Shown here one piece after another: positions 1 through 64,000 of a stretch of DNA of 64,000 nucleotides (the stretch's first letter is position 1; each line of letters begins with the position of its first letter). The notes below the pieces were generated by a model. The model saw only the letters and a program-made list of their open reading frames with translations, ran no database searches and had not been told where the DNA came from. The translations under genes and the position numbers were made by a program. Source of the DNA: Acidobacteriaceae bacterium (GTDB taxonomy: Bacteria > Acidobacteriota > Terriglobia > Terriglobales > Acidobacteriaceae); assembly GCA_003134655.1 (NCBI GenBank), contig PLBY01000045.1, positions 160,427 to 224,426 of the forward strand, in the 5' to 3' direction.

Positions 1-323
1 AGGACCAGAGTCAATAACACAGTTCTTGCTTTCATACCGCGCCTCCATTGCGAACAAATTGTGTGGATGATTTACCGCGCGAATTCTAGTTCTGTACAGC
101 GCATCCTGCAACTCACTTCTTCCGCGCGGCAACGGGATAGCTGAGGTTAACTGGCCATTTCACTCAAATGGAGGAAAATGCCGCGCCGCTGTAGAACATG
201 GCTCGATGGTAACCACCCTACCGTTACGCTGACTTCTGCGCGGATCAGATTTAGCATGGTTGCAGCAAAATCAGGCGTTGCGAAAGGCACCACCAACGCC
301 CCAAGTGCAGGTGTTGAGTAGAG

Positions 324-770
324 ATGAAAAATGGGCATCATATTTTCGCATTTTGTCTCCTTTCCTTAGCCTGCTCCTACGGTCAGATGACCATCATCAG
401 TGCCCCGAGGAAGGATCCCGAGGTGAGGCCTGAGCAGCGAACCGCGACCATTGTGCATTACGAGAAGATGCGGCTCACAGCACGGAGAACCATTGGTGTG
501 TTGGCGCTTGCCCTGCAAAATACAGAGGGCGGTTCAACAGCGAGGTTGAACGAGGCCATCAACAGCGAGCAGGATATCGTGGACTCGGCGAACTTGTGCA
601 TTCTGGCTTTGCGCGACAAAACAGCGGACGCCCTCACATGTGCCTTGCCGCCCGGCCTGAGTGATGGAGCAGCCTCAAAAGGTGTCTGTCAGGTCGCGGA
701 AAGTCCCCTTGTACACTCGCGTTGTTCTCAGCGGCCCCCATCTGCAAAACGCAGCGAATCCACTGACTAA
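324..770 (+). CDS. Hypothetical protein with possible N-terminal signal sequence
   Basis: 148-aa ORF with a hydrophobic N-terminus (MKNGHHIFAFCLLSLACSYG); no recognised family. Confidence 0.3.
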   Translation: MKNGHHIFAFCLLSLACSYGQMTIISAPRKDPEVRPEQRTATIVHYEKMRLTARRTIGVLALALQNTEGGSTARLNEAINSEQDIVDSANLCILALRDKTADALTCALPPGLSDGAASKGVCQVAESPLVHSRCSQRPPSAKRSESTD

Positions 771-1498
771 CATGCCAAATGTTGCCATCAGCCCTTAGCA
801 CTCAAAACCCCTTGGCCGGGTCAATTAGTGGCTGTGTCCTGGGTTGCTCCGCTCCGCCTGGAGTTCGCAAAGTGAACGGCGCCAGTCGGCAGCTCGTCCC
901 AGTCGACAGCCTGCAGGTCGACGTCATCAGGGAGCCACATCTTTCCGCGCTCGAGATTGACGAAGGCAAACCGCAAAAATGCCCCAGCGACAATTGGCTG
1001 ATTTCCACAGCTTTCCACAGCAAAAATCGCAATCCTTGTGACGAACAACCTTTACTGAGAATTCCGAAGAAGCCACAATGGCTCAGTGTGCGAGAAATCC
1101 ATCCACGCAGTGAGCCAGCCGTCGCTCCACCGCCAGGATCTGACCGAGCCCCTCTCGCCACGAAACACCTCCGCCCTAAGTCCTTATTCCATAATATTTT
1201 GCAGTGAAAGCGCCCGTCCATCCGAGCGCAACTCCAACCAATCCAATATTTTACGCAGATCAGCCCGCAGCAGCGACCCAAAACCACCCGCTAACTCCTT
1301 ATTTCAGAATATTTTACGTATAAGTCCTTTCGCCTCAGTATTTTGCCGCGCAAGCAGCCGATCCGTTAGCCATAACCTCAATGAATTGAATATTTTACGA
1401 AACCACGAAGAAAAAAACCGGCATGCCTCCTCCACTGCCAGTTTGACCCACCTGTCCCGCGTGACTAGAATCCGTCACGTCGCCCGTGGGGTCCTTCC

Positions 1499-3127
1499 AT
1501 GAAACGTCTTGCATGCGTGCTGCTGTTCTCCGTCCTGATTTCGTTCACGGCCTTCGCCGACGACGAAGATAAGAACCACCACCACCACAACGAAGATCTC
1601 ACCGAGACGCAACTCGGCACCGTCCACTTCCCGGTCTCCTGCGACGCGTCGGTGCAGAAGCCCTTCGCCCGCGGAGTCGCCCTGCTGCACTCCTTCTGGT
1701 ACGAAGAAGCCGAAAAGGAATTCCTGCAGATCGCCAAAGACGACCCACGCTGCGCCATGGCGCACTGGGGAGCTGCCATGAGCATCTGGCATCAACTCTG
1801 GAACGAGCCCGATGCCAAGGTCATCGCCCGCGGCTTGAGCGAAGTCGACGCGGCAAAGAAGCTTGCCAAGAAGGCCACGCCCCGCGAGAACGCCTACATC
1901 GCAGCCATCGCAGCCTTCTACAGCAGTTCCGAAAAGCTCGACCACGAGGCCCGCGCCAAGGCATACTCCGACGCGATGCGCGTCACGTTCCAGGCCTTCC
2001 CGCGGGACCACGAAGCCGCGGTCTTCTACGCGCTTTCATTGCTGGCCTCCGAGCCGCATAATGACGAGACCTTCGCCAACCGCCTCGCCGCAGCCAGGAT
2101 TCTTGAGCCGCTGTTCGCCGCGGAACCCGATCATCCCGGCGTGGCCCACTACCTGATTCATGCCTACGACAAGCCGCAACTGGCCGAGCGCGGCATTCCG
2201 GCTGCCCGCCGCTATGCTCAGGTTGCGCCCGCCGCTCCCCACGCGCTGCACATGCCCTCGCACATCTTCGCCCGCGTCGGCCTCTGGCAAGACGACGTCA
2301 ATTCCAACCTCGCCTCCGTCGCCGCCACTCGTAAGACCGCCGCCATGCACATGGGTGGCGAAGGTCACCAGTTCCACGCCATGGACTTCCTCTTCTACGC
2401 CTACCTGCAAAGCGGACGCGAAGCCAACGCCAGGGCACTGATGGACGAAGTCAAGGCCATGCCCGAAATGCATGACATGTACGGCGTGGGCTTCGACCCG
2501 CACCTCGCCACGGAAGCGCAGTTCGCCGCCTTGTATCCACTCGAGATGCGTGATTGGGCAACCGCCGCGGCACTCAAGCCTGTCGAGATCGAGGGCACCG
2601 CGCAAAACTCTTTCACCTACTGGGCTAAAGCGATCGGCGCCGCTCACCTTCACCAACCCGGCGAAGTCCGAAAAGATGTCAGCGCAATCGAAGCCATCCA
2701 TCAGAAATTCGTGGCCGATAACAAGAAGGACTTCGCCGAGGCCACAGACAACGATCTGAAGCAGGCCCAAGCCTGGCTCGCATTTTCCGAAGGCAAATAC
2801 GACGACGCCGTCGAAGCGCTGCGCCCCATCGCCGACAAAGAAGATGTGTTGGGAGACGAACCACAGGGCATCCCCACCCGCGAAATGATTGCCGAAATGC
2901 TCCTGGAAGCGAAGCGCCCGCAGCAGGCGCTGGTCGAATATCAGACTGACTTGAAGCTGAACCCCAACCGCTTCAACGGCCTCTACGGCGCAGCCCGCGC
3001 GGCCGAAGAGGCAGGGAAGCAAAGCGAAGCGACCGAATACTATGCAATGCTACTGAAGGTCTGCGACGGTTCAAGTTCCACGCGCCCAGAACTAAGCCGC
3101 GCCAAACAATTGCTGGCACAGAAATAA
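1499..3127 (+). CDS. Secreted tetratricopeptide-repeat protein
   Basis: 542 aa; signal peptide MKRLACVLLFSVLISFTAFA; TPR-like helical repeats (e.g. AHWGAAMSIWHQLWNEPD, RFNGLYGAARAAEEAGK). Confidence 0.8.
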   Translation: MKRLACVLLFSVLISFTAFADDEDKNHHHHNEDLTETQLGTVHFPVSCDASVQKPFARGVALLHSFWYEEAEKEFLQIAKDDPRCAMAHWGAAMSIWHQLWNEPDAKVIARGLSEVDAAKKLAKKATPRENAYIAAIAAFYSSSEKLDHEARAKAYSDAMRVTFQAFPRDHEAAVFYALSLLASEPHNDETFANRLAAARILEPLFAAEPDHPGVAHYLIHAYDKPQLAERGIPAARRYAQVAPAAPHALHMPSHIFARVGLWQDDVNSNLASVAATRKTAAMHMGGEGHQFHAMDFLFYAYLQSGREANARALMDEVKAMPEMHDMYGVGFDPHLATEAQFAALYPLEMRDWATAAALKPVEIEGTAQNSFTYWAKAIGAAHLHQPGEVRKDVSAIEAIHQKFVADNKKDFAEATDNDLKQAQAWLAFSEGKYDDAVEALRPIADKEDVLGDEPQGIPTREMIAEMLLEAKRPQQALVEYQTDLKLNPNRFNGLYGAARAAEEAGKQSEATEYYAMLLKVCDGSSSTRPELSRAKQLLAQK

Positions 3128-3169
3128 CTCGTTAGGCTAAGGGAAGATCGCGGGCTCAAGTCCGCAATC

Positions 3170-3979
3170 ATGCGTGATCAAACACAAGTCGACAAGGACA
3201 AGTCCATGGCAGCCGCTCCTATCCCCACCGAGCCCGATTCGCCAGAGCGAGTTCTTGTGCAATGCATTTCCCGCGCACAATCCCGAATGGACCTCTGGGT
3301 CGAATTCATAAACTCTGTCGGCGCGCAACGCATGGCCGAGATCGGCGTCTACCGGGGCGACTTCGCGGCCTTTGTGTTGCAACATTGCCCGAGCCTGACC
3401 ACGTATTACATGATCGACCCGTGGCGGCACCTGAACGACTGGAACAAGCCGGCCAATCACGATGACTCGGTGTTAGGAGCGTACCTCGAGGAGGTGAAGG
3501 CGAAAACCGGCTTCGCCGCCGCCAAAAGAATCATCCTCCGCGGGAAGACGACGGAAGTGATCGATCAGATCACAGACGGCGATTTGGATCTGGCTTACAT
3601 CGATGGCGACCACACGCTGAAGGGAATCACGATCGATTTGATTCGCGTCTACCCCAAGGTGCGAGTCGGCGGTTTCGTGTGCGGAGATGACTTCACGCGC
3701 TCCGTGTGGGAGCACAAAACGAGCTTCGAGCCCACGCTGGTGTTTCCCTTCGCCGTGCATTTTGCGGAGGCGGTCGGCGCTACGATCTTCGCTCTGCCGT
3801 ACTCCCAGTTTTGCATTCAAAAGACGACCGGTCAGCAATTCTCATTTGTCGATCTGACCGGCCACTACGACGACCTTACCCTGCGGAATCAGTTCGCTCC
3901 CCAAGAACTTCTCAAACTGATCGCAGCAGAACGATTCCCCCGCCTAATGCGAGCCGTCAGGAAATTACTCTTAAGGTAA
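3170..3979 (+). CDS. Class I SAM-dependent methyltransferase family protein
   Basis: MAEIGVYRGDFAAFVLQHCPSLTTYYMIDPW and LAYIDGDHTLKGITIDLIRVYPKVRVGGFVCGDDF, typical of the Methyltransf_24-type family. Confidence 0.75.
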   Translation: MRDQTQVDKDKSMAAAPIPTEPDSPERVLVQCISRAQSRMDLWVEFINSVGAQRMAEIGVYRGDFAAFVLQHCPSLTTYYMIDPWRHLNDWNKPANHDDSVLGAYLEEVKAKTGFAAAKRIILRGKTTEVIDQITDGDLDLAYIDGDHTLKGITIDLIRVYPKVRVGGFVCGDDFTRSVWEHKTSFEPTLVFPFAVHFAEAVGATIFALPYSQFCIQKTTGQQFSFVDLTGHYDDLTLRNQFAPQELLKLIAAERFPRLMRAVRKLLLR

Positions 3980-4015
3980 TAGACCTTTAGTACATAGTCT
4001 GTGCGCTTCCATCGT

Positions 4016-4591
4016 CTAGCCTGGAAAGAGCGTCAGCTTCAAGATCAGCGCCGCGGTCATTGCCAGCGCCCCGAGCAGAGCGTTGTACTCACGGTGCTTC
4101 CAATACAGATCCACGGAGAAGCCCGCGGGAGCTTCATCCTTCTGCGATCCCGTCGCAAGCCTGGGGAACATCCTCGGCACCCGCCGCGCATACTCCTCAA
4201 ACTCCGGAAACCTCCGCCGCAAGAACGCTTCTTCATCGCGGATCACCGGAACATAGATGGCGAAGAACATCACCATCAGTGCGACGCCCACCCACCAACT
4301 GCGTGCTGCGACGGCGAAGCCGATACCGATCAGCAACGACCCAAGATACAGCGGATTCCGCGTGTACGCGTACGGTCCGGAAGTTGCCAGCGCCTCGTTC
4401 TTGCGCACGTGTCCGGAAGCCAGCGCCCGAATCAAAAGCCCCGGCACGATCCCAATCGCGCCCAACGCGATGAACTTCCACGTAGGCCGCGCCAGCCAGA
4501 AGTACAGCACCGCAAACACGAATCCCAGAGGCACCCGTATGCGCCGCGCGGTCTTTGACCATTCAAGGCTCGACCACTCAGCCATGTGCAC
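4016..4591 (-). CDS. Isoprenylcysteine carboxyl methyltransferase-like (ICMT/PEMT family) membrane protein
   Basis: TSGPYAYTRNPLYLGSLLIGIGFA motif and EEAFLRRRFPEFEEYARRVPRMFP C-terminal motif. Confidence 0.85.
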   Translation of the reverse strand: MHMAEWSSLEWSKTARRIRVPLGFVFAVLYFWLARPTWKFIALGAIGIVPGLLIRALASGHVRKNEALATSGPYAYTRNPLYLGSLLIGIGFAVAARSWWVGVALMVMFFAIYVPVIRDEEAFLRRRFPEFEEYARRVPRMFPRLATGSQKDEAPAGFSVDLYWKHREYNALLGALAMTAALILKLTLFPG

Positions 4592-5705
4592 CGTCCGAGT
4601 AAGGCGGACACTCCTGTCCGCCGCTGTTGCCTTCCGCCAGCAGACGGCGCGCCGCGTCCACGACCGCCTCGGTGCTGATCTCCATCAATCCCTCATCCGG
4701 CTCCGCCCGTCGCGCGTGCGTAGTCGGGCTCGCCGGATTGCGCAACACCACGCTGCGCGTTGCATAAGGTCCGTTGCGCGCCGGATCCGTAGGCCCGAAT
4801 ATCGCCACGACCGGAACCTGCAGCGCCGCCGCCAGGTGCATCGGCCCCGTGTCCCCTCCGACGAACAACCGCGCCCGCCGTGTAAGCGCAATCAATTCGC
4901 TGATCGAACACTTCATCGCCCGGGCCGCGCCTTCGCTGGCCACCTCAGCCTCGCGCGCCAGATCCTCTTCTCCCGGACCATAGTTGAGAATCGCGTCCAC
5001 CCCAAAATCCTTCAACTGACGAGCTACGCGACCATACCGTTCGGCAGGCCAGCGCTTGGCTCCCCAACCCGCGCCCGGATTCAGGATCGCGAAGCCGCGG
5101 ATTCCCATCTCGGCCAACCGCTGCTCTATGCGCCGCTCGGCCTCGGCATCACGGGGCAACTCCACATGCGGCACCGCGAGCTTCCTCTGCGCGACCGCCT
5201 CGGCGACGGACACATTCTGCTCGACCACATGCACCCCACGCGCGACAGAGCGCCGCGTGTACCACAAACTCGCGGGAGACTCGCGCGACTCCGCGGCGCC
5301 GTACACCACGTGCGCGCCCGACCAGCGCGCCAGCACTGCCGACCGGATCGCTCCCTGCAGATCAACCGCCACGTCATAATGCGCCGCGCGAACGTCATTC
5401 CACACTCTCGCGATCTGCTGCGCGGTTACAATCGTGAACAGAGACCTCCTCCACCCGGTCAGGTTCACGGCATGCACCCAATCCGCCAGTGGCCGCTGCG
5501 CCGATCGCGGGCCTCGCCGCGCCGTTCCCGGCGCGCACAGAAGTTCCGCCCAACGCTCTTCGATCACCCAGCCAATCATCGCCTCCGGAAAGGTGTCGCG
5601 CAGAGCCTGCGCCGCGGGCAGTGTGTGGATCACGTCGCCCATCGCGCTCAGCCGCACAATCAGCAGTCGCTCGATGTTGGAGTTGCCCTCCGCCGGCGCG
5701 ATCAA
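4578..5705 (-). CDS. waaC: Lipopolysaccharide heptosyltransferase I (GT9)
   Basis: [42 protein letters not shown] and [34 protein letters not shown]; sits in an LPS gene cluster. Confidence 0.9.
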
Positions 5706-6190
5706 GGTTTCCTCGGAGACAGCCGTGCGCGGATGATCTCACTGGTGGAGTGATCTTTCGGATCGCCCACAATCTCGACACGCCCGCCATACTCCGCAAC
5801 TGCATCGCGCTCCGGAACAGAGTCCGCGGTGTAATCGGTTCCCTTGGCCTGAATGTCGGGACGAATCTCGCGGATGATCGCCCGCACGTCGAGTTCAGGG
5901 AAGATCACGACCGCATCCACGTCCGCCAGCGCGGCCACGATCTCCGCCCGCTCTGAGGCGGGCATGATCGGCCGCCCTTCGTCCTTGAGCGCGCGCACCG
6001 ATTCATCGGAATTGATGGCAACCACCAGCCTGCCGCCCAGCGCCTTCGCTCCCCGCAGGTAGCGTACGTGCCCCACGTGCAGCAGGTCGAAGTTCCCGTT
6101 CGCCAGCGTGATGCGCTCGCCCGCGCGCCGCCATTCGCTCACGCGCTCGCGGAGTTCGTCGCGGCTCAGAATTTTGTTGTGCGCTTTCAA
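5702..6190 (-). CDS. rfaE2: D-glycero-beta-D-manno-heptose 1-phosphate adenylyltransferase
   Basis: [62 protein letters not shown]; nucleotidyltransferase HxGH motif; stop overlaps waaC start. Confidence 0.93.
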
Positions 6191-6199
6191 TGTCTGCGT

Positions 6200-7234
6200 T
6201 TAGTGAGGTCGTGTCGCCGGCGGCGTCTGCGCAATCGCATGCAGCAACTCATCCCGCGAAACTGTTGCCGTGCCGCGCTTCATCACAACAATGCCGCCCG
6301 CGTAGTTGGCCAGTTGCGCAGCCTCTTCTGTGGTCGCTCCCGCCGCGAGCGCCGCCGTGAACGCCGCAATCACCGTGTCGCCCGCGCCTGTCACGTCCGC
6401 CACCTGATCGGAGCCAAAAATCGGAATGTCCACCGGCTTGTGCTTGTGGTCGAAGGCCACCATCCCGTCGCGCCCGCGCGTGACCACCAGCGACTGCAGT
6501 TTCATGCGGGCCATGACCTGCTCACCAGCGGCGATGACCTTGTTCCAGTCTTGCCCGATGCGAACCCCGAGAGCCTCTTCCACTTCGGGTTCATTCGGCG
6601 TGGCCGCAGTGACGCCAGAATACTGCATCAGCCGGTAGCGCGAATCGACCACGACCGGCACCGATCCCAGCTTACCTTTTTGCTGCAGGGTGCCCACGAT
6701 CGCCGGAGTCGCAGCGCCGTATCCGTAGTCCGACACGAGCAGCGCGTCGGACGCATGCGCATAATTCCGCGCCGCCAAATACAGTTCCCGCGTCAAATGA
6801 GCGTTGGGCGCTTCCTGCGGCTCGCGGTCCACGCGCACCACCTGCTGCCGCGCGGTGTGTGTCATGCCGGCCAGAATGCGCGTCTTCGTGACTGTGGTGT
6901 AGCTCTTGTCTTTGAGTACGCCGCTGACGGCGATCCGTTTGTGGCGAAAGTATTTCAGCAGCATCCGTCCGGGTTCATCGTCACCCACAATGCCGACGGG
7001 AAGCACATTCACCCCGAGATCCGCGAGGTTATTCGCGGCATTGGCCGCGCCTCCGGGCACTACCGTTCGCTCGCGGTGCTTCAGGATCAGCACCGGAGCC
7101 TCGCGCGACACCCGCGAGATTTCGCCGAACACGAACTCATCTGCGACCAGATCTCCCAGCACCGTCACAGTGATGTTTGGGAATGCCTCGACGATCTTCT
7201 TGAGCCGGTCGGCTTCTTTCAGATGTTTGGTCAT
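6200..7234 (-). CDS. rfaE1: D-glycero-beta-D-manno-heptose-7-phosphate kinase
   Basis: PfkB-type: VTVLGDLVADEFVFGEISRVSREAPVLILKHRERTVVPGGAANAANNLADLG and DVTGAGDTVIAAFTAALAAGAT. Confidence 0.93.
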   Translation of the reverse strand: MTKHLKEADRLKKIVEAFPNITVTVLGDLVADEFVFGEISRVSREAPVLILKHRERTVVPGGAANAANNLADLGVNVLPVGIVGDDEPGRMLLKYFRHKRIAVSGVLKDKSYTTVTKTRILAGMTHTARQQVVRVDREPQEAPNAHLTRELYLAARNYAHASDALLVSDYGYGAATPAIVGTLQQKGKLGSVPVVVDSRYRLMQYSGVTAATPNEPEVEEALGVRIGQDWNKVIAAGEQVMARMKLQSLVVTRGRDGMVAFDHKHKPVDIPIFGSDQVADVTGAGDTVIAAFTAALAAGATTEEAAQLANYAGGIVVMKRGTATVSRDELLHAIAQTPPATRPH

Positions 7235-7279
7235 TTCTTGAAACGAGCCCCGTGCTGTCGCGCTACGAACCCGATTCTC

Positions 7280-8224
7280 TCATGCGCCGTGCTTCCGCTC
7301 GTCGATCTTCTGCAGTATGGTATCGACGGGGTTAGCCACGTCCGACAGTTCCATTTTCACCGGGACAACCGCAAGCGGCGCAAGAGCGGAAAGATAGCCT
7401 CCCAGGTTCACGGCGTCTTTCTCCGTCGTCACAAATCCCCCCGCCTCGCTCCGCTGCTTGAGTGCCAACAGTTCGTGAACATCCTTCTCGCTATAAGCGT
7501 GGTGATCGCGGTAGAACGCCTCGGCCACCGGTTCGATGTTGGCCGCTCGCAACTGCAGCACGAAATTCTGCGGCCTGGCGATACCGCAGAAAACCACGGG
7601 CCGCGCCGGAACATTCTGCGGCACAATCCCGCGCCGCACGCGCCATACGAGTTTCCCTTCCACGGGAAACGACTCCGCCGAAGCGCCGCTCGACAATACC
7701 ACCGCATCTGCGCGCCGCAACGCCCCCAATGCTTCCCGTAGCCGCCCCGAGGGAAGCAACCGGTCCTTCGCGTCCTGTGGCGTTACCAGAACAATATCGA
7801 AGTCGCGCCCCAGCGCCCGGTGCTGAAAGCCGTCGTCCAGCAGATGCAACTGCACCCCGAATCTCGATTCGGCGAAGCGGCCCGCCTCGTACCGATCCTC
7901 CCCAACGATCACGGGTACTTGCAGTTTGCGTGCAATCAGCAGCGGTTCGTCGCCGAACTCCTGCGGCAAACCCGCCGGATCGACCAATCGCACGCCCTTC
8001 GACTCGCGCCCGTACCCGCGCGACAGCACATCAAACTTGATGCCGCGCGCCTTGAGCAACTCGCCCAGCAACATCACAAATGGAGTCTTTCCCGACCCGC
8101 CTGCGGACAGATTGCCCACGCTGATGACTGGACCTTGCAGGCGTCGCGCCCGCAGAACGCCCCGGTCATAGAGCGCATTCCGCGCTCCGACTACACCGCC
8201 GTAAATGGCTGAGAGAGGATTCAA
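7280..8224 (-). CDS. lpxK: Tetraacyldisaccharide 4'-kinase
   Basis: VISVGNLSAGGSGKTPFVMLLGELL ... LSRGYGR ... DDGFQHRALGRDFDIVLV. Confidence 0.93.
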   Translation of the reverse strand: MNPLSAIYGGVVGARNALYDRGVLRARRLQGPVISVGNLSAGGSGKTPFVMLLGELLKARGIKFDVLSRGYGRESKGVRLVDPAGLPQEFGDEPLLIARKLQVPVIVGEDRYEAGRFAESRFGVQLHLLDDGFQHRALGRDFDIVLVTPQDAKDRLLPSGRLREALGALRRADAVVLSSGASAESFPVEGKLVWRVRRGIVPQNVPARPVVFCGIARPQNFVLQLRAANIEPVAEAFYRDHHAYSEKDVHELLALKQRSEAGGFVTTEKDAVNLGGYLSALAPLAVVPVKMELSDVANPVDTILQKIDERKHGA

Positions 8225-9546
8225 TCTGTATGCGCGGCGTGCGCTGGAACGACAGGAGTGTCGCGATCAACGACAACCAGAGTCTTCAGCCCTTCCAGCG
8301 TCCGCGAGGTTGCACCCATCTGTGACCGAATCGTCTCGAGTGCTCGCTGCCCTAGCGCCCGCCGCTCCGCATCATCCGCGAGCAATTGCATCAGAGTGAG
8401 CGGCAACTCGGCTAAACCCACGATGCGCACGGCGTCGCGGCTCTGAAACAAGGCGACAATGTCGCGGAAGTTTTCCGTATGGTTCCCAGTCACAACGGCC
8501 ACGCCGTACTGCGCCGGTTCGATAATGTTGTGCCCCCCGCGTGGCACCAGGCTTCCACCGACGAATGCCACATCGGCCAGCGCATAAAGCGCGGCCAGTT
8601 CCCCAATGGTGTCGACCAGCAGGACTCCGCCCGCCAGTGCTTCCCCCTGCCACTGCGATCGCCGGAACGATGGAATGCCCAACTGCCGCACGAGGATGGC
8701 GACGTCGTCGAACCGCTCCGGATGCCGCGGTGCCAGAATCATCACGGCACGCGGATGCGCGACGCGCAGATTCTCAAACGCCTTCAGCAGCGGAGGTTCC
8801 TCGTCCTCAACAGTGCTGCCACAGACCAGCACCGGCCCGGCACCGGCCCCTGTCAGCGATCGGCGCAGACTTTCTACAACAGGCGGCGGGAAAGGCAGAC
8901 TCACGTCGAACTTAAGATTCCCGGTGACTTGCACGCGTCCGGCATCGGCGCCGATCGACTGAAGCCTAGCGCTGTCCTCCGATGTCTGCGCCAGAAACAG
9001 ATCGACATGCACCAGCATCCTCCGCAAGGCCCACCGAAAGCGCTGGTAGCGCGGCCACGAGCGGTCGGAGATGCGCGCGTTGACCACGGCAATCCGTGCT
9101 CCCGCAGCGTGTGCCAATCGCAAAAAGTTCGGCCAGAACTCGGTTTCCGCCAGCACCACCAGCTCCGGCCGCAAGGCCTGCAGATAGGGCCCGATTGCGA
9201 ACGCAAAGTCCATGGGAAAGTAGAAGACACTCTCTTCGCCAAAACGCTTGCGGGCGAGTGCCTGTCCAGTGTCGGTTGTGGTCGACATCAGCACGCGATG
9301 CTTTGGAAAGCCCCGCCGCATCTCGTCCACGAGTTTGCTGACTGCGAGGACCTCGCCGACCGAAACCGCATGCACCCAGATCACGCGCCCCGTATCTGAG
9401 CCGGCAAGCAGACGCGCGGGGACGTTGCCCATGCGCTCCGCAAATCCGCTGCGGTATTTGCCGTGGCGCAGAATCTGATAGAGCCAATAAGGAAGGCTCA
9501 GCAGCATCGCCAGCGCCAGTACCAGACTGTATAGAAAATAGCTCAA
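8221..9546 (-). CDS. waaA: 3-deoxy-D-manno-octulosonic acid transferase
   Basis: IWVHAVSVGEVLAV, VLAETEFWPNFLRLAHAAGARIAVVNARISDRSWPRY, FVGGSLVPRGGHNIIEPAQYG. Confidence 0.93.
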   Translation of the reverse strand: MSYFLYSLVLALAMLLSLPYWLYQILRHGKYRSGFAERMGNVPARLLAGSDTGRVIWVHAVSVGEVLAVSKLVDEMRRGFPKHRVLMSTTTDTGQALARKRFGEESVFYFPMDFAFAIGPYLQALRPELVVLAETEFWPNFLRLAHAAGARIAVVNARISDRSWPRYQRFRWALRRMLVHVDLFLAQTSEDSARLQSIGADAGRVQVTGNLKFDVSLPFPPPVVESLRRSLTGAGAGPVLVCGSTVEDEEPPLLKAFENLRVAHPRAVMILAPRHPERFDDVAILVRQLGIPSFRRSQWQGEALAGGVLLVDTIGELAALYALADVAFVGGSLVPRGGHNIIEPAQYGVAVVTGNHTENFRDIVALFQSRDAVRIVGLAELPLTLMQLLADDAERRALGQRALETIRSQMGATSRTLEGLKTLVVVDRDTPVVPAHAAHTD

Positions 9547-9606
9547 GCTGAGCCATTCTAAACTGCCTCGTCGGCGGCCGGTGCCTGGCCTTCTATAATT
9601 GGGAGC

Positions 9607-10266
9607 ATGCGGCCCTTACTCTCACGAGTCGTCGACTCTTCCGTCGTTCTGGCGCTGTGCGCAGGACTATTTGCACCGGCGTTGTTAGCCTCCAAGAGCT
9701 TCGTGAAGCCAGAGGCGAAGACGGCCATCAACTATCCCGCGCACGACTTCCATCGCGACGAAAAGGCCGGCATCGCCGCCGACCCCTACGACACGCCGGA
9801 GAAGGCGAAGATATTCGCCACCGATTTCGCAGGGCACGGCTTTCTGCCCATTTTTTTTATCGTAACCAATGACGGCGATCAGCCCATCTCCATCGGCAAC
9901 ATGGCAATCACGCTGCTCACGGCGCATCATTCCAAGCTCACTCCCATCACGACCGACGACCTGTACCGGCGCCTCTCCAATCCGCAGTCCAGCACGCGGC
10001 CGAGCCCGATTCCGTTGCCGCACAAAGCCAAGGGCGGGATCAGCAAAAAGGAAATGGACGAGATCGAGTCCTCGCAGTTCGCCGCCAGAGCGGTTGAGCC
10101 GCACAGCACGCAATCGGGATTTCTATTCTTCGACATCGGAGGCATCTCCTCGCCGTTGGCGGGCGCCCTCATCGACATCACTGGCGTCACTGATGCCAAG
10201 GGGAATGAACTGATGTACTTCGAAGTCTCGGTCGACAAATATTTGGACGCACCGAAGAATCCCTAG
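9607..10266 (+). CDS. Hypothetical exported protein
   Basis: 219 aa with N-terminal hydrophobic segment; divergent from the LPS cluster. Confidence 0.65.
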   Translation: MRPLLSRVVDSSVVLALCAGLFAPALLASKSFVKPEAKTAINYPAHDFHRDEKAGIAADPYDTPEKAKIFATDFAGHGFLPIFFIVTNDGDQPISIGNMAITLLTAHHSKLTPITTDDLYRRLSNPQSSTRPSPIPLPHKAKGGISKKEMDEIESSQFAARAVEPHSTQSGFLFFDIGGISSPLAGALIDITGVTDAKGNELMYFEVSVDKYLDAPKNP

Positions 10267-10318
10267 ATTCCGCTCGCGGTTAGGTTTAATGTAGTGCGTT
10301 ACCGCTCCGGAGGTCCTC

Positions 10319-11404
10319 ATGAGCAAGTCCAAGTCGCAAAAATCATCCAGCAATCGCCGCAGCTTTCTGAAAGCGGGCGGCCTCATGACTGCGGCCGCTC
10401 TCGGCTCGGCCGCTCTTCCCGATCTCGCGCGCGGGCAGTCAAGCCCTGTCTCTCGTCCGCAGCCTAACAATTCGGCGACCACCAACGCGATGCCAACGCG
10501 GAATCTGGGAAAGACTGGATACAAAGTCGGGATCTTCAGCCTCGGTGGACAGGCTTCTCTCGAGAAGCCCAACAACGAAGCCGTCGCCGTTCCGATCATT
10601 GAAAAGGCTCTCGACCTCGGCGTGAATTACATCGATACGTCTTCCATCTACGGCGGCCCGGAGCGCTGGAGCGAGCAATACGTCGGCAAAGTGATGAAGC
10701 ATCGCCGCAACGACGTATTTCTCGCAACCAAAACAAAAGAGCGCACGCGCGACGCTTCGATGCGCATGATTGAGAAGTCGCTTAACTTGCTGCAGACCGA
10801 TCACGTCGACCTGTGGCAGCTGCACGACATTGGCACGATGACCGACATCAACGAAATCTTCGCCAAGGGCGGAGCCATGGAAGCCTTGCTCGAGGCTCGT
10901 GATCAGAAGATCGTGCGCTATCTCGGCATCACGGGGCACTACCGGCCTGACGCGCTGATCGAGGCGATTCACCGGCATCCGTTCGACACGATTCTGATGG
11001 CGGTCAACGCGGCCGATCCGCATCACTACAGCTTCAGTGAGCAACTGCTGCCACTGGCCGTGGAAAAGCAGATGGGCATTATCGGGATGAAAGTCCCGGC
11101 GCGGGGACGCATTCTCTCGTCGTGGACGCCACCGCCCATCGAGCAGCAGAAGCATTCGTGGGAAGGCATGGTGCTGGCGCCGACCGCGGGCACGCTCGAC
11201 ATGCGGCAGGCGATGTACTATTCGCTCTCGCTACCGGTCAGCACGGTCATCATCGGCTGCGACACGGTTGCGCAGCTCGAACAGAACGTGCAACTTGCCC
11301 GCGAGTTCACTCCGCTCAACCAGCAACAGATGGCCACGCTTACCGAGAAGGCGCAGCCGGTGTCGAAGCAGTCGCTGTTTTTCCGGTTTTACGAGCGAGC
11401 GTAA
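10319..11404 (+). CDS. Aldo/keto reductase with Tat-type signal
   Basis: SSNRRSFLKAGGLMTAAALGSAALPD twin-arginine leader; MPTRNLGKTGYKVGIFSLGG ... GVNYIDTSSIYG ... YLGITGHY. Confidence 0.88.
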   Translation: MSKSKSQKSSSNRRSFLKAGGLMTAAALGSAALPDLARGQSSPVSRPQPNNSATTNAMPTRNLGKTGYKVGIFSLGGQASLEKPNNEAVAVPIIEKALDLGVNYIDTSSIYGGPERWSEQYVGKVMKHRRNDVFLATKTKERTRDASMRMIEKSLNLLQTDHVDLWQLHDIGTMTDINEIFAKGGAMEALLEARDQKIVRYLGITGHYRPDALIEAIHRHPFDTILMAVNAADPHHYSFSEQLLPLAVEKQMGIIGMKVPARGRILSSWTPPPIEQQKHSWEGMVLAPTAGTLDMRQAMYYSLSLPVSTVIIGCDTVAQLEQNVQLAREFTPLNQQQMATLTEKAQPVSKQSLFFRFYERA

Positions 11405-11440
11405 GGTTTGACTGATCTGGCGAACCAGCGCCAACAGACT

Positions 11441-11531
11441 TGTCATCCTGAGGGCCGCGCTTTTTGCGGCCCGAAGGACCTATGCAACTTGCCGGGAGTT
11501 ACATAGATCCTTCGCTTTGCTCAGGATGACA
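11441..11531. repeat. Interspersed inverted repeat of the GTCATCCTGAG...CTCAGGATGAC type, copy 1
   Basis: tgtcatcctgagggccgcgctttttgcggcccgaaggacc ... gatccttcgctttgctcaggatgaca; internal GGCCGC/GCGGCC stem. Confidence 0.8.
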
Positions 11532-11573
11532 GATCGCCCGTTCCCACCGCACCGCCCTTTATAATCACTGCCT

Positions 11574-13049
11574 ATGGTCACCACGACGGCCGATTCCATT
11601 GCCGCCCACACGAAATATGAGCCCGTCATCGGCCTGGAAGTTCACGTCCAGCTGCTGACGGCGACCAAGATTTTCTGCTCGTGCTCGACGCGATTTGGCG
11701 CGCCGCCGAATTCCAACGTCTGCCCGGTATGCCTGGGCATGCCCGGCGCGCTTCCCGTGCTCAACAAGAAAGTCGTCGAGTTCGCCACGCTGGCGGCGAT
11801 GGCGCTGCAGTGCCGCATCAACGAGACTTCCATTTTTGCGCGCAAGAATTATTTCTATCCCGACCTGCCCAAGGGATACCAGATTTCGCAGTACGACAAG
11901 CCGCTGGCCGAGTTTGGCTTCATCGAGATTTCCGCTGGCAAGGGCAAGAAGAAGATCGGGATCACCCGCGTGCATCTGGAAGAAGACGCGGGCAAGAGCC
12001 TGCACGAGGGTTTTCCCGACTCCGACGAGAAGACCGCCATCGATCTCAACCGCACCGGCGTGCCGCTGATTGAGATTGTCAGCGAGCCCGACATCGCCAC
12101 GCCCGACGAGGCCTACGAATACCTGACGCGGCTGAAGGAAATCATCCTGTACACGGGCGTCAGCGACTGCAACATGGAGGAAGGGTCGCTGCGCTGCGAT
12201 GCCAATGTCAGCGTGCGCCCGCGCGGGCAGAAGGAATTCGGCACCAAGGCCGAAATCAAGAACGTGAATTCGTTTCGCTTCATTCGCGAGGCGTTGGAAT
12301 ATGACATTCGCCGCCAGATTGATGTTCTGGAATCCGGCGGCAAGATCCCGCAGGAGACTCGCCTCTACAACTCCAACGAAGGCAAGACCTACAGCATGCG
12401 CTCGAAGGAGCAGGCGCACGATTACCGCTACTTCCCCGAGCCGGACCTGCTTCCGCTGGTGGTCGATGAAACCTGGAAGTCCGAGATCGCCCGCACTCTG
12501 CCCGAACTCCCCGAGGCCCGCCGAGCGCGGCTGGTGAAGGACTACGGCATCACCGAATATGACGCGCAGGTGCTGACGTTCTCGAAGTCGCTGGCCGACC
12601 AGTTCGAAGAGGCAGCGAAGGCGGCGAAGAATCCCAAGCGGGTCGCCAACCTGGTGCAGGGCGAGTTGATGGGCCGGCTTAAAGCGAAGGGAATCGAGAT
12701 CGAGCAATCTCCGATCTCAATGAAGGGAGTCGCAGCGTCGGCCGATCTGGTCGAAGGCGGCAGAATCTCGGGCAAGATGCTCAAGGACCTCTACGATCTC
12801 GCCTTCGAGCGAGGCAAAGACTTCCCTGTGGTTTATGAAGAAGAAGGCCGCCCGCAACAGTCGACGGATACTTCGGCGCTGGAAAAGATGATCGACGACG
12901 TGCTGGCAGCGAATCCCAAGCAACTGGAGCAGTACCGCGCCGGCAAGACCACGATGCTCGGCTTCTTCGTCGGCCAGGTCATGAAGGCCTCCAAAGGCCA
13001 GGCCAGCCCGCAGATTGTGAACGAGTTGCTGGCCAAGAAGCTGAGTTGA
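11574..13049 (+). CDS. gatB: Asp-tRNA(Asn)/Glu-tRNA(Gln) amidotransferase subunit B
   Basis: YEPVIGLEVHVQLLTATKIFCSCSTRFGAPPNSNVCPVCLGMPGALPVLN, DYRYFPEPDLLPL, C-terminal GatB/YqeY region. Confidence 0.97.
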   Translation: MVTTTADSIAAHTKYEPVIGLEVHVQLLTATKIFCSCSTRFGAPPNSNVCPVCLGMPGALPVLNKKVVEFATLAAMALQCRINETSIFARKNYFYPDLPKGYQISQYDKPLAEFGFIEISAGKGKKKIGITRVHLEEDAGKSLHEGFPDSDEKTAIDLNRTGVPLIEIVSEPDIATPDEAYEYLTRLKEIILYTGVSDCNMEEGSLRCDANVSVRPRGQKEFGTKAEIKNVNSFRFIREALEYDIRRQIDVLESGGKIPQETRLYNSNEGKTYSMRSKEQAHDYRYFPEPDLLPLVVDETWKSEIARTLPELPEARRARLVKDYGITEYDAQVLTFSKSLADQFEEAAKAAKNPKRVANLVQGELMGRLKAKGIEIEQSPISMKGVAASADLVEGGRISGKMLKDLYDLAFERGKDFPVVYEEEGRPQQSTDTSALEKMIDDVLAANPKQLEQYRAGKTTMLGFFVGQVMKASKGQASPQIVNELLAKKLS

Positions 13050-13196
13050 TTGCAGGGCACGTCCCCTTAAGGCATGTCCTGCGCGGGTCGAGGTACTATG
13101 CCGGGCCTATGACTTCGGTCATCTGATCTTTCGCTGGCCGCCCGGCTACCATGACACTGGGCCTGCCTGTCTTGGGCCGACCGATCGGGAACTGCC

Positions 13197-13850
13197 ATGA
13201 AATTCAAGCTCGACCGCATCATTAGCGTTGCGACCCTGGTGGCATCGTTGATCGCCATCATTCTGGTTCTGAAGAAACCTGCGCCGGTGGCTCAGCCGCA
13301 GGCTCCGGCGGCCATTGCGGAACATGCCCAGTCGTTCGACCAGAAGATGGCGGAGTTCCAGCAGGCCACGCAGCTGTCGCAGCCGAGCGGCTCTTTTGAG
13401 GCGAAACCCGAAGCCGGACAGGCCGCATCTCCGGCGTCGGCACAGCCCAAGGCTGAAGTCCACATCAATTCCGAAGAAATCAGCGCGGTGCTCGCGCAGT
13501 CGCTGGGCGCGGCCGGGGCGCTCACGCCAGACTCCAACATCGGCGGCGCTGCGCCCACCATTAAAGACCAGTCGGTCAGCTTCGACGGCGACCTGGTGCA
13601 TGGCCAGTTCCTCACGGAAATTGCCGGCAAAGATGTTTGGGTTACGATTTCGGGGCACATCGGCGAGAAGGATGGGTACGCGACGTTCGATCCTACAGAA
13701 TTCAAGGTTGGCGATCTGAGCGTGCCGGTGTCGCTGGTGAATCCCGCCCTGCAGAAGAAACTGGCCGAGGAACGCGATCGGCTGAAGCTTCCCGACAACG
13801 TGGGCGCGATGAAAGTGCAGAACAGCGAACTGGTGATGCAGCAGAAATAA
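13197..13850 (+). CDS. Hypothetical membrane-anchored protein
   Basis: N-terminal TM segment ISVATLVASLIAIILVLKK followed by Pro/Ala/Gln-rich linker. Confidence 0.6.
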   Translation: MKFKLDRIISVATLVASLIAIILVLKKPAPVAQPQAPAAIAEHAQSFDQKMAEFQQATQLSQPSGSFEAKPEAGQAASPASAQPKAEVHINSEEISAVLAQSLGAAGALTPDSNIGGAAPTIKDQSVSFDGDLVHGQFLTEIAGKDVWVTISGHIGEKDGYATFDPTEFKVGDLSVPVSLVNPALQKKLAEERDRLKLPDNVGAMKVQNSELVMQQK

Positions 13851-13869
13851 GCTGTGCTAGAACTTGGCT

Positions 13870-13951
13870 GTGTGGGACCGGGTCTCTGACCGGTCGGCGG
13901 GCCGCAAGGCCGCTTGCGCGGCCTGACCGGGTCAAAGACCCGGTCCCACAC
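13870..13951. terminator. Large inverted repeat between convergent genes; possible bidirectional terminator or repeat element
   Basis: gtgtgggaccgggtctctgacc ... ggtcaaagacccggtcccacac; flanks gaactt/aagttc extend the pairing. Confidence 0.6.
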
Positions 13952-13955
13952 AAGT

Positions 13956-15467
13956 TCAGGCAGGTCCCACACGATTCTCAGTAGCTACCTTGCCGTACCA
14001 ACGGCCTGAGTCTTTGATGGTCCGCTGCTGCGTCTTGAAGTCCACGTAAGCCAGGCCGAAGCGCTGGCTGAAGCCTTCGGCCCACTCGAAATTATCCAGC
14101 AGGCTCCACGCGTGATACCCACGAACATCGGCGCCATCGGCCATCGCCCGTGCCAGCGCCGCCAGATACTGCCTGTGATATTCAATGCGGCGGCGGTCGT
14201 GAATCGCGCCGCTGGCGTCGGGCCCATCGTTGTACGAGCAGCCGCTCTCGGTAATCTCGATCACGGGCCGGTTGTAATCTCGTGTGATGCGCGTGACCAT
14301 GTCGTACAGCGCCTTCGGCCAGACTTCCCAGCCGAAATCCGTTTTCGGTCCCTGTTGTCCACCATCCATCTTCACGGGAAACAGCCACTCCTGCGCGTGC
14401 GAGAAGCGCTCCATGGTGCCGGGCGCCGAAGCAATCGTACGGTAGTAGAGATTGATGCCGATGAAGTCCAGCGGTGCCCGCGTCTTCTCCATGTCGCCAG
14501 CCTTGATCCGCATCGCAGTTTCCGGCAGAAACGCCAGCGCGTCGGGATAGCGCCCGCGCAGCGCCGGTTCCAGAAACCACGTATTGGTGATCGCATGCGC
14601 TCGCTCGGCTGCCAACTTGTCTGCCTCAGAATCGGTGGCGGGCTCGCACGGAGACATGCTGAACGCCGTGCCCACGCGCGCGGACGGACGAGCCGCCTTG
14701 AGCGCACGAAACCCCCCGCTCTGCGCCAGATTCACGACGTGCGTGGCCCGTAGAAAATCGAGAATGCTCTGGCGTCCCGGAGCGTGCGTGCCCTCGAGGT
14801 GCCCCAGATCGACGAATGCATCCGGCTCGTTAAAAATCATCCAGTCGGCAACTCGGTCACCCAGCGCCTGCGCCATCAGCTGCACGTAATCGGTAAAGCG
14901 GCCTGCCGTATCGCGGTTAGTCCAACCGCCTGCATCTTCGAGAGCTTGTGGCAAGTCCCAGTGATAGAGCGTGACCAGCGGACGGATGCGCGCCTCGAGC
15001 AGCGCGTCCACCAGGCGGCTGTAATAATCGACGCCCTTGGAATTCGCCGCGCCTGACCCCGAAGCCTGAATGCGCGGCCAGGAAATCGAAAACCGGTAGC
15101 TGTTCAGATTCATCGCCCGTATCAAAGCGATGTCTTCGCGCCACCGGTGGTAGGAATCGCAAGCTACATCGCCGGTGTCGCCGTTCTTGATCTTCCCCGG
15201 AGTGTGCGCGAAGCGGTCCCAGATGGATTCACCTTTCCCATCCTCATTCCACGCGCCTTCGATCTGATAAGAGGCAGTGGCCGTGCCCCAGAAGAATCCC
15301 TTCGGAAATGTAGTCGAGGCTGCTTGAAATTGCAGCGCAGAGTCGCGGGCCGGAGCCGGGGTGCTCGCCTTGGAAGACCCGCTGCACGCCGAGAATGCCG
15401 CAGGCAGCCCAAGAGCGGCGCTGGCCCCGAGAATCGATTGCACGAACTTGCGGCGTGACAGGCGCAA
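13956..15467 (-). CDS. Family 1 beta-glucosidase, Tat-exported
   Basis: RLSRRKFVQSILGASAALG leader; FPKGFFWGTATASYQIEGAWNEDGKGESIWDRFAHTPGKI, MIFNEPDAFVDLGHLEGTHAPG, ITESGCSYND. Confidence 0.93.
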   Translation of the reverse strand: MRLSRRKFVQSILGASAALGLPAAFSACSGSSKASTPAPARDSALQFQAASTTFPKGFFWGTATASYQIEGAWNEDGKGESIWDRFAHTPGKIKNGDTGDVACDSYHRWREDIALIRAMNLNSYRFSISWPRIQASGSGAANSKGVDYYSRLVDALLEARIRPLVTLYHWDLPQALEDAGGWTNRDTAGRFTDYVQLMAQALGDRVADWMIFNEPDAFVDLGHLEGTHAPGRQSILDFLRATHVVNLAQSGGFRALKAARPSARVGTAFSMSPCEPATDSEADKLAAERAHAITNTWFLEPALRGRYPDALAFLPETAMRIKAGDMEKTRAPLDFIGINLYYRTIASAPGTMERFSHAQEWLFPVKMDGGQQGPKTDFGWEVWPKALYDMVTRITRDYNRPVIEITESGCSYNDGPDASGAIHDRRRIEYHRQYLAALARAMADGADVRGYHAWSLLDNFEWAEGFSQRFGLAYVDFKTQQRTIKDSGRWYGKVATENRVGPA

Positions 15468-15508
15468 CTAGACTGGATCTCCTTCAAGAATTGAGACGGC
15501 GCTGGTCA

Positions 15509-16474
15509 TCAATTGTGCTTGATGAACTTCCCGTTTTTCTGTCCGGTCAGCGAGTTGTAAAGCGTCTCCAGAAACGCATCTTCATTGATGAAGTCTCCGG
15601 AATACTTCTTCCACGGATCGAGCAGCTTCGCTTGCTTCATCTGGTCGAGGGTTTTGCCTTCTGCCAGCGATTTCGCCACGACATCGCGGGTTGCTTTCAG
15701 CATCGTAAGATAGGTGCGCACGTCGTCCACGCTCGACACCGGACCGTGTCCAGGAATAATTTTCACATCCGGCGGCACCTGCGCGATCACTTTCTCCACG
15801 CCGTCAATCATCCCGTTGATGCTGCCTCCGCTATCGACGTCAATGAACGGGAAGCCATACGTCACAAAATCGTCGCCCATGTGAACCACGTTGGATTTGG
15901 GGAAGAAGATGATCGAGTCGCCGTCGGTGTGGCCGGCAGGAAAGAAGAGCGCCCGAATATCTTCGCCGTTCAAATGCACGGTCACGTCGTGATCGAACGT
16001 GATAATCGGCAGCGCTTCCTTGGCGGCGGGCTTCACATCCATGTGCACCGAACTGCCGTTCCCAGCCGCGCCGCCCGATTCCAGCCGCTTGCGCACGTTG
16101 TCATGCGCAATAATCGGCGCCTGTTTCTGAAAATACGCGTTCCCGCCCGTGTGATCGCCGTGATAGTGCGTGTTGATGATGAACCGTACGGGCTTGTCGG
16201 TGATGCCTTTCAACGCTGCCTGAATCTTCTCGGCGAGCGGGGCATATTGATCGTCGACAATCACAATTCCGTCGTCTCCGACTGACGCGCCAATGTTCCC
16301 ACCGGCGCCTTCCAACATGTAGACGTTGCCGGCCACCTTGGTGACCTTCATCTGGACCTTGCTGAAATCCTCGTCCTGAGCCGCAGCCGCGCCCAAAGCC
16401 AATAGCAGACCAGCGAGCAGAATCGATGTCACGCGATTCATCTGTTCCTCTTTCTCGACGTGCCGGGACATCAT
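15509..16474 (-). CDS. MBL-fold metallo-hydrolase, exported
   Basis: INTHYHGDHTGGNAYF HxHxDH motif; FPAGHTDGDSIIFFPKSNVVHMGDDFV; signal peptide. Confidence 0.9.
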   Translation of the reverse strand: MMSRHVEKEEQMNRVTSILLAGLLLALGAAAAQDEDFSKVQMKVTKVAGNVYMLEGAGGNIGASVGDDGIVIVDDQYAPLAEKIQAALKGITDKPVRFIINTHYHGDHTGGNAYFQKQAPIIAHDNVRKRLESGGAAGNGSSVHMDVKPAAKEALPIITFDHDVTVHLNGEDIRALFFPAGHTDGDSIIFFPKSNVVHMGDDFVTYGFPFIDVDSGGSINGMIDGVEKVIAQVPPDVKIIPGHGPVSSVDDVRTYLTMLKATRDVVAKSLAEGKTLDQMKQAKLLDPWKKYSGDFINEDAFLETLYNSLTGQKNGKFIKHN

Positions 16475-16531
16475 TCTAGCGAAAGTTCAGAAGTACGTAG
16501 TTGGAATTCGGAACATGCAGGCTTCGGTGCT

Positions 16532-18046
16532 CTATTCCGGGTGCAGGCTGTCATACATCTTCCACAGCTTGTCAGCTGTCGCGCGATAAATGACCCAGCC
16601 CTTGCTGCCATCGGAAATCTCGCGGAAGAGCAACTCGCCGCGGCGATCGCCGTCGGCATCCACCGCGTCGATCAATTCGAGACGCGGCGTGATGTCGAGA
16701 TGGTACTTGTCGGTTACTCCCGAATAGATCTTGTGCAGGTTGTTGTAGATGTCCGGATACGCCACCAGCACAATCGAATACTGCGTTTCCGCGTCGACCG
16801 CGGAGAATGCAACGCCCGCGGGCGGGAGTGGCATGTGCGCTTCTGCGCTAAGCACCATGACCGGCTGGTTGTTGGTCCACAAGTCGTACGCCTTCATCTG
16901 CACGTTCTCGAGAATCGGATCTTTCGTCTTCGTCGCGGTCGTAGCGCGGCGGGCGGCCTGCGATCCCGCGGGCTTCGGCGCAATCTTTGCCTTGGCCTGC
17001 GCCTCTAGGTAAGCGCGAACCTGTTCCTTGGCCAGCGCTACCATCTGCTTCCGGCGGTCTCCTTCTTCGTCCTTGAGCCACTCGAATGCGAACGAGCGAG
17101 GGTCGGGTCCAGTCGCATCGGAAATTGCGGGAACCATATCGACCGGTGCACTGTCGGCCGCGACCTGAGCAGCTTTTGGGGCATCTGCCGGCGCCGCAGA
17201 CGTCGCCTTCCCAGGCTTGCTGTAGCCGGGTACTTCATCTTCCGGCAACGGCTCGACTGGCTTCCCGCGCCGCAGAGTCGGCCGGTTGCCCGCCCCGGCT
17301 CCACTGTCAGATGCCGGTACGTTCGGGCCATCGTCCGCCTTGGCGTCGTTCGGGTTGGAATCAGAGGGCTTGGAAGCGCCGGGTGCTGTCGAGCCCGATC
17401 CCGGTTTGCTCTGGCCCGTCGGAGTCGAATCCGCCGGTGGGGCGGATGGGGGCGGCGGAGTACCCTTGTTCAATCGCGGTGGCTCGTCCCCTGAATCCGA
17501 CGGGGTGGTTTGGGACTGAGGCGCGGTTGTGGCTGGTGTGCTGGCTGGCTGCGACACCTTCGTGGGATCCCGCGTGAGCCGCGGAGGGCCTTCCCCATTG
17601 TCGATTCCTGCCGGCACCGACTCCGCCTTCAGCGCTTTACTCGCGGTGTCGCTGCCGTTGGGAACCCACTTGCCGGTGCCAATCCACGGACTCATGAGGT
17701 TGGCGGCATTGCTGTGTAGCGCGCTGCTGACCGTGAACAGTCCCAGCGAACTGCCGGCGCGCTGGGCTTCATACACCGTCTCCGTTTCCAGCGCCATGGG
17801 GACCGGATCGGCCTTGTATGCCGATGCGTCCCAGAACTTGCCGTTCACCAGAATCGCGACCGGAATCAGCGAGGTCTTGCCATTTGCCGCCATCTGCAAC
17901 ACCCCAACCGCTCGCGGCCCCGCTTCTTTCTTCCGCGGGACCTTCCGCTCGCCAGGTGTGATCTGTGGCCGCTCTTCCTGCGCCGTCGCGACGCTCGTCC
18001 ACGCCACGCTGCATGCCAGCAAAGCGACCAGAAGCGATCCGCGCAA
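16532..18046 (-). CDS. Hypothetical exported protein, Pro/Ser/Thr-rich central region
   Basis: ORF extends to 18229; a TTG start at about 18046 (RGSLLVALLACSVAWTSVATAQ signal peptide) removes the overlap with the divergent peroxiredoxin gene. Confidence 0.6.
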   Translation of the reverse strand: MRGSLLVALLACSVAWTSVATAQEERPQITPGERKVPRKKEAGPRAVGVLQMAANGKTSLIPVAILVNGKFWDASAYKADPVPMALETETVYEAQRAGSSLGLFTVSSALHSNAANLMSPWIGTGKWVPNGSDTASKALKAESVPAGIDNGEGPPRLTRDPTKVSQPASTPATTAPQSQTTPSDSGDEPPRLNKGTPPPPSAPPADSTPTGQSKPGSGSTAPGASKPSDSNPNDAKADDGPNVPASDSGAGAGNRPTLRRGKPVEPLPEDEVPGYSKPGKATSAAPADAPKAAQVAADSAPVDMVPAISDATGPDPRSFAFEWLKDEEGDRRKQMVALAKEQVRAYLEAQAKAKIAPKPAGSQAARRATTATKTKDPILENVQMKAYDLWTNNQPVMVLSAEAHMPLPPAGVAFSAVDAETQYSIVLVAYPDIYNNLHKIYSGVTDKYHLDITPRLELIDAVDADGDRRGELLFREISDGSKGWVIYRATADKLWKMYDSLHPE

Positions 18047-18146
18047 TAAAATTCTGCGGTGTAAAATCGTGACGAAGGCAGGCGAGCCGGGCGCCGGGGT
18101 CAAAGCGCTCCCGGCGTTGCACGTCGTTTTATCTGGAGAAATTGGC

Positions 18147-18620
18147 ATGAATATCAATGATAAGGCTCCCGCGTTCACTTTGCAGGACGAGAACGGCAAA
18201 GAGGTCGCGCTAAAGGACTTCCTCGGCAAGACCGTTGTTCTCTATTTCTATCCCCGCGCTGACACTCCGGGTTGAACCATTGAAGCCCGCGGGTTCCGCG
18301 ACACATACAAGAAGATGCAGAAGACCGGCGCCGTGCTGCTTGGCATATCCCCCGATACCCCGAAAGCACAGAAGAAATTTCAGGAAAAATTCGACCTGCC
18401 CTTCACCCTGCTCGCCGACGCCGACAAGAAAGTCGCCGAGGCTTTCGGCGTGATGAAAGAGAAAAACATGTACGGCAAGAAAGTCTGGGGAGTGGCGCGG
18501 ACGACCTTCATCATCGGCCCCGACGGCAAGATCCAGCATGTCTTCGAGAAGGTGAAGCCCGAGGGCCATGCCGAAGAAGTGCTGGCTTATCTGAAGGAAT
18601 CGGGCAAAGGCGCGGCTTAA
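18147..18620 (+). CDS. bcp: BCP-type thioredoxin-dependent peroxiredoxin, predicted selenoprotein with in-frame TGA (18273-18275) at the peroxidatic Cys position
   Basis: Continuous frame across TGA: MNINDKAPAFTLQDENGKEVALKDFLGKTVVLYFYPRADTPG[TGA]TIEARGFRDTYKKMQKTGAVLLGISPDTPKAQKKFQEKFDLPFTLLADADKKVAEAFG...; RBS ggagaa upstream of ATG. Confidence 0.85.
18288..18300 (+). promoter_or_regulatory. Putative bacterial SECIS hairpin
   Basis: CGCGG-GTT-CCGCG: perfect 5-bp stem, 3-nt loop starting with G; loop begins 17 nt after the TGA. Confidence 0.5.
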
Positions 18621-18640
18621 CTCTTTTGCACAGAGACTGA

Positions 18641-18720
18641 TTTTGGGTGGCGCAGCGCTTCAGTGCTGCGATAAGCGGCCGCTTTATGGCCCTGGGGCTT
18701 TTTTAGCCCCTGAGGTACCT
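18641..18720 (+). repeat. Interspersed palindromic element family A, copy A1 (intergenic)
   Basis: TTTTGGGTGGCGCAGCGCTTCAGTGCTGCGAT...GGGGCTTTTTTAGCCCCTGAGGTACC; same core at 36807, 51398 and 62836. Confidence 0.85.
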
Positions 18721-18725
18721 CGATC

Positions 18726-20366
18726 TCACGACGCCAGCGTAACTTTCAAGACATACGCATACTTGCCCGGCGGAGATGCCGACAACGTCACCTCCAAGGC
18801 ATCGTCGCTCTGATGCCACTCAACCTTCGCGTCGCTGTCGATCAATTCAACGTTTGTGATCTGCAACCCTTTTGCCTGTTGCGCTGCTCCCAGCGCATGA
18901 ATTATCGCTCGACCATTCGACGGCCAGGCCATTTCAATGGCATACAGCGCATTCCTCTTGCTTGTGAAGCGGAAGTCTTCGGCAGTATAGGGTTTGGTGT
19001 CCTGATCATGTCCAAACCCAGCCTGAATCTTGGTCGGCCCTTCACCATAAATCGTCCACGGCACTGTGTCGTAGATCGCCTCGCCATTCTGCTTGAGCCA
19101 GCCACCAATCTCGAGCAACGTGCTGCGCACTTCGTCAGGAATCGTCCCATCCGCTCGCGGCCCGATATTCAGCAACAGATTTCCGTTCTTGCTGACGATG
19201 TCGATCAGCTGATGCACGAGGAACTCGGGCGTCTTGAATTGATCGTGCTCGAGGTATCCCCAGGAAAGATTGCTGATCGAAGTGTCGGTCTGCCAGTGGT
19301 CGGCCTCAATGCTCGCTTTGAGCCCGCGCTCAAAATCGCGCGCCCCAGCATGCCAGTCGAGGGCGTAATCCTTGATGTTGATCACCCCCGCGATCCGATG
19401 CTTGGCCGCGTAGTTGTAGTAGAACGCCGTGAACTTCGTAACATTCGGACGGAAATTCGGCTGCCCGATCCACCAGTCGAAGTACATCACCTCGGGCTGA
19501 TACTTCTGCACAATCTCCGTCGCCCGCGCCAGCCAGTCGTTCGCATACTCCGGACTCACATACGTCCAGTCATTCATCAACACCTGGTTCGAGTCCGACA
19601 GCCAAGCATGCGCCGGCCCGTAGAGCGAGGCATACTTCGGATCATTCACGTCCGAGCGGACCTTGCGCCCGCCATCAAAAAAGAAATCATGCTCAGCGCG
19701 ATGGAAAGACGTCCCGAAGTGCAGACCTTCTGCCCGTACCGCGCGCGCCAGATCGCCAATCACATCGCGCTTCGGCCCCATCTTTACCGCAGTCCAATCC
19801 GACAGGCCTGAGTCGTATAGCGCGAAGCCGTCGTGATGCTCCGCGACCGGGATGACATAACGCGCCCCCGCCGCCTTGAAAAGCCGCGCCCAGTCGGCCG
19901 GATCCCACTTCTCTGCCTTAAACAGCGGAACCAGATCCTTGTAGCCAAACTTATCCTGCGGCCCGTAAAGTTTCCGGTGCGCCTGAAACGCCGGGTCCGA
20001 CTCCTGGTACATGTTGCGCGGATACCACTCATTCACCGCGCCCGAAACCGCAAGGACTCCCCAGTGAATGAAGATGCCGAACTTTGCGTCCTTATACCAC
20101 TGTGGCATCTCAAACTTGCGCAGGGTCTCCCAGTCGGCGCGGTACGGACCGTCGTTGTCCTGCCGGTCGACCTCACGCAGCAGCGCGGCCCGCGCGCCGT
20201 CATACTTCGACACCGACAGCTGCCACTCGCGGTCGATCTCAGCCGCAGACTTGGTGTCATGCGTAGGAGCCAGCGGATCGACGGCCGCAGTCTGCGCCAG
20301 CATGATTGCGTTCAACAAGAAAAGGAGTACGAGAGTGGAAGAAGTAGAAGCGCGGAGAGCCTTCAT
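18726..20366 (-). CDS. Alpha-L-fucosidase (GH29)
   Basis: MPQWYKDAKFGIFIHWGVLAVSG, YVIPVAEHHDGFALYDS, LLLNIGPRADGTIP. Confidence 0.92.
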   Translation of the reverse strand: MKALRASTSSTLVLLFLLNAIMLAQTAAVDPLAPTHDTKSAAEIDREWQLSVSKYDGARAALLREVDRQDNDGPYRADWETLRKFEMPQWYKDAKFGIFIHWGVLAVSGAVNEWYPRNMYQESDPAFQAHRKLYGPQDKFGYKDLVPLFKAEKWDPADWARLFKAAGARYVIPVAEHHDGFALYDSGLSDWTAVKMGPKRDVIGDLARAVRAEGLHFGTSFHRAEHDFFFDGGRKVRSDVNDPKYASLYGPAHAWLSDSNQVLMNDWTYVSPEYANDWLARATEIVQKYQPEVMYFDWWIGQPNFRPNVTKFTAFYYNYAAKHRIAGVINIKDYALDWHAGARDFERGLKASIEADHWQTDTSISNLSWGYLEHDQFKTPEFLVHQLIDIVSKNGNLLLNIGPRADGTIPDEVRSTLLEIGGWLKQNGEAIYDTVPWTIYGEGPTKIQAGFGHDQDTKPYTAEDFRFTSKRNALYAIEMAWPSNGRAIIHALGAAQQAKGLQITNVELIDSDAKVEWHQSDDALEVTLSASPPGKYAYVLKVTLAS

Positions 20367-20509
20367 GGCTCCGGATTATAGGCGTCTTCGCCCGACTTGA
20401 GGTCGCCCACCGCTGCTAGCCGAACTGGATCAAGGTGTGATCGAGCTGTGCCTTATAGCGACGCAGGGACAGATGCAGACCCTCCGGCAATCTGGGTCGC
20501 ACGAAAAGC

Positions 20510-20542
20510 CAAAGGGCAACGAGCCTAGGCTCGCTGCCCTGG
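20510..20542 (-). terminator. Intrinsic terminator downstream of pilin gene
   Basis: Minus strand AGGGCAGCGAGCCTAGGCTCGTTGCCCTTTGGCTTTT: long stem followed by T-rich run. Confidence 0.65.
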
Positions 20543-20569
20543 AATGGCATTCGCCAGAATCAAACGACG

Positions 20570-21091
20570 TTACTGGTTAAGCGGATTGAAGACTACGATT
20601 CCCCCTTCGGTGTTGGAGCAGGCGCCCACCGGGTCGACGCGAATCACCGCATCTTCCACGGCGCAGAATCCTCGGATACCCGTCTGGTTGATCGATAGCG
20701 GGACCCCCTTGATGGCATAGCCTACGTTGACGCCGCCCACAGCCGTGCCGGCACCCGTGGTAAACGAGTAACCGCTCTTGCCGCTGGTGGCCGGGTTGCC
20801 GTTGCTGGAGAGCACGGAGTCAATCAAGCAAGCTGTGGTCGAACTGGGAACGCAAGCCACGCCCAACGCGCCGCCCAGGTTCGCCAGAGCCGGAGCATAG
20901 CCTACCGTCGGATAGGCCGTCTGGTAGGTCACTTCGCCAGTGGTGATGGTACGGATGGACGCGACAGCAGACGACTCATTGGCCGCCATGCGGGCGCGCA
21001 GCAAGTTCGGAATCGCGATAGCTGCGATGATCAGGATGATAGCTACTACGATGAGCAGCTCGATCAGCGAGAAACCTTTTTGTTTTTTCAT
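20570..21091 (-). CDS. Type IV pilin-like (major pilin/pseudopilin) protein, copy 1
   Basis: MKKQKGFSLIELLIVVAIILIIAAIAIPNLLRARMAANESSAVASIRTI prepilin peptidase motif and helix. Confidence 0.93.
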   Translation of the reverse strand: MKKQKGFSLIELLIVVAIILIIAAIAIPNLLRARMAANESSAVASIRTITTGEVTYQTAYPTVGYAPALANLGGALGVACVPSSTTACLIDSVLSSNGNPATSGKSGYSFTTGAGTAVGGVNVGYAIKGVPLSINQTGIRGFCAVEDAVIRVDPVGACSNTEGGIVVFNPLNQ

Positions 21092-21192
21092 CTAACTTCC
21101 TCCTAAGATTTAATGTTTGCTGGTGATACAAAGGGCCGCGAGTTAGGGCTTGCTGCCCTGTGAAGTTACCGCCTTCTCACGCAATTTGAACG

Positions 21193-21714
21193 TTACTGGT
21201 TAAGCGGGTTGAAGACCAGGACGCCCGGTTCGGTGTTGGCGCAAACGCCGGCTGGGTCGACGCGAACCACTGCATCTTCCTCAGCGCAGAATGCGCGGAT
21301 ACCGGTCTGGTTGATCGAGAGCGGAACCGCAACCACTGTGTAGCCGGAGTTGACGCCGCCCACAGCCGTGCCGGCACCCGTGGTGAACGAGTAACCGCTC
21401 TTGCCGCTGGTGGCCGGGTTGCCGTTGCTGGAGAGCACGGAGTCAATCAAGCAAGCTGTGGTCGAACTGGGAACGCAAGCCACGCCCAACCCGCCGCCCA
21501 GGTTCGCCAGAGCCGGAGCATAGCCCACCGTCGGATAGGCCGTCTGGTAGGTCACTTCGCCAGTGGTGATGGTACGGATGGACGCGACAGCAGACGACTC
21601 ATTGGCTGCCATGCGGGCGCGCAGCAAGTTCGGAATCGCGATAGCTGCGATGATCAGGATGATAGCTACTACGATCAGCAGCTCGATTAGCGAGAAACCT
21701 TTTTGTTTTTTCAT
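21193..21714 (-). CDS. Type IV pilin-like protein, copy 2 (tandem paralogue)
   Basis: Nearly identical to 20570..21091 over the first ~120 residues; same prepilin motif. Confidence 0.93.
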   Translation of the reverse strand: MKKQKGFSLIELLIVVAIILIIAAIAIPNLLRARMAANESSAVASIRTITTGEVTYQTAYPTVGYAPALANLGGGLGVACVPSSTTACLIDSVLSSNGNPATSGKSGYSFTTGAGTAVGGVNSGYTVVAVPLSINQTGIRAFCAEEDAVVRVDPAGVCANTEPGVLVFNPLNQ

Positions 21715-22576
21715 CTAACTTAGTCCTCCAAAGACTCAAACTTTGCTGGTGATAAGTGCCAGTCGTGATGAAGCTTGCACGTGCATGGCCGCAACGGTGC
21801 GAGGTAATTCGCAGCACGGCGGTCGTGGTTAAGACGACACGAGCGCTCCTAACTCGTTTGGATGGCGTTCAGCGTTCCAGCAAGACTCAGAAAGCTCATT
21901 CGCCACTCATCTGTACCGAAGTTGACGAGTGCCACATTGTGGAGCTAGATCTACACTTTCTGTCAGCCACACTCCGAATCGGTGGTTTGCTGATACGCCA
22001 GACACGGAGGTTGATGTGTGAGAGTTTCATCTCGATCACGACATCGGAGCGAACAAGCACATAATTGTCGGTGGGGAAGAGCATCTCCACTCGCGCACCA
22101 GCGAGCCCGCCACGCTGGCGAGACATTGAGATTATTGGGAAGTCAGACTCAAAACAAAAGTCGCTGGTGGTGATGGAGGAAGGCTGAGATGCGGTCTCGC
22201 CTAGCGCAGGACATCCCTGCGCGAAACGCCCGCCAGCGTTCAATCGGAACTCTAAGTTGTCGATTGACTAGTGCTGGTACGAGTACACGCCAATTGCACA
22301 CACATTGCTACGGCCGACTTCCCAAGGGCGGTTACGAAAGGCAACCTTTTTGTCGAGTCAGCGCCGTTCTGTCTGTAGGTGATACAACTAGTCCAGTATG
22401 TGGACATAAATCGTGCATAACTCAGGGTCGGAGACAGCTCCGATTATGGGGGTCGGTACTAAGGACTGGTATTAAGGACCGCTACTTAGTCCGGCAAAAA
22501 TTGAGGCGTCAGCGATAACTGTCGCAAACAGGCAATTTCACGTTTTGAGCTCTGAGACCGGCCACCATACTCCGCG

Positions 22577-24001
22577 CTAGTCCTCCGCCACTGGCGCCGA
22601 CATCTCTTCCGCGGGCTCTCCACCTGCCATCGCCTGCGCAACGATCAGCCTTCTCGCCTCCACCCGAATCTTGGGCAACTGCGCGGCGAACCACCACGCT
22701 CCCATCACCGATGCAAACCCACCAATCGACACCGTCAGCGGCGCGCCCAGCCGGTCTGACAATGCTCCGCCCAGCAACGCTCCGATCGGAGCCATTCCCA
22801 TGAACATCATCGAGTACACTGCCATCGTCCGCCCGCGCAGCGCGTCCGGCACCATCACCTGGATCAGCGTGTTCGATGACGCCATCTGCAGCATGATGAA
22901 ATACCCCACCGGCATCAGCAGCAGCACTGACAGCCAGAACGATTTCGAAAACGAGAACAGCATCAGGCTCACGCCAAAGCCCGCGCAGCACACCGAGATC
23001 CACCTTCCCAGCCCCTTGACTCCAGAGCGAACCGCCAGCGTCAGCGCCCCCAGCAGCGCTCCCACGCCCGCCGAGCCCATCAGGATCCCCAACCGCACCG
23101 CACCCAAATCGTGCGATCCAATCAGCGACGCGAATTCCTGCCCGCCGCGATGCAATATCTTGTCGGCAAAAATCGGCATCAGCACAACGTAGGGCATCCC
23201 AGTCACGCTCACCAATCCCAGCAGAATCATGAGCGCGCGAATCGGCGCCGTGCGATTGACGAACTGAAAGCCCTCGACGATGTGCTCCCACGGCGAGGTC
23301 TTCGTCGAGACCCGCGCCGGGGCGTGCACATTCATCATCATCAATCCTGCGATCACCGCGATGTAACTGATCCCATTCGCGAAAAAGCACCAGCCTTCGC
23401 CCAGCCTCGCCACCAGAATGCCCGCCACCGCCGGACCAATCACACGCGCCCCGTTGAACATGGAGGAATTCAGCGCGATCGCATTCATCAAATCTTCCTT
23501 GCCCACCATGTCCACCAGGAACGACTGGCGCCCGGGGATATCGAACGCGTTCACCACACCCAACAGCGCGGCGAGCACGAAGATCTCCCGCACCGTAATT
23601 CGGTTCGTCAGGGTTAAGGCCGCCAGGACCAACGCCAGGACCATCGATGCGATCTGTGTCCCGATGACCACGTGCTTGCGGTTGCTGCGGTCGGCCACGA
23701 TCCCGCCGAGCGGCGCAAACAGGAACACAGGAATCTGGCTTGCAAATCCCACCGCCCCCAACTTCAACCCCGAACCGGTCAGCCGGTAAACCAGCCACGA
23801 CTGCGCCACCGTCTGCATCCAGGTGCCGATGAGAGAAATCAGTTGTCCGCTGAAAAATAGCTGGAAGTTGCGATGCCGCAGCGCGCGTCCGGCCGCCTGC
23901 CAGCGCAACCTGGGGCCCTCGGCAACTGGTTCGCCGCTCGCCGCTGCATTTTCTGGAATGGGAAGTTTCGACTCAGCCACGTTCAATTCTTTGGATGACA
24001 A
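22577..24001 (-). CDS. MFS transporter
   Basis: RNFQLFFSGQLISLIGTWMQTVAQSWLVYRLTGS, ~12 hydrophobic segments, FAPLGGIVADRSNRK motif. Confidence 0.9.
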   Translation of the reverse strand: MSSKELNVAESKLPIPENAAASGEPVAEGPRLRWQAAGRALRHRNFQLFFSGQLISLIGTWMQTVAQSWLVYRLTGSGLKLGAVGFASQIPVFLFAPLGGIVADRSNRKHVVIGTQIASMVLALVLAALTLTNRITVREIFVLAALLGVVNAFDIPGRQSFLVDMVGKEDLMNAIALNSSMFNGARVIGPAVAGILVARLGEGWCFFANGISYIAVIAGLMMMNVHAPARVSTKTSPWEHIVEGFQFVNRTAPIRALMILLGLVSVTGMPYVVLMPIFADKILHRGGQEFASLIGSHDLGAVRLGILMGSAGVGALLGALTLAVRSGVKGLGRWISVCCAGFGVSLMLFSFSKSFWLSVLLLMPVGYFIMLQMASSNTLIQVMVPDALRGRTMAVYSMMFMGMAPIGALLGGALSDRLGAPLTVSIGGFASVMGAWWFAAQLPKIRVEARRLIVAQAMAGGEPAEEMSAPVAED

Positions 24002-24254
24002 CGCATCATCTCGCGCACCACTATATCGTGACGCTTCATCCGAAACCTCGCAATCGGTTCACCCCGCTTCCGACTTTTCCACAGCCGGTCAGAATCCGCC
24101 GCCGACTCTGCCCTGGCGACCACTTCCAAGTCTAATCTGATGAATGGGTTGGGGGCGTCCCCGGCTTGGCTCATTTCGACCTTCTCTTATCGCCCGCTGT
24201 GAGCTAAAGTAGGCCCTGCGCTTTCGGCGATTCGGCAAAGGAAGTCACGCGAAT

Positions 24255-24725
24255 ATGACCACTCCTCCAGTTGGAATTGAACGCCGTGTCGGACAGCGGT
24301 TCCCGTATCTTCTTCCGCTCTCGTTGCGTCAGCCGGGGACTTCCCTGGAAGGCGTCGGATTCACCCAGGACCTGAGTTCGCGCGGAGTCTTCTTCTTCAC
24401 CAACGCTCCGCTCACCGAAGGCTCCGAGATCGAACTCACACTCCGCATGCCCTCCGAGATCACCCTTGGCGAGAGCATGCCCGTACGCTGCCGAGGTCGT
24501 GTCTTACGAGTGGTTCGGCCCGCCGCGACAACCCCAGCTCTCGATTGTTCCGGAACGGCCCAACCGGAAACCAAGATCGGCGTCGCCGTGCGCCTCGAAG
24601 GCTACGAATACCTCCCCGAATCCTCCGAGTCGTCCGCCACCTTCCCGCGCGTCTCGGCTCTCCACCCGGAACACGACGAAGAACGCCCCCTGGCGCACTC
24701 TTCCGCCCGTTCCGTCCTGGGCTAG
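24255..24725 (+). CDS. PilZ domain-containing protein
   Basis: IERRVGQRFPYLLPLSL ... GFTQDLSSRGVFFFTNAPLTEGSEIELTLRMP. Confidence 0.8.
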   Translation: MTTPPVGIERRVGQRFPYLLPLSLRQPGTSLEGVGFTQDLSSRGVFFFTNAPLTEGSEIELTLRMPSEITLGESMPVRCRGRVLRVVRPAATTPALDCSGTAQPETKIGVAVRLEGYEYLPESSESSATFPRVSALHPEHDEERPLAHSSARSVLG

Positions 24726-25021
24726 TGTTCCCACTCAGGCTGTACGTGCGGCCTGACTGCCCAAACCTGAATCCTCGGACCAGCGTGTACTCCGGAGTAT
24801 TTCGTCTCCAATAACCCCGGCAAAACAGCTTTTCAACTTGCCCATCCTGGCTTACAATGTCCTGTAACAGGGGCGGTCAGCCTCGGGGTTTTTCTACGCT
24901 GTGTATTTCCCCCCAGATGTTCATCAGGCGGTTGCGTTGTCTTTGCGTTCGCGCGTTACGCGCGCGGTCAGAGTTGTCCGTTACTTAGGTCACTTGGCGG
25001 AGAGTACGTTCTCTTTCTAAC

Positions 25022-26287
25022 ATGCAGACACCGAGAGAAATCAGCGAGAACCGCACTATGCATGGCATTGGCGTCGCCATCCTGACCGAGGATGAGGACC
25101 ACTTATCCGCGCTGCAGAGTCGTCTGGAAGCGACGCGCCTCGGACAGCCCGTGTTCAGCCATGTCGGTTTTCCTGCCGGACCCACCGACGCTATTCTCCG
25201 CCAGCTCCAGGATTCCCGCGCTGAAGTCGTCATCGTCGATATTCCCGCGCAAGATTCCCAGCGCGCCATCCGCACCATCGAGTTGATTCGCGCCACCACC
25301 CAGCAGATCGGCATCTTCGCCAACGGCGACATGACCCATCCTGCCAGCATTGTGGCCAGCATGCGCGCGGGCGCGGGCGAATATCTGGATCACGCCGCTG
25401 GGACCGAACCCTTGCTCGAAGCTCTCACCCGCTTCAGTTCTTCCCGCACCCGAAGCCTCGGCGGCGCGGGCAAAGCACGGGTATTCACGTTCCTCAGCGC
25501 CAAGGGCGGCGCGGGCTGCACTACAGCCGCCGTCAATACCGCAGTGGCGCTGCAACAGTCGCACGGCGATGTCGTACTCGTCGACTTTGCCCCCATCGGC
25601 CATGCCTCGCTCCACCTGAACTTGCGTCCCCAGTTCGGCGTGCTCGATGCTCTGCAGAACCTTCACCGCCTCGATGTTTCTTTGCTCGATGGCCTGATGA
25701 CCCCGACCAAAGATGGCTTGCATCTGCTAGCCGGACCGCAGCAACCGTATCCCACCGAACCCACGCCAGGCGAACTCGCCCGCCTCTTCGATCTCCTGGT
25801 GAATCACTATCGCTTCGTGGTCGTCGACGCTTCCAGCCGCCTCGATCCCACCACGCGCCTGCTCTCTGACCTTTCCAACGCCGTTCTCGTGGTCGCTCAG
25901 ACGGATGTGGTTTCGCTATGGAGTGCCGGACGCATTCATGCCTTCCTCGAAGAAGGCACCGGACGCGACCGCCTGCGCATGGTTTTGAATCGCTACAAGA
26001 AGATTCCCGGCTTTACCGAAGAAGATGTCGAGCAGGTGACCAACTGCAAGGTTCTGTGGAAGGTTCCCAATGCGTTTCAGACCGTGTCGCCTTCCATCGA
26101 TCACGGCACCCCGGTCGTCCTGCAGGATGGCCCTGAGATCAGCCGCTCGTATCGCGCGCTGGCTGCGGCCTTGGCGGAGGCATCCTCCAATTCCGACGGA
26201 AGCCCCGACCTGGTCTACGGCACGGAAGGTGCCCGCAAGAAAGCTCCCGGCCGTCTGAATCTTTCCCCCATCCGCGCTGGACAATAA
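25022..26287 (+). CDS. CpaE-like pilus assembly ATPase (receiver-like N-terminus plus MinD/ParA domain)
   Basis: FTFLSAKGGAGCTTAAVNTAVAL deviant Walker A; VVVDASSRLDPTTRLLSDLSNAVLVVAQTDV. Confidence 0.85.
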   Translation: MQTPREISENRTMHGIGVAILTEDEDHLSALQSRLEATRLGQPVFSHVGFPAGPTDAILRQLQDSRAEVVIVDIPAQDSQRAIRTIELIRATTQQIGIFANGDMTHPASIVASMRAGAGEYLDHAAGTEPLLEALTRFSSSRTRSLGGAGKARVFTFLSAKGGAGCTTAAVNTAVALQQSHGDVVLVDFAPIGHASLHLNLRPQFGVLDALQNLHRLDVSLLDGLMTPTKDGLHLLAGPQQPYPTEPTPGELARLFDLLVNHYRFVVVDASSRLDPTTRLLSDLSNAVLVVAQTDVVSLWSAGRIHAFLEEGTGRDRLRMVLNRYKKIPGFTEEDVEQVTNCKVLWKVPNAFQTVSPSIDHGTPVVLQDGPEISRSYRALAAALAEASSNSDGSPDLVYGTEGARKKAPGRLNLSPIRAGQ

Positions 26288-26302
26288 CCCATTTGAAACT
26301 CG

Positions 26303-26827
26303 CTAATTCCTCGCCGCCGGAGCCGGTGCTGCATCCTGCGGAAACATCTTGAACACCACATCCCGCGAGTGTGAAGTTACCTTCTTGTTCACGTCGCTCG
26401 CGTTCTCCGTCAGCGTGCCCTTAAGGACAAAATAAGCCTCGTCCCCCGGATTCTTCCCCTCGCCGCGCTCCACCGTCCCCTTAAAGTCGAATGTCACCCC
26501 GTGCACAACTTCCGTGGTGAAGCTTAACTTGTTCCCCTCGAGTTTCCCGCTCTTGAAGAACTGATCCAGAAACGCGCCCTTGTCGCTCTCACCGTCGCCG
26601 AATCGCGAGACGAACCCCGTGACGTGTCCTGCATCCTCCACCGTTACCTGCACGAATTCGCCTTCCTTCAGAAAGGTGTACATCCCGGAATACTGGTGCC
26701 CACTCTTCGCGACCGGTTGCGATGCGGGCGCGGAGGGCTTCGCATCCTGCGCGCGCACTTCCACCGGAACACTGAGCACTCCCCAAGCAAGCAGCAGTGC
26801 AAACCCAAAGTTGACGTAGCTTCTCAT
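26303..26827 (-). CDS. Hypothetical exported protein
   Basis: Signal peptide SYVNFGFALLLAWGVLSVPVEVRAQ; unrecognised domain. Confidence 0.65.
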   Translation of the reverse strand: MRSYVNFGFALLLAWGVLSVPVEVRAQDAKPSAPASQPVAKSGHQYSGMYTFLKEGEFVQVTVEDAGHVTGFVSRFGDGESDKGAFLDQFFKSGKLEGNKLSFTTEVVHGVTFDFKGTVERGEGKNPGDEAYFVLKGTLTENASDVNKKVTSHSRDVVFKMFPQDAAPAPAARN

Positions 26828-26914
26828 GACACCGCCTGGGGTTCATCGTACTCCGACCGGGTTGCACAACCAAGCCTGTGTATTGGCCCCTAAGGGATTA
26901 GCATGCGCCTCTAA

Positions 26915-26949
26915 ACAAAAAAGGCTTCAGCCTGCGGCTGAAACCTTTC
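26915..26949 (-). terminator. Intrinsic terminator
   Basis: Minus strand AAAGGTTTCAGCCGCAGGCTGAAGCCTTTTTTGTTT just downstream of the DUF1579 gene. Confidence 0.75.
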
Positions 26950-26966
26950 ATCTCAAGGCCAGAACA

Positions 26967-27593
26967 CTACTTCTTCGTGGCTTTGCCTTCCATGAACGTC
27001 GTCCAATTCGTGCCGTCCATCGATACCTCAAACTTGATACTGTAGCTCGCCGGCGTCAGGATCTTGTTCGTCATCTTCTGCTTGATCTCCTGCCCGCCAT
27101 AGATCTGCGTGCTCGTCCATATCCAGGTATCGCCGCTGACTGTGCCCTTTGAGGACTCGCGATGTCCCTGGCTGTTGAACTCCTCATAGGTGTACACATT
27201 CTGGTTCGTGTCGTATCCCATGAACGCGACTACTTTGCCGTCGCCGCCCAATTCCGGGGGCATCTTGAAATCGGAGTGAGCCTCAAGAAAGAAACCGCCG
27301 GGCATCCACTCTGTGGTGTCGGTTGCGGTGAATTTTCCGCCCGCTCCCCACGGACCGGGGCCGATCGTCGCCTCGGTCGTCCAGGTTCCCAGGAAGTAGT
27401 CGAATTTCTTTAGTTCGGGGCCGGGCTTGGGGGCCATCTGAGCCCAGGCGGAAGCGGTTAGCAGAACCAGAGTCGAAACCAGAATTGCCTTGCGATTCAT
27501 CGGTGTACTCCTTGGTTGGAAGTCTTTCACCAAGATCGTAGCGGTACCCGACACCGGCGCCCAGTGCGATTCGTCAGCCATTGCGCATGACAA
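26967..27593 (-). CDS. DUF1579 family protein
   Basis: LKKFDYFLGTWTTEATIGPGPWGAGGKFTATDTTEWMPGGFFLEAHSDF; initiates more likely at MNRKAILVSTL. Confidence 0.75.
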   Translation of the reverse strand: MSCAMADESHWAPVSGTATILVKDFQPRSTPMNRKAILVSTLVLLTASAWAQMAPKPGPELKKFDYFLGTWTTEATIGPGPWGAGGKFTATDTTEWMPGGFFLEAHSDFKMPPELGGDGKVVAFMGYDTNQNVYTYEEFNSQGHRESSKGTVSGDTWIWTSTQIYGGQEIKQKMTNKILTPASYSIKFEVSMDGTNWTTFMEGKATKK

Positions 27594-27610
27594 TTGTCAC
27601 GCCGGCGCGA

Positions 27611-28288
27611 TCACTTCCCCTTGGTGGCCTTGCCTTCCATCACGTTCGTCCACTTCGCGCCATCCTCCGACATTTCGTACGAGAAGCTGTACGAGGTCGC
27701 CGAAGTGACCTTCATGATGAAGCGCCCCTTCATGGTCATGCCGCCCATCTTCTCGTCGTTCGTCCAGGTCCAGGTGTCGCCGTCCACCGCACCCTTGGAG
27801 TCGGTGAACTCGCCCCAGCTATTGAACTCGCGATAGGTATAGATTTTGTCTTCGGTGGAATAGCCCATGACGGTGATGCCCGATCCGCTGCCCATGGAGC
27901 CTTTGAAGTCGGCATGGCACACGACGAAGAATCCGCCGTCCATCCACTCGCACTTTTCGTTCTCGGTCATCTTGCCGGCCGGCCCCATTGAGGTCGCCTT
28001 CATGTCGCCATCCAGAGTCCACGAGCCAACAAACATGTCGAGCTTCTTCACTTCCGGGCCGGGCTTGGGCATCTCCATCTGCGCCAATGCCGGGGCTCCC
28101 AACACCAACCAAGCCGCCAGAATCATTCCTATGTGTTTCATTGTGTGCCTCGTGTGCTTATTGTTGATTGTTGATTTCTGATTGCGGACTAAAACGCGCC
28201 TCGCGCGACACAGTATTAGACTCGCGCCAAGACCCTCCGTCAACCATATTTCATGCGGGTTTTCGGCCCAATAATCGAAAATCATCAA
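27611..28288 (-). CDS. DUF1579 family protein (paralogue of the preceding gene)
   Basis: VKKLDMFVGSWTLDGDMKATSMGPAGKMTENEKCEWMDGGFFVVCHADF; likely start at MKHIGMILAAWLVLG. Confidence 0.75.
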   Translation of the reverse strand: MMIFDYWAENPHEIWLTEGLGASLILCRARRVLVRNQKSTINNKHTRHTMKHIGMILAAWLVLGAPALAQMEMPKPGPEVKKLDMFVGSWTLDGDMKATSMGPAGKMTENEKCEWMDGGFFVVCHADFKGSMGSGSGITVMGYSTEDKIYTYREFNSWGEFTDSKGAVDGDTWTWTNDEKMGGMTMKGRFIMKVTSATSYSFSYEMSEDGAKWTNVMEGKATKGK

Positions 28289-28298
28289 CCCGCACTTT

Positions 28299-28898
28299 CT
28301 ACCAGTCTCCCCAGTGCGACGCGGTCATCTGCTGAAACTTCATCTTCCACGCGTCCCCTTGTTTCACCCAGACTGTGCTGAAGTGCTGATACCGCGGAGG
28401 CGGGCCCTGATCCTCTACGGCCGGAACCCGCAGCACAACGTTGTAAGTCACGATCGCGACGCCGTCGCCAGCCGTCACCACCTTCATGTCGTACGGCATC
28501 AAATCCACGCCGCCGTCGCCGAACTGGTCGAGCATGTCCTGCCGGTCGTACAACTGCCCGTCGAACTGGACGAAAGAAAAGTCATCGGTGAGCGTGCGCT
28601 TGAAGAATGCGACGTCCCCCTTTTTCGCCGCGTCGACGAAACTCTTCTCGGCAGCGATGAGCGTCTGTTCTAGCGGACTCAGAGGCTTGGCCGGCGTATT
28701 TGCGGTCTGCGCAGTTACGCTGGAAAGCAGGCATGACAACACCAGGCACGCCACGAAATGAATCTTCATCAACCCTCCCCGTAATCGAACGATCTTCAAT
28801 CGACTATGTCCGTGACTCCCGGCAGTCCGTCGATACTCTGCCGGTTTTTCTCCTGCCGGTAAATTTTCAGGCCTTCGGTTCCCCGCTTGTGGCACCAC
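28299..28898 (-). CDS. NTF2-like/DUF4440 family exported protein
   Basis: LEQTLIAAEKSFVDAAKKGDVAFFKRTLTDDFSFVQFDGQLYDRQDML; likely start MKIHFVACLVLSCLL. Confidence 0.75.
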   Translation of the reverse strand: MVPQAGNRRPENLPAGEKPAEYRRTAGSHGHSRLKIVRLRGGLMKIHFVACLVLSCLLSSVTAQTANTPAKPLSPLEQTLIAAEKSFVDAAKKGDVAFFKRTLTDDFSFVQFDGQLYDRQDMLDQFGDGGVDLMPYDMKVVTAGDGVAIVTYNVVLRVPAVEDQGPPPRYQHFSTVWVKQGDAWKMKFQQMTASHWGDW

Positions 28899-29350
28899 GC
28901 CGGCAGTGCCGAGCGGTCCGCCTCAAGTTTGAGCAGAGGCACGCCGTAGCCGCAGGAATCGCTGATGCGTGAGACCTCGACCACAATGATCGCACGTGTG
29001 CCCTCATAAACTGGAAAGTGACTTTGCAGGATTGCAAACTCCGCTTCGTGCGGTTCGACGGGCCGTCCGTGCCCATGAAGCCGCAAAACCTTGGTCGCGC
29101 CCTGAAATGCGCAGAACATGATCACGATGCGGCCGTTTTCCCGCAAGTGCGCGATGGTCTCAACTCCGCTACCGAAAATGTCGAGATAGGCGACGGTCCG
29201 CGGTCCGAGAATCCGGAACGTGTCCAGTCCCTTGGGAGAGAGGTTGACGTGCCCGTTCGCATCGAGCGGAGCCGTGGCGACAAAAAACACAGATTGCGCC
29301 TGAATAAAGCTCCTGAGGGCCTCGTCGATCTCGGGATAAGCTTTTGCCAC
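28796..29350 (-). CDS. Pyridoxamine 5'-phosphate oxidase family protein
   Basis: FVATAPLDANGHVNLSPKGLDTFRILGPRTVAYLDIFGSGVETIAHLRENGRIVIMFCAFQG; GTG start with GAGG RBS preferred over TTG at 29362. Confidence 0.85.
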   Translation of the reverse strand: MAKAYPEIDEALRSFIQAQSVFFVATAPLDANGHVNLSPKGLDTFRILGPRTVAYLDIFGSGVETIAHLRENGRIVIMFCAFQGATKVLRLHGHGRPVEPHEAEFAILQSHFPVYEGTRAIIVVEVSRISDSCGYGVPLLKLEADRSALPAWCHKRGTEGLKIYRQEKNRQSIDGLPGVTDIVD

Positions 29351-29362
29351 GTCTATCCTCAA

Positions 29363-29410
29363 CCGGGTGCCCCATTTCTCGCGCGTTCTTTGCGCGAGAA
29401 GTGGGGATTT
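29363..29410 (-). repeat. 48-bp hairpin element family D, copy D1
   Basis: Minus strand AAATCCCCACTTCTCGCGCAAAGAACGCGCGAGAAATGGGGCACCCGG; 42/48 identical to D2 at 52881..52928. Confidence 0.9.
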
Positions 29411-29452
29411 GACTCGGACACCCGCCTCATCGGCGCCAGAAATGAGTTACTC

Positions 29453-30724
29453 CTACCCCTGAATCTTCCCCGCCAGTTCCGCCCGCAGAACCGAAATCTG
29501 CTCGCCGGTCGCCAGATTCTTCAGCGCGAACGCGTCTGCCTTTACCTCGTTCTCGCCGACGATCAGAATGTACTTCGCCCCCGCCTTCGTCGCGGCCTCA
29601 AACGACTTCTTCAGGCGAAAGGCGTCGTCTCCTAGTTCGATGACCAGATCATGCCGCCGCAACTCGCGCGCCAGCCGCGCCGCCTCGGCATTCATCCCCG
29701 CCATGGGAGCTACATACACATCCGGCTTCCGTATCACACCCTCGGCTGTCTCCTTCAACGACATCACCAGCCGGTCTTCGCCGATCGCGAAGCCAATCCC
29801 GGGAGCCGCCGGTCCGCCGAGAGCTTCCGATAGCCCGTCGTACCGGCCCCCGCCGAGAATCGCGTTCTGCGCACCCAGCGCTCCATGCGTGAACTCGAAC
29901 GCCGTCCGCGTATAGTAGTCGAGCCCGCGCACCAGTCGGTCGTTCAAGGAAAATCGTACGCCGACCTTGGTCAGAATTTCCTGCACCGCGTCAAAGTGCT
30001 TGCGGGAATCTGCTCCGAGAAACTGCGTGATGCGGGGCAGCGTTTCGATGATGGGCTGATCTTCTGGGACCTTGCAGTCGAACACGCGCAGCGGATTCGT
30101 CACCGCCCGCCGCTGGCAGTCGTCGCACATTTGCCCGGCTACGGGTTCGAGCGCCTTGCGCAGTGCGTCGTTGAATTGAGCGCGGTCGGCCGGCGTGCCC
30201 ACAGAATTCAGTTCGAGATTCCAATCGGTGATGCCGAGCCGGTCCAGCAGCGTGGCGAGCATCTCCAACACTTCGGCGTCGCGCGCCGGAGACTCACTGC
30301 CCGCCGACGCCGGGCCAATCACCTCAGCCCCGATCTGATAGAACTGCCGGTAGCGTCCCTTCTGCGGACGTTCTCGCCGGAACTGCGGCCCGATGTAATA
30401 GAGCTTGTTCAGCCCGCGATCCCACAACTTGTGCTCGATGTAAGCGCGCACCACGCCGGCGGTATTTTCAGGACGTAGCGTTAGAGACTGCCCTTTCTCG
30501 CTTGCCGCCCGCGCACGATCCTCCCACGTGTACATCTCCTTCGCGACGATGTCGGTCTCTTCCCCCACACCGCGCGCGAACAGCGCCGTCTCCTCGAAAA
30601 TCGGGGTGCGGATCTCCTGGAAGTTGTAGGCGCGGAACACATCTCGCACCGCCGCCTCCACAAAGTTCCAAAGCGCCGTCTCCGGCGGCAGTAGGTCTCG
30701 CGTTCCCCGAACAGCCTTAATCAT
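29453..30724 (-). CDS. hisS: Histidyl-tRNA synthetase
   Basis: IKAVRGTRDLLPPETALWNFVE, TLRPENTAGVVRAYIEHKL, RGLDYYTRTAFEF, GGRYDGLSEALGGPAAPGIGFAIGEDRL. Confidence 0.97.
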   Translation of the reverse strand: MIKAVRGTRDLLPPETALWNFVEAAVRDVFRAYNFQEIRTPIFEETALFARGVGEETDIVAKEMYTWEDRARAASEKGQSLTLRPENTAGVVRAYIEHKLWDRGLNKLYYIGPQFRRERPQKGRYRQFYQIGAEVIGPASAGSESPARDAEVLEMLATLLDRLGITDWNLELNSVGTPADRAQFNDALRKALEPVAGQMCDDCQRRAVTNPLRVFDCKVPEDQPIIETLPRITQFLGADSRKHFDAVQEILTKVGVRFSLNDRLVRGLDYYTRTAFEFTHGALGAQNAILGGGRYDGLSEALGGPAAPGIGFAIGEDRLVMSLKETAEGVIRKPDVYVAPMAGMNAEAARLARELRRHDLVIELGDDAFRLKKSFEAATKAGAKYILIVGENEVKADAFALKNLATGEQISVLRAELAGKIQG

Positions 30725-30740
30725 GCTTCCCCTTTACTCT

Positions 30741-30790
30741 GTCATCCTGAGCGGAGCGAGCTCGAATGAGCTCGCGCAGTCGAAGGATCC
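30741..30790. repeat. GTCATCCTGAG-type interspersed repeat, copy 3 (short form)
   Basis: gtcatcctgagcggagcgagctcgaatgagctcgcgcagtcgaaggatcc. Confidence 0.7.
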
Positions 30791-30893
30791 CTACCCCTCC
30801 GGCGCCTCTACAAGCCTATCAGGGAGTTCTCGACAAGCTTCCAAACGCCAGCGAAGGCCTGAGTTCAACATCGTGGGTCGTCGTGGCCCATTG

Positions 30894-31092
30894 GTCCCGG
30901 AGGGACCTCTGATAGTAGCCCGCCGCTTTAGCGGCGGGTGAAACCGAATGCTGATACCGTGCCGTAGGCACGGCTGAAACGCACCCAATCCCATGCGCCC
31001 GATTTCAACCGTCCCTACCGGGACGGAATTCCTTTGCAGCACGCATACCCGGCGTTGAAACGCCGGGCTACTCTCAAACGTCCCTCCGGGAC
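30894..31092. repeat. Cassette of six short hairpins
   Basis: GTCCCGGAGGGAC, CCCGCCGCTTTAGCGGCGGG, CCGTGCCGTAGGCACGG, CCGTCCCTACCGGGACGG, CCCGGCGTTGAAACGCCGGG, GTCCCTCCGGGAC in ~200 bp. Confidence 0.85.
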
Positions 31093-31102
31093 CCTCACCC
31101 TG

Positions 31103-31615
31103 CTACCTCTCCCTCAAGTACTCGTCTTTATACCCCAGATAATTCCGAGCGTACCGCATAATCATCTCGTCCTCAGCCGGCCCCAGCTTCCGCCGGAACT
31201 TCCCGGGAGACCCCATCCACAACGATCCCGGCTCGACCACCGTCTTCTCCGGAATCAACGTGCCCGCCGCGATGATCGACCCAGCCCCAATCCGCGCGCC
31301 GTTCAGAATGATCGTCCCCATGCCGATAAGGCACCGGTCTTCGATGACGCATCCGTGTAGCGTAACCGAATGACCGACCGTAACGTACTCCCCGAGATAA
31401 ACGCCCCACTGCTGTTTCATCCCATGGAGCACGCTGTTGTCTTGCACATTCGAGTAAGCCCCAATGCGGATCTCATGCACGTCGCCGCGCACCACGGCGT
31501 TCATCCACACCGAAGCGTGCTCGCCCAGAACCACATCGCCAATAATCTGCGCCGAGTCGTCCACATAACACGTCGCAGGAACCGTCGGCCGCACACCTTT
31601 ATAAGATCGAAGCAT
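31103..31615 (-). CDS. Gamma-class carbonic anhydrase family (left-handed beta-helix hexapeptide) protein
   Basis: VDDSAQIIGDVVLGEHASVWMNAVVRGDVHEIRIGAYSNVQDNSVLHGM; internal Met start MLRSYKGVRPTVP preferred. Confidence 0.9.
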   Translation of the reverse strand: MLRSYKGVRPTVPATCYVDDSAQIIGDVVLGEHASVWMNAVVRGDVHEIRIGAYSNVQDNSVLHGMKQQWGVYLGEYVTVGHSVTLHGCVIEDRCLIGMGTIILNGARIGAGSIIAAGTLIPEKTVVEPGSLWMGSPGKFRRKLGPAEDEMIMRYARNYLGYKDEYLRER

Positions 31616-32040
31616 AGTTCGAGAAAGAAACTGAAAGTACCACGAGAACGCATTCCAGCGTAAGGGCCGCAAGAACTCATGTGGGGACAGCCGCCCTCGG
31701 CTGTCCGTCGAGCGAAGCTCGACTGGGTTTGTCCTTCGCATAGCCAAAGAGACATGCGATTACCATTCGCCCGATTTCCTCCGCGTCCCTTGTGTCCTCT
31801 GTGGTTAATTGCCTTTCCATTCCCACTCCGGGAACTCATCCCAAAAAGTCTCTTCCAATCACAGAACTCTGCTCCTCTCGCATGCTATACAAAACTTGGT
31901 TTTCCAATTCCGCGGAGAAGCTTCCGGCCGAGCCTGACCAGGCCGCTCCTTCCGGCACTTCCCCGCGGACTGCTCGCCTCGCGTCCGGTTAACGCGCGTC
32001 GGGTCCCTCCGAGTTCGATCCCGCACTTCGAGGCGACCTC

Positions 32041-35000
32041 ATGTCTGCGACGCGAATGGTTTCTCTTCCGGCCTTCATTCTTTTTCTGATGATGATCCCC
32101 ACGCTGCTGGCGGCACAGGACGCGAGTGGAGCGGTCCGCGGCACCGTGCTCGATTCCGCCGGCGGAGTCGTCGCGCAAGCTTCGATCGTTTTGGTGAACA
32201 CCGCGACTGGAGCACGCTACGCCGCTACCAGTTCCGCGACCGGAGCGTTCGACTTCGAGTTGCTCGCTCCCGGCGACTACTCCGCGCGCGTCACGGCGCA
32301 AGGAATGGCTCCTCAAGTCACTCCCCAGCTGCACGTCGATGTGGGCGGGACCGCGCTGCTTGAATTCCATCTGACCGTCGCCGGAGCACAAGAGAAGGTA
32401 ACCGTCTCGGGCGCGCCTGCGTTGGTCGAACCCCAGACTAGTACCGCATCCACGCTGCTCGACGAACGCGCGGTGAACGATTTTCCACTGAACGGCCGAC
32501 GGTTCTCGGACCTGGCGCTGTTCTCGCCGGGAGTCACGCAGGATCCGCGCAGCCTGACGTCCTCCACCAACGGTGATCTCTCGTTCGGCGGCATTCGCGG
32601 ATTTCAGAACACCACGCTCGTCGACGGCGCCGACTACAACAACGCCTTCTTCTCGCAGGCCCGCGGACGCTATCGCGCGCCCTACCAGTTCTCTACCGAA
32701 GTCGTGCAGGAGTTTCGCGTCTCCACCAATTCCTACGGCGCCGAACAAGGACGCTCCGGTGGGGCCGTGATCAACGTCGTCACCAAGTCCGGGGGGAATC
32801 ATGTGCACGGCACCGCGTTCTACTATCTGCGCGATAGTTCTTTCGGTGCGTCGAATCCCTTTCTGGCGTTCAAGCCGCACAACCGGCAGCAGCAGATCGG
32901 AGGCACGATCGGCGGTCCCATCAAACGCAACAAGATTTTCTTCTTCGCCGGATTTGATCAGCACATCTTCCACGTTCCCAACGTCGTGGAGTTCCTCGAT
33001 GGCAGTTCAAAAGTCGTGCCCGTCGCCCCTACTGGGCCCTACATTCCCGGCGATTACGAAGCCACTGATCAGGCTCTGGTGTTCGCCGCCGCGGGGCGAC
33101 TGACTTCGCTCGCCGGAGAATATCCTGCCGGACAAATCGGCAACACTGCGTATGCCAAGCTCGATCTCAATCTCTCTTCGCGCCAGCAACTCTCGTTGCG
33201 CGTTAACACCACGCGCTACTGGGGATCGAACAACGTGTTCCTCGATCCCGCCAGCCCGGTCACCTTCGATGCCAACAACAATAACGGCGAGGAAGTTGTC
33301 TCCACCGAAACCGCATCCCTCTCTTTGACCTCTGGCCTTTCGCAACGCTGGATCAGCCACTTCCGCGCCCAGTTCTCGCGGGACCGCCAGCAGTCCTACA
33401 GCAACACCAGCGACGTGCTGGTCAAGATCCCTACCATCCTCGACGGCATGGGGCGCTCCAACCTGTTGCCCCGCCAGACCCGTGAGCATCGCCTCCATCT
33501 CGCAGAAACGATAAGTCACGAGGGCTCGCGGAACACGTGGAAGTTCGGCGGCGACGCGCTGCTCACCTGGATCTACGACTTCTTCCCCAGCCAGCAGAGC
33601 GGCGAATATCTTTTTTATCCCGTCAAGGTCAATCCGTTCACATTCGAACCCATGGAAGCCGGGCTGCAACTCAGCCCGCTGCGCGCCTATGCCCACCAGG
33701 TTCCACACTATTATCTGCAGAACTTCGGCAGCGCCACCTCACATCCGGACACGAACGAATACGCCGCATTTGCCCAGGACACAATGCGAGTGACGAAACG
33801 CCTCGCGGTGAATCTCGGCGTGCGCTGGGACCTGCAAACCTTTACGACCGCGGGACTCCTCTCGAACCCGCTGTTCCCGCCATCGGGCAAAGTTCCGTTC
33901 CAGCCTTACAACTTCGCGCCGCGCGCTGGTCTCGCCTATTCCTTCGGCAACAAACGTCCGCTAGTGGTGCGCGCCGGATACGGAATTTTCTTCGTGCGTA
34001 TTCCCCAGATTTACAACTCGGTGATCCAGACCGAAAACGGCATTACCGACGCGAGCGTATTCCTCAACAACACCAATTATTACGACAACCAGGTGTTCCC
34101 CACGTATCCGAACCCGCTCGTAAGATGTCCGCTGTACGCCGCGAACTGCGCGCTGCCCGCTGGATTCACCCAAGGCGTAACCAACACGCTCTCCGCCTTC
34201 GCGCCGAACTTCGTGACCCCGCGAGTGCAGCAAGCCAATCTCACGCTCGAGAAGGAGGTCACCAACCACACTACCGTCACCGTGTCGTTGCTCACGGTCC
34301 GCGGCGAACACCTGATCCGGGCACTGGACGTGAATCTTCCTCAGCCGATCGCGTCGACCTATCCCATCTTCGATTCCACCGGATCCATTTTCACCGGCGG
34401 CTATTACACCGTGGACTCGTTCGCGACGTGGCAGTTCACGCGATCGCTGAGCTGTCCGTGGCCACCCTGCATCAATCCGCTCGGACGCCCCATCGCGCAA
34501 CTCGGCGCCATCAACGAATTCCAAAGCGCGGCCTCCAGCTACTACAACGGAGCCGTGCTCTCCATCAATCGCCGCGTTGCCCGAGGATCCTATCTGCGCT
34601 TCTCGTACACCTACGCGCGCGCCATCGACGACGGACAGGACGCCCTTGTCGCGGGACAGCCCGCCACCGTGCAAAACTCCTACGCACCCAGCACCGAGCG
34701 CGGCCCCAGCGTCACCGACCAGCGCCAGCGTCTCGTTGTTGCCTTCTCCGCCGACCTTCATCCTTTTCATCGCGGACACGAACTTCTCGGCCACGTCTTC
34801 AACGACTGGAAGATGTCCACGGTTGTGAACTACGGCAGCGGACGTCCCTTCAACGCCACCGTCGCCGGCGATCCCAACCAGGACGGCAACGACCTCAACG
34901 ACCGGCTCCCCGGCTACAGCCGCAATGCCTTCACCGGCCCCGACTACGCGACCGCCGACCTTCGACTCACCCGAATCTTGCGCTTCGGCGAACGCTACAA

Positions 35001-35226
35001 ACTCAACCTCGTCGCCGAATCTTTCAACCTCTTCAACCGCGACAACCAGCGCGTCACTATCACGTCCAACGGACTGGTCTCGTCGGCTTCCACCTTCGAG
35101 CAGAGCTCCGTCACCGCCAACATCGCTCCCTACCCCGGCTACTATCAACTGCCGAATAACTTCATGAAACCGAATTCGGCGTACGCCCCAAGGCAAATCC
35201 AACTGGCGCTGAAATTCATTTACTAA
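32041..35226 (+). CDS. TonB-dependent receptor, carboxypeptidase-regulatory-like N-terminus (Oar-type)
   Basis: GAVRGTVLDSAGGVVAQASIVLVNTATGARY; GGIRGFQNTTLVDGADYNNAFFSQ; plug and beta-barrel features, C-terminal aromatic IQLALKFIY. Confidence 0.9.
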   Translation: MSATRMVSLPAFILFLMMIPTLLAAQDASGAVRGTVLDSAGGVVAQASIVLVNTATGARYAATSSATGAFDFELLAPGDYSARVTAQGMAPQVTPQLHVDVGGTALLEFHLTVAGAQEKVTVSGAPALVEPQTSTASTLLDERAVNDFPLNGRRFSDLALFSPGVTQDPRSLTSSTNGDLSFGGIRGFQNTTLVDGADYNNAFFSQARGRYRAPYQFSTEVVQEFRVSTNSYGAEQGRSGGAVINVVTKSGGNHVHGTAFYYLRDSSFGASNPFLAFKPHNRQQQIGGTIGGPIKRNKIFFFAGFDQHIFHVPNVVEFLDGSSKVVPVAPTGPYIPGDYEATDQALVFAAAGRLTSLAGEYPAGQIGNTAYAKLDLNLSSRQQLSLRVNTTRYWGSNNVFLDPASPVTFDANNNNGEEVVSTETASLSLTSGLSQRWISHFRAQFSRDRQQSYSNTSDVLVKIPTILDGMGRSNLLPRQTREHRLHLAETISHEGSRNTWKFGGDALLTWIYDFFPSQQSGEYLFYPVKVNPFTFEPMEAGLQLSPLRAYAHQVPHYYLQNFGSATSHPDTNEYAAFAQDTMRVTKRLAVNLGVRWDLQTFTTAGLLSNPLFPPSGKVPFQPYNFAPRAGLAYSFGNKRPLVVRAGYGIFFVRIPQIYNSVIQTENGITDASVFLNNTNYYDNQVFPTYPNPLVRCPLYAANCALPAGFTQGVTNTLSAFAPNFVTPRVQQANLTLEKEVTNHTTVTVSLLTVRGEHLIRALDVNLPQPIASTYPIFDSTGSIFTGGYYTVDSFATWQFTRSLSCPWPPCINPLGRPIAQLGAINEFQSAASSYYNGAVLSINRRVARGSYLRFSYTYARAIDDGQDALVAGQPATVQNSYAPSTERGPSVTDQRQRLVVAFSADLHPFHRGHELLGHVFNDWKMSTVVNYGSGRPFNATVAGDPNQDGNDLNDRLPGYSRNAFTGPDYATADLRLTRILRFGERYKLNLVAESFNLFNRDNQRVTITSNGLVSSASTFEQSSVTANIAPYPGYYQLPNNFMKPNSAYAPRQIQLALKFIY

Positions 35227-35429
35227 GTGGGCCGGCAGGTTGGATCTAACATCGCGGCCGCGACAGGCTTGCTTTTTGATTGTGCGGAATTCCAAAACCG
35301 TCTCAAAATGATGCAATATTGCAATTTTGCGGCCCTTGTTCAGAGATTTCGACCACTTTCACTTGACTTGCAGTCAAATCCTTGTAATAACTATTCGGTC
35401 CATCCGGACGGGTTTGGGGGTGTGTCAGT

Positions 35430-35627
35430 TTGGCAGAAGTACGGCTTCAAGAGGGCGAGTCTCTCGAGAACGCGCTGCGCCGTTTCAAGCGCAAGGTGCA
35501 ACAGGAAGACATTATCAAGGAGGTCAAGCGCCACTCCTTTTACCTGAAGCCCGGCGAGAAAAAGCGTGTCAAGGCTGCTCTCGCTCGCAAGCGTGCTCGC
35601 AAGAAGACGCGCAAAGAACAAGACTAA
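35430..35627 (+). CDS. rpsU: 30S ribosomal protein S21
   Basis: MAEVRLQEGESLENALRRFKRKVQQEDIIKEVKRHSFYLKPGEKKRVK; TTG start. Confidence 0.95.
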   Translation: MAEVRLQEGESLENALRRFKRKVQQEDIIKEVKRHSFYLKPGEKKRVKAALARKRARKKTRKEQD

Positions 35628-35635
35628 TTCGATAG

Positions 35636-35662
35636 AGGGCCGCTCCTTCCCGGGGCGGCCCT
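35636..35662 (+). terminator. Possible terminator hairpin after rpsU
   Basis: AGGGCCGC-TCCTTCCCGGG-GCGGCCCT; no clear T tract. Confidence 0.4.
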
Positions 35663-35893
35663 GCTCAAATCTGGCCCCCCACCGAGTTGAGCTGCAGCAG
35701 GGAATTTCATACTTCATCTCCGGCATATAAAAGCACGATAAGTTGTGCCCGCGCCCCTCCTGGGAGCGTGGCGGGCCGAGTCCAAGGGGCAGTACAGAGG
35801 GGGAGCAGTACACAACCTGTATTTTCGGTGAACCACCGCAGTTCCTTCCCCGCGGGTGGGCGCGCGGAAACGGGCTGAAGGGAGCCATCCTCG

Positions 35894-36211
35894 ATGGAAT
35901 TTCAGGACAAGGTGCTGAAGTGTATCGACTGTGGGAGTGATTTCATCTTCACGGCTGGGGAACAGCTTTTCTTCCACGACAAACAATTCAAGAACGAACC
36001 CAAGCGCTGCAAGGCTTGCAAGACCAAGCGGATCTCGGTACTCGGCGCGCCCCCTGCGCCTGGACAGAATTACCGCTACACCAAGGTCGAAACCCAAGCC
36101 ACTTGCTCGGGCTGCGGAAAACAAACGACTGTCCCTTTCCGTCCCACGCAAGGCCGCCCCGTCTTCTGCCGCGAATGCTTTCAGTCGCGAAGGACTGCGG
36201 CTTCGGCGTAA
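35894..36211 (+). CDS. Zinc-ribbon domain protein
   Basis: LKCIDCGSDFIFTAGEQLFFHDKQFKNEPKRCKACK; two further CxxC motifs (CSGCGK, CREC). Confidence 0.88.
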   Translation: MEFQDKVLKCIDCGSDFIFTAGEQLFFHDKQFKNEPKRCKACKTKRISVLGAPPAPGQNYRYTKVETQATCSGCGKQTTVPFRPTQGRPVFCRECFQSRRTAASA

Positions 36212-36291
36212 GTGGGGCGCGGGCACTGATGCCCGCAGCTTTTGACCGTGCTGCCCCTCGGTGATGCGGAGTATTGCGTTACCATAGGGAT

Positions 36292-37977
36292 GTGGCTGGA
36301 TATTTTGTGGAGAATTTCGGCTGCCGCGCCACCCAGGCTGACGGCGCCGCCCTCGAACGTCAGTTCGAAGAGCGCGGTATCGTGCGCGCGTCTACTCCGG
36401 CACAAGCTTCCGTGGTCGTCATGAATACCTGCACGGTGACCGCGGGCGCGGATCAGGATGCGCGCGCGGCCATCCGGCGAGTGCGGCGACAGAATCCCAA
36501 TGCGCGCATCGTCGTGACGGGATGCTACGCGCAGCGCGCACCGGAAGAAATTGCGGCGCTGCCGGGCGTGAGTCTGGTCATCGGCAATTCGCACAAGCAT
36601 CAACTCGCAGAAATCGTCAGTGCCACCGCAGCCGACTTAGCTGGTGAGCCTGACGCTTCGGTTTTGCAGCAGCGCGATGCTTCGGTTTCTGAGCAGCGAG
36701 ACGCTTCGGTTCCTGCGCAGCGCAACGCTTCGGTTTTTGAGCAGCGCGACGCTCCGGTTGCTGAGCGGCGCGACACTTCGGTTCTTGCGCAGCGCGACCC
36801 TTTGGATTTTGGGTGGCGCAGCGCTTCTAGCGCTGCGATAGAGCCTGCCTCTCATCCCAGGGCTTTAGCCCCTGAGGGACTTGCATTCGTTCCTCTGACA
36901 ACCCTGACAGCTTCGCCCGGAAGCCCCATCTTCGTCTCCGACATCTTCGCGCATACCGAACTGCTGGCCGCGCCCGTTTTCGATGCCGCGAATGAACGTA
37001 CGCGCCCTAATCTCAAAGTCCAGGACGGATGCGACAACCGCTGTTCTTTCTGCGTGATCCCTTATGTACGAGGACAGAGCCGCTCGCTGGAGATCGATCG
37101 GATCCTCCGCGAGGTGAATGGACTGGTCGAGTCCGGCTATCGCGAAGTTGTGATCAGCGGAATCAATTTGGGGAGATGGGGACGGGATTTAGCCGTCAGC
37201 TCTCAGCCTTCAGCTCTCAGCAAAGCTAGCCTACGACCAACGCCTAACGACCAGGGACTGACAACTCTCATCCACGCCATTCTCTCTGAGACTGCTCTCG
37301 AAAAACTTCGGATCTCTTCGGTCGAGCCGATGGACTGGAGCGACGAACTGATCTCGCTGGTCGCGTCGTCACCGCGCGTTGCCAAGCATGCACACGTGCC
37401 CATGCAATCGGGCAGCGACGCAGTGTTGCGGCGCATGCATCGCAAGTATCGTCCGTGGCACTATCGCGAAAAGATCGAGAAGATTCGCGCGGCCATGCCC
37501 ACCGCCGCGATCGGCGCCGACGTGATGGTCGGATTCCCGGGCGAAACCGGCGCTGAATTCGAAGCCACGCGCCGGATGATTGAAGATCTGCCGTTCACCT
37601 ACCTGCACGTTTTCACGTACTCCGCGCGTCCTGGAACTCCGGCGGCGGCGATGCCGAATCAAGTTCCAGTGCACCTGGCCCGGGAACGGAACCGCATCTT
37701 GCGCGAGTTGGCAGCCGAGAAGAAGTTAGAGTTTATGCGCGGCTTCGTCGGCAAGCCAGTAGAAGCGATCACGCTGAGTGTCGTGGGTAGCGACGCCGAT
37801 GGCGATTTCACCGAAGCCCTCACCGACAACTACCTGAAGCTGCGCTTGCGCGGACGGCACAAGGCGAACCGCTGGATGCGCGCTCAGATTGACGACGTGG
37901 TAAATGGCGCACTGGTGGGGCGAGAAGTTGTTTTGACCTCCGGAATACAATGTCATCGAGAAGAAGGCGTGGCTTAG
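36292..37977 (+). CDS. mtaB: tRNA (N6-threonylcarbamoyladenosine(37)-C2)-methylthiotransferase
   Basis: VMNTCTVTAGADQDARAAIRRVRRQNPNARIVVTGCYAQRAPEEIAAL, NLKVQDGCDNRCSFCVIPYVRGQSRS; two in-frame non-conserved inserts; GTG start inferred. Confidence 0.9.
   Translation: MAGYFVENFGCRATQADGAALERQFEERGIVRASTPAQASVVVMNTCTVTAGADQDARAAIRRVRRQNPNARIVVTGCYAQRAPEEIAALPGVSLVIGNSHKHQLAEIVSATAADLAGEPDASVLQQRDASVSEQRDASVPAQRNASVFEQRDAPVAERRDTSVLAQRDPLDFGWRSASSAAIEPASHPRALAPEGLAFVPLTTLTASPGSPIFVSDIFAHTELLAAPVFDAANERTRPNLKVQDGCDNRCSFCVIPYVRGQSRSLEIDRILREVNGLVESGYREVVISGINLGRWGRDLAVSSQPSALSKASLRPTPNDQGLTTLIHAILSETALEKLRISSVEPMDWSDELISLVASSPRVAKHAHVPMQSGSDAVLRRMHRKYRPWHYREKIEKIRAAMPTAAIGADVMVGFPGETGAEFEATRRMIEDLPFTYLHVFTYSARPGTPAAAMPNQVPVHLARERNRILRELAAEKKLEFMRGFVGKPVEAITLSVVGSDADGDFTEALTDNYLKLRLRGRHKANRWMRAQIDDVVNGALVGREVVLTSGIQCHREEGVA
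36647..36814 (+). repeat. 24-bp tandem repeat (about 7 units) inside mtaB, octapeptide DASVxxQR
   Basis: gacgcttcggttttgcagcagcgc / gatgcttcggtttctgagcagcga / gacgcttcggttcctgcgcagcgc / aacgcttcggtttttgagcagcgc / gacgctccggttgctgagcggcgc / gacacttcggttcttgcgcagcgc / gaccctttggattttgggtggcgc. Confidence 0.92.
36807..36880 (+). repeat. Interspersed palindromic element family A, copy A2 (inside mtaB CDS)
   Basis: TTTTGGGTGGCGCAGCGCTTCTAGCGCTGCGAT...CCCAGGGCTTTAGCCCCTGAGGGAC. Confidence 0.88.
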
Positions 37978-38048
37978 GTTCCCTTCCGGAAAGTCGGCAT
38001 CTTGACGTCTCGGCGTTGAAGAAGATTCGAGGGCTTCGAGAAATACTA

Positions 38049-38801
38049 CTACTCCCAGCGAAACACCTTCGCCGAGAGCGCCGTGCACAGGATAAACACC
38101 ACGGCCAGTGCCGCTACGTCGCTCAGGTGAGCCGACCAAGCGTCGCCCTTCCAGATCCCTTCGAGCAGTGACACCGTGTAGGTTAGCGGCACCACTCTGG
38201 CCACTGTCTGGAGCGCCGGCGGGAGCGATGTAACCGGCACAAAGAGTCCCGAGACGGCGATCATTGGGTACATGATGACCGCGCCGATGGGCTGCGCAAA
38301 GCGCGCCGTGGGCACGATGCTGGCGATGAGAAAGCCGATAGACAGGATGCTGCAGGTGCTGATGAGAAGCGCCATGGTAAAGCCGAACAGCGGAGCGTGG
38401 ATTCCGATCGGATAATAGCGTTTGCCCGCGAGTACCATTAAAGCCAGCGTGGCCGCAGTGAGCAGGAGCTTGACGATTACGTGGGCAGTGAGGATCGTCT
38501 GGGGACGCAGGGGAGTGGCGCGGAGCCGTTTGAGAATGCCCCCCTCGCGGTAGATCGAAATGATGGTGACCAGCGACAGCACGGCGCTGATGGCGATCAG
38601 GACCGAGGCCAGCACGGGCAGACCAGCTGTCATAAAGGTGCTGGCGGCGAGTGAGGCCCGGGGGACGCTGCGGCCGACGATCCGACCCGTTCCGAGGAAC
38701 ACCAAAACGGGGATACCAATCGTCCCGAACGCCCCCAGCGGCTCGCGGAGGAATATCTTGATCTCGATCCATGTCAGTTTCCAGAGTCCACGCAGCATCA
38801 T
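38049..38801 (-). CDS. ABC-2 type transporter permease
   Basis: Six hydrophobic segments; FLREPLGAFGTIGIPVLVFLGTGR, IYREGGILKRLRATPLRPQTILTAHV. Confidence 0.9.
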   Translation of the reverse strand: MMLRGLWKLTWIEIKIFLREPLGAFGTIGIPVLVFLGTGRIVGRSVPRASLAASTFMTAGLPVLASVLIAISAVLSLVTIISIYREGGILKRLRATPLRPQTILTAHVIVKLLLTAATLALMVLAGKRYYPIGIHAPLFGFTMALLISTCSILSIGFLIASIVPTARFAQPIGAVIMYPMIAVSGLFVPVTSLPPALQTVARVVPLTYTVSLLEGIWKGDAWSAHLSDVAALAVVFILCTALSAKVFRWE

Positions 38802-38810
38802 GAATCACGC

Positions 38811-39728
38811 CTAGTCGCGAATCGAGTGACCGGTCAGTTTGAGAAATACGTCCTCAAGGTTGGGGAGAATCGTGCGGAAGTCCGTAACCCGGATGCGATT
38901 CTCGGAGAGACAATGAATCACCTCGGTGACGAGATCGTCGCCCCGGCCCCGGATCGTGAACTGCGAGTCGCTGCAGCTAACCGCCTCGACTCGGGGGATG
39001 GTTCGAAAGGAGTCTCCTGCCCTTCGGTCGTCTGTGGCGAGGATGACGGTACGCTCGGGGCAGTGCCGGTTCACGAGATTCTGCGGCTTGTCGATGTCGA
39101 TGATGCGTCCGTGTTCGATGATTGCCACCCGGTCGCACAACCGCTCGGCCTCCTCCATGAGATGAGTGGTCAGGAAAACCGTCTTACCGCGCTCGCGGAT
39201 GCCGCGCACAAGGTCCCAGATGGCCCGCCGTGCCTGCGGGTCCAGCCCGGTGGTCAACTCGTCGAGAAACACAACCTCCGGATTGTTGATCAGCGCAAGC
39301 GCAATGAAGAGTCGTTGCTTCTGGCCGCCCGAGAGGGTCATGAACCAGGCATTCCGCTTCTCAATAAGGCCAAGCTGTTCGAGCAACCGTTCGCCGTCTA
39401 TCGAATTCTTCTGGTAAAGGGAAGCCCACAGGTCTACAGCCTCCCACACTTTGATCCGCTTCTGCAGCTGCGCCTGCTGAAGCTGAACTCCAATCCGCTC
39501 TTGCAGCTTGTAAACGTCGTTAAAGGGATCAAGACCTAGCACCGAGATGGCGCCCCGGTCGGGCGTGCGCAGACCCTCGATGCACTCCATCGTTGTGGTC
39601 TTTCCCGCGCCGTTGGGCCCGATCAAACCAAAGATCTCACCGTCGTTGACCTCAAACGACACTTCGTCAACCGCCACTGTAGAGCCGTACGTTTTCCGGA
39701 TTGCGGAAACTTGAATGACGGGACGCAT
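38811..39728 (-). CDS. ABC transporter ATP-binding protein
   Basis: FGLIGPNGAGKTTTMECIEGL Walker A, LSGGQKQRLFIALALINNPEVVFLDELTTGLDP; start at MRPVIQVSAIRKTYG. Confidence 0.93.
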   Translation of the reverse strand: MRPVIQVSAIRKTYGSTVAVDEVSFEVNDGEIFGLIGPNGAGKTTTMECIEGLRTPDRGAISVLGLDPFNDVYKLQERIGVQLQQAQLQKRIKVWEAVDLWASLYQKNSIDGERLLEQLGLIEKRNAWFMTLSGGQKQRLFIALALINNPEVVFLDELTTGLDPQARRAIWDLVRGIRERGKTVFLTTHLMEEAERLCDRVAIIEHGRIIDIDKPQNLVNRHCPERTVILATDDRRAGDSFRTIPRVEAVSCSDSQFTIRGRGDDLVTEVIHCLSENRIRVTDFRTILPNLEDVFLKLTGHSIRD

Positions 39729-39935
39729 TATCGATTGCAAAAATCCTGGATTAGCTGAACCGGGGTGACTGGAACTCAAGATAGCGTTTCCGCCATTAAA
39801 CGGCAAATGAGGCAAGATCTGCGCGCTCTCCCACGGTAACGGACGCAGTCGCGCGAGGCGTGGGTTTTTCTTTCGCCCGGCGGGGCTGGGTGGTGGTCGG
39901 CTCGCTCACCCACGACTTACGTCTCTTCGGCAGGC

Positions 39936-40550
39936 TCAGGGCAGGCTGTGGGCTGCAATCTTTAGCCGCTTCGCGGCTTGTACGTCGGCGTTTCGAGATG
40001 CTGGATGGCATCCCGTTTTGAGGAGGTGCCAGGCTTCTTTGTACGGTTCGTATTTTTGGTGGGGGCGGCGGGGGGCGAGGAGGAAGTTGCTGCGGAGGAT
40101 GGTGATGATTTTGGCGGGGAGGATATACCAGACATCTTCGGGGATGACGTAGACGGCGAAGAAGTCGACCTGGTGGTTGGTGTAGTAGTGGTAGCCGGAC
40201 TTGATGGTGACGATGTATCCGCCGTCCTGGCGGGCGATGGTGGATTTGACCTGGACGCGGAGAAAGTGTCCGCGGCGCTCGACGGCGAAGTCGTAGCGGG
40301 TGGAGTCTCCCCAGGGCTTGGAGACATTGAATCCGCGCTCGGTGACGCGGGACATGAAATTGAGTTCGGTCCACTCGCCGCGATGTTTGGGGTCTTTGAT
40401 GATGATGCAGCGGCGGCGGTGAGGTGGAAGGATTTTGTTGGCGATGAGTTTGCTGGCGCTGTGACGGCTTCCCGTCTTCCTGGTACCCGTCTTCTTGATA
40501 TTGGTTTTCGTGCGACTCGTTTTTGTAGAACTCGTTTCTTTGCTACCCAT
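39936..40550 (-). CDS. PD-(D/E)XK endonuclease-like protein (group I intron endonuclease-type family) with basic Lys/Ser/Thr-rich N-terminus
   Basis: RGFNVSKPWGDSTRYDFAVERRGHFLRVQVKSTIARQDGGYIVTIKS: D...(h)QVKS nuclease core. Confidence 0.7.
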   Translation of the reverse strand: MGSKETSSTKTSRTKTNIKKTGTRKTGSRHSASKLIANKILPPHRRRCIIIKDPKHRGEWTELNFMSRVTERGFNVSKPWGDSTRYDFAVERRGHFLRVQVKSTIARQDGGYIVTIKSGYHYYTNHQVDFFAVYVIPEDVWYILPAKIITILRSNFLLAPRRPHQKYEPYKEAWHLLKTGCHPASRNADVQAAKRLKIAAHSLP

Positions 40551-40559
40551 TGGTTCGGC

Positions 40560-40600
40560 CCAAAAACACAAAAGGCGCAAGCCTGGAGGCTGCGCCTTTG
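40560..40600 (-). terminator. Intrinsic terminator (probably of the upstream response-regulator gene, or an attenuator for the nuclease gene)
   Basis: Minus strand AAAGGCGCAGCCTCCAGGCTTGCGCCTTTTGTGTTTTTG. Confidence 0.65.
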
Positions 40601-40808
40601 GTTCCCTTCAAGAATTTTTAGTCTATATGTCTATTTTATCAATTTGGGCCTGGTGAAGTGGACATTCTGGCGGAAATATATCTGCTTTGAGGGCAAGGGG
40701 ATATGTCGAACCGGCTGTTCTTACCCTATTGACAAGATTTTTTGGGTTTTCGGGGTTTTTGGACGTGGAACCGCTTGGGACCAGGGTACTTCTCTCGGAT
40801 CACCCGGG

Positions 40809-41210
40809 CTAAGCACTCTCCTGCTTGCGTTTTGGGTCCGGACTCCGGCTGCAGAGTTCGGCGATCATGGGCAGAAGTTGGCGGCTGCTTTCCAGTTTAG
40901 GTACGAAAGCATCCACCAGAGCGTGCGCTTGCATGGGCACATCGCTGCCGGAGAGGAGGATGATCACAAGATCTGGCCGTCTGAGCTTTATTTCAGAGGC
41001 CACTTCGTGACCTTTCATTCCGGGCATCTCGTAGTCGAGGAGCACGGCGTCGCAGTGGCACATGGCCATAAGTCGCAGTCCCTGTTCCCCCGACGATGCG
41101 GTGAGAACGTCGTACCCATGCCTTTCGAGCAGCGCCTTCTCGTAGCGCAAGATGGCGTCATCGTCATCGATGCAGAGAATCACCTTCTTAGAGGGAGACG
41201 TCGGGATCAT
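40809..41210 (-). CDS. Response regulator (receiver domain only)
   Basis: KKVILCIDDDDAILRYEKALLERHGYDVLTASSGEQGLRLMAMCHCDAVLLDYEMPGMKGHEVA. Confidence 0.92.
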   Translation of the reverse strand: MIPTSPSKKVILCIDDDDAILRYEKALLERHGYDVLTASSGEQGLRLMAMCHCDAVLLDYEMPGMKGHEVASEIKLRRPDLVIILLSGSDVPMQAHALVDAFVPKLESSRQLLPMIAELCSRSPDPKRKQESA

Positions 41211-41540
41211 GGTGGCCTCCTGCGTACATCAGGCCCAAGTTACGCCTGTCTGATTCCGCACGTGATTGTCGAACCTATGCCGTGACCTGCGACAGGTCGC
41301 CCAGCATGCCAGCTTATCGATAAGAGTGCCCGGAGGCACGCCGGTCTGTCTGTTCAAAAGTGAACACTTCTGGGCAGTGACTGTTGTCGAAAGAGATGCG
41401 GGGCAGAACGGCGAGGCGACTAGGAACCTGACTGAGTTAACTGACTACCGGCTGTGGCGGCGAGACGCCGCCACCCTTCGGCTACCCTCAGGGCAATCTA
41501 GCCGCCGGGACGGCGGCGCTACCTATGACGGCGGAGTTAC

Positions 41541-42233
41541 TTATGAGGCGGGTTGCAGGTGGGTTGCGATTTTTTCCAGCAGGGCCGACGCGGCTTGGCC
41601 GGCGTCGAGCGTGGAAAAATCGCCTCCCAGTTCGATGCATGGGACGGCAGCGCAGAGATCGCGGAATGATTTTTCGGTCGCAGGCGAGCCAGCGAGTTCC
41701 GCGCCCAGTAACAGGAGATCAAAACGCGAGACGCGCATGAGGATGAGAGCATCACGCAGGTTGTTACTGGTGTGAACATCGTACCCGGCGTTGCGCAACA
41801 GTTCGCGAACATAGGTGACGACGTCGGCATTGCGGTCGATGCATAAAACGCTGCGTCCGGTGGAAACCGGCTTCTCGGTGTGCACCGGCGCACGATAAAA
41901 CGCCGCCACCGCGTGATCTTCCGATTCGTGGGAATCAAATAATTTGTGGAGATGGGACAACTGCAGCACTTTGCGGATGGGCTCGGGAACATCACAGAGT
42001 TTCATGTCGCCGCGCGCCTGGCGCGTGCTGGTCAGAGTGCGCACCATGGTTCCCAAGCCACTGCTGTCGATGAAGACGACCTCGCCGAGATGCAGAACGA
42101 GCGACCGGCGGTCCCGCAGCAGATGAGCAACGTGGGCACGCAAGGCCTCCACCTCGCCGCCAGCAACAATGCGTCCTTTGCAGCGCACGATGGTGACGCG
42201 TCCCACTTCTCGTGTTTCCAGTAGCAGCTTCAT
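41541..42233 (-). CDS. STAS domain (anti-sigma factor antagonist) fused to receiver-like domain
   Basis: MKLLLETREVGRVTIVRCKGRIVAGGEVEALRAHV...VVFIDSSGLGTMVRTL then SVLCIDRNADVVTYVRELLRNAGYDVHTSNNLRDALILM. Confidence 0.85.
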   Translation of the reverse strand: MKLLLETREVGRVTIVRCKGRIVAGGEVEALRAHVAHLLRDRRSLVLHLGEVVFIDSSGLGTMVRTLTSTRQARGDMKLCDVPEPIRKVLQLSHLHKLFDSHESEDHAVAAFYRAPVHTEKPVSTGRSVLCIDRNADVVTYVRELLRNAGYDVHTSNNLRDALILMRVSRFDLLLLGAELAGSPATEKSFRDLCAAVPCIELGGDFSTLDAGQAASALLEKIATHLQPAS

Positions 42234-42389
42234 TGAACCTCCGTGTGGATCGCCCCTGTAACTGCGTTCGCGCCGATGGTTCGTGAGATTACACGCGCAT
42301 GTGCCATGTGTCAATGAAACGGCGGCAGGTCTCGGCAACTTTGTTTCAATGCAGAATAGTTTTGCACGGGAGCTATAATTGCCGCACCC

Positions 42390-45020
42390 ATGCCCTTGGC
42401 CTCTGGCACTCGACTCAGTCAGTATGAAATCCTCGCGCCGATTGGGGCGGGCAGCATGGGCGAAGTGTACCGCGCGCGCGACACCCGGCTGGAGCGCGAT
42501 GTAGCCATCAAAGTTCTGCCGCAGCTGGTCTTGTCGGAACCGGAGCGGCTGCAGCGCTTCGAGGTGGAAGCGAAAGCCGCGGCGGCTCTGAACCATCCTA
42601 ACATTCTTGCGGTGTACCAGATGGGAACCTACGCGGGCGTTCCTTATCTGGTGTCGGAGCTGCTGGAGGGGATGACGCTGGCGGAGACCGTGAGGCGCGG
42701 ACCCCTGCCATTGCGCAAGGCGATCGATTACGGAGTGCAGATTGCGCGCGGCCTGGCAGCGGCCCACGAAAAAGGGATCGTCCACCGCGATCTGAAACCC
42801 GACAACCTATTCGTTACCAAAGACGGGCGCGTCAAAATTCTGGACTTCGGGCTGGCGAAGGTGATTCAGCCGAAGGAATCCCTGGCGAATGTGGCGCCGA
42901 CGTTGACCATCCCGGGCGTAGCCATGGGAACTGTGGGCTATATGTCTCCGGAGCAAGTGCGGGGACTGGCGACCGATCATCGCACCGATATTTTTGCCTT
43001 CGGCGCAATCCTGTACGAGATGGTGATGGGGCAGTCGACGTTTGGCCGGCCCACATCCGCCGACACGATGAGCGCGATCCTGAACGAGGAACCCACGCCG
43101 ATCTCGGAACTTGCACCCGAGACACCCGCGGGTCTGCAGAGAGTGGTGCTGCGTTGTCTGGAGAAGAACCCGGAACAAAGGTTTCAGTCGGCGTCGGATC
43201 TTGCGTTCGCTTTGGAATCGCTCACGGATTCGGGGATCGCGGCACCATCCAGCGCACATGCGATCAGGCCTGCCGCCGGCAAAGATGGCGCGAAGGAGAA
43301 GGAATCTGAACGCTTTCGCGCAGTGCTCGCCGTGGCGGCGTTGGCGATTGTGGCCTTGGCGGTGCTCGCTTATTTTTGGATGCTGCCTGCTCCCGCTCCC
43401 AAGGTCTCGAATTATATTCAGCTTTCTCACGACGGCCAGCCCAAGTCGCTGATTGGGACCGACGGATCGAGACTCTACCTGGGCGTAGGCGTGGGAAGTT
43501 CGGGAAGCTTCGCGTTCCATGGGCTCGCGGAGATGTCGGTAACGGGAGGCGATCCGAGGCGGATGTCGATTATGCCTTCCGCTGACATGGTTCCTGTGGA
43601 CCTGTCGCCGAGTGGGGCGGAACTTCTGGTGGTGGATGGGCGGGGCGCGCCTCCGCGCGGGCCGATCTGGAGCCTGCCAGTTCTGGGCGGTTCTCCACGC
43701 CGGTTAGGCGAAGCATCGGGAGAAACCGCCGCATGGTCTCCGGATGGCAAGCTGCTGGCGTATAGCAATCTGAGCGATTTGTTCGTCGCCAAAGCGGATG
43801 GAACGGACTCGCGAAAACTGCTGGCCGTGAAGGGCGACATCAAGAATGTGGCATGGTCGCCCGACGGCAGCCACTTGCGATTCGACACTACGGAGAGCGC
43901 CGGGACCATCGGCCAGCAACTCACATGGGAAGTATCCGCGACAGGAACGGATTTGCATCGCTTCCTGGTCGGCTGGCACGATCCGCCGGATGAGTGTTGC
44001 GGCAAGTGGACTGCCGACGGCAGGTACTTCGTATTTCAATCGAAAAATCAGATCTGGGCTCTCGCGGAGAAGCGCAGCTTCATGCACTCTGAACCGAAGC
44101 CCATTGCATTGACGTCGAGCCCCCTGTCGCTGTCGTATCCTCTGCCGAGCAAAGACGGCAAGAAGCTGTTCATGATCGGGCAGACCTACCGCGGAGAGTT
44201 GATGCGGTTCGACGGGAAGTCGGGCCAGTTCTCTACCTTTCTCGGCGGAATTTCGGCGGAGTATGTTGCCTTCTCGAAGGATGGGCAGTGGGTAACTTAC
44301 GTTGCATACCGCGAAGGCCCGTTGTGGCGAAGCAAGGTGGATGGAAGCGAGGGGCTGCAGCTTACGTATCCGCCCATGTATCCGGTGCTGCCGCGCTGGT
44401 CTCCGGACGGCAAGAGGATCATCTTCTTCGAGTTTGCGCGGAGTGCCGCGAAACCGGCGAGGATCTATGAGGTTTCCGTGGAGGGAGGAAGCCCGCGACA
44501 GCTGATGCCGGAGGATCCGCGGCAACAACTGGATCCGAACTGGTCGCCAGACGGGACAAAGATTGTGTTCAGCAACGAGTCGAATGATCCGTCGTCGGCG
44601 ATTCATGTACTGGACGTGGCCAGCCACCAGGTCTCGGACCTGCCGAACTCGCAAGGGCTGTATTCGCCGCGATGGTCGCCGGACGGCCGTTACATCTCTG
44701 CGTTCTCGGCGGACTCGATGCGGCTGATGTTGTTTGACTCACAGACCCAGAAATGGACCGAGCTGGCCAACGGATCGTTGAGCTGGCTGAACTGGTCGCA
44801 TGACGGGCAGTATGTATATGTGTTGGATTACCGTGGGAAGAATGCGCTGGTTCGGATTCGAATCAGCGACAATAAGACGGAACAGGTCGTGGATCTGAAG
44901 AGTCTTGCGACCACCGGCCGCTACGGCGGCGCCTTGTCTCTCACACCCGACGATTCACCGCTGCTGCTCCGCGATACCGGGAGCCAGGATGTGTACTCAG
45001 TGGACTGGGAAGCGCCGTAA
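42390..45020 (+). CDS. Serine/threonine protein kinase with C-terminal TolB/WD40-like beta-propeller
   Basis: YEILAPIGAGSMGEVYRARDTRLERDVAIKVL, GIVHRDLKPDNLFVTKDGRVKILDFGLA, TM segment, repeated WSPDG motifs. Confidence 0.95.
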   Translation: MPLASGTRLSQYEILAPIGAGSMGEVYRARDTRLERDVAIKVLPQLVLSEPERLQRFEVEAKAAAALNHPNILAVYQMGTYAGVPYLVSELLEGMTLAETVRRGPLPLRKAIDYGVQIARGLAAAHEKGIVHRDLKPDNLFVTKDGRVKILDFGLAKVIQPKESLANVAPTLTIPGVAMGTVGYMSPEQVRGLATDHRTDIFAFGAILYEMVMGQSTFGRPTSADTMSAILNEEPTPISELAPETPAGLQRVVLRCLEKNPEQRFQSASDLAFALESLTDSGIAAPSSAHAIRPAAGKDGAKEKESERFRAVLAVAALAIVALAVLAYFWMLPAPAPKVSNYIQLSHDGQPKSLIGTDGSRLYLGVGVGSSGSFAFHGLAEMSVTGGDPRRMSIMPSADMVPVDLSPSGAELLVVDGRGAPPRGPIWSLPVLGGSPRRLGEASGETAAWSPDGKLLAYSNLSDLFVAKADGTDSRKLLAVKGDIKNVAWSPDGSHLRFDTTESAGTIGQQLTWEVSATGTDLHRFLVGWHDPPDECCGKWTADGRYFVFQSKNQIWALAEKRSFMHSEPKPIALTSSPLSLSYPLPSKDGKKLFMIGQTYRGELMRFDGKSGQFSTFLGGISAEYVAFSKDGQWVTYVAYREGPLWRSKVDGSEGLQLTYPPMYPVLPRWSPDGKRIIFFEFARSAAKPARIYEVSVEGGSPRQLMPEDPRQQLDPNWSPDGTKIVFSNESNDPSSAIHVLDVASHQVSDLPNSQGLYSPRWSPDGRYISAFSADSMRLMLFDSQTQKWTELANGSLSWLNWSHDGQYVYVLDYRGKNALVRIRISDNKTEQVVDLKSLATTGRYGGALSLTPDDSPLLLRDTGSQDVYSVDWEAP

Positions 45021-45094
45021 GGAAATCGCGGTCATCCGCTCGTCTTTCGTTGGTCATTCGGTCATGGATCATTCAAAATTCGGATCGACGATTT

Positions 45095-45250
45095 CTACTT
45101 CGGCGGGCTGGCGGGGTGATCGAGCCGCTGCACCTTGTTCTCCAGAAGCTCGTTGAGTTCATGGACCAGGTTGGTGAACCTCTCGCGATTTTCCTCTTTG
45201 GCGATCTGCTCACAAAGAACTTGCATGCGCTCTCGTTCATCAGGGGTCAT
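45095..45250 (-). CDS. Small hypothetical protein (51 aa), absent from the supplied ORF track
   Basis: MTPDERERMQVLCEQIAKEENRERFTNLVHELNELLENKVQRLDHPASPPK read directly on minus strand; coiled/helical composition. Confidence 0.5.
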   Translation of the reverse strand: MTPDERERMQVLCEQIAKEENRERFTNLVHELNELLENKVQRLDHPASPPK

Positions 45251-45420
45251 CCGAACCTCACGGGGCCGCTTTGCGGGAGATTTGTTGTTTCAGAAGGGCG
45301 TATGAGCATAAACCCCGAAGACTTGAAAAAGTTGTCCGCTCCGTGGCTGCGGTGCGGAATACCACGATCGGAAGGATGATGGCGATGGCAGGCCATCCGC
45401 TGCAATTCGCGATTGCGAGT

Positions 45421-45621
45421 CTAGGCAGGGGGGATGGTCCGCCGTTCCTTGGCAGGCTTGCGGCCAAGGAACTGACTGGCGGCGAGGCTCCGGAGGCGTT
45501 CAATTTTTTCGTGAATCGCTCCCAATAAGTCCTGCAGGATGGCTTCCAGTTCCCCGTCCGAGGCTTCGGTGATCTGGGCGCAGAGCTTTCGGATTCGATC
45601 GTCGAGGCGGCGCGTGTGCAT
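45421..45621 (-). CDS. Small hypothetical helical protein
   Basis: MHTRRLDDRIRKLCAQITEASDGELEAILQDLLGAIHEKIERLRSLAASQFLG... Confidence 0.5.
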   Translation of the reverse strand: MHTRRLDDRIRKLCAQITEASDGELEAILQDLLGAIHEKIERLRSLAASQFLGRKPAKERRTIPPA

Positions 45622-45845
45622 GGCAAGAAGTAGGCGCGTCGACCAGTGGCTGTCCTGTAGAGTGCCTGAGTTCGCGGGAGCGTTCGATACCCTACATACT
45701 GTAGACCGCGCGAAATTCCGGGTCGAAACCCGGTGAGGCCGATCGCGGTTTGAGCTCAAGTTAAGGGGCGAATCTGTTCCGAAGGCTGACGGGCATAGGG
45801 TGTTTCCTTTAGATCGACGGAATCGAGCACGGTTGGCAAACTCGA

Positions 45846-46115
45846 TTACGTTCCAAAGCGTTCCGCGGCGCGGGCTTTTGCCTTGGCAGCTTCTTCCTCG
45901 CGATTCTTCGGCGGCGCCGTGGTTTCGAGCGAACGCAAAAGGCGGGTTGCGATCGCCGCGACTTCGTCGACTGCGGAGAGAAACGAGGCTTCGTTCGACT
46001 TGGACGGTTTGTTAAAGCCAGTGATTTTTCGGACGAACTGCAGCGAGGCAGCGCGCACTTCGTCGTCGGTCACGGGCGGATCGAAGTTGAAGAGGGTTTT
46101 GATATTTCTGCACAT
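45846..46115 (-). CDS. DUF2277 family protein
   Basis: MCRNIKTLFNFDPPVTDDEVRAASLQFVRKITGFNKPSKSNEASFLSAVDEVA. Confidence 0.88.
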   Translation of the reverse strand: MCRNIKTLFNFDPPVTDDEVRAASLQFVRKITGFNKPSKSNEASFLSAVDEVAAIATRLLRSLETTAPPKNREEEAAKAKARAAERFGT

Positions 46116-46312
46116 GATAAAAAGCCTCGCTTGTCTTTAGCTCCCACGCATCGGGCGGCCAAGACCTTATTTTCGCCCAAGCGGGATCGTATATGGAATC
46201 CCCCGTCGGCAAAAATGCGGGCATGCCTCGGATCCACGGGAACCGACGGGCTCGCCGGGAATCCTCATGTTATAATTCTTTATTCTCAGTCGCTTAGACC
46301 ACGGAGGACTGT

Positions 46313-46936
46313 ATCGATAAACGTTTTATCCGCACGAACGATCGTATCCGGGCGCGTGAAATCCGCGTGATTGACGACGAAGGGCAGCAGCTTGGTATCA
46401 TGCCGCCTTACGAAGCCATCAAAAAAGCCCGCGAAAAGAATCTGGACCTGGTTGAGATTTCGCCTACCGCGCAGCCTCCCGTGTGCCGCATCATGGACTA
46501 CGGGAAGTATCTCTACCAGCAGGAAAAAAAAGAGCGCGAAGCCAAGAAACACCAGAAAACGATCACCGTAAAAGAGGTCAAGTTCCGCATCAATGTGGAC
46601 GACCACGATTACGAGACGAAAAAGAATCACGTTCTGCGTTTTCTGGATGAAGGCGACAAGGTGAAGGCGACCATTTTCTTCCGCGGACGCGAGATGACGC
46701 GTACCGGGCTCGGCCGCCAGATTCTGGAACGGCTGATCAAAGACGTGGAACCGCACAGCATCGTGGAGTTTCGTCCCCGGCAAGAGGGGAACACGCTGCA
46801 CGCGATTCTGGCGCCGAAGAAGACGGAAAAGGAACGAGAGAAAGACAAGCAGAGGGAAGAGAAGCACAAGGCTGCGGTACAGAGTGCGCCGAGTGAAAGC
46901 GCTCCTCCGGCGCAGGTCGCCAAGCCCGCGTCGTAG
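46313..46936 (+). CDS. infC: Translation initiation factor IF-3, probable AUC start codon
   Basis: DKRFIRTNDRIRAREIRVIDDEGQQLGIMPPYEAIKKAREKNLDLVEISPTAQPPVCRIMDYGKYLYQ; conserved N-terminus lies upstream of the first GTG (46367); GGAGG at 46303-46307. Confidence 0.88.
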   Translation: MDKRFIRTNDRIRAREIRVIDDEGQQLGIMPPYEAIKKAREKNLDLVEISPTAQPPVCRIMDYGKYLYQQEKKEREAKKHQKTITVKEVKFRINVDDHDYETKKNHVLRFLDEGDKVKATIFFRGREMTRTGLGRQILERLIKDVEPHSIVEFRPRQEGNTLHAILAPKKTEKEREKDKQREEKHKAAVQSAPSESAPPAQVAKPAS

Positions 46937-47059
46937 GGAAGAAACGAATTGCAAGCTGCTCGAACAAGTCTCGCCTGAGCGGTCATCTGACATTCTGCGA
47001 GAATGAAATGAAACTGACAGCCGAGGGCTGAAAGCTGACGGCTGTTTTCTGAGGACTTT

Positions 47060-47257
47060 ATGCCGAAATTGAAAACGCACAAGGGCGCTGCCAAGCGCTT
47101 TAAGTTAACCGGGACGGGGAAGGTGAAGCGGGGGCGATCGCACCTGCGCCACATTCTGACGTCGAAGAGCAAGAAACGGAAACGGAATCTGGGATCGCCG
47201 GCGCTCGTGAGCGATGGCGATAAGCGCAAAGTCAAGCGCATGATTCCGTACCAGTAG
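47060..47257 (+). CDS. rpmI: 50S ribosomal protein L35
   Basis: [44 protein letters not shown]. Confidence 0.97.
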
Positions 47258-47261
47258 AAGT

Positions 47262-47339
47262 TTCCTTCGTGTATCTTAGTGTCCTTTGTGGTTGATCAGA
47301 GCATTTTCACCACTAAGGACACGAAGTATCACGAAGGAA
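47262..47339. repeat. Imperfect inverted repeat (~30-bp arms) in the rpmI-rplT spacer
   Basis: ttccttcgtgtatcttagtgtcctttgtgg ... ccactaaggacacgaagtatcacgaaggaa. Confidence 0.8.
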
Positions 47340-47454
47340 TGCGGGCCGAGTTGCATATCGGCCTGCGGGCGCGTGAAGAGGCCAGAGATCGCCGCCATGG
47401 CGAATCGTCCTTGCCTCCAGCCGCCGGTAAGTGCAACTAAAAAAGGAGAACACC

Positions 47455-47820
47455 ATGCCTCGTGTAAAACGCGGAACCAAACGCCGCGCCAAACGCAAAA
47501 AAATATTAGACCGCGCAAGCGGGTATTTCCTCACTAAGTCGAAGCTGTACCGCTCGGCAAAAGAAGCGGTGGAGCGCGGACTGAAGTTTGCCTACTCCGG
47601 ACGCAAGCAGCGCAAGCGGCAGTACCGCTCGCTGTGGATCGTGCGCATCGGCGCCGCGGCCAAGCTGAACGGGATGAGCTACAACCAGTTCATTCACGGC
47701 TTGAAGCTTGCGGGGATCGAACTGGACCGCAAGATTCTGGCGGACCTGGCGGTGAAAGATCCGGCGGGCTTTGCCAGCCTGACGACGCAGGCCAAGGGCG
47801 CGGTCGGCGGGGCAGCGTAG
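47455..47820 (+). CDS. rplT: 50S ribosomal protein L20
   Basis: [68 protein letters not shown]. Confidence 0.97.
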
Positions 47821-47892
47821 AGACGGCTTCCGGCGCTCGGCTTCCGGCTTCCGGCACAGCTGGCTCTCATTTCGTATCGTCATCCATTAGCT

Positions 47893-47977
47893 TTGTCATT
47901 CTGAGCGAAGCGAAGAACTTGTTCGCGGTCGAGTTGCATAGGTCCTTCGCGCAAAAGACGCGCTCAGGATGACAAGG
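47893..47977. repeat. GTCATCCTGAG-type interspersed inverted repeat, copy 2
   Basis: ttgtcattctgagcgaagcgaagaacttg ... aggtccttcgcgcaaaagacgcgctcaggatgacaa. Confidence 0.8.
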
Positions 47978-48009
47978 CGTAATCTCAGACAACGGTCGTC
48001 CAGGTCATC

Positions 48010-49125
48010 GTGGCATACACCGTTCCCAAACTGACTGACTATTCGGCGGCGGCGCTGGAGAAAGCTGCGCGCGAGTGCGTTGGTGCGTGTACGGGAGAGG
48101 CTGCCGAGGTTCGCAATGACGCGGAACTGAAAGCGTTTCGCGACCGGTGGATGGCGCGGAAGAACGGGATCCTCACACAGATTAACGATCTGTGGCTGAA
48201 GGGCGCGCCGAAAGAAGCGAAGCGCGAGGCCGGGATTCGCGTCAACGAATTGAAGGCTCGGATTACGGAACTCGTCGAAGGCGCTCACGTCGCGGGCTCC
48301 GGCGGGGATTCGCTTGTGGCTGAGCGCGTTGATATTTCGCTTCCTGGGGTGCGGCGTCCGATTGGGGCGGAGCATCCGGTGATGCGGACGTGGCGCGAGA
48401 TTGTTGGTGTCTTCCAGAAACTTGGGTACTCCGTCGCTGAAGGACCCGTTGTCGAGACGGACTACTACAACTTCGAGGCGCTGAATTTTCCTCCGAACCA
48501 TCCGGCGCGGGATACGCAGGATACGCTATTCATCGCGGGGCAGCAGTCGAAGCCGCAGCGTGAGCGGCTGTTGCTGCGCACGCATACTTCTCCGGTGCAG
48601 ATTCGGACCATGGAGAAGATGCGTCCGCCGATTCGCATCGTGATTCCGGGCACGGTGCATCGCAACGATCCTCCGGATGCGAGCCATTCACCGATGTTTC
48701 ATCAGATCGAAGGGCTCGCCGTCGACACCAACATTACATTTGGGGATTTGAAGGGGACGCTCGATCATGCCATGAAGGCGCTGTTCGGGTCGTCGGTCAA
48801 GACGCATTTTCGGCCGTCGTTCTTTCCTTTCACAGAGCCGAGCGCGGAATTGTATGTCACGTGCTTCATTTGCGGTGGGAGCGGGAAGCGGGGGGCGGAC
48901 CCGTGCCGTCCATGCAAGCAGAGTGGGTGGATCGAAGTGCTGGGATGCGGGATGGTCGATCCCAATGTGTTTGAGTTTGTGAAGGACAACGGGTATGACC
49001 CGAAGAAGGTTTCTGGATTTGCGTTTGGCATGGGCGTGGACCGGCTGGCTCTGCTGAAGTATGGCGTGGATGATTTGCAGTACTTCTTTCAGGGGGATGT
49101 GCGGTTCTTGCAGCAGTTTGGATAG
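48010..49125 (+). CDS. pheS: Phenylalanyl-tRNA synthetase alpha subunit
   Basis: HPVMRTWREIVGVFQKLGYSVAEGPVVETDYYNFEALNFPPNHPARDTQDTLFI, SGFAFGMGVDRLALLKYG; GTG start. Confidence 0.97.
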   Translation: MAYTVPKLTDYSAAALEKAARECVGACTGEAAEVRNDAELKAFRDRWMARKNGILTQINDLWLKGAPKEAKREAGIRVNELKARITELVEGAHVAGSGGDSLVAERVDISLPGVRRPIGAEHPVMRTWREIVGVFQKLGYSVAEGPVVETDYYNFEALNFPPNHPARDTQDTLFIAGQQSKPQRERLLLRTHTSPVQIRTMEKMRPPIRIVIPGTVHRNDPPDASHSPMFHQIEGLAVDTNITFGDLKGTLDHAMKALFGSSVKTHFRPSFFPFTEPSAELYVTCFICGGSGKRGADPCRPCKQSGWIEVLGCGMVDPNVFEFVKDNGYDPKKVSGFAFGMGVDRLALLKYGVDDLQYFFQGDVRFLQQFG

Positions 49126-49206
49126 AGCTTCTAGCTGCTAGCTCCTAGCTTCCAGCTCTTTCGAGAGTTAGATGGCTAGTCGCTAGGAGCTAGAAGCTAG
49201 AAGCTT
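49125..49206. repeat. Heptamer-like AGCTTCT/AGCTCCT array forming an inverted repeat in the pheS-pheT spacer
   Basis: gagcttctagctgctagctcctagcttccagctc ... gctagtcgctaggagctagaagctagaagcttcgc. Confidence 0.75.
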
Positions 49207-49209
49207 CGC

Positions 49210-51384
49210 ATGAAACTTTCTCCACAATGGATTCGCGACTTCGTTGATCTCGCGGTCGACGACCGGCGGCTTGCTGAGGACTTGACCAATGTTGGGATTT
49301 CGGTCGAGGGAATCAGCGGGAGCGGCTCTGACACCGTGTTTGAGATGGAGATTGGGACGAATCGTCCTGACGCCATGAATCATTACGGCGTGGCGCGGGA
49401 GGCGGCGGCGATTTACGGTCTGCCGCTGAAAGCGCTTTCAGCTTTCAGCTTTCAGCTCTCAGCCACAGCGGCTAAAGCCGCGATATCTGAGGGGAACGGC
49501 GACGCGGCCCTAAAGGGCCGCTCTTCCACTAACAGCTCGTCCACCAACAGTTCGTCCACGAGCACGGCTGAGGCCACGCCATTCCCGATCACTGTCGAGG
49601 AGCCTGCGCTTTGTCCTCGATTCTCGGCGAGGGTGATTCGCGGGACGGGCATCAAACCTTCCCCTGAGAAGATTGCGCACCGGTTGCAACTGCTCGATCA
49701 GCGGCCGATTTCAAATGCCGTCGACGCTACCAATTATGTTCTGTGGGAGATGGGCAAGCCTACGCACGTGTTCGATATGGACCTGCTTGAGGGCGGCAAG
49801 ATTATCGTGCGGAAGGCGCGGGACGGCGAGATGCTGAAGACTCTCGACGGAGTGGAACGCAAGCTGACTTCAGAAGATCTCGTCGTCTGCGATGCGAAGA
49901 AGCCCGTGGGGCTGGCGGGAGTGATGGGCGGGTACGACACGATGATTACGGAGAAGACGCGGAACATCGTGATTGAGTCGGCGTGGTGGGATCCGGGGAT
50001 TGTGCGGAAGATGTCGCGGCGGCATGGGATTCATACCGATGCGTCGCACCGGTTCGAGCGCGGGGCGGATTTCGAGTCGACTGTGCTGTCTTGCGATCTT
50101 GTGGCGCAGATGATTCTGGAATCGGGTGGCGGGGAGCTGGTTGGCGATGTGGTTGATGTGGTCTCGAAGCGGATGGACCAGGCTCCAGTGGTGCTGCATG
50201 TGAGCGACGTGAGGCGCATTCTGGGCGGGAGTCTGGACTCAGGGCTGATCTATCAACTGCTGAAGCGGCTGGGCTTTTCGCTGATTCCAGAGGGACAGAG
50301 TGACGCGCAGTTCCGCGTGCATATCCCTAGCTGGCGGTTGGATGTGGAACGCGAGATCGATGTGATCGAAGAGATCGCGCGACTGCACGGGTACGACAAA
50401 TTTGAGAACACGCTGCCGGCGTTCAGCGGCGCCGTGGTCGAATTGCCGCACGCGGCGATGGATGCGACTTTGCGCGAGCGGGCCCTGGCGCTGGGATACA
50501 ACGAGGCTTTGTCGTCGACCTTCATTTCGCATGCCGACGCGGAGAAGTTTTCATCGGCGAAGGTTCTGGAGTTGGAGAATCCTTTGAGCGAAGAGGCCTC
50601 TGTGATGCGGACTTCGCTGGCTCCGGGCATGCTCGATATGCTGGCATGGAATTTGAATCGCGATGTGGCGGAGGCGCGGCTATTCGAGATCGCCAACGTG
50701 TATGAGTTGTCGGGCGAGACTCGGGTAGAACCGAGGCGCGCTTGTTTGGGCGCTACAGCGGCGGCCGTGCGCGGATCGCTGCCTGCGGGTGGCGCGCTCG
50801 ATGTAAGCAAGGGCGAGCATGCGGCGGCGACGGAAACTTTTCGCGGATTCAAGGGCGATGTGGAGAATCTGCTGGCGGCGTTTGCCGGCGATGTGAGTTA
50901 TGACCGGGAGACGGCGGATTATTTTCATCCGGGGCGGTCGGCGCGGGCGCTGGTGAATGGCGCGGTGGTGGCGCAGTTTGGGCAGGTCCATCCGGAAGTG
51001 GCGGGGGCGCGGAAGCTGCGGCAGGATGTGTTTCTGGCTGAGATTGATCTGGAGCAGTTGTACACGGTTGGGCTGCGGACGGTGAAGTTCACCCCGCTCG
51101 GGAAGTATCCGGCGGTGGAGCGGGATTTCTCGTTTGTGTTTGGCGATGAGGTTTCGTTCGAAGAGATGCGAGCGGCGGTCACGGGATTGAGCATCGCGGA
51201 GTTGCGGGAGTTCCGTCCGGTGGAGATTTTTCGTGGCGGGTCGATTGCGGCCGGGAAGTATTCTGCGTTGTTGCGGGTGCGGTTTCAGTCGGATGAGAGG
51301 ACGCTGCGCGAGGATGAAGTGGTGCAGTGGTCGGGGAAGGTTGTGGCTGCGCTCGCGGGGCTGGGCGGGGTGCAGAGGGTTTAG
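49210..51384 (+). CDS. pheT: Phenylalanyl-tRNA synthetase beta subunit
   Basis: MKLSPQWIRDFVDLAVDDRRLAEDLTNVGISVEGI, NRPDAMNHYGVAREAAAIYG, HRFERGADFESTVLSCDL; carries an in-frame insert after AAIYGLPLKAL. Confidence 0.96.
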   Translation: MKLSPQWIRDFVDLAVDDRRLAEDLTNVGISVEGISGSGSDTVFEMEIGTNRPDAMNHYGVAREAAAIYGLPLKALSAFSFQLSATAAKAAISEGNGDAALKGRSSTNSSSTNSSSTSTAEATPFPITVEEPALCPRFSARVIRGTGIKPSPEKIAHRLQLLDQRPISNAVDATNYVLWEMGKPTHVFDMDLLEGGKIIVRKARDGEMLKTLDGVERKLTSEDLVVCDAKKPVGLAGVMGGYDTMITEKTRNIVIESAWWDPGIVRKMSRRHGIHTDASHRFERGADFESTVLSCDLVAQMILESGGGELVGDVVDVVSKRMDQAPVVLHVSDVRRILGGSLDSGLIYQLLKRLGFSLIPEGQSDAQFRVHIPSWRLDVEREIDVIEEIARLHGYDKFENTLPAFSGAVVELPHAAMDATLRERALALGYNEALSSTFISHADAEKFSSAKVLELENPLSEEASVMRTSLAPGMLDMLAWNLNRDVAEARLFEIANVYELSGETRVEPRRACLGATAAAVRGSLPAGGALDVSKGEHAAATETFRGFKGDVENLLAAFAGDVSYDRETADYFHPGRSARALVNGAVVAQFGQVHPEVAGARKLRQDVFLAEIDLEQLYTVGLRTVKFTPLGKYPAVERDFSFVFGDEVSFEEMRAAVTGLSIAELREFRPVEIFRGGSIAAGKYSALLRVRFQSDERTLREDEVVQWSGKVVAALAGLGGVQRV
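49426..49577 (+). repeat. Palindrome-bearing repeat insert within pheT CDS
   Basis: gctttcagctttcagctttcagctctcagccacagcggctaaagccgcgatatctgaggggaacggcgacgcggccctaaagggccgctcttcc + tandem aacagctcgtccacc. Confidence 0.7.
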
Positions 51385-51397
51385 CGAGTCGGGGGAT

Positions 51398-51471
51398 GTA
51401 CCTCAGGGGCTAAAGCCAGGATTCATATTTGAGTCCAGATCGCAGCGCTGAAAGCGCTGCGCCACCCAAAA
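51398..51471 (-). repeat. Interspersed palindromic element family A, copy A3 (intergenic)
   Basis: gtacctcaggggctaaagcc...atcgcagcgctgaaagcgctgcgccacccaaaa. Confidence 0.88.
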
Positions 51472-51592
51472 GCAGTTCTCCCTGCCGCCACCAAGAGCAA
51501 TATTCACTGCCGCCACCAAGAACTAGAGCACTGAGAGCGATTTTCACTGGCCCGCCACCTGAGAGCAGTCTTCACTAACGCCACCAAATATT
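51471..51592. repeat. Degenerate ~25-bp tandem repeat adjacent to A3
   Basis: agcagttctccctgccgccaccaag / agcaatattcactgccgccaccaag / ...agcagtcttcactaacgccaccaa / atattcactggcacc. Confidence 0.7.
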
Positions 51593-51623
51593 CACTGGCA
51601 CCTGCTCAGTGCACTGGCTTCGA

Positions 51624-52819
51624 TCACTTTTCCAGGATCGACGCGTCCAGCTCTCGCACCGAGCGAAAGCCGCTTAGGCCCATGGTGAGATCCAGGTCGG
51701 CCAGGAAATTCTGCAATACGTCACGCACACCTTGTTCCCCCGCAATGGCTAAACTCCAGACATAGAGACGTGCCAGCAGAACGGCGCGCGCGCCGAGGGC
51801 CAGGGCCTTGATTGCGTCGGATCCGTAGCGAATGCCGCTGTCGAACAGAATTGGGATCTTCTGTTGGATTGCTGCGGCGACTGCCGGGAGTGCATCGAGC
51901 GCTGCGATGGCTCCGTCGACTTGGCGGCCGCCGTGGTTGGAGACGATGATGGCATCGACACCGTGGTCGAGCGCGAGGCGGGCGTCGTCGGGGTGGAGGA
52001 TTCCTTTCAGCACGATCGGCAACTTTGTTTGGCGGCGGAGCCATGAGAGATCGGTCCACGTCAAAGCAGTGTTCGAGAACAACCCGGCCCAGAGGCGAAT
52101 CGCCGCGGCGGGATCGGCGGCCGGGGGCTGCGGGAGACGCGAGCAGAAGACCGGATCGGTGAAGTAGTTGGCGAGTCCGTCGCCGAGGAGGAATGGAAGA
52201 TAAGGATGCTGGAGGTCGCGTTCGCGCCATCCCAGCATGGCGGTGTCGAGGGTGACGACGAGAGCGGAGTAGCCTGACTTTCCGCGCGCTGCAACAGGCT
52301 AGTCGTCAGTTCGTGATCTTTGCCCCAGTAGAGTTGGAACCAGCGCGGGACGCCAGCCATGGCTTGCGCAACTTCTTCGATGGGGCGGGAAGAAACGGTG
52401 CTGAGAACGAAGGGGATGCCGAGCGATGCGGCGGCGCGGCCGACAGCAACTTCCGCATCCGGATGAATGATGTTTTGCACGCCGACGGGGCCCAGCAAAA
52501 TTGGCGCGGGCAGAGTCTGGCCGAAGAGTTCGACGGTGAGGTCGCGCTCGGAAACGTCGCGCAGCATGCGAGGGACGATCCGCCAGCGATCGAAGGCGGC
52601 GAGATTCGCGCGGGCGGTGCGTTCCCCGGAGGCGCTTCCGGCGACGTAGTCATAGGCCTGCTGGGAGAGAACTTCAGCTGCTTTCTTTTCAGGCTGCGCG
52701 AGTGGAATGGGGATGGAGAGTCTCTTCCCTGCGAGGCCGAGTTGGTAGATCTCGAACTGGCGCTGCATACCGGGACTGGCGGCGTTGGAGTTAGGGATAG
52801 AGTGGGGCGAATCGGGCAT
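51624..52819 (-). pseudogene. FMN-dependent alpha-hydroxy-acid oxidase (lactate/glycolate oxidase family), single frameshift
   Basis: N-part 52061..52819 frame (YDYVAGSASGERTARANLAAFDRWRIVPRMLRDVSERDL...[22 protein letters not shown]) continues in another frame ([28 protein letters not shown]...[38 protein letters not shown]). Confidence 0.85.
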
Positions 52820-52880
52820 GGGCTTCCTCGGGCCTTATGAGCGGGGATCATTCTATACGGGTGCGAGTTCCCCCGACGCA

Positions 52881-52928
52881 AAATCCCCACTTCTGCCACA
52901 AAGAACGTGGCAGAAATGGGGCACCCGG
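52881..52928 (+). repeat. 48-bp hairpin element family D, copy D2
   Basis: AAATCCCCACTTCTGCCACAAAGAACGTGGCAGAAATGGGGCACCCGG. Confidence 0.9.
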
Positions 52929-52936
52929 ACTAAACC

Positions 52937-52981
52937 ACAGAGGACACTGAGGACACTGAGGACACTGAGGACACTGAGGAA
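52937..52981. repeat. 9-bp tandem repeat (GGACACTGA)n
   Basis: agaggacactgaggacactgaggacactgaggacactgagga. Confidence 0.9.
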
Positions 52982-53075
52982 AGCCACTTCTTTGCGGGCT
53001 TTAGTTTTTCGCTTTGCTGCCGATAGGAAAGACGTGGGAAGCATATCTGATGGACAAGCTGTAGCGCGGGCCCGG

Positions 53076-54293
53076 GTGGTGGATGCGAAGCCGCTGCGGT
53101 ATGTGGCGCGGCAACCGATTTTTGACCGGGAGGAGAAGGTATTCGGATACGAACTGCTGTTTCGCGACGGCCTGGAGAATGCGTTTCACGGCGACTCCAA
53201 TGAGGCGTCGCGAGCCACCCTGGACCGTACGCTCCTGATGGGGTTAGATGTGTTGTGCGATGGGCGGCGTGCGTTTGTAAATTGCACACGGGACACACTG
53301 ATTAAGGGACTGGTCACCCTGCTGCCCTCGACGTTAACGGTGGTTGAGGTTCTGGAATCAGTTCCCGCAGATCCGGATGTAGTGGCGGCGTGCCAGCGTT
53401 TGAAAGAAGCGGGATACATGATCGCGCTGGATGACTATGTGGCCAACGATCCGCGAGAAGGGCTGGCGGAGATGGCGGACATCATCAAGGTCGAAATGCA
53501 GTTGACGACCGAGGAGCAGCAAAGTGCGCTGATCAAGCAGTTCGGGCCATGGCGCTGCCGGATGCTAGCGGAAAAGATCGAGACGCGGGCGGAATTTGTG
53601 CGGGCACGGGATCAGGGGTTTGTTTATTTCCAGGGCTATTTTTTCCGGCGTCCGGAGATGATGAATACGCGCGACATGCCGGCGAACCGGATGAACTATC
53701 TGAGAATGCTGCAGGAAGTATCGCGTCCAGACCTGGAATTGCCCGAACTGGAAAAGCTGATCAAGGCGGAGGCGTCGGTGTGCTACCGCCTGCTGCGGTA
53801 TTTGAATTCGGCGATGTTTGGGTTTCAGAGCGAGATCCATTCGGTGCGCCACGCGCTGTCGATGCTGGGAGAGCGCGACGTGCGCCGGTGGGTGCGACTG
53901 GTGGCGGCCGTAGGCGCGGGGCAAGAGAAGACCAGCGACCTGGTGCTGTCGGCACTGGTGCGCGGGCGGTTTGGCGAGTTGTTGGCGCCGCGAGTCCAGC
54001 ACGGGGAGTCGGATTTATTTCTGCTGGGACTGTTGTCGCTGATCGATGCCATGATGGAAATGCCGATGGCGGAAGTGCTGGATAAAATTCCGCTGGATCG
54101 TGCGACCAAGACGGTGCTGCTGGGGCAGCCGAGCGAATTGCGTCCGGTGTTCCAATTGATGCTGGCGCACGAGAGCGGAGAGTGGACCGCGGCGGCGGAG
54201 TTAAGCCGGAGCCTGCGTTTGGAGACCGAGGAGGTTGCCGGGTTTTACTGGCAGGCGCAGCAGTGGGCGCGAGAGGTTTCGAGCGGGGCGTGA
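53076..54293 (+). CDS. EAL-like plus HDOD domain signalling protein (YuxH type)
   Basis: RYVARQPIFDREEKVFGYELLFRDGLENAF ... GFVYFQGYFFRRPEMM ... EASVCYRLLRYLNSAMFGFQSEIHSVRHALSMLGERDVRRWVRL; GTG start inferred. Confidence 0.88.
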   Translation: MVDAKPLRYVARQPIFDREEKVFGYELLFRDGLENAFHGDSNEASRATLDRTLLMGLDVLCDGRRAFVNCTRDTLIKGLVTLLPSTLTVVEVLESVPADPDVVAACQRLKEAGYMIALDDYVANDPREGLAEMADIIKVEMQLTTEEQQSALIKQFGPWRCRMLAEKIETRAEFVRARDQGFVYFQGYFFRRPEMMNTRDMPANRMNYLRMLQEVSRPDLELPELEKLIKAEASVCYRLLRYLNSAMFGFQSEIHSVRHALSMLGERDVRRWVRLVAAVGAGQEKTSDLVLSALVRGRFGELLAPRVQHGESDLFLLGLLSLIDAMMEMPMAEVLDKIPLDRATKTVLLGQPSELRPVFQLMLAHESGEWTAAAELSRSLRLETEEVAGFYWQAQQWAREVSSGA

Positions 54294-54735
54294 AGTGCGG
54301 CCTCCGGCTTTTGGCTTCCGGGGGACGGAGTTCGGAGGCGAACGCGGAAACCTTCTAGTCATGGCCTCCTGTGCAAAATGTGGGCGGATGGGGCCTTGCG
54401 CGGTTGGGCAAGGGCGAGTACCATGAAGTTGTTCTCATTTAGGCCTCGTTCCCGCGCAGGCCTTCCGCGCCAGCCGATCCGAGGCGGCGCCAGACGGATC
54501 CGATAAAACGGAAAATCGATACTGAGTTAAAAAGTAAAGGTTTCATTCTCGAATAGCAGTTCCTTGGAAGAGTTGGGGTTCGTTCCACAGTGTGTCCAGT
54601 CGCTACCCGCAATTGCGCAGATCTGAATTTGTGTGATGGGCGGAGCCTCGTTTGAAACGGCGGGATCCGGCGACTGGCGGGGTCTTTGGGATTTGTAAAA
54701 ATTCTGCAACATGCACGCAACAGCTTGAGAGGACT

Positions 54736-55419
54736 ATGAACGCAGGACCAGGAAGACCCTCCGGTGGTGGTGGCGGAGGAGGACGACGCAGGCGGCGCGG
54801 ACGCCGTCCCAATAACCAGCGCGGACAGCGGCCCGGACCGGGGTTGAGCCGGGAGAACAAAGACGGCATCTACACGGCGCCCATGGACCACAGCTACCGG
54901 GCAGCACTGGCCGGCGGCAATAACAGCAACGGGCACAAGGGCGGCGGACGGCAGAGGCCGGGATTTGCGACGCAATATCCGCAACCGGAACCGGAGCCGT
55001 TGCCGGCAATCACCGAAGATACGAATTCGCGCATTTTTGCCTTCATTGAAGATCTGTTCTTCATGGCGAAGATCCAGGAAACGGCGCGCAAGCTCAACGT
55101 GAAAGTTGAGTTCGTGAAGTCCGACAAGGATCTGATGGAAAAGATGTCGCAGAACGGCGACGAGAAACCATCGCTGATTATTTTCGACCTGAACCTGGCC
55201 AGCGTGAAGCCGCTGACCCTGATTCCGAAGCTGAAGAGCAAGCTGAAGAAGGGGACGTCGATTATCGGGTTCCTGTCGCACGTGCAGGGAGACCTGAAGC
55301 AGAAGGCCCACGAAGTGGGTTGCGACATGGTGCTGCCGCGGTCGGCATTCTCGCAGAACCTGCCGCAATTGTTGCGCAGGCATGGGGCGCCGGAGGATGT
55401 GGAACCGACGGTGCAGTAG
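54736..55419 (+). CDS. Receiver-like protein with Gly/Arg-rich N-terminus
   Basis: MNAGPGRPSGGGGGGGRRRRRGRRPNNQRGQRPGPG then ...DLFFMAKIQETARKLNVKVEFVKSDKDLMEKM...LIIFDLNLASVKPLTLIPKLK... Confidence 0.7.
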   Translation: MNAGPGRPSGGGGGGGRRRRRGRRPNNQRGQRPGPGLSRENKDGIYTAPMDHSYRAALAGGNNSNGHKGGGRQRPGFATQYPQPEPEPLPAITEDTNSRIFAFIEDLFFMAKIQETARKLNVKVEFVKSDKDLMEKMSQNGDEKPSLIIFDLNLASVKPLTLIPKLKSKLKKGTSIIGFLSHVQGDLKQKAHEVGCDMVLPRSAFSQNLPQLLRRHGAPEDVEPTVQ

Positions 55420-55702
55420 GGGTCTGGCTTCCGGTTCCCTGAAGCGTGGGCTCCGCCGTAGCCGGCGCGAGTTCCGACTGCGTACGCGGCCTGTGGACCC
55501 CCCATAGTCGCCGACTTAGAGCAGACCAACTAGCCCGACCCGGGTGGCATTCCTGTCCACTCCCGGACACTCGATTCCGACATCGAACAATCCGTCCCGC
55601 GTGATTTGGAGCTCTTCATTTTCAACTGCTTTTATATCAATCGAATACTTGCAGAACCGTCTGGCGAACCAAGTGCTACCTGTGGGCAATCGAGGTGCAG
55701 CC

Positions 55703-58162
55703 ATGTTCATTCAGGACGTGCGCTTGGCGTTGCGTCAACTGCACAAGAACCCTGGGTTCGCCCTGGCCGTGACTCTGACGCTGGCGTTGGGCGTTGGCGT
55801 CAACACGGCGGTCTTCAGCTTGCTCAATGGCTTCCTTTTGCGCCCGCTGCCCTATCCGGAGCCCGACCGTGTCGCTGTTCTCGTGCTGCATCAGGAAGGC
55901 GTTTCGTCCAAGTCAGGGCAGTTCGAACATCAGGACGAAACCAGCCAGGACGGGGATACTTGGGAAATGGTTCGGGACCGTGTGCCGTCGGTGCGAGCCG
56001 CTTCTTTCGGAGGGACCAGCGGCGTTAATCTGCAAGCCGGTTCTGGATCGCGCGCCAGCGTCAGCTACGTCCAGAACATGCGGGTTTCTGCCCATTACTT
56101 CGATGTCCTGGGCATCCAGCCTTTCCTGGGCCGCGGGTTTACAGACGAAGAAGATCGGCCCAACGGGCCGAGCGCTGTGATCTTGAGTTACGCACTCTGG
56201 CGTTCTGTCTTACAGTCTGATCCGCAGGTGCTCGGGAAACAGGTCATCCTCAAAGGCGAACCGCATACGGTCGTCGGAGTTTTGCCCGAGCGAGCCCAGC
56301 CCACTGGAGTCGCGGATCTCTGGACGCCTCTACAGCCACATCAGAGCGGAGAGTGCGGAGGAGACAATTGCGAGATCATCCTTCGCCTGGTTCCGGGCGC
56401 GTCGTGGCAGCAGGTGTCCGCCGAACTGGCTCGCGTGCGCAAGCCCTGGTTTGACGAGATGAGCAAGTCCAAAGGGCGCGCGTGGTTCTACGCGATGCCG
56501 CTTGCCCACGCCCTGACTTTCGATAACGGAATGCGGAGTCCGATTCTGGGGCTCATGTCTGCGGTCGGATTGATCCTGCTGATTGCCTGCGCCAATCTCG
56601 CCGGGCTGACACTGGTGCGGATTGCACGGCGCACTCCTGAGATCGCTACGCGCCTCGCTCTTGGAGCCAGCCAGTGGGTCGTCCTCCGACAACTCTGGGT
56701 AGAGAATTTTGTCTTAGCGCTGGTTGGCTCCGGGATTGGACTGGCTCTGGCCCGAGGCCTTCTCTCGACGTTGCCAGGGTTTCTGCCCGACTCCATGATG
56801 CCTCTCGGCGGTGCGTCCATGGATTTTCGCGTCCTGGCCTTTACGTTTGGAGCCTCGCTGTTCACCAGCCTACTCTTTGGTGCGCTGCCCGCTTTGCAGA
56901 TTCGCAGGGTCGATCTGCGGTCGTCGATGGCGAGTAGCAGCCATTCCGTTGCTAAAGGCTCCAGCCGCCTCCGTCAGTTGCTGATCGGCGCCGAAGTCGC
57001 GCTCACGGTGGTGCTGGTCGCGGGAGCAGGTCTGCTGGTCCGCAGTCTCATATACCTGGAGACCCTTCCACCGGGCTTCGATGCGAGCAATGTGATGTCA
57101 GCGACGCTTTCGCTCGACGACGCCCGCTATCGGGATGCCGCGGCGTTTCACAACCTGATCGAGCGAAGCGTGGCCGCGATGCACCAGATCCCCGGTGTCG
57201 AGGACGCGGCTGTCGGACTGAGTGTGCCGTACGAACGCGGCCTCAACGACGGCATCAAGATTGTGGACGGCAAACTCGCGGGACTGGAGGGCGGCTCCAG
57301 CGTTGCCTATGCAAGCCCTGAATATTTTCGGGTGCTGAGAATACCGGTTCTTGCCGGCCGTTCCATCGCCGAAAGCGACACACCAACTTCGGAGTCCGTT
57401 GCGGTCGTCAATGTTGATTTTGCCCCCAGGTTTTTCAATGAGCTGAACCCGGTTGGCCGCCACATTCAGATCGAGAAGCACACTTATGAAATTGTCGGAC
57501 TCGTCGCTAACGTCGCCAAGCGTCCCGGCATGAGTGGCGACGCGCCGATGTCGACTGAACCAGTGATCTATGTTCCGGCCACACAGATGGAACAAGGGCT
57601 CGTCAACGTCGCGCACATCTGGTTCCAACCGAGCTGGATTGTGCGCACGGCCGGACCGGTGCAGGGGCTCACGTCTGCGATGCAAAAAGCTCTCAGCCAG
57701 GTGGACCCAAACTTGCCGTTTTCCGGGTTCCGCTCGATGCAAGATCTCCTCGCGAAGAGCCTCTTGTATCAGAGAGTGGAGGTGGATCTCCTCGGGGTTT
57801 TGGCGGGGCTGGCGCTTTTGCTCTCTGGCGTCGGAATCTAAGGATTGGTTTCGAACCTCATTGTGCAGCGGACACGCGAGATTGGCATCCGCATGGCCCT
57901 CGGGTCTTCGATTCGACAGGCGATGATCGATGTTGGTTCTACAGGCATCGTGGCCGCTGGCTGCGGCCTGATCGCGGGACTGGCGCTATCCTTCGTTGCC
58001 CTTCGTGTTTTGCGCAGCGAGCTCTATGGAATCCGCGACTATGACCCGCTGACTCTGATGGCGGTTCCCGTAGTCATTGCAATCATTGCCGTGGCTGCGA
58101 GCTTCTTGCCGACCTTGCGGATCACTCGGATCGATCCGGCAGTCACGCTCAGAATGGAGTAG
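55703..58162 (+). pseudogene. ADOP-family ABC transporter permease (MacB/FtsX type), interrupted by in-frame TAA at 57839-57841
   Basis: MFIQDVRLALRQLHKNPGFALAVTLTLALGVGVNTAVFSLLNGFLLRPLPYPEPDRV ... LLLSGVGI[TAA]GLVSNLIVQRTREIGIRMALGSSIRQ ... LPTLRITRIDPAVTLRME. Confidence 0.9.
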
Positions 58163-58286
58163 GACACGCCGCCTCCCGCACCGTGCCCGGGAACAACGCG
58201 CGCGGATCTAGTCGCCAGTTCTACCTTGGAGGCCAGGCCGAGCAGGTACCGAGCGAATTCCCCAATTCACGATTCGCCGGCGCACG

Positions 58287-59756
58287 CTATTTCGCGGATG
58301 CGGCCAAGGTCGCAGGATCCAACTCCACGACCACCCAGTAAGCTGCGCGGGGCGGAGCCGTAAATGGAGTTTCCTTGCGCGTGTACGATAGATACAGGGC
58401 GCGCAGCATGCAGACAGCGAAAGTGTCGGGGCGCGTTTGAGTCTGCGCATTTTCCGCACTGCCGTCCTTTCCGATTTGCAGGAACAGTTCAACTTTGTGC
58501 TGGTCGCCGTTGGATTCCTTCAAGCACGAATCTTCAAAAACAGCCAACTTCTGCTCCAGGTCCTTGCGATAGGCTTGGCCTTGCGGAGTTTGCATGTTGT
58601 CCTGGGCTTCCTTCTGGGTGGCGCGGGCCTGCGCTTGCATAGGAGCGGCCTGAGCGGCAGTATCTCTGTTTTGCTTGAACCAAGCCTCCGTGCTCCATTT
58701 GTCCTCGCTCCAATTGTCACCCATGCGCTTGAACGCGGCATCTGCGACGACCCAGTCGCTGGACTTGGAGGCCATGAGCGCGAAAGAGTTCACGAGCAAC
58801 ATGGATACACCGTATTTCTGCTCAAGGGCAGCGAAACCACTTTGCAAGCGAGGCCAGGAAAAGTGATCGAACTCGGGCTCCTGGCAGGCACAGAGAATTC
58901 CCTCGGCAATCTGGAAATAGAGGATGTCGCCGGCTTTCCCGCCCACTCGGTTGGCGGTATCCTCTGCGAAACGCGCGGCATCGCCTTCTTCTCCGCTCCA
59001 CTTGGGCAGAAGATAATTGGAGTAAATCCGGTAATAGTATGAGTAGTCCGGTTCAAACTTGACCGCTTGTTGGAACAAGGCGGTGACCCGAGGCAGATCC
59101 CAACTCTGTCCCTCGGCGACTTTTTGCATCGCGATGTACCAGTCGGGGCATTTGCCGGCGAGAGCGGAGTTCTCATCGAGAATCGCTTTTGCTTTTGCCA
59201 TGCGCTCGCCAAACAGCTTCCACCCGCTTTCACTGACGCTATTGGAAAAGCCATCCCCGCGCGCGTCCCAGGCGTAACCTGCATACGACTCGGCCAAGGC
59301 AATCGGCGCCGCGACGGAGCTGGGGTTACGTTTCCCCCAGAGTTGGACAAGCTCCATATGCCGAAGCCAATCCTCTTGCGTGGGATGCCCGGGCTGGGGG
59401 GAATCGAGCCCGATATAGATATTGCGAAGCTTCCAGCCCCCACCCGAAAATCTCGTTTTGCCGGCCCGGGCAGCGTCGGCGAGGCAGTCCAGATCCGCGA
59501 ATTTTTCCTGCTTGAGCAGTTGGGCAATCGCAGTGCGGTATTCGTCTAAAGCGCGAACGTCGGTTGTGGTGTCGAATTGCGCATCCGAGAATGCACACGG
59601 CGAGGCAGCGCCTTGCGCTTTTCCGTCAGAGGCAGACGCACCAGCGCCATGGAAAAAAGCGGCCAGCAGCGTGGCCACGGCGACCATACGGGCGGCAGCG
59701 GTTATTCTGTGGAAGGTGCGGTTCACGCGGGGCAAACACGGGCAATGAGTCATCAT
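58287..59756 (-). CDS. DUF4034-like exported protein
   Basis: GGWKLRNIYIGLDSPQPGHPTQEDWLRHMELVQLWGKRNPSSVAAPIALAESYAGYAWDARGDGFS. Confidence 0.7.
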   Translation of the reverse strand: MMTHCPCLPRVNRTFHRITAAARMVAVATLLAAFFHGAGASASDGKAQGAASPCAFSDAQFDTTTDVRALDEYRTAIAQLLKQEKFADLDCLADAARAGKTRFSGGGWKLRNIYIGLDSPQPGHPTQEDWLRHMELVQLWGKRNPSSVAAPIALAESYAGYAWDARGDGFSNSVSESGWKLFGERMAKAKAILDENSALAGKCPDWYIAMQKVAEGQSWDLPRVTALFQQAVKFEPDYSYYYRIYSNYLLPKWSGEEGDAARFAEDTANRVGGKAGDILYFQIAEGILCACQEPEFDHFSWPRLQSGFAALEQKYGVSMLLVNSFALMASKSSDWVVADAAFKRMGDNWSEDKWSTEAWFKQNRDTAAQAAPMQAQARATQKEAQDNMQTPQGQAYRKDLEQKLAVFEDSCLKESNGDQHKVELFLQIGKDGSAENAQTQTRPDTFAVCMLRALYLSYTRKETPFTAPPRAAYWVVVELDPATLAASAK

Positions 59757-59960
59757 GAAGTCCAGTGCGAAGTTCTCGCAATTCGACCAAGAGCTATTAG
59801 ATATGCGTGATGCTACTAAGCGAGGAATGCAGTGTCGACGTTACCTTGGTGAAGGGTGAACGCAGGGTGAGAGCGGCTCTGTGGCATAATCTGCCGTTCT
59901 CCTGACAAGCAACCAGGGAAGCCAAAAACGCTACTCGGTGCCCGCAGGAAACGTGGCTAA

Positions 59961-60332
59961 ATGAGAAATCTCAAAATTATTCTCGGTATCGCTGTTCTCA
60001 TTCTGGCGTTGAGGATGGGCTGGCAGATTGGTTCGGCAGAAGTCGCCAACATGAACTTTCAAGAGGACCTGCGCGATCTGGGATCACAGGCAGGTGCTCA
60101 TGTTGGTGTGGTTGTGCCGCCGGGCTCAGATGAGGACGCGGCTCGTGCGGTAATTCGCAAGGCGAAAGAACACGGCATTGAACTGGAGCCTACTCAGGTT
60201 ACGGTGCGGCGCGTGGGCTCCGGAGAAACGTCAACCCTGCACCTTGCGGCGGACTATACGGTGCCAATCAATTTGGTGTTGTTTTCGTTCACCCTCCACT
60301 TTGTTCCATCGAGCGAGCGGAAAGGCATTTGA
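59961..60332 (+). CDS. Hypothetical membrane-anchored protein
   Basis: 123 aa; N-terminal TM NLKIILGIAVLILALRMGW. Confidence 0.65.
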   Translation: MRNLKIILGIAVLILALRMGWQIGSAEVANMNFQEDLRDLGSQAGAHVGVVVPPGSDEDAARAVIRKAKEHGIELEPTQVTVRRVGSGETSTLHLAADYTVPINLVLFSFTLHFVPSSERKGI

Positions 60333-60334
60333 GG

Positions 60335-60682
60335 CTATCCCGGGGGCCAGGCGAGCGGGCGTCCACCGAGCAGGTGGACGTGGAGGTGGAAGACCGACTG
60401 TCCGGCGCCGGGGCCGACGTTGAGGACGGTGCGGTATCCCTGCTCGATGTTGCGCTGGCGCGCGATGTGCGCGGCGGCGAGATGACAGCGGCCGATGATT
60501 TCGGCGTCGGCGTCTTCTGCTTCTTTCAATCCAGCAAAATGCTTCTTGGGAATGATGAGGACGTGCGTGGGCGCTTTGGGGCTGATGTCTTCGAAGGCGA
60601 AGACATGGTCGTCTTCGTAAACTTTCTTTGAGGGAATCTCGCCGCCGATGATGCGGCAGAAAAGGCAGTTGGGATCGGTCAT
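60335..60682 (-). CDS. HIT family (HinT-like) protein
   Basis: NCLFCRIIGGEIPSKKVYEDDHVFAFEDISPKAPTHVLIIPKKHF ... GQSVFHLHVHLLGGR (HxHxH). Confidence 0.95.
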   Translation of the reverse strand: MTDPNCLFCRIIGGEIPSKKVYEDDHVFAFEDISPKAPTHVLIIPKKHFAGLKEAEDADAEIIGRCHLAAAHIARQRNIEQGYRTVLNVGPGAGQSVFHLHVHLLGGRPLAWPPG

Positions 60683-60807
60683 GGCTTGCTAGTTTCTATC
60701 GGATGGCGCGTCGGGTCAAGGGCATGGGTCCGCTGGGAGGAGATTTCCAGAATTGATGCTTCGCCGTCCTGGCCAGACGCGGGCGGGGGCGCCCGCGCCA
60801 CATAAAA

Positions 60808-61581
60808 CTAGTCTAGCCGCACCAGGAAGACTGCGCCTTCGGGGGTTTCGGTTTCGGCAGCGAGCTTCTGGGCGCGGTCGTGGTCGTCGTCGAGGACGCG
60901 GACGCGGATCCACCAGTCTCCAGCGGGACTGTTGAAGCACAGGACTTTGGCGGTGTGATAGCGGCGCTTGAGGTGGTCGGAGAGTTGAGTGGCGGCGGGT
61001 TCGTGGGGGAATCCGCCAATCTGCACGGCCCATTTTCCGGGCGCACCGGCGGTCGCGGCCGACTGCATCAACTCGACCTTCACGGCGGCGACACCAGGCT
61101 TCCAGATGTCGAGTTTTTGCGCGGCGGCGAGAGAGAGATCGACGACGCGTCCGGGAATGAAGGGACCGCGGTCTGTGATGCGGACCAGCGCGTGCTGTCC
61201 GGTCTTGACGTTGGTGACGCGCACGATGGAGCCGAGCGGATAGGTGCGGTGCGCGGCTGTCATGGCATGCATGTTGTAGACTTCGCCGTTCGATCCGCGG
61301 CGGTTGTGGTACGGCGGTCCGTACCAACTGGCGAGTCCAGACTCGGTGGCAAGGGGCTTGGCATCGGCGGGGAGTGTGGGCTCGGCGAGGTCAGTGTTGG
61401 TGTCTTCGGCAGCCTTGGAGGGCGTGCGTTCTTTTGCAGCGGGAATATTTGCGGTGGGCTGGGACTCGCCCGGCTCAGGCGTTGAAACAGGCGGCGGAGG
61501 CGGGGGAACGTTCACGTGCGCCTGTTTGGGGTGGCCACAGCCACTCAGCAACAAAAGCGTGATGAGAACGATCAGGAACAT
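60808..61581 (-). CDS. rlpA: RlpA-like septal ring lytic transglycosylase / DPBB plus SPOR domain lipoprotein
   Basis: FLIVLITLLLLSGCG lipobox; GLASWYGPPYHNRRGSNGEVYNMHAMTAAHRTYPLGSIVRVTNVKTG...ITDRGPF; C-terminal SPOR-like. Confidence 0.92.
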   Translation of the reverse strand: MFLIVLITLLLLSGCGHPKQAHVNVPPPPPPVSTPEPGESQPTANIPAAKERTPSKAAEDTNTDLAEPTLPADAKPLATESGLASWYGPPYHNRRGSNGEVYNMHAMTAAHRTYPLGSIVRVTNVKTGQHALVRITDRGPFIPGRVVDLSLAAAQKLDIWKPGVAAVKVELMQSAATAGAPGKWAVQIGGFPHEPAATQLSDHLKRRYHTAKVLCFNSPAGDWWIRVRVLDDDHDRAQKLAAETETPEGAVFLVRLD

Positions 61582-61643
61582 GGCGATGCTGACGAAGCGA
61601 TCGCGGCGGTGCGGCGAGCCTGCAGATCGAGTGCCCGACTGCG

Positions 61644-61868
61644 CTATTTGGGCGGGTGGTGCTGCTCCATGTAGTCGGCGAATTCGTTGAGCTTCTGCGA
61701 GGCCGTGCGCAGCGCCTTGGTGGAGTGCGTGCGAACCGCCGGAACAACTTCGTCGTTGAGGTACTTGATGAATTCGGGAATCTCTTTTTCCAGGCGCTCG
61801 GCGGCTTCGTTGATGGTATGGCTGACACGTGCCGAAGCGTCTTCCACCTTGCGGTTGAAGTCGTTCAT
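61644..61868 (-). CDS. Small hypothetical helical protein
   Basis: MNDFNRKVEDASARVSHTINEAAERLEKEIPEFIKYLNDEVVPAVRTHSTKALRTASQKLNEFADYMEQHHPPK. Confidence 0.7.
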   Translation of the reverse strand: MNDFNRKVEDASARVSHTINEAAERLEKEIPEFIKYLNDEVVPAVRTHSTKALRTASQKLNEFADYMEQHHPPK

Positions 61869-62040
61869 GGTGCTCCTCGTAATGACTCGGCGTGAGTGGA
61901 TTCACGCGGCGTTGCGGATTGCCAGGCAGGGCTATTATTTCGTGCCGAAGGTGCCGGGTCAATGGTGAGCAGCGGAATTCGGTGGTTCGGGTAGGAGTCG
62001 TGGGCCGGGTTCTTCCCTGCTGTAAAATGCGGGCTCCAGC

Positions 62041-63141
62041 ATGAGTTCGCAAGCAAAATCGCACGCCGAGTTGCGGGATCGAATGTTTCGTACGCAACTG
62101 CTGGCTTGGTATGACACGCACGCGCGCGATCTGCCGTGGCGCGAGAGTCACGATCCGTACCGGGTGTGGCTGTCGGAGATCATGCTGCAGCAGACGCGGG
62201 TGGCGGCGGTGATTGTGCACTATCACGAGTTTCTGCGGCGGTTTCCTACGGTGGAGAAGCTGGCGCGTGCGCGGGAGGCTTCCGTGTTGGCTGTATGGAG
62301 CGGCCTGGGATATTACCGGCGGGCACGCATGCTGCACGCGGCAGCGAAGGTTGTGGTGCGGGAACGGGGAGGGAAGTTTCCAGAAACAGCGGAGGGATTG
62401 CGGGAGTTGCCCGGAGTGGGGCGCTATACGGCGGCGGCGATTGCCAGCATTGCATTTGGCGAGGCGGTCGCGGTTGTAGACGGGAATGTGGAGCGGGTGC
62501 TGCAGCGGTTTTCTGGGCAGAGGCTGGTCGGGGAGGAATTCTGGCTGGCAGCGGAGACGTTGCTGGATCGGGCACGTCCGGGAGATTTCAATCAGGCGAT
62601 GATGGAGCTGGGTGCGACCGTGTGTACGCCGCGGGCACCGGCATGCCTGACTTGCCCGGTGGTGGAGTTGTGCGCGACGCGCGGGGAGTTAGAGGGATCG
62701 GCAAAGAAGTCGCGACAGAAGAAGAGGGAGATTCATTACGTTCTGGCTCTCCGCGAGGACGCGGTATTTCTGGTGCAGAGAGCGCACAACGCGCGGCTGA
62801 TGGCGGGGATGTGGGAGTTACCTGAGGTGAATGGAGGTGCCCCAGGGGCTAAAGCCCGGCCCAACGGGGCAGGCAAGATCGCAGCGCTGAAAGCGCTGCG
62901 CCACCCAAAAACAAAAAACGGTGACCATGCCGATGCCTGCTTCACGCTCAAACATTCGATCACGGTAACGGACTACACCGTACGGGTTTGGCGAGTGGCT
63001 GCGGCCTCACAGGAGGAAGGCAAATGGATTCCGGCGGAGAGATTGTCGCGGGTTGCGCTTACGGGGCTGGCGCGGAAAATTCTGCGGAAAGCGGGAATCA
63101 GTCCTCCCCATCCGAAAGGCCGGTTGCGTCATCTAAAGTAG
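62041..63141 (+). CDS. mutY: A/G-specific adenine glycosylase
   Basis: DLPWRESHDPYRVWLSEIMLQQTRVAAVIVHYHEFLRRFP, LPGVGRYTAAAIASIAFGEAVAVVDGNVERVL, Fe-S CxxxxxxCxxC...C pattern; insert of family A element near C-terminus. Confidence 0.95.
   Translation: MSSQAKSHAELRDRMFRTQLLAWYDTHARDLPWRESHDPYRVWLSEIMLQQTRVAAVIVHYHEFLRRFPTVEKLARAREASVLAVWSGLGYYRRARMLHAAAKVVVRERGGKFPETAEGLRELPGVGRYTAAAIASIAFGEAVAVVDGNVERVLQRFSGQRLVGEEFWLAAETLLDRARPGDFNQAMMELGATVCTPRAPACLTCPVVELCATRGELEGSAKKSRQKKREIHYVLALREDAVFLVQRAHNARLMAGMWELPEVNGGAPGAKARPNGAGKIAALKALRHPKTKNGDHADACFTLKHSITVTDYTVRVWRVAAASQEEGKWIPAERLSRVALTGLARKILRKAGISPPHPKGRLRHLK
62836..62910 (-). repeat. Interspersed palindromic element family A, copy A4 (inside mutY CDS)
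   Basis: ggtgccccaggggctaaagcccggcccaacggggcaggcaagatcgcagcgctgaaagcgctgcgccacccaaaa; translated GAPGAKARPNGAGKIAALKALRHPK. Confidence 0.88.
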
Positions 63142-63206
63142 AAGCGGTTTGGCAGGTTATGCGCTGGCTGCGGCACTTATTGCAAGGACGAACCGGAGGA
63201 CGAAAG

Positions 63207-63704
63207 ATGGCGGCATTGACCATTGGGGCGAAGGCGCCGGAGTTTGATTTGAAGACTTTGGATGGGAAGCGGTTCTCGTTGAGTGACGAACTCGCGCACC
63301 GGCCGGTGGTGCTGGTGTTTTTCAAGGTCTCGTGTCCGACGTGCCAGTATGCGCTGCCGTTGTTCGAGAGATTGCATCAAGCCTACGAGGGCCAGGGCGT
63401 CACGCTGGTGGGCATTTCCCAGAACGATGCCAAGGAGACGGCAGCGTTTAACAAGGAATTCGGGATCTCGTTTCCCGTGCTACTCGATGACACGCGTTCT
63501 TACCCAGCTTCGAACGCCTATGGGTTGACCAACGTCCCCACCATCTTCTGGGTCGCACAGGATGGGGAGATTGAGGTTTCCAGCGTAGGCTGGCTCAAGG
63601 CGGACTTTGAAGAGATCAATCGCAGGATGGCCACGGCGGGAGAGATTGCTCCGGCAGTGATGTTCAAGCCGGGCGAAGATGTGCGGGATTTCCGCGCGGG
63701 TTGA
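63207..63704 (+). CDS. Peroxiredoxin/TlpA-like thiol-disulfide redoxin
   Basis: ALTIGAKAPEFDLKTLDGKRFSLSDELAHRPVVLVFFKVSCPTCQYALPLFERLHQAYEGQGVTLVGIS; GGAGGA RBS upstream of ATG 63207. Confidence 0.88.
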   Translation: MAALTIGAKAPEFDLKTLDGKRFSLSDELAHRPVVLVFFKVSCPTCQYALPLFERLHQAYEGQGVTLVGISQNDAKETAAFNKEFGISFPVLLDDTRSYPASNAYGLTNVPTIFWVAQDGEIEVSSVGWLKADFEEINRRMATAGEIAPAVMFKPGEDVRDFRAG

Positions 63705-64000
63705 GGGTCGAAAAACTAGCCGCCGGGCCGGTGGCTAACAAATCGCCGAGCTGCCGCTCGGCGGACGGGCGAAGGCGCCCGTCCCCACACAAGCAATTAC
63801 CCCACCCAAGGATACCAAGCTCACCACAGCGAGTAAGCCCGCGCATCTGGACACGTCCGGGCGGGTGCTTTGTTCCGAGAGTGGGTGGACTCTCGTGCGG
63901 TCGAGGGCGTCAGTTCTCGTCCAACCTCGGCGAGGCCTCCTTTACAATTCCTGTAGACCTACAGAAAAAAGGCTTCCAGCAAGCGCGCCGCTTGGTTTTG

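Follow-up and report, generated by a model that had tools for sequence, protein, structure and literature searches.

The window analysed here, by which we mean the whole stretch of 64,000 nt, carries on its forward strand an mtaB gene in which a tandem array and a palindromic repeat, all in frame, separate the UPF0004 domain from the radical-SAM domain. The gene product matches TIGR01579 (E 2.1e-117) with 392.9 bits, above the equivalog cut-off of 357.05, and both the UPF0004 and the Radical_SAM domain are matched. The cysteines of the auxiliary and radical-SAM clusters (C17, C53, C84, C253, C257 and C260) are invariant in 36 sequences, and the predicted fold matches the structures of MtaB, MiaB and RimO. 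The insert leaves the reading frame open, as the initial annotation had stated. In the structural model most of both domains have pLDDT values above 85, with values below 50 at residues 131-202 and, in a second linker, at residues 310-318. The protein is predicted to fold and to function as MtaB ordinarily does, its floppy loop being longer, and we infer that the enzyme is made and active despite the insert, which is best read as a tolerated, disordered spacer. The features concerned are as follows.

36274-37977, forward strand: mtaB (tRNA t6A37 C2-methylthiotransferase), TTG start, 567 aa
36652-36795, forward strand: six 24-bp tandem units (DxSVxxQR octapeptides), found with Tandem Repeats Finder
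36796-36819, forward strand: seventh, hybrid unit (DPLDFGWR), which includes the element leader TTTTGGGTGGCGC
36807-36877, forward strand: element A, a 71-nt dispersed palindromic repeat, TTTTGGGTGGCGCAGCGCTTCTAGCGCTGCGAT...AGGGCTTTAGCCCCTGAGG, read as FGWRSASSAAIEPASHPRALAPE
36817-36837, forward strand: hairpin 1 of element A (sequence and fold), with 9-bp perfect arms CGCAGCGCT / AGCGCTGCG and loop TCT
36860-36871, forward strand: hairpin 2 of element A, GGGCT / AGCCC of its 3' module
36878-36938, forward strand: 3' part of linker 1, which in relatives contains a 7-bp array of the GGAAGCC type and is 21 bp shorter in the window than in the relative G016 (alignment; Tandem Repeats Finder on orthologues)
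37185-37290, forward strand: second hypervariable linker, within the radical-SAM domain, whose length in the genus is 35-101 aa; a 7/14-bp tandem array occupies 37191-37221 (Tandem Repeats Finder)
51441-51470, reverse strand: further copy of element A (hairpin), pattern match G000:C126:211867-211896
51460-51521, reverse strand: tandem array of 25 bp x 2.4 adjoining this copy's leader edge, parallel to the mtaB array (Tandem Repeats Finder, sequence)
62829-62916, reverse strand: element A in frame, in opposite orientation, inside mutY (ORF about 62026-63138, forward strand; TIGR01084, E 2.5e-86)

The initial annotation had described seven octapeptides followed in frame by a palindromic element and had placed the insert at 36647-36895; translation, Tandem Repeats Finder and the genomic copies of the element bear this out, and the span is correct to a few bases. 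The units read DASVLQQR DASVSEQR DASVPAQR NASVFEQR DAPVAERR DTSVLAQR DPLDFGWR, and Tandem Repeats Finder places an array of 24-bp period at 36652-36819, with 6.3 to 7.0 copies and a best score of 227 (in a 72-bp reading). This array is found once in the genome. Its last unit contains the leader of element A, as had been noticed, and the consensus of the six non-hybrid units equals the first 24 nt of the element at 19 of 24 positions without gaps, a match reached by 3 of 5000 shuffled units and by 16 of 4977 random 24-mers from the window. The array and the palindrome in mtaB are far beyond chance. This match and the arrays at the leader edges of many other copies (see below) uphold the earlier suggestion that the array grew from the edge of the element. 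G016, the closest relative (92% identical over most of MtaB), carries the same element at the same place next to two octads, against six and the hybrid in the window, array lengths being those of the assemblies, which are all drafts (the window's own genome comprises 164 contigs, with 5.2% contamination). Because G016 has two octads where the window has six, the array must have grown recently.

It could be argued that the octads form a repeat with a function in the protein, such as a tail that binds RNA or protein, and that this repeat was selected in this lineage and lies near element A only incidentally. Such a role would suit the regular DxSVxxQR chemistry, with an arginine at each eighth residue, and the length and frame of the array, but the differences between units are distributed 5/3/3 over the codon positions, with no third-position bias, and the sister species has two units only, while the other orthologues have none. 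Moreover, the octad unit resembles the edge of the element, and arrays of the same kind adjoin intergenic copies of element A, so that we regard selection for a functional repeat as very unlikely. The differences between the window and G016 at codon positions 1/2/3 number 14/7/57 in the core and 5/2/5 in the octad region; between the window and L008 they number 34/25/158 in the core, 10/6/12 in linker 2 and 5/5/10 in the element. Since the octads, linker 2 and the element differ in this respect from the core, the inserts are under weaker protein-level constraint, albeit on small numbers of differences. The element region is identical over 86 nt between the window and G016, which could hint at nucleotide-level constraint or conversion. 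However, an 83-nt identical run elsewhere in the gene equals it, and we make no claim of gene conversion or of sequence-level selection on the MtaB copy.

The genus to which Candidatus Sulfotelmatobacter and its allies belong carries element A as a palindromic repeat that is dispersed and non-autonomous. Pattern and BLAST searches give about 50 copies in the 8.0-Mb genome, with no match to a reversed control pattern. Aligning 51 copies reveals sharp borders, conservation rising from about zero to 1-2 bits at TTTTGGG and dropping after GAGG, and a 3' module, GGGCTTTAGCCCC, lies about 50 nt from the element start in 42 of the 51. As single-stranded DNA the element folds into two main hairpins (z = -3.1). 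Of 37 genomes of the genus, 34 carry it, and it is absent from all 24 genomes searched outside the genus in the same order and class; the reversed pattern has no hits. Acidobacteriaceae bacterium SbA1 and Candidatus Sulfotelmatobacter MAGs are among the relatives named by protein search. No transposase linked to element A was found: a Y1_Tnp transposase was rejected as its partner, since none of the five Y1_Tnp genes in the genome has a copy within 1.5 kb. The sole hit of an Rfam scan of the window is an Acido-Lenti-1 RNA (RF01687) at 31048-31093, distinct from element A, with an inverted partner copy at 30893-30939. The window also holds two 300-nt direct repeats (20567-20866 and 21190-21489) that are 88% identical.

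In its own genome element A lies in frame in at least six real genes, namely mtaB, a large PKS/FAS gene, a GtrA-family gene, rlmN, mutY and a penicillin acylase family gene, those beyond mtaB being assigned by profile and PDB matches. The in-frame copies are always in a linker or spacer. That of the PKS/FAS protein lies in the linker between acyltransferase and ketosynthase, that of RlmN has TIGR00048 matches on both sides and falls, by PDB homologues, between the N-terminal domain and the radical-SAM domain, and that of the penicillin acylase separates the alpha chain from the serine with which the beta chain begins. Relatives without the insert exist for four of the genes other than mtaB: RlmN (G021 and G022), MutY (G013), penicillin acylase (G011, G022, G021, G002 and G013) and the GtrA-family protein (G016 and G011); other relatives have the insert. 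One further copy follows the YidD domain, near the end of a YidD ORF; a long frame on the element's strand around the copy in L061 was dropped, YidD being on the other strand. For most of the remaining copies a good coding signal on both sides is lacking.

Across the genus the insertion in MtaB is shared but patchy. Conservation of the insert across distant orthologues, by which it would be a native domain, was not found: of 30 same-genus orthologues, 8 have element A, at the same position and in the same frame, and every out-of-genus MtaB sequence inspected is without it. Since other species share the insertion, it is older than this species, and of the two parts of the insert the octad array alone is recent. 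The remark that homologues normally have a short linker here also needs qualification, for linker 1 spans 42 to 117 aa in the 30 orthologues (the window having the longest, 117 aa) and holds other repeats elsewhere, and a second linker behaves alike. On the MtaB tree the presence of element A requires a minimum of 5 changes, at least 3 of them forced by well-supported branches, and a single old insertion is therefore not proven by these sequences. Perhaps MtaB did not gain the element once, in an ancestor, but by repeated independent insertions at a single hot site, as the patchiness would suggest, all the more so because other MtaB lineages have another palindrome, element B (peptide RKERARMGHP), in this very linker. 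Six MtaB copies, however, have a common 3' junction, 8 nt before the conserved TTCGTTCC, and the loop TCT is shared by the MtaB copies of the window, G016 and L035 and occurs in no other own-genome copy among those listed, and we consider repeated gain to be rather unlikely, though a serious alternative. Two tandem copies of element B are present in MtaB of L094, and a roughly 21-bp array adjoins its 3' edge in L100. Arrays of 7 bp occur in many MtaB linkers, and arrays of period 7 or 14 are nearly confined to linkers 1 and 2 (Tandem Repeats Finder on orthologues). Given element B and these arrays, MtaB has two hypervariable linkers that collect repeats. The element B family (CCGGGTGCCCCATTTCTCGCG...) also occurs at 29363-29410 and 52881-52928 of the window, and an element-B-like peptide, EKIPTSAAKSAAEMGHP, is in frame in an M20-type peptidase (L039:3-1667, reverse strand).

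The array in mtaB exemplifies a polar process. Of 50 own-genome copies of element A, 14 have a tandem array that extends from the flank into the leader edge, none has one that runs out of the 3' edge of the hairpin and 1 has one that runs out of the 3' edge of the whole element, against 33 of 2840 random positions (1.2%; p about 7e-15 for the leader edge); the thresholds of Tandem Repeats Finder influence these counts but are identical at both edges and at random positions. Among 71 copies in nine other genomes the leader edge leads by 7 to 1, in copies that are partly orthologous to the own-genome set and thus not fully independent of it. The edge test was devised after the first arrays had been seen, so the other-genome set is the fairer check, and the signal there comes mostly from G016 (5 of 7). 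Array units measure 13-46 bp and differ between loci yet mostly contain TTTTGGG, so each array seems to have arisen locally from flank and leader. Within genes, the RlmN relatives L215, L217 and L219 have Q-rich 12- or 24-bp arrays adjoining the leader edge, and a 15-bp array lies at that edge of the penicillin acylase copy. The array periods in genes (24, 12/24 and 15) are multiples of three whereas those between genes are mixed, which is suggestive of frame selection in these few cases. Element A has the look of a general source of additional protein sequence.

Arrays are so common at the leader edge that one might reverse the order of events and suppose that element A prefers to insert beside tandem arrays that already exist. 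The element's own leader (TTTTGGG or TTTTGGGTGGCGCAG) is nevertheless part of most array units, RlmN relatives that have no element have no array either, and L213 has the element with hardly any array. The array of the window is also larger than that of G016, although G016 already has the element, making an array-first order highly improbable.

We therefore favour, with considerable confidence, a scenario in which element A landed in the MtaB linker and its leader edge was then tandemly duplicated, with the frame kept and the product tolerated in a floppy loop. In an ancestor a copy would have entered this linker in frame, between the UPF0004 domain and the radical-SAM domain, to be kept in some species and lost in others, as the linker is unstructured and accepts any in-frame length. 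DNA of the leader edge, flank plus leader, would subsequently have been duplicated in tandem, presumably by slippage or unequal exchange, and steps of 24 bp would have survived because they keep the frame, giving octapeptides. It is appealing to speculate further that element A itself dictates the polar amplification, either through a property of the leader or, for example, through an HUH-type enzyme that nicks one hairpin shoulder, such that flank and leader are repeatedly duplicated on that side only. We put this forward tentatively, as something rather less than an even bet. If true, each copy of element A that enters a gene seeds a new in-frame protein repeat, and the element is a mobile generator of coding minisatellites.

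The closest parallels to these captures are the Rickettsia palindromic elements (RPEs; Ogata 2000 and 2002) and intragenic REP elements. The RPEs, as summarised in PMC10969869, are dispersed palindromes that lie in frame in unrelated real genes and are apparently translated. Element A is like the RPEs of that summary (PMC10969869) in being dispersed and palindromic with no known transposase, and in its apparently translated, in-frame copies in unrelated real genes: about 50 copies with two hairpins, six of them in frame in real genes, with insert-free homologues for MtaB, RlmN, MutY, penicillin acylase and GtrA. It differs in phylum and sequence and in length, at 71 nt versus about 150 by the description given there (PMC10969869). 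It also differs in that most copies are intergenic (six clearly in frame of about 50) and in its one-sided tandem arrays, of which we know none for RPEs. Intragenic REP elements of the GTAG/CGTC families are small palindromes that favour DNA-repair and RNA-modification genes and can sit at the same site in related species, as in recB of Xanthomonas (PMC3733652). Element A resembles them in residing in MutY, RlmN and MtaB at a site shared between species, but it has no terminal GTAG or CGTC tag, the consensus of 51 copies starting with G-C-TTTTGGGTGG and ending with GAGG, and no linked RAYT (Y1) gene.

Pneumococcal BOX elements are palindromic repeats whose internal tandem units vary in number. 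In BOX one fixed boxB module is repeated, whereas the unit of the element A arrays differs at every locus and includes flanking DNA. The cyanobacterial heptanucleotide STRR repeats form tandem arrays of 7 bp, as do the repeats in both MtaB linkers of relatives, but the MtaB arrays lie inside a coding gene and are read through in 21-bp steps. Literature searches on acidobacterial intragenic repeats, heptamer repeats and MtaB linker insertions returned nothing specific, and to our knowledge one-sided tandem growth across the element junction is new and undescribed for RPEs or intragenic REPs. In-frame capture of palindromes has been described as peculiar to Rickettsia and a few REP-rich bacteria, and it is now seen in a soil acidobacterium with a large genome. 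The acidobacterial captures affect housekeeping genes of RNA modification and DNA repair, with insert-free relatives and with a sister species whose array has fewer units. The one-sided arrays offer a tangible path by which a mobile palindrome can lead to new protein repeats; because they are polar, the mechanism is open to test.
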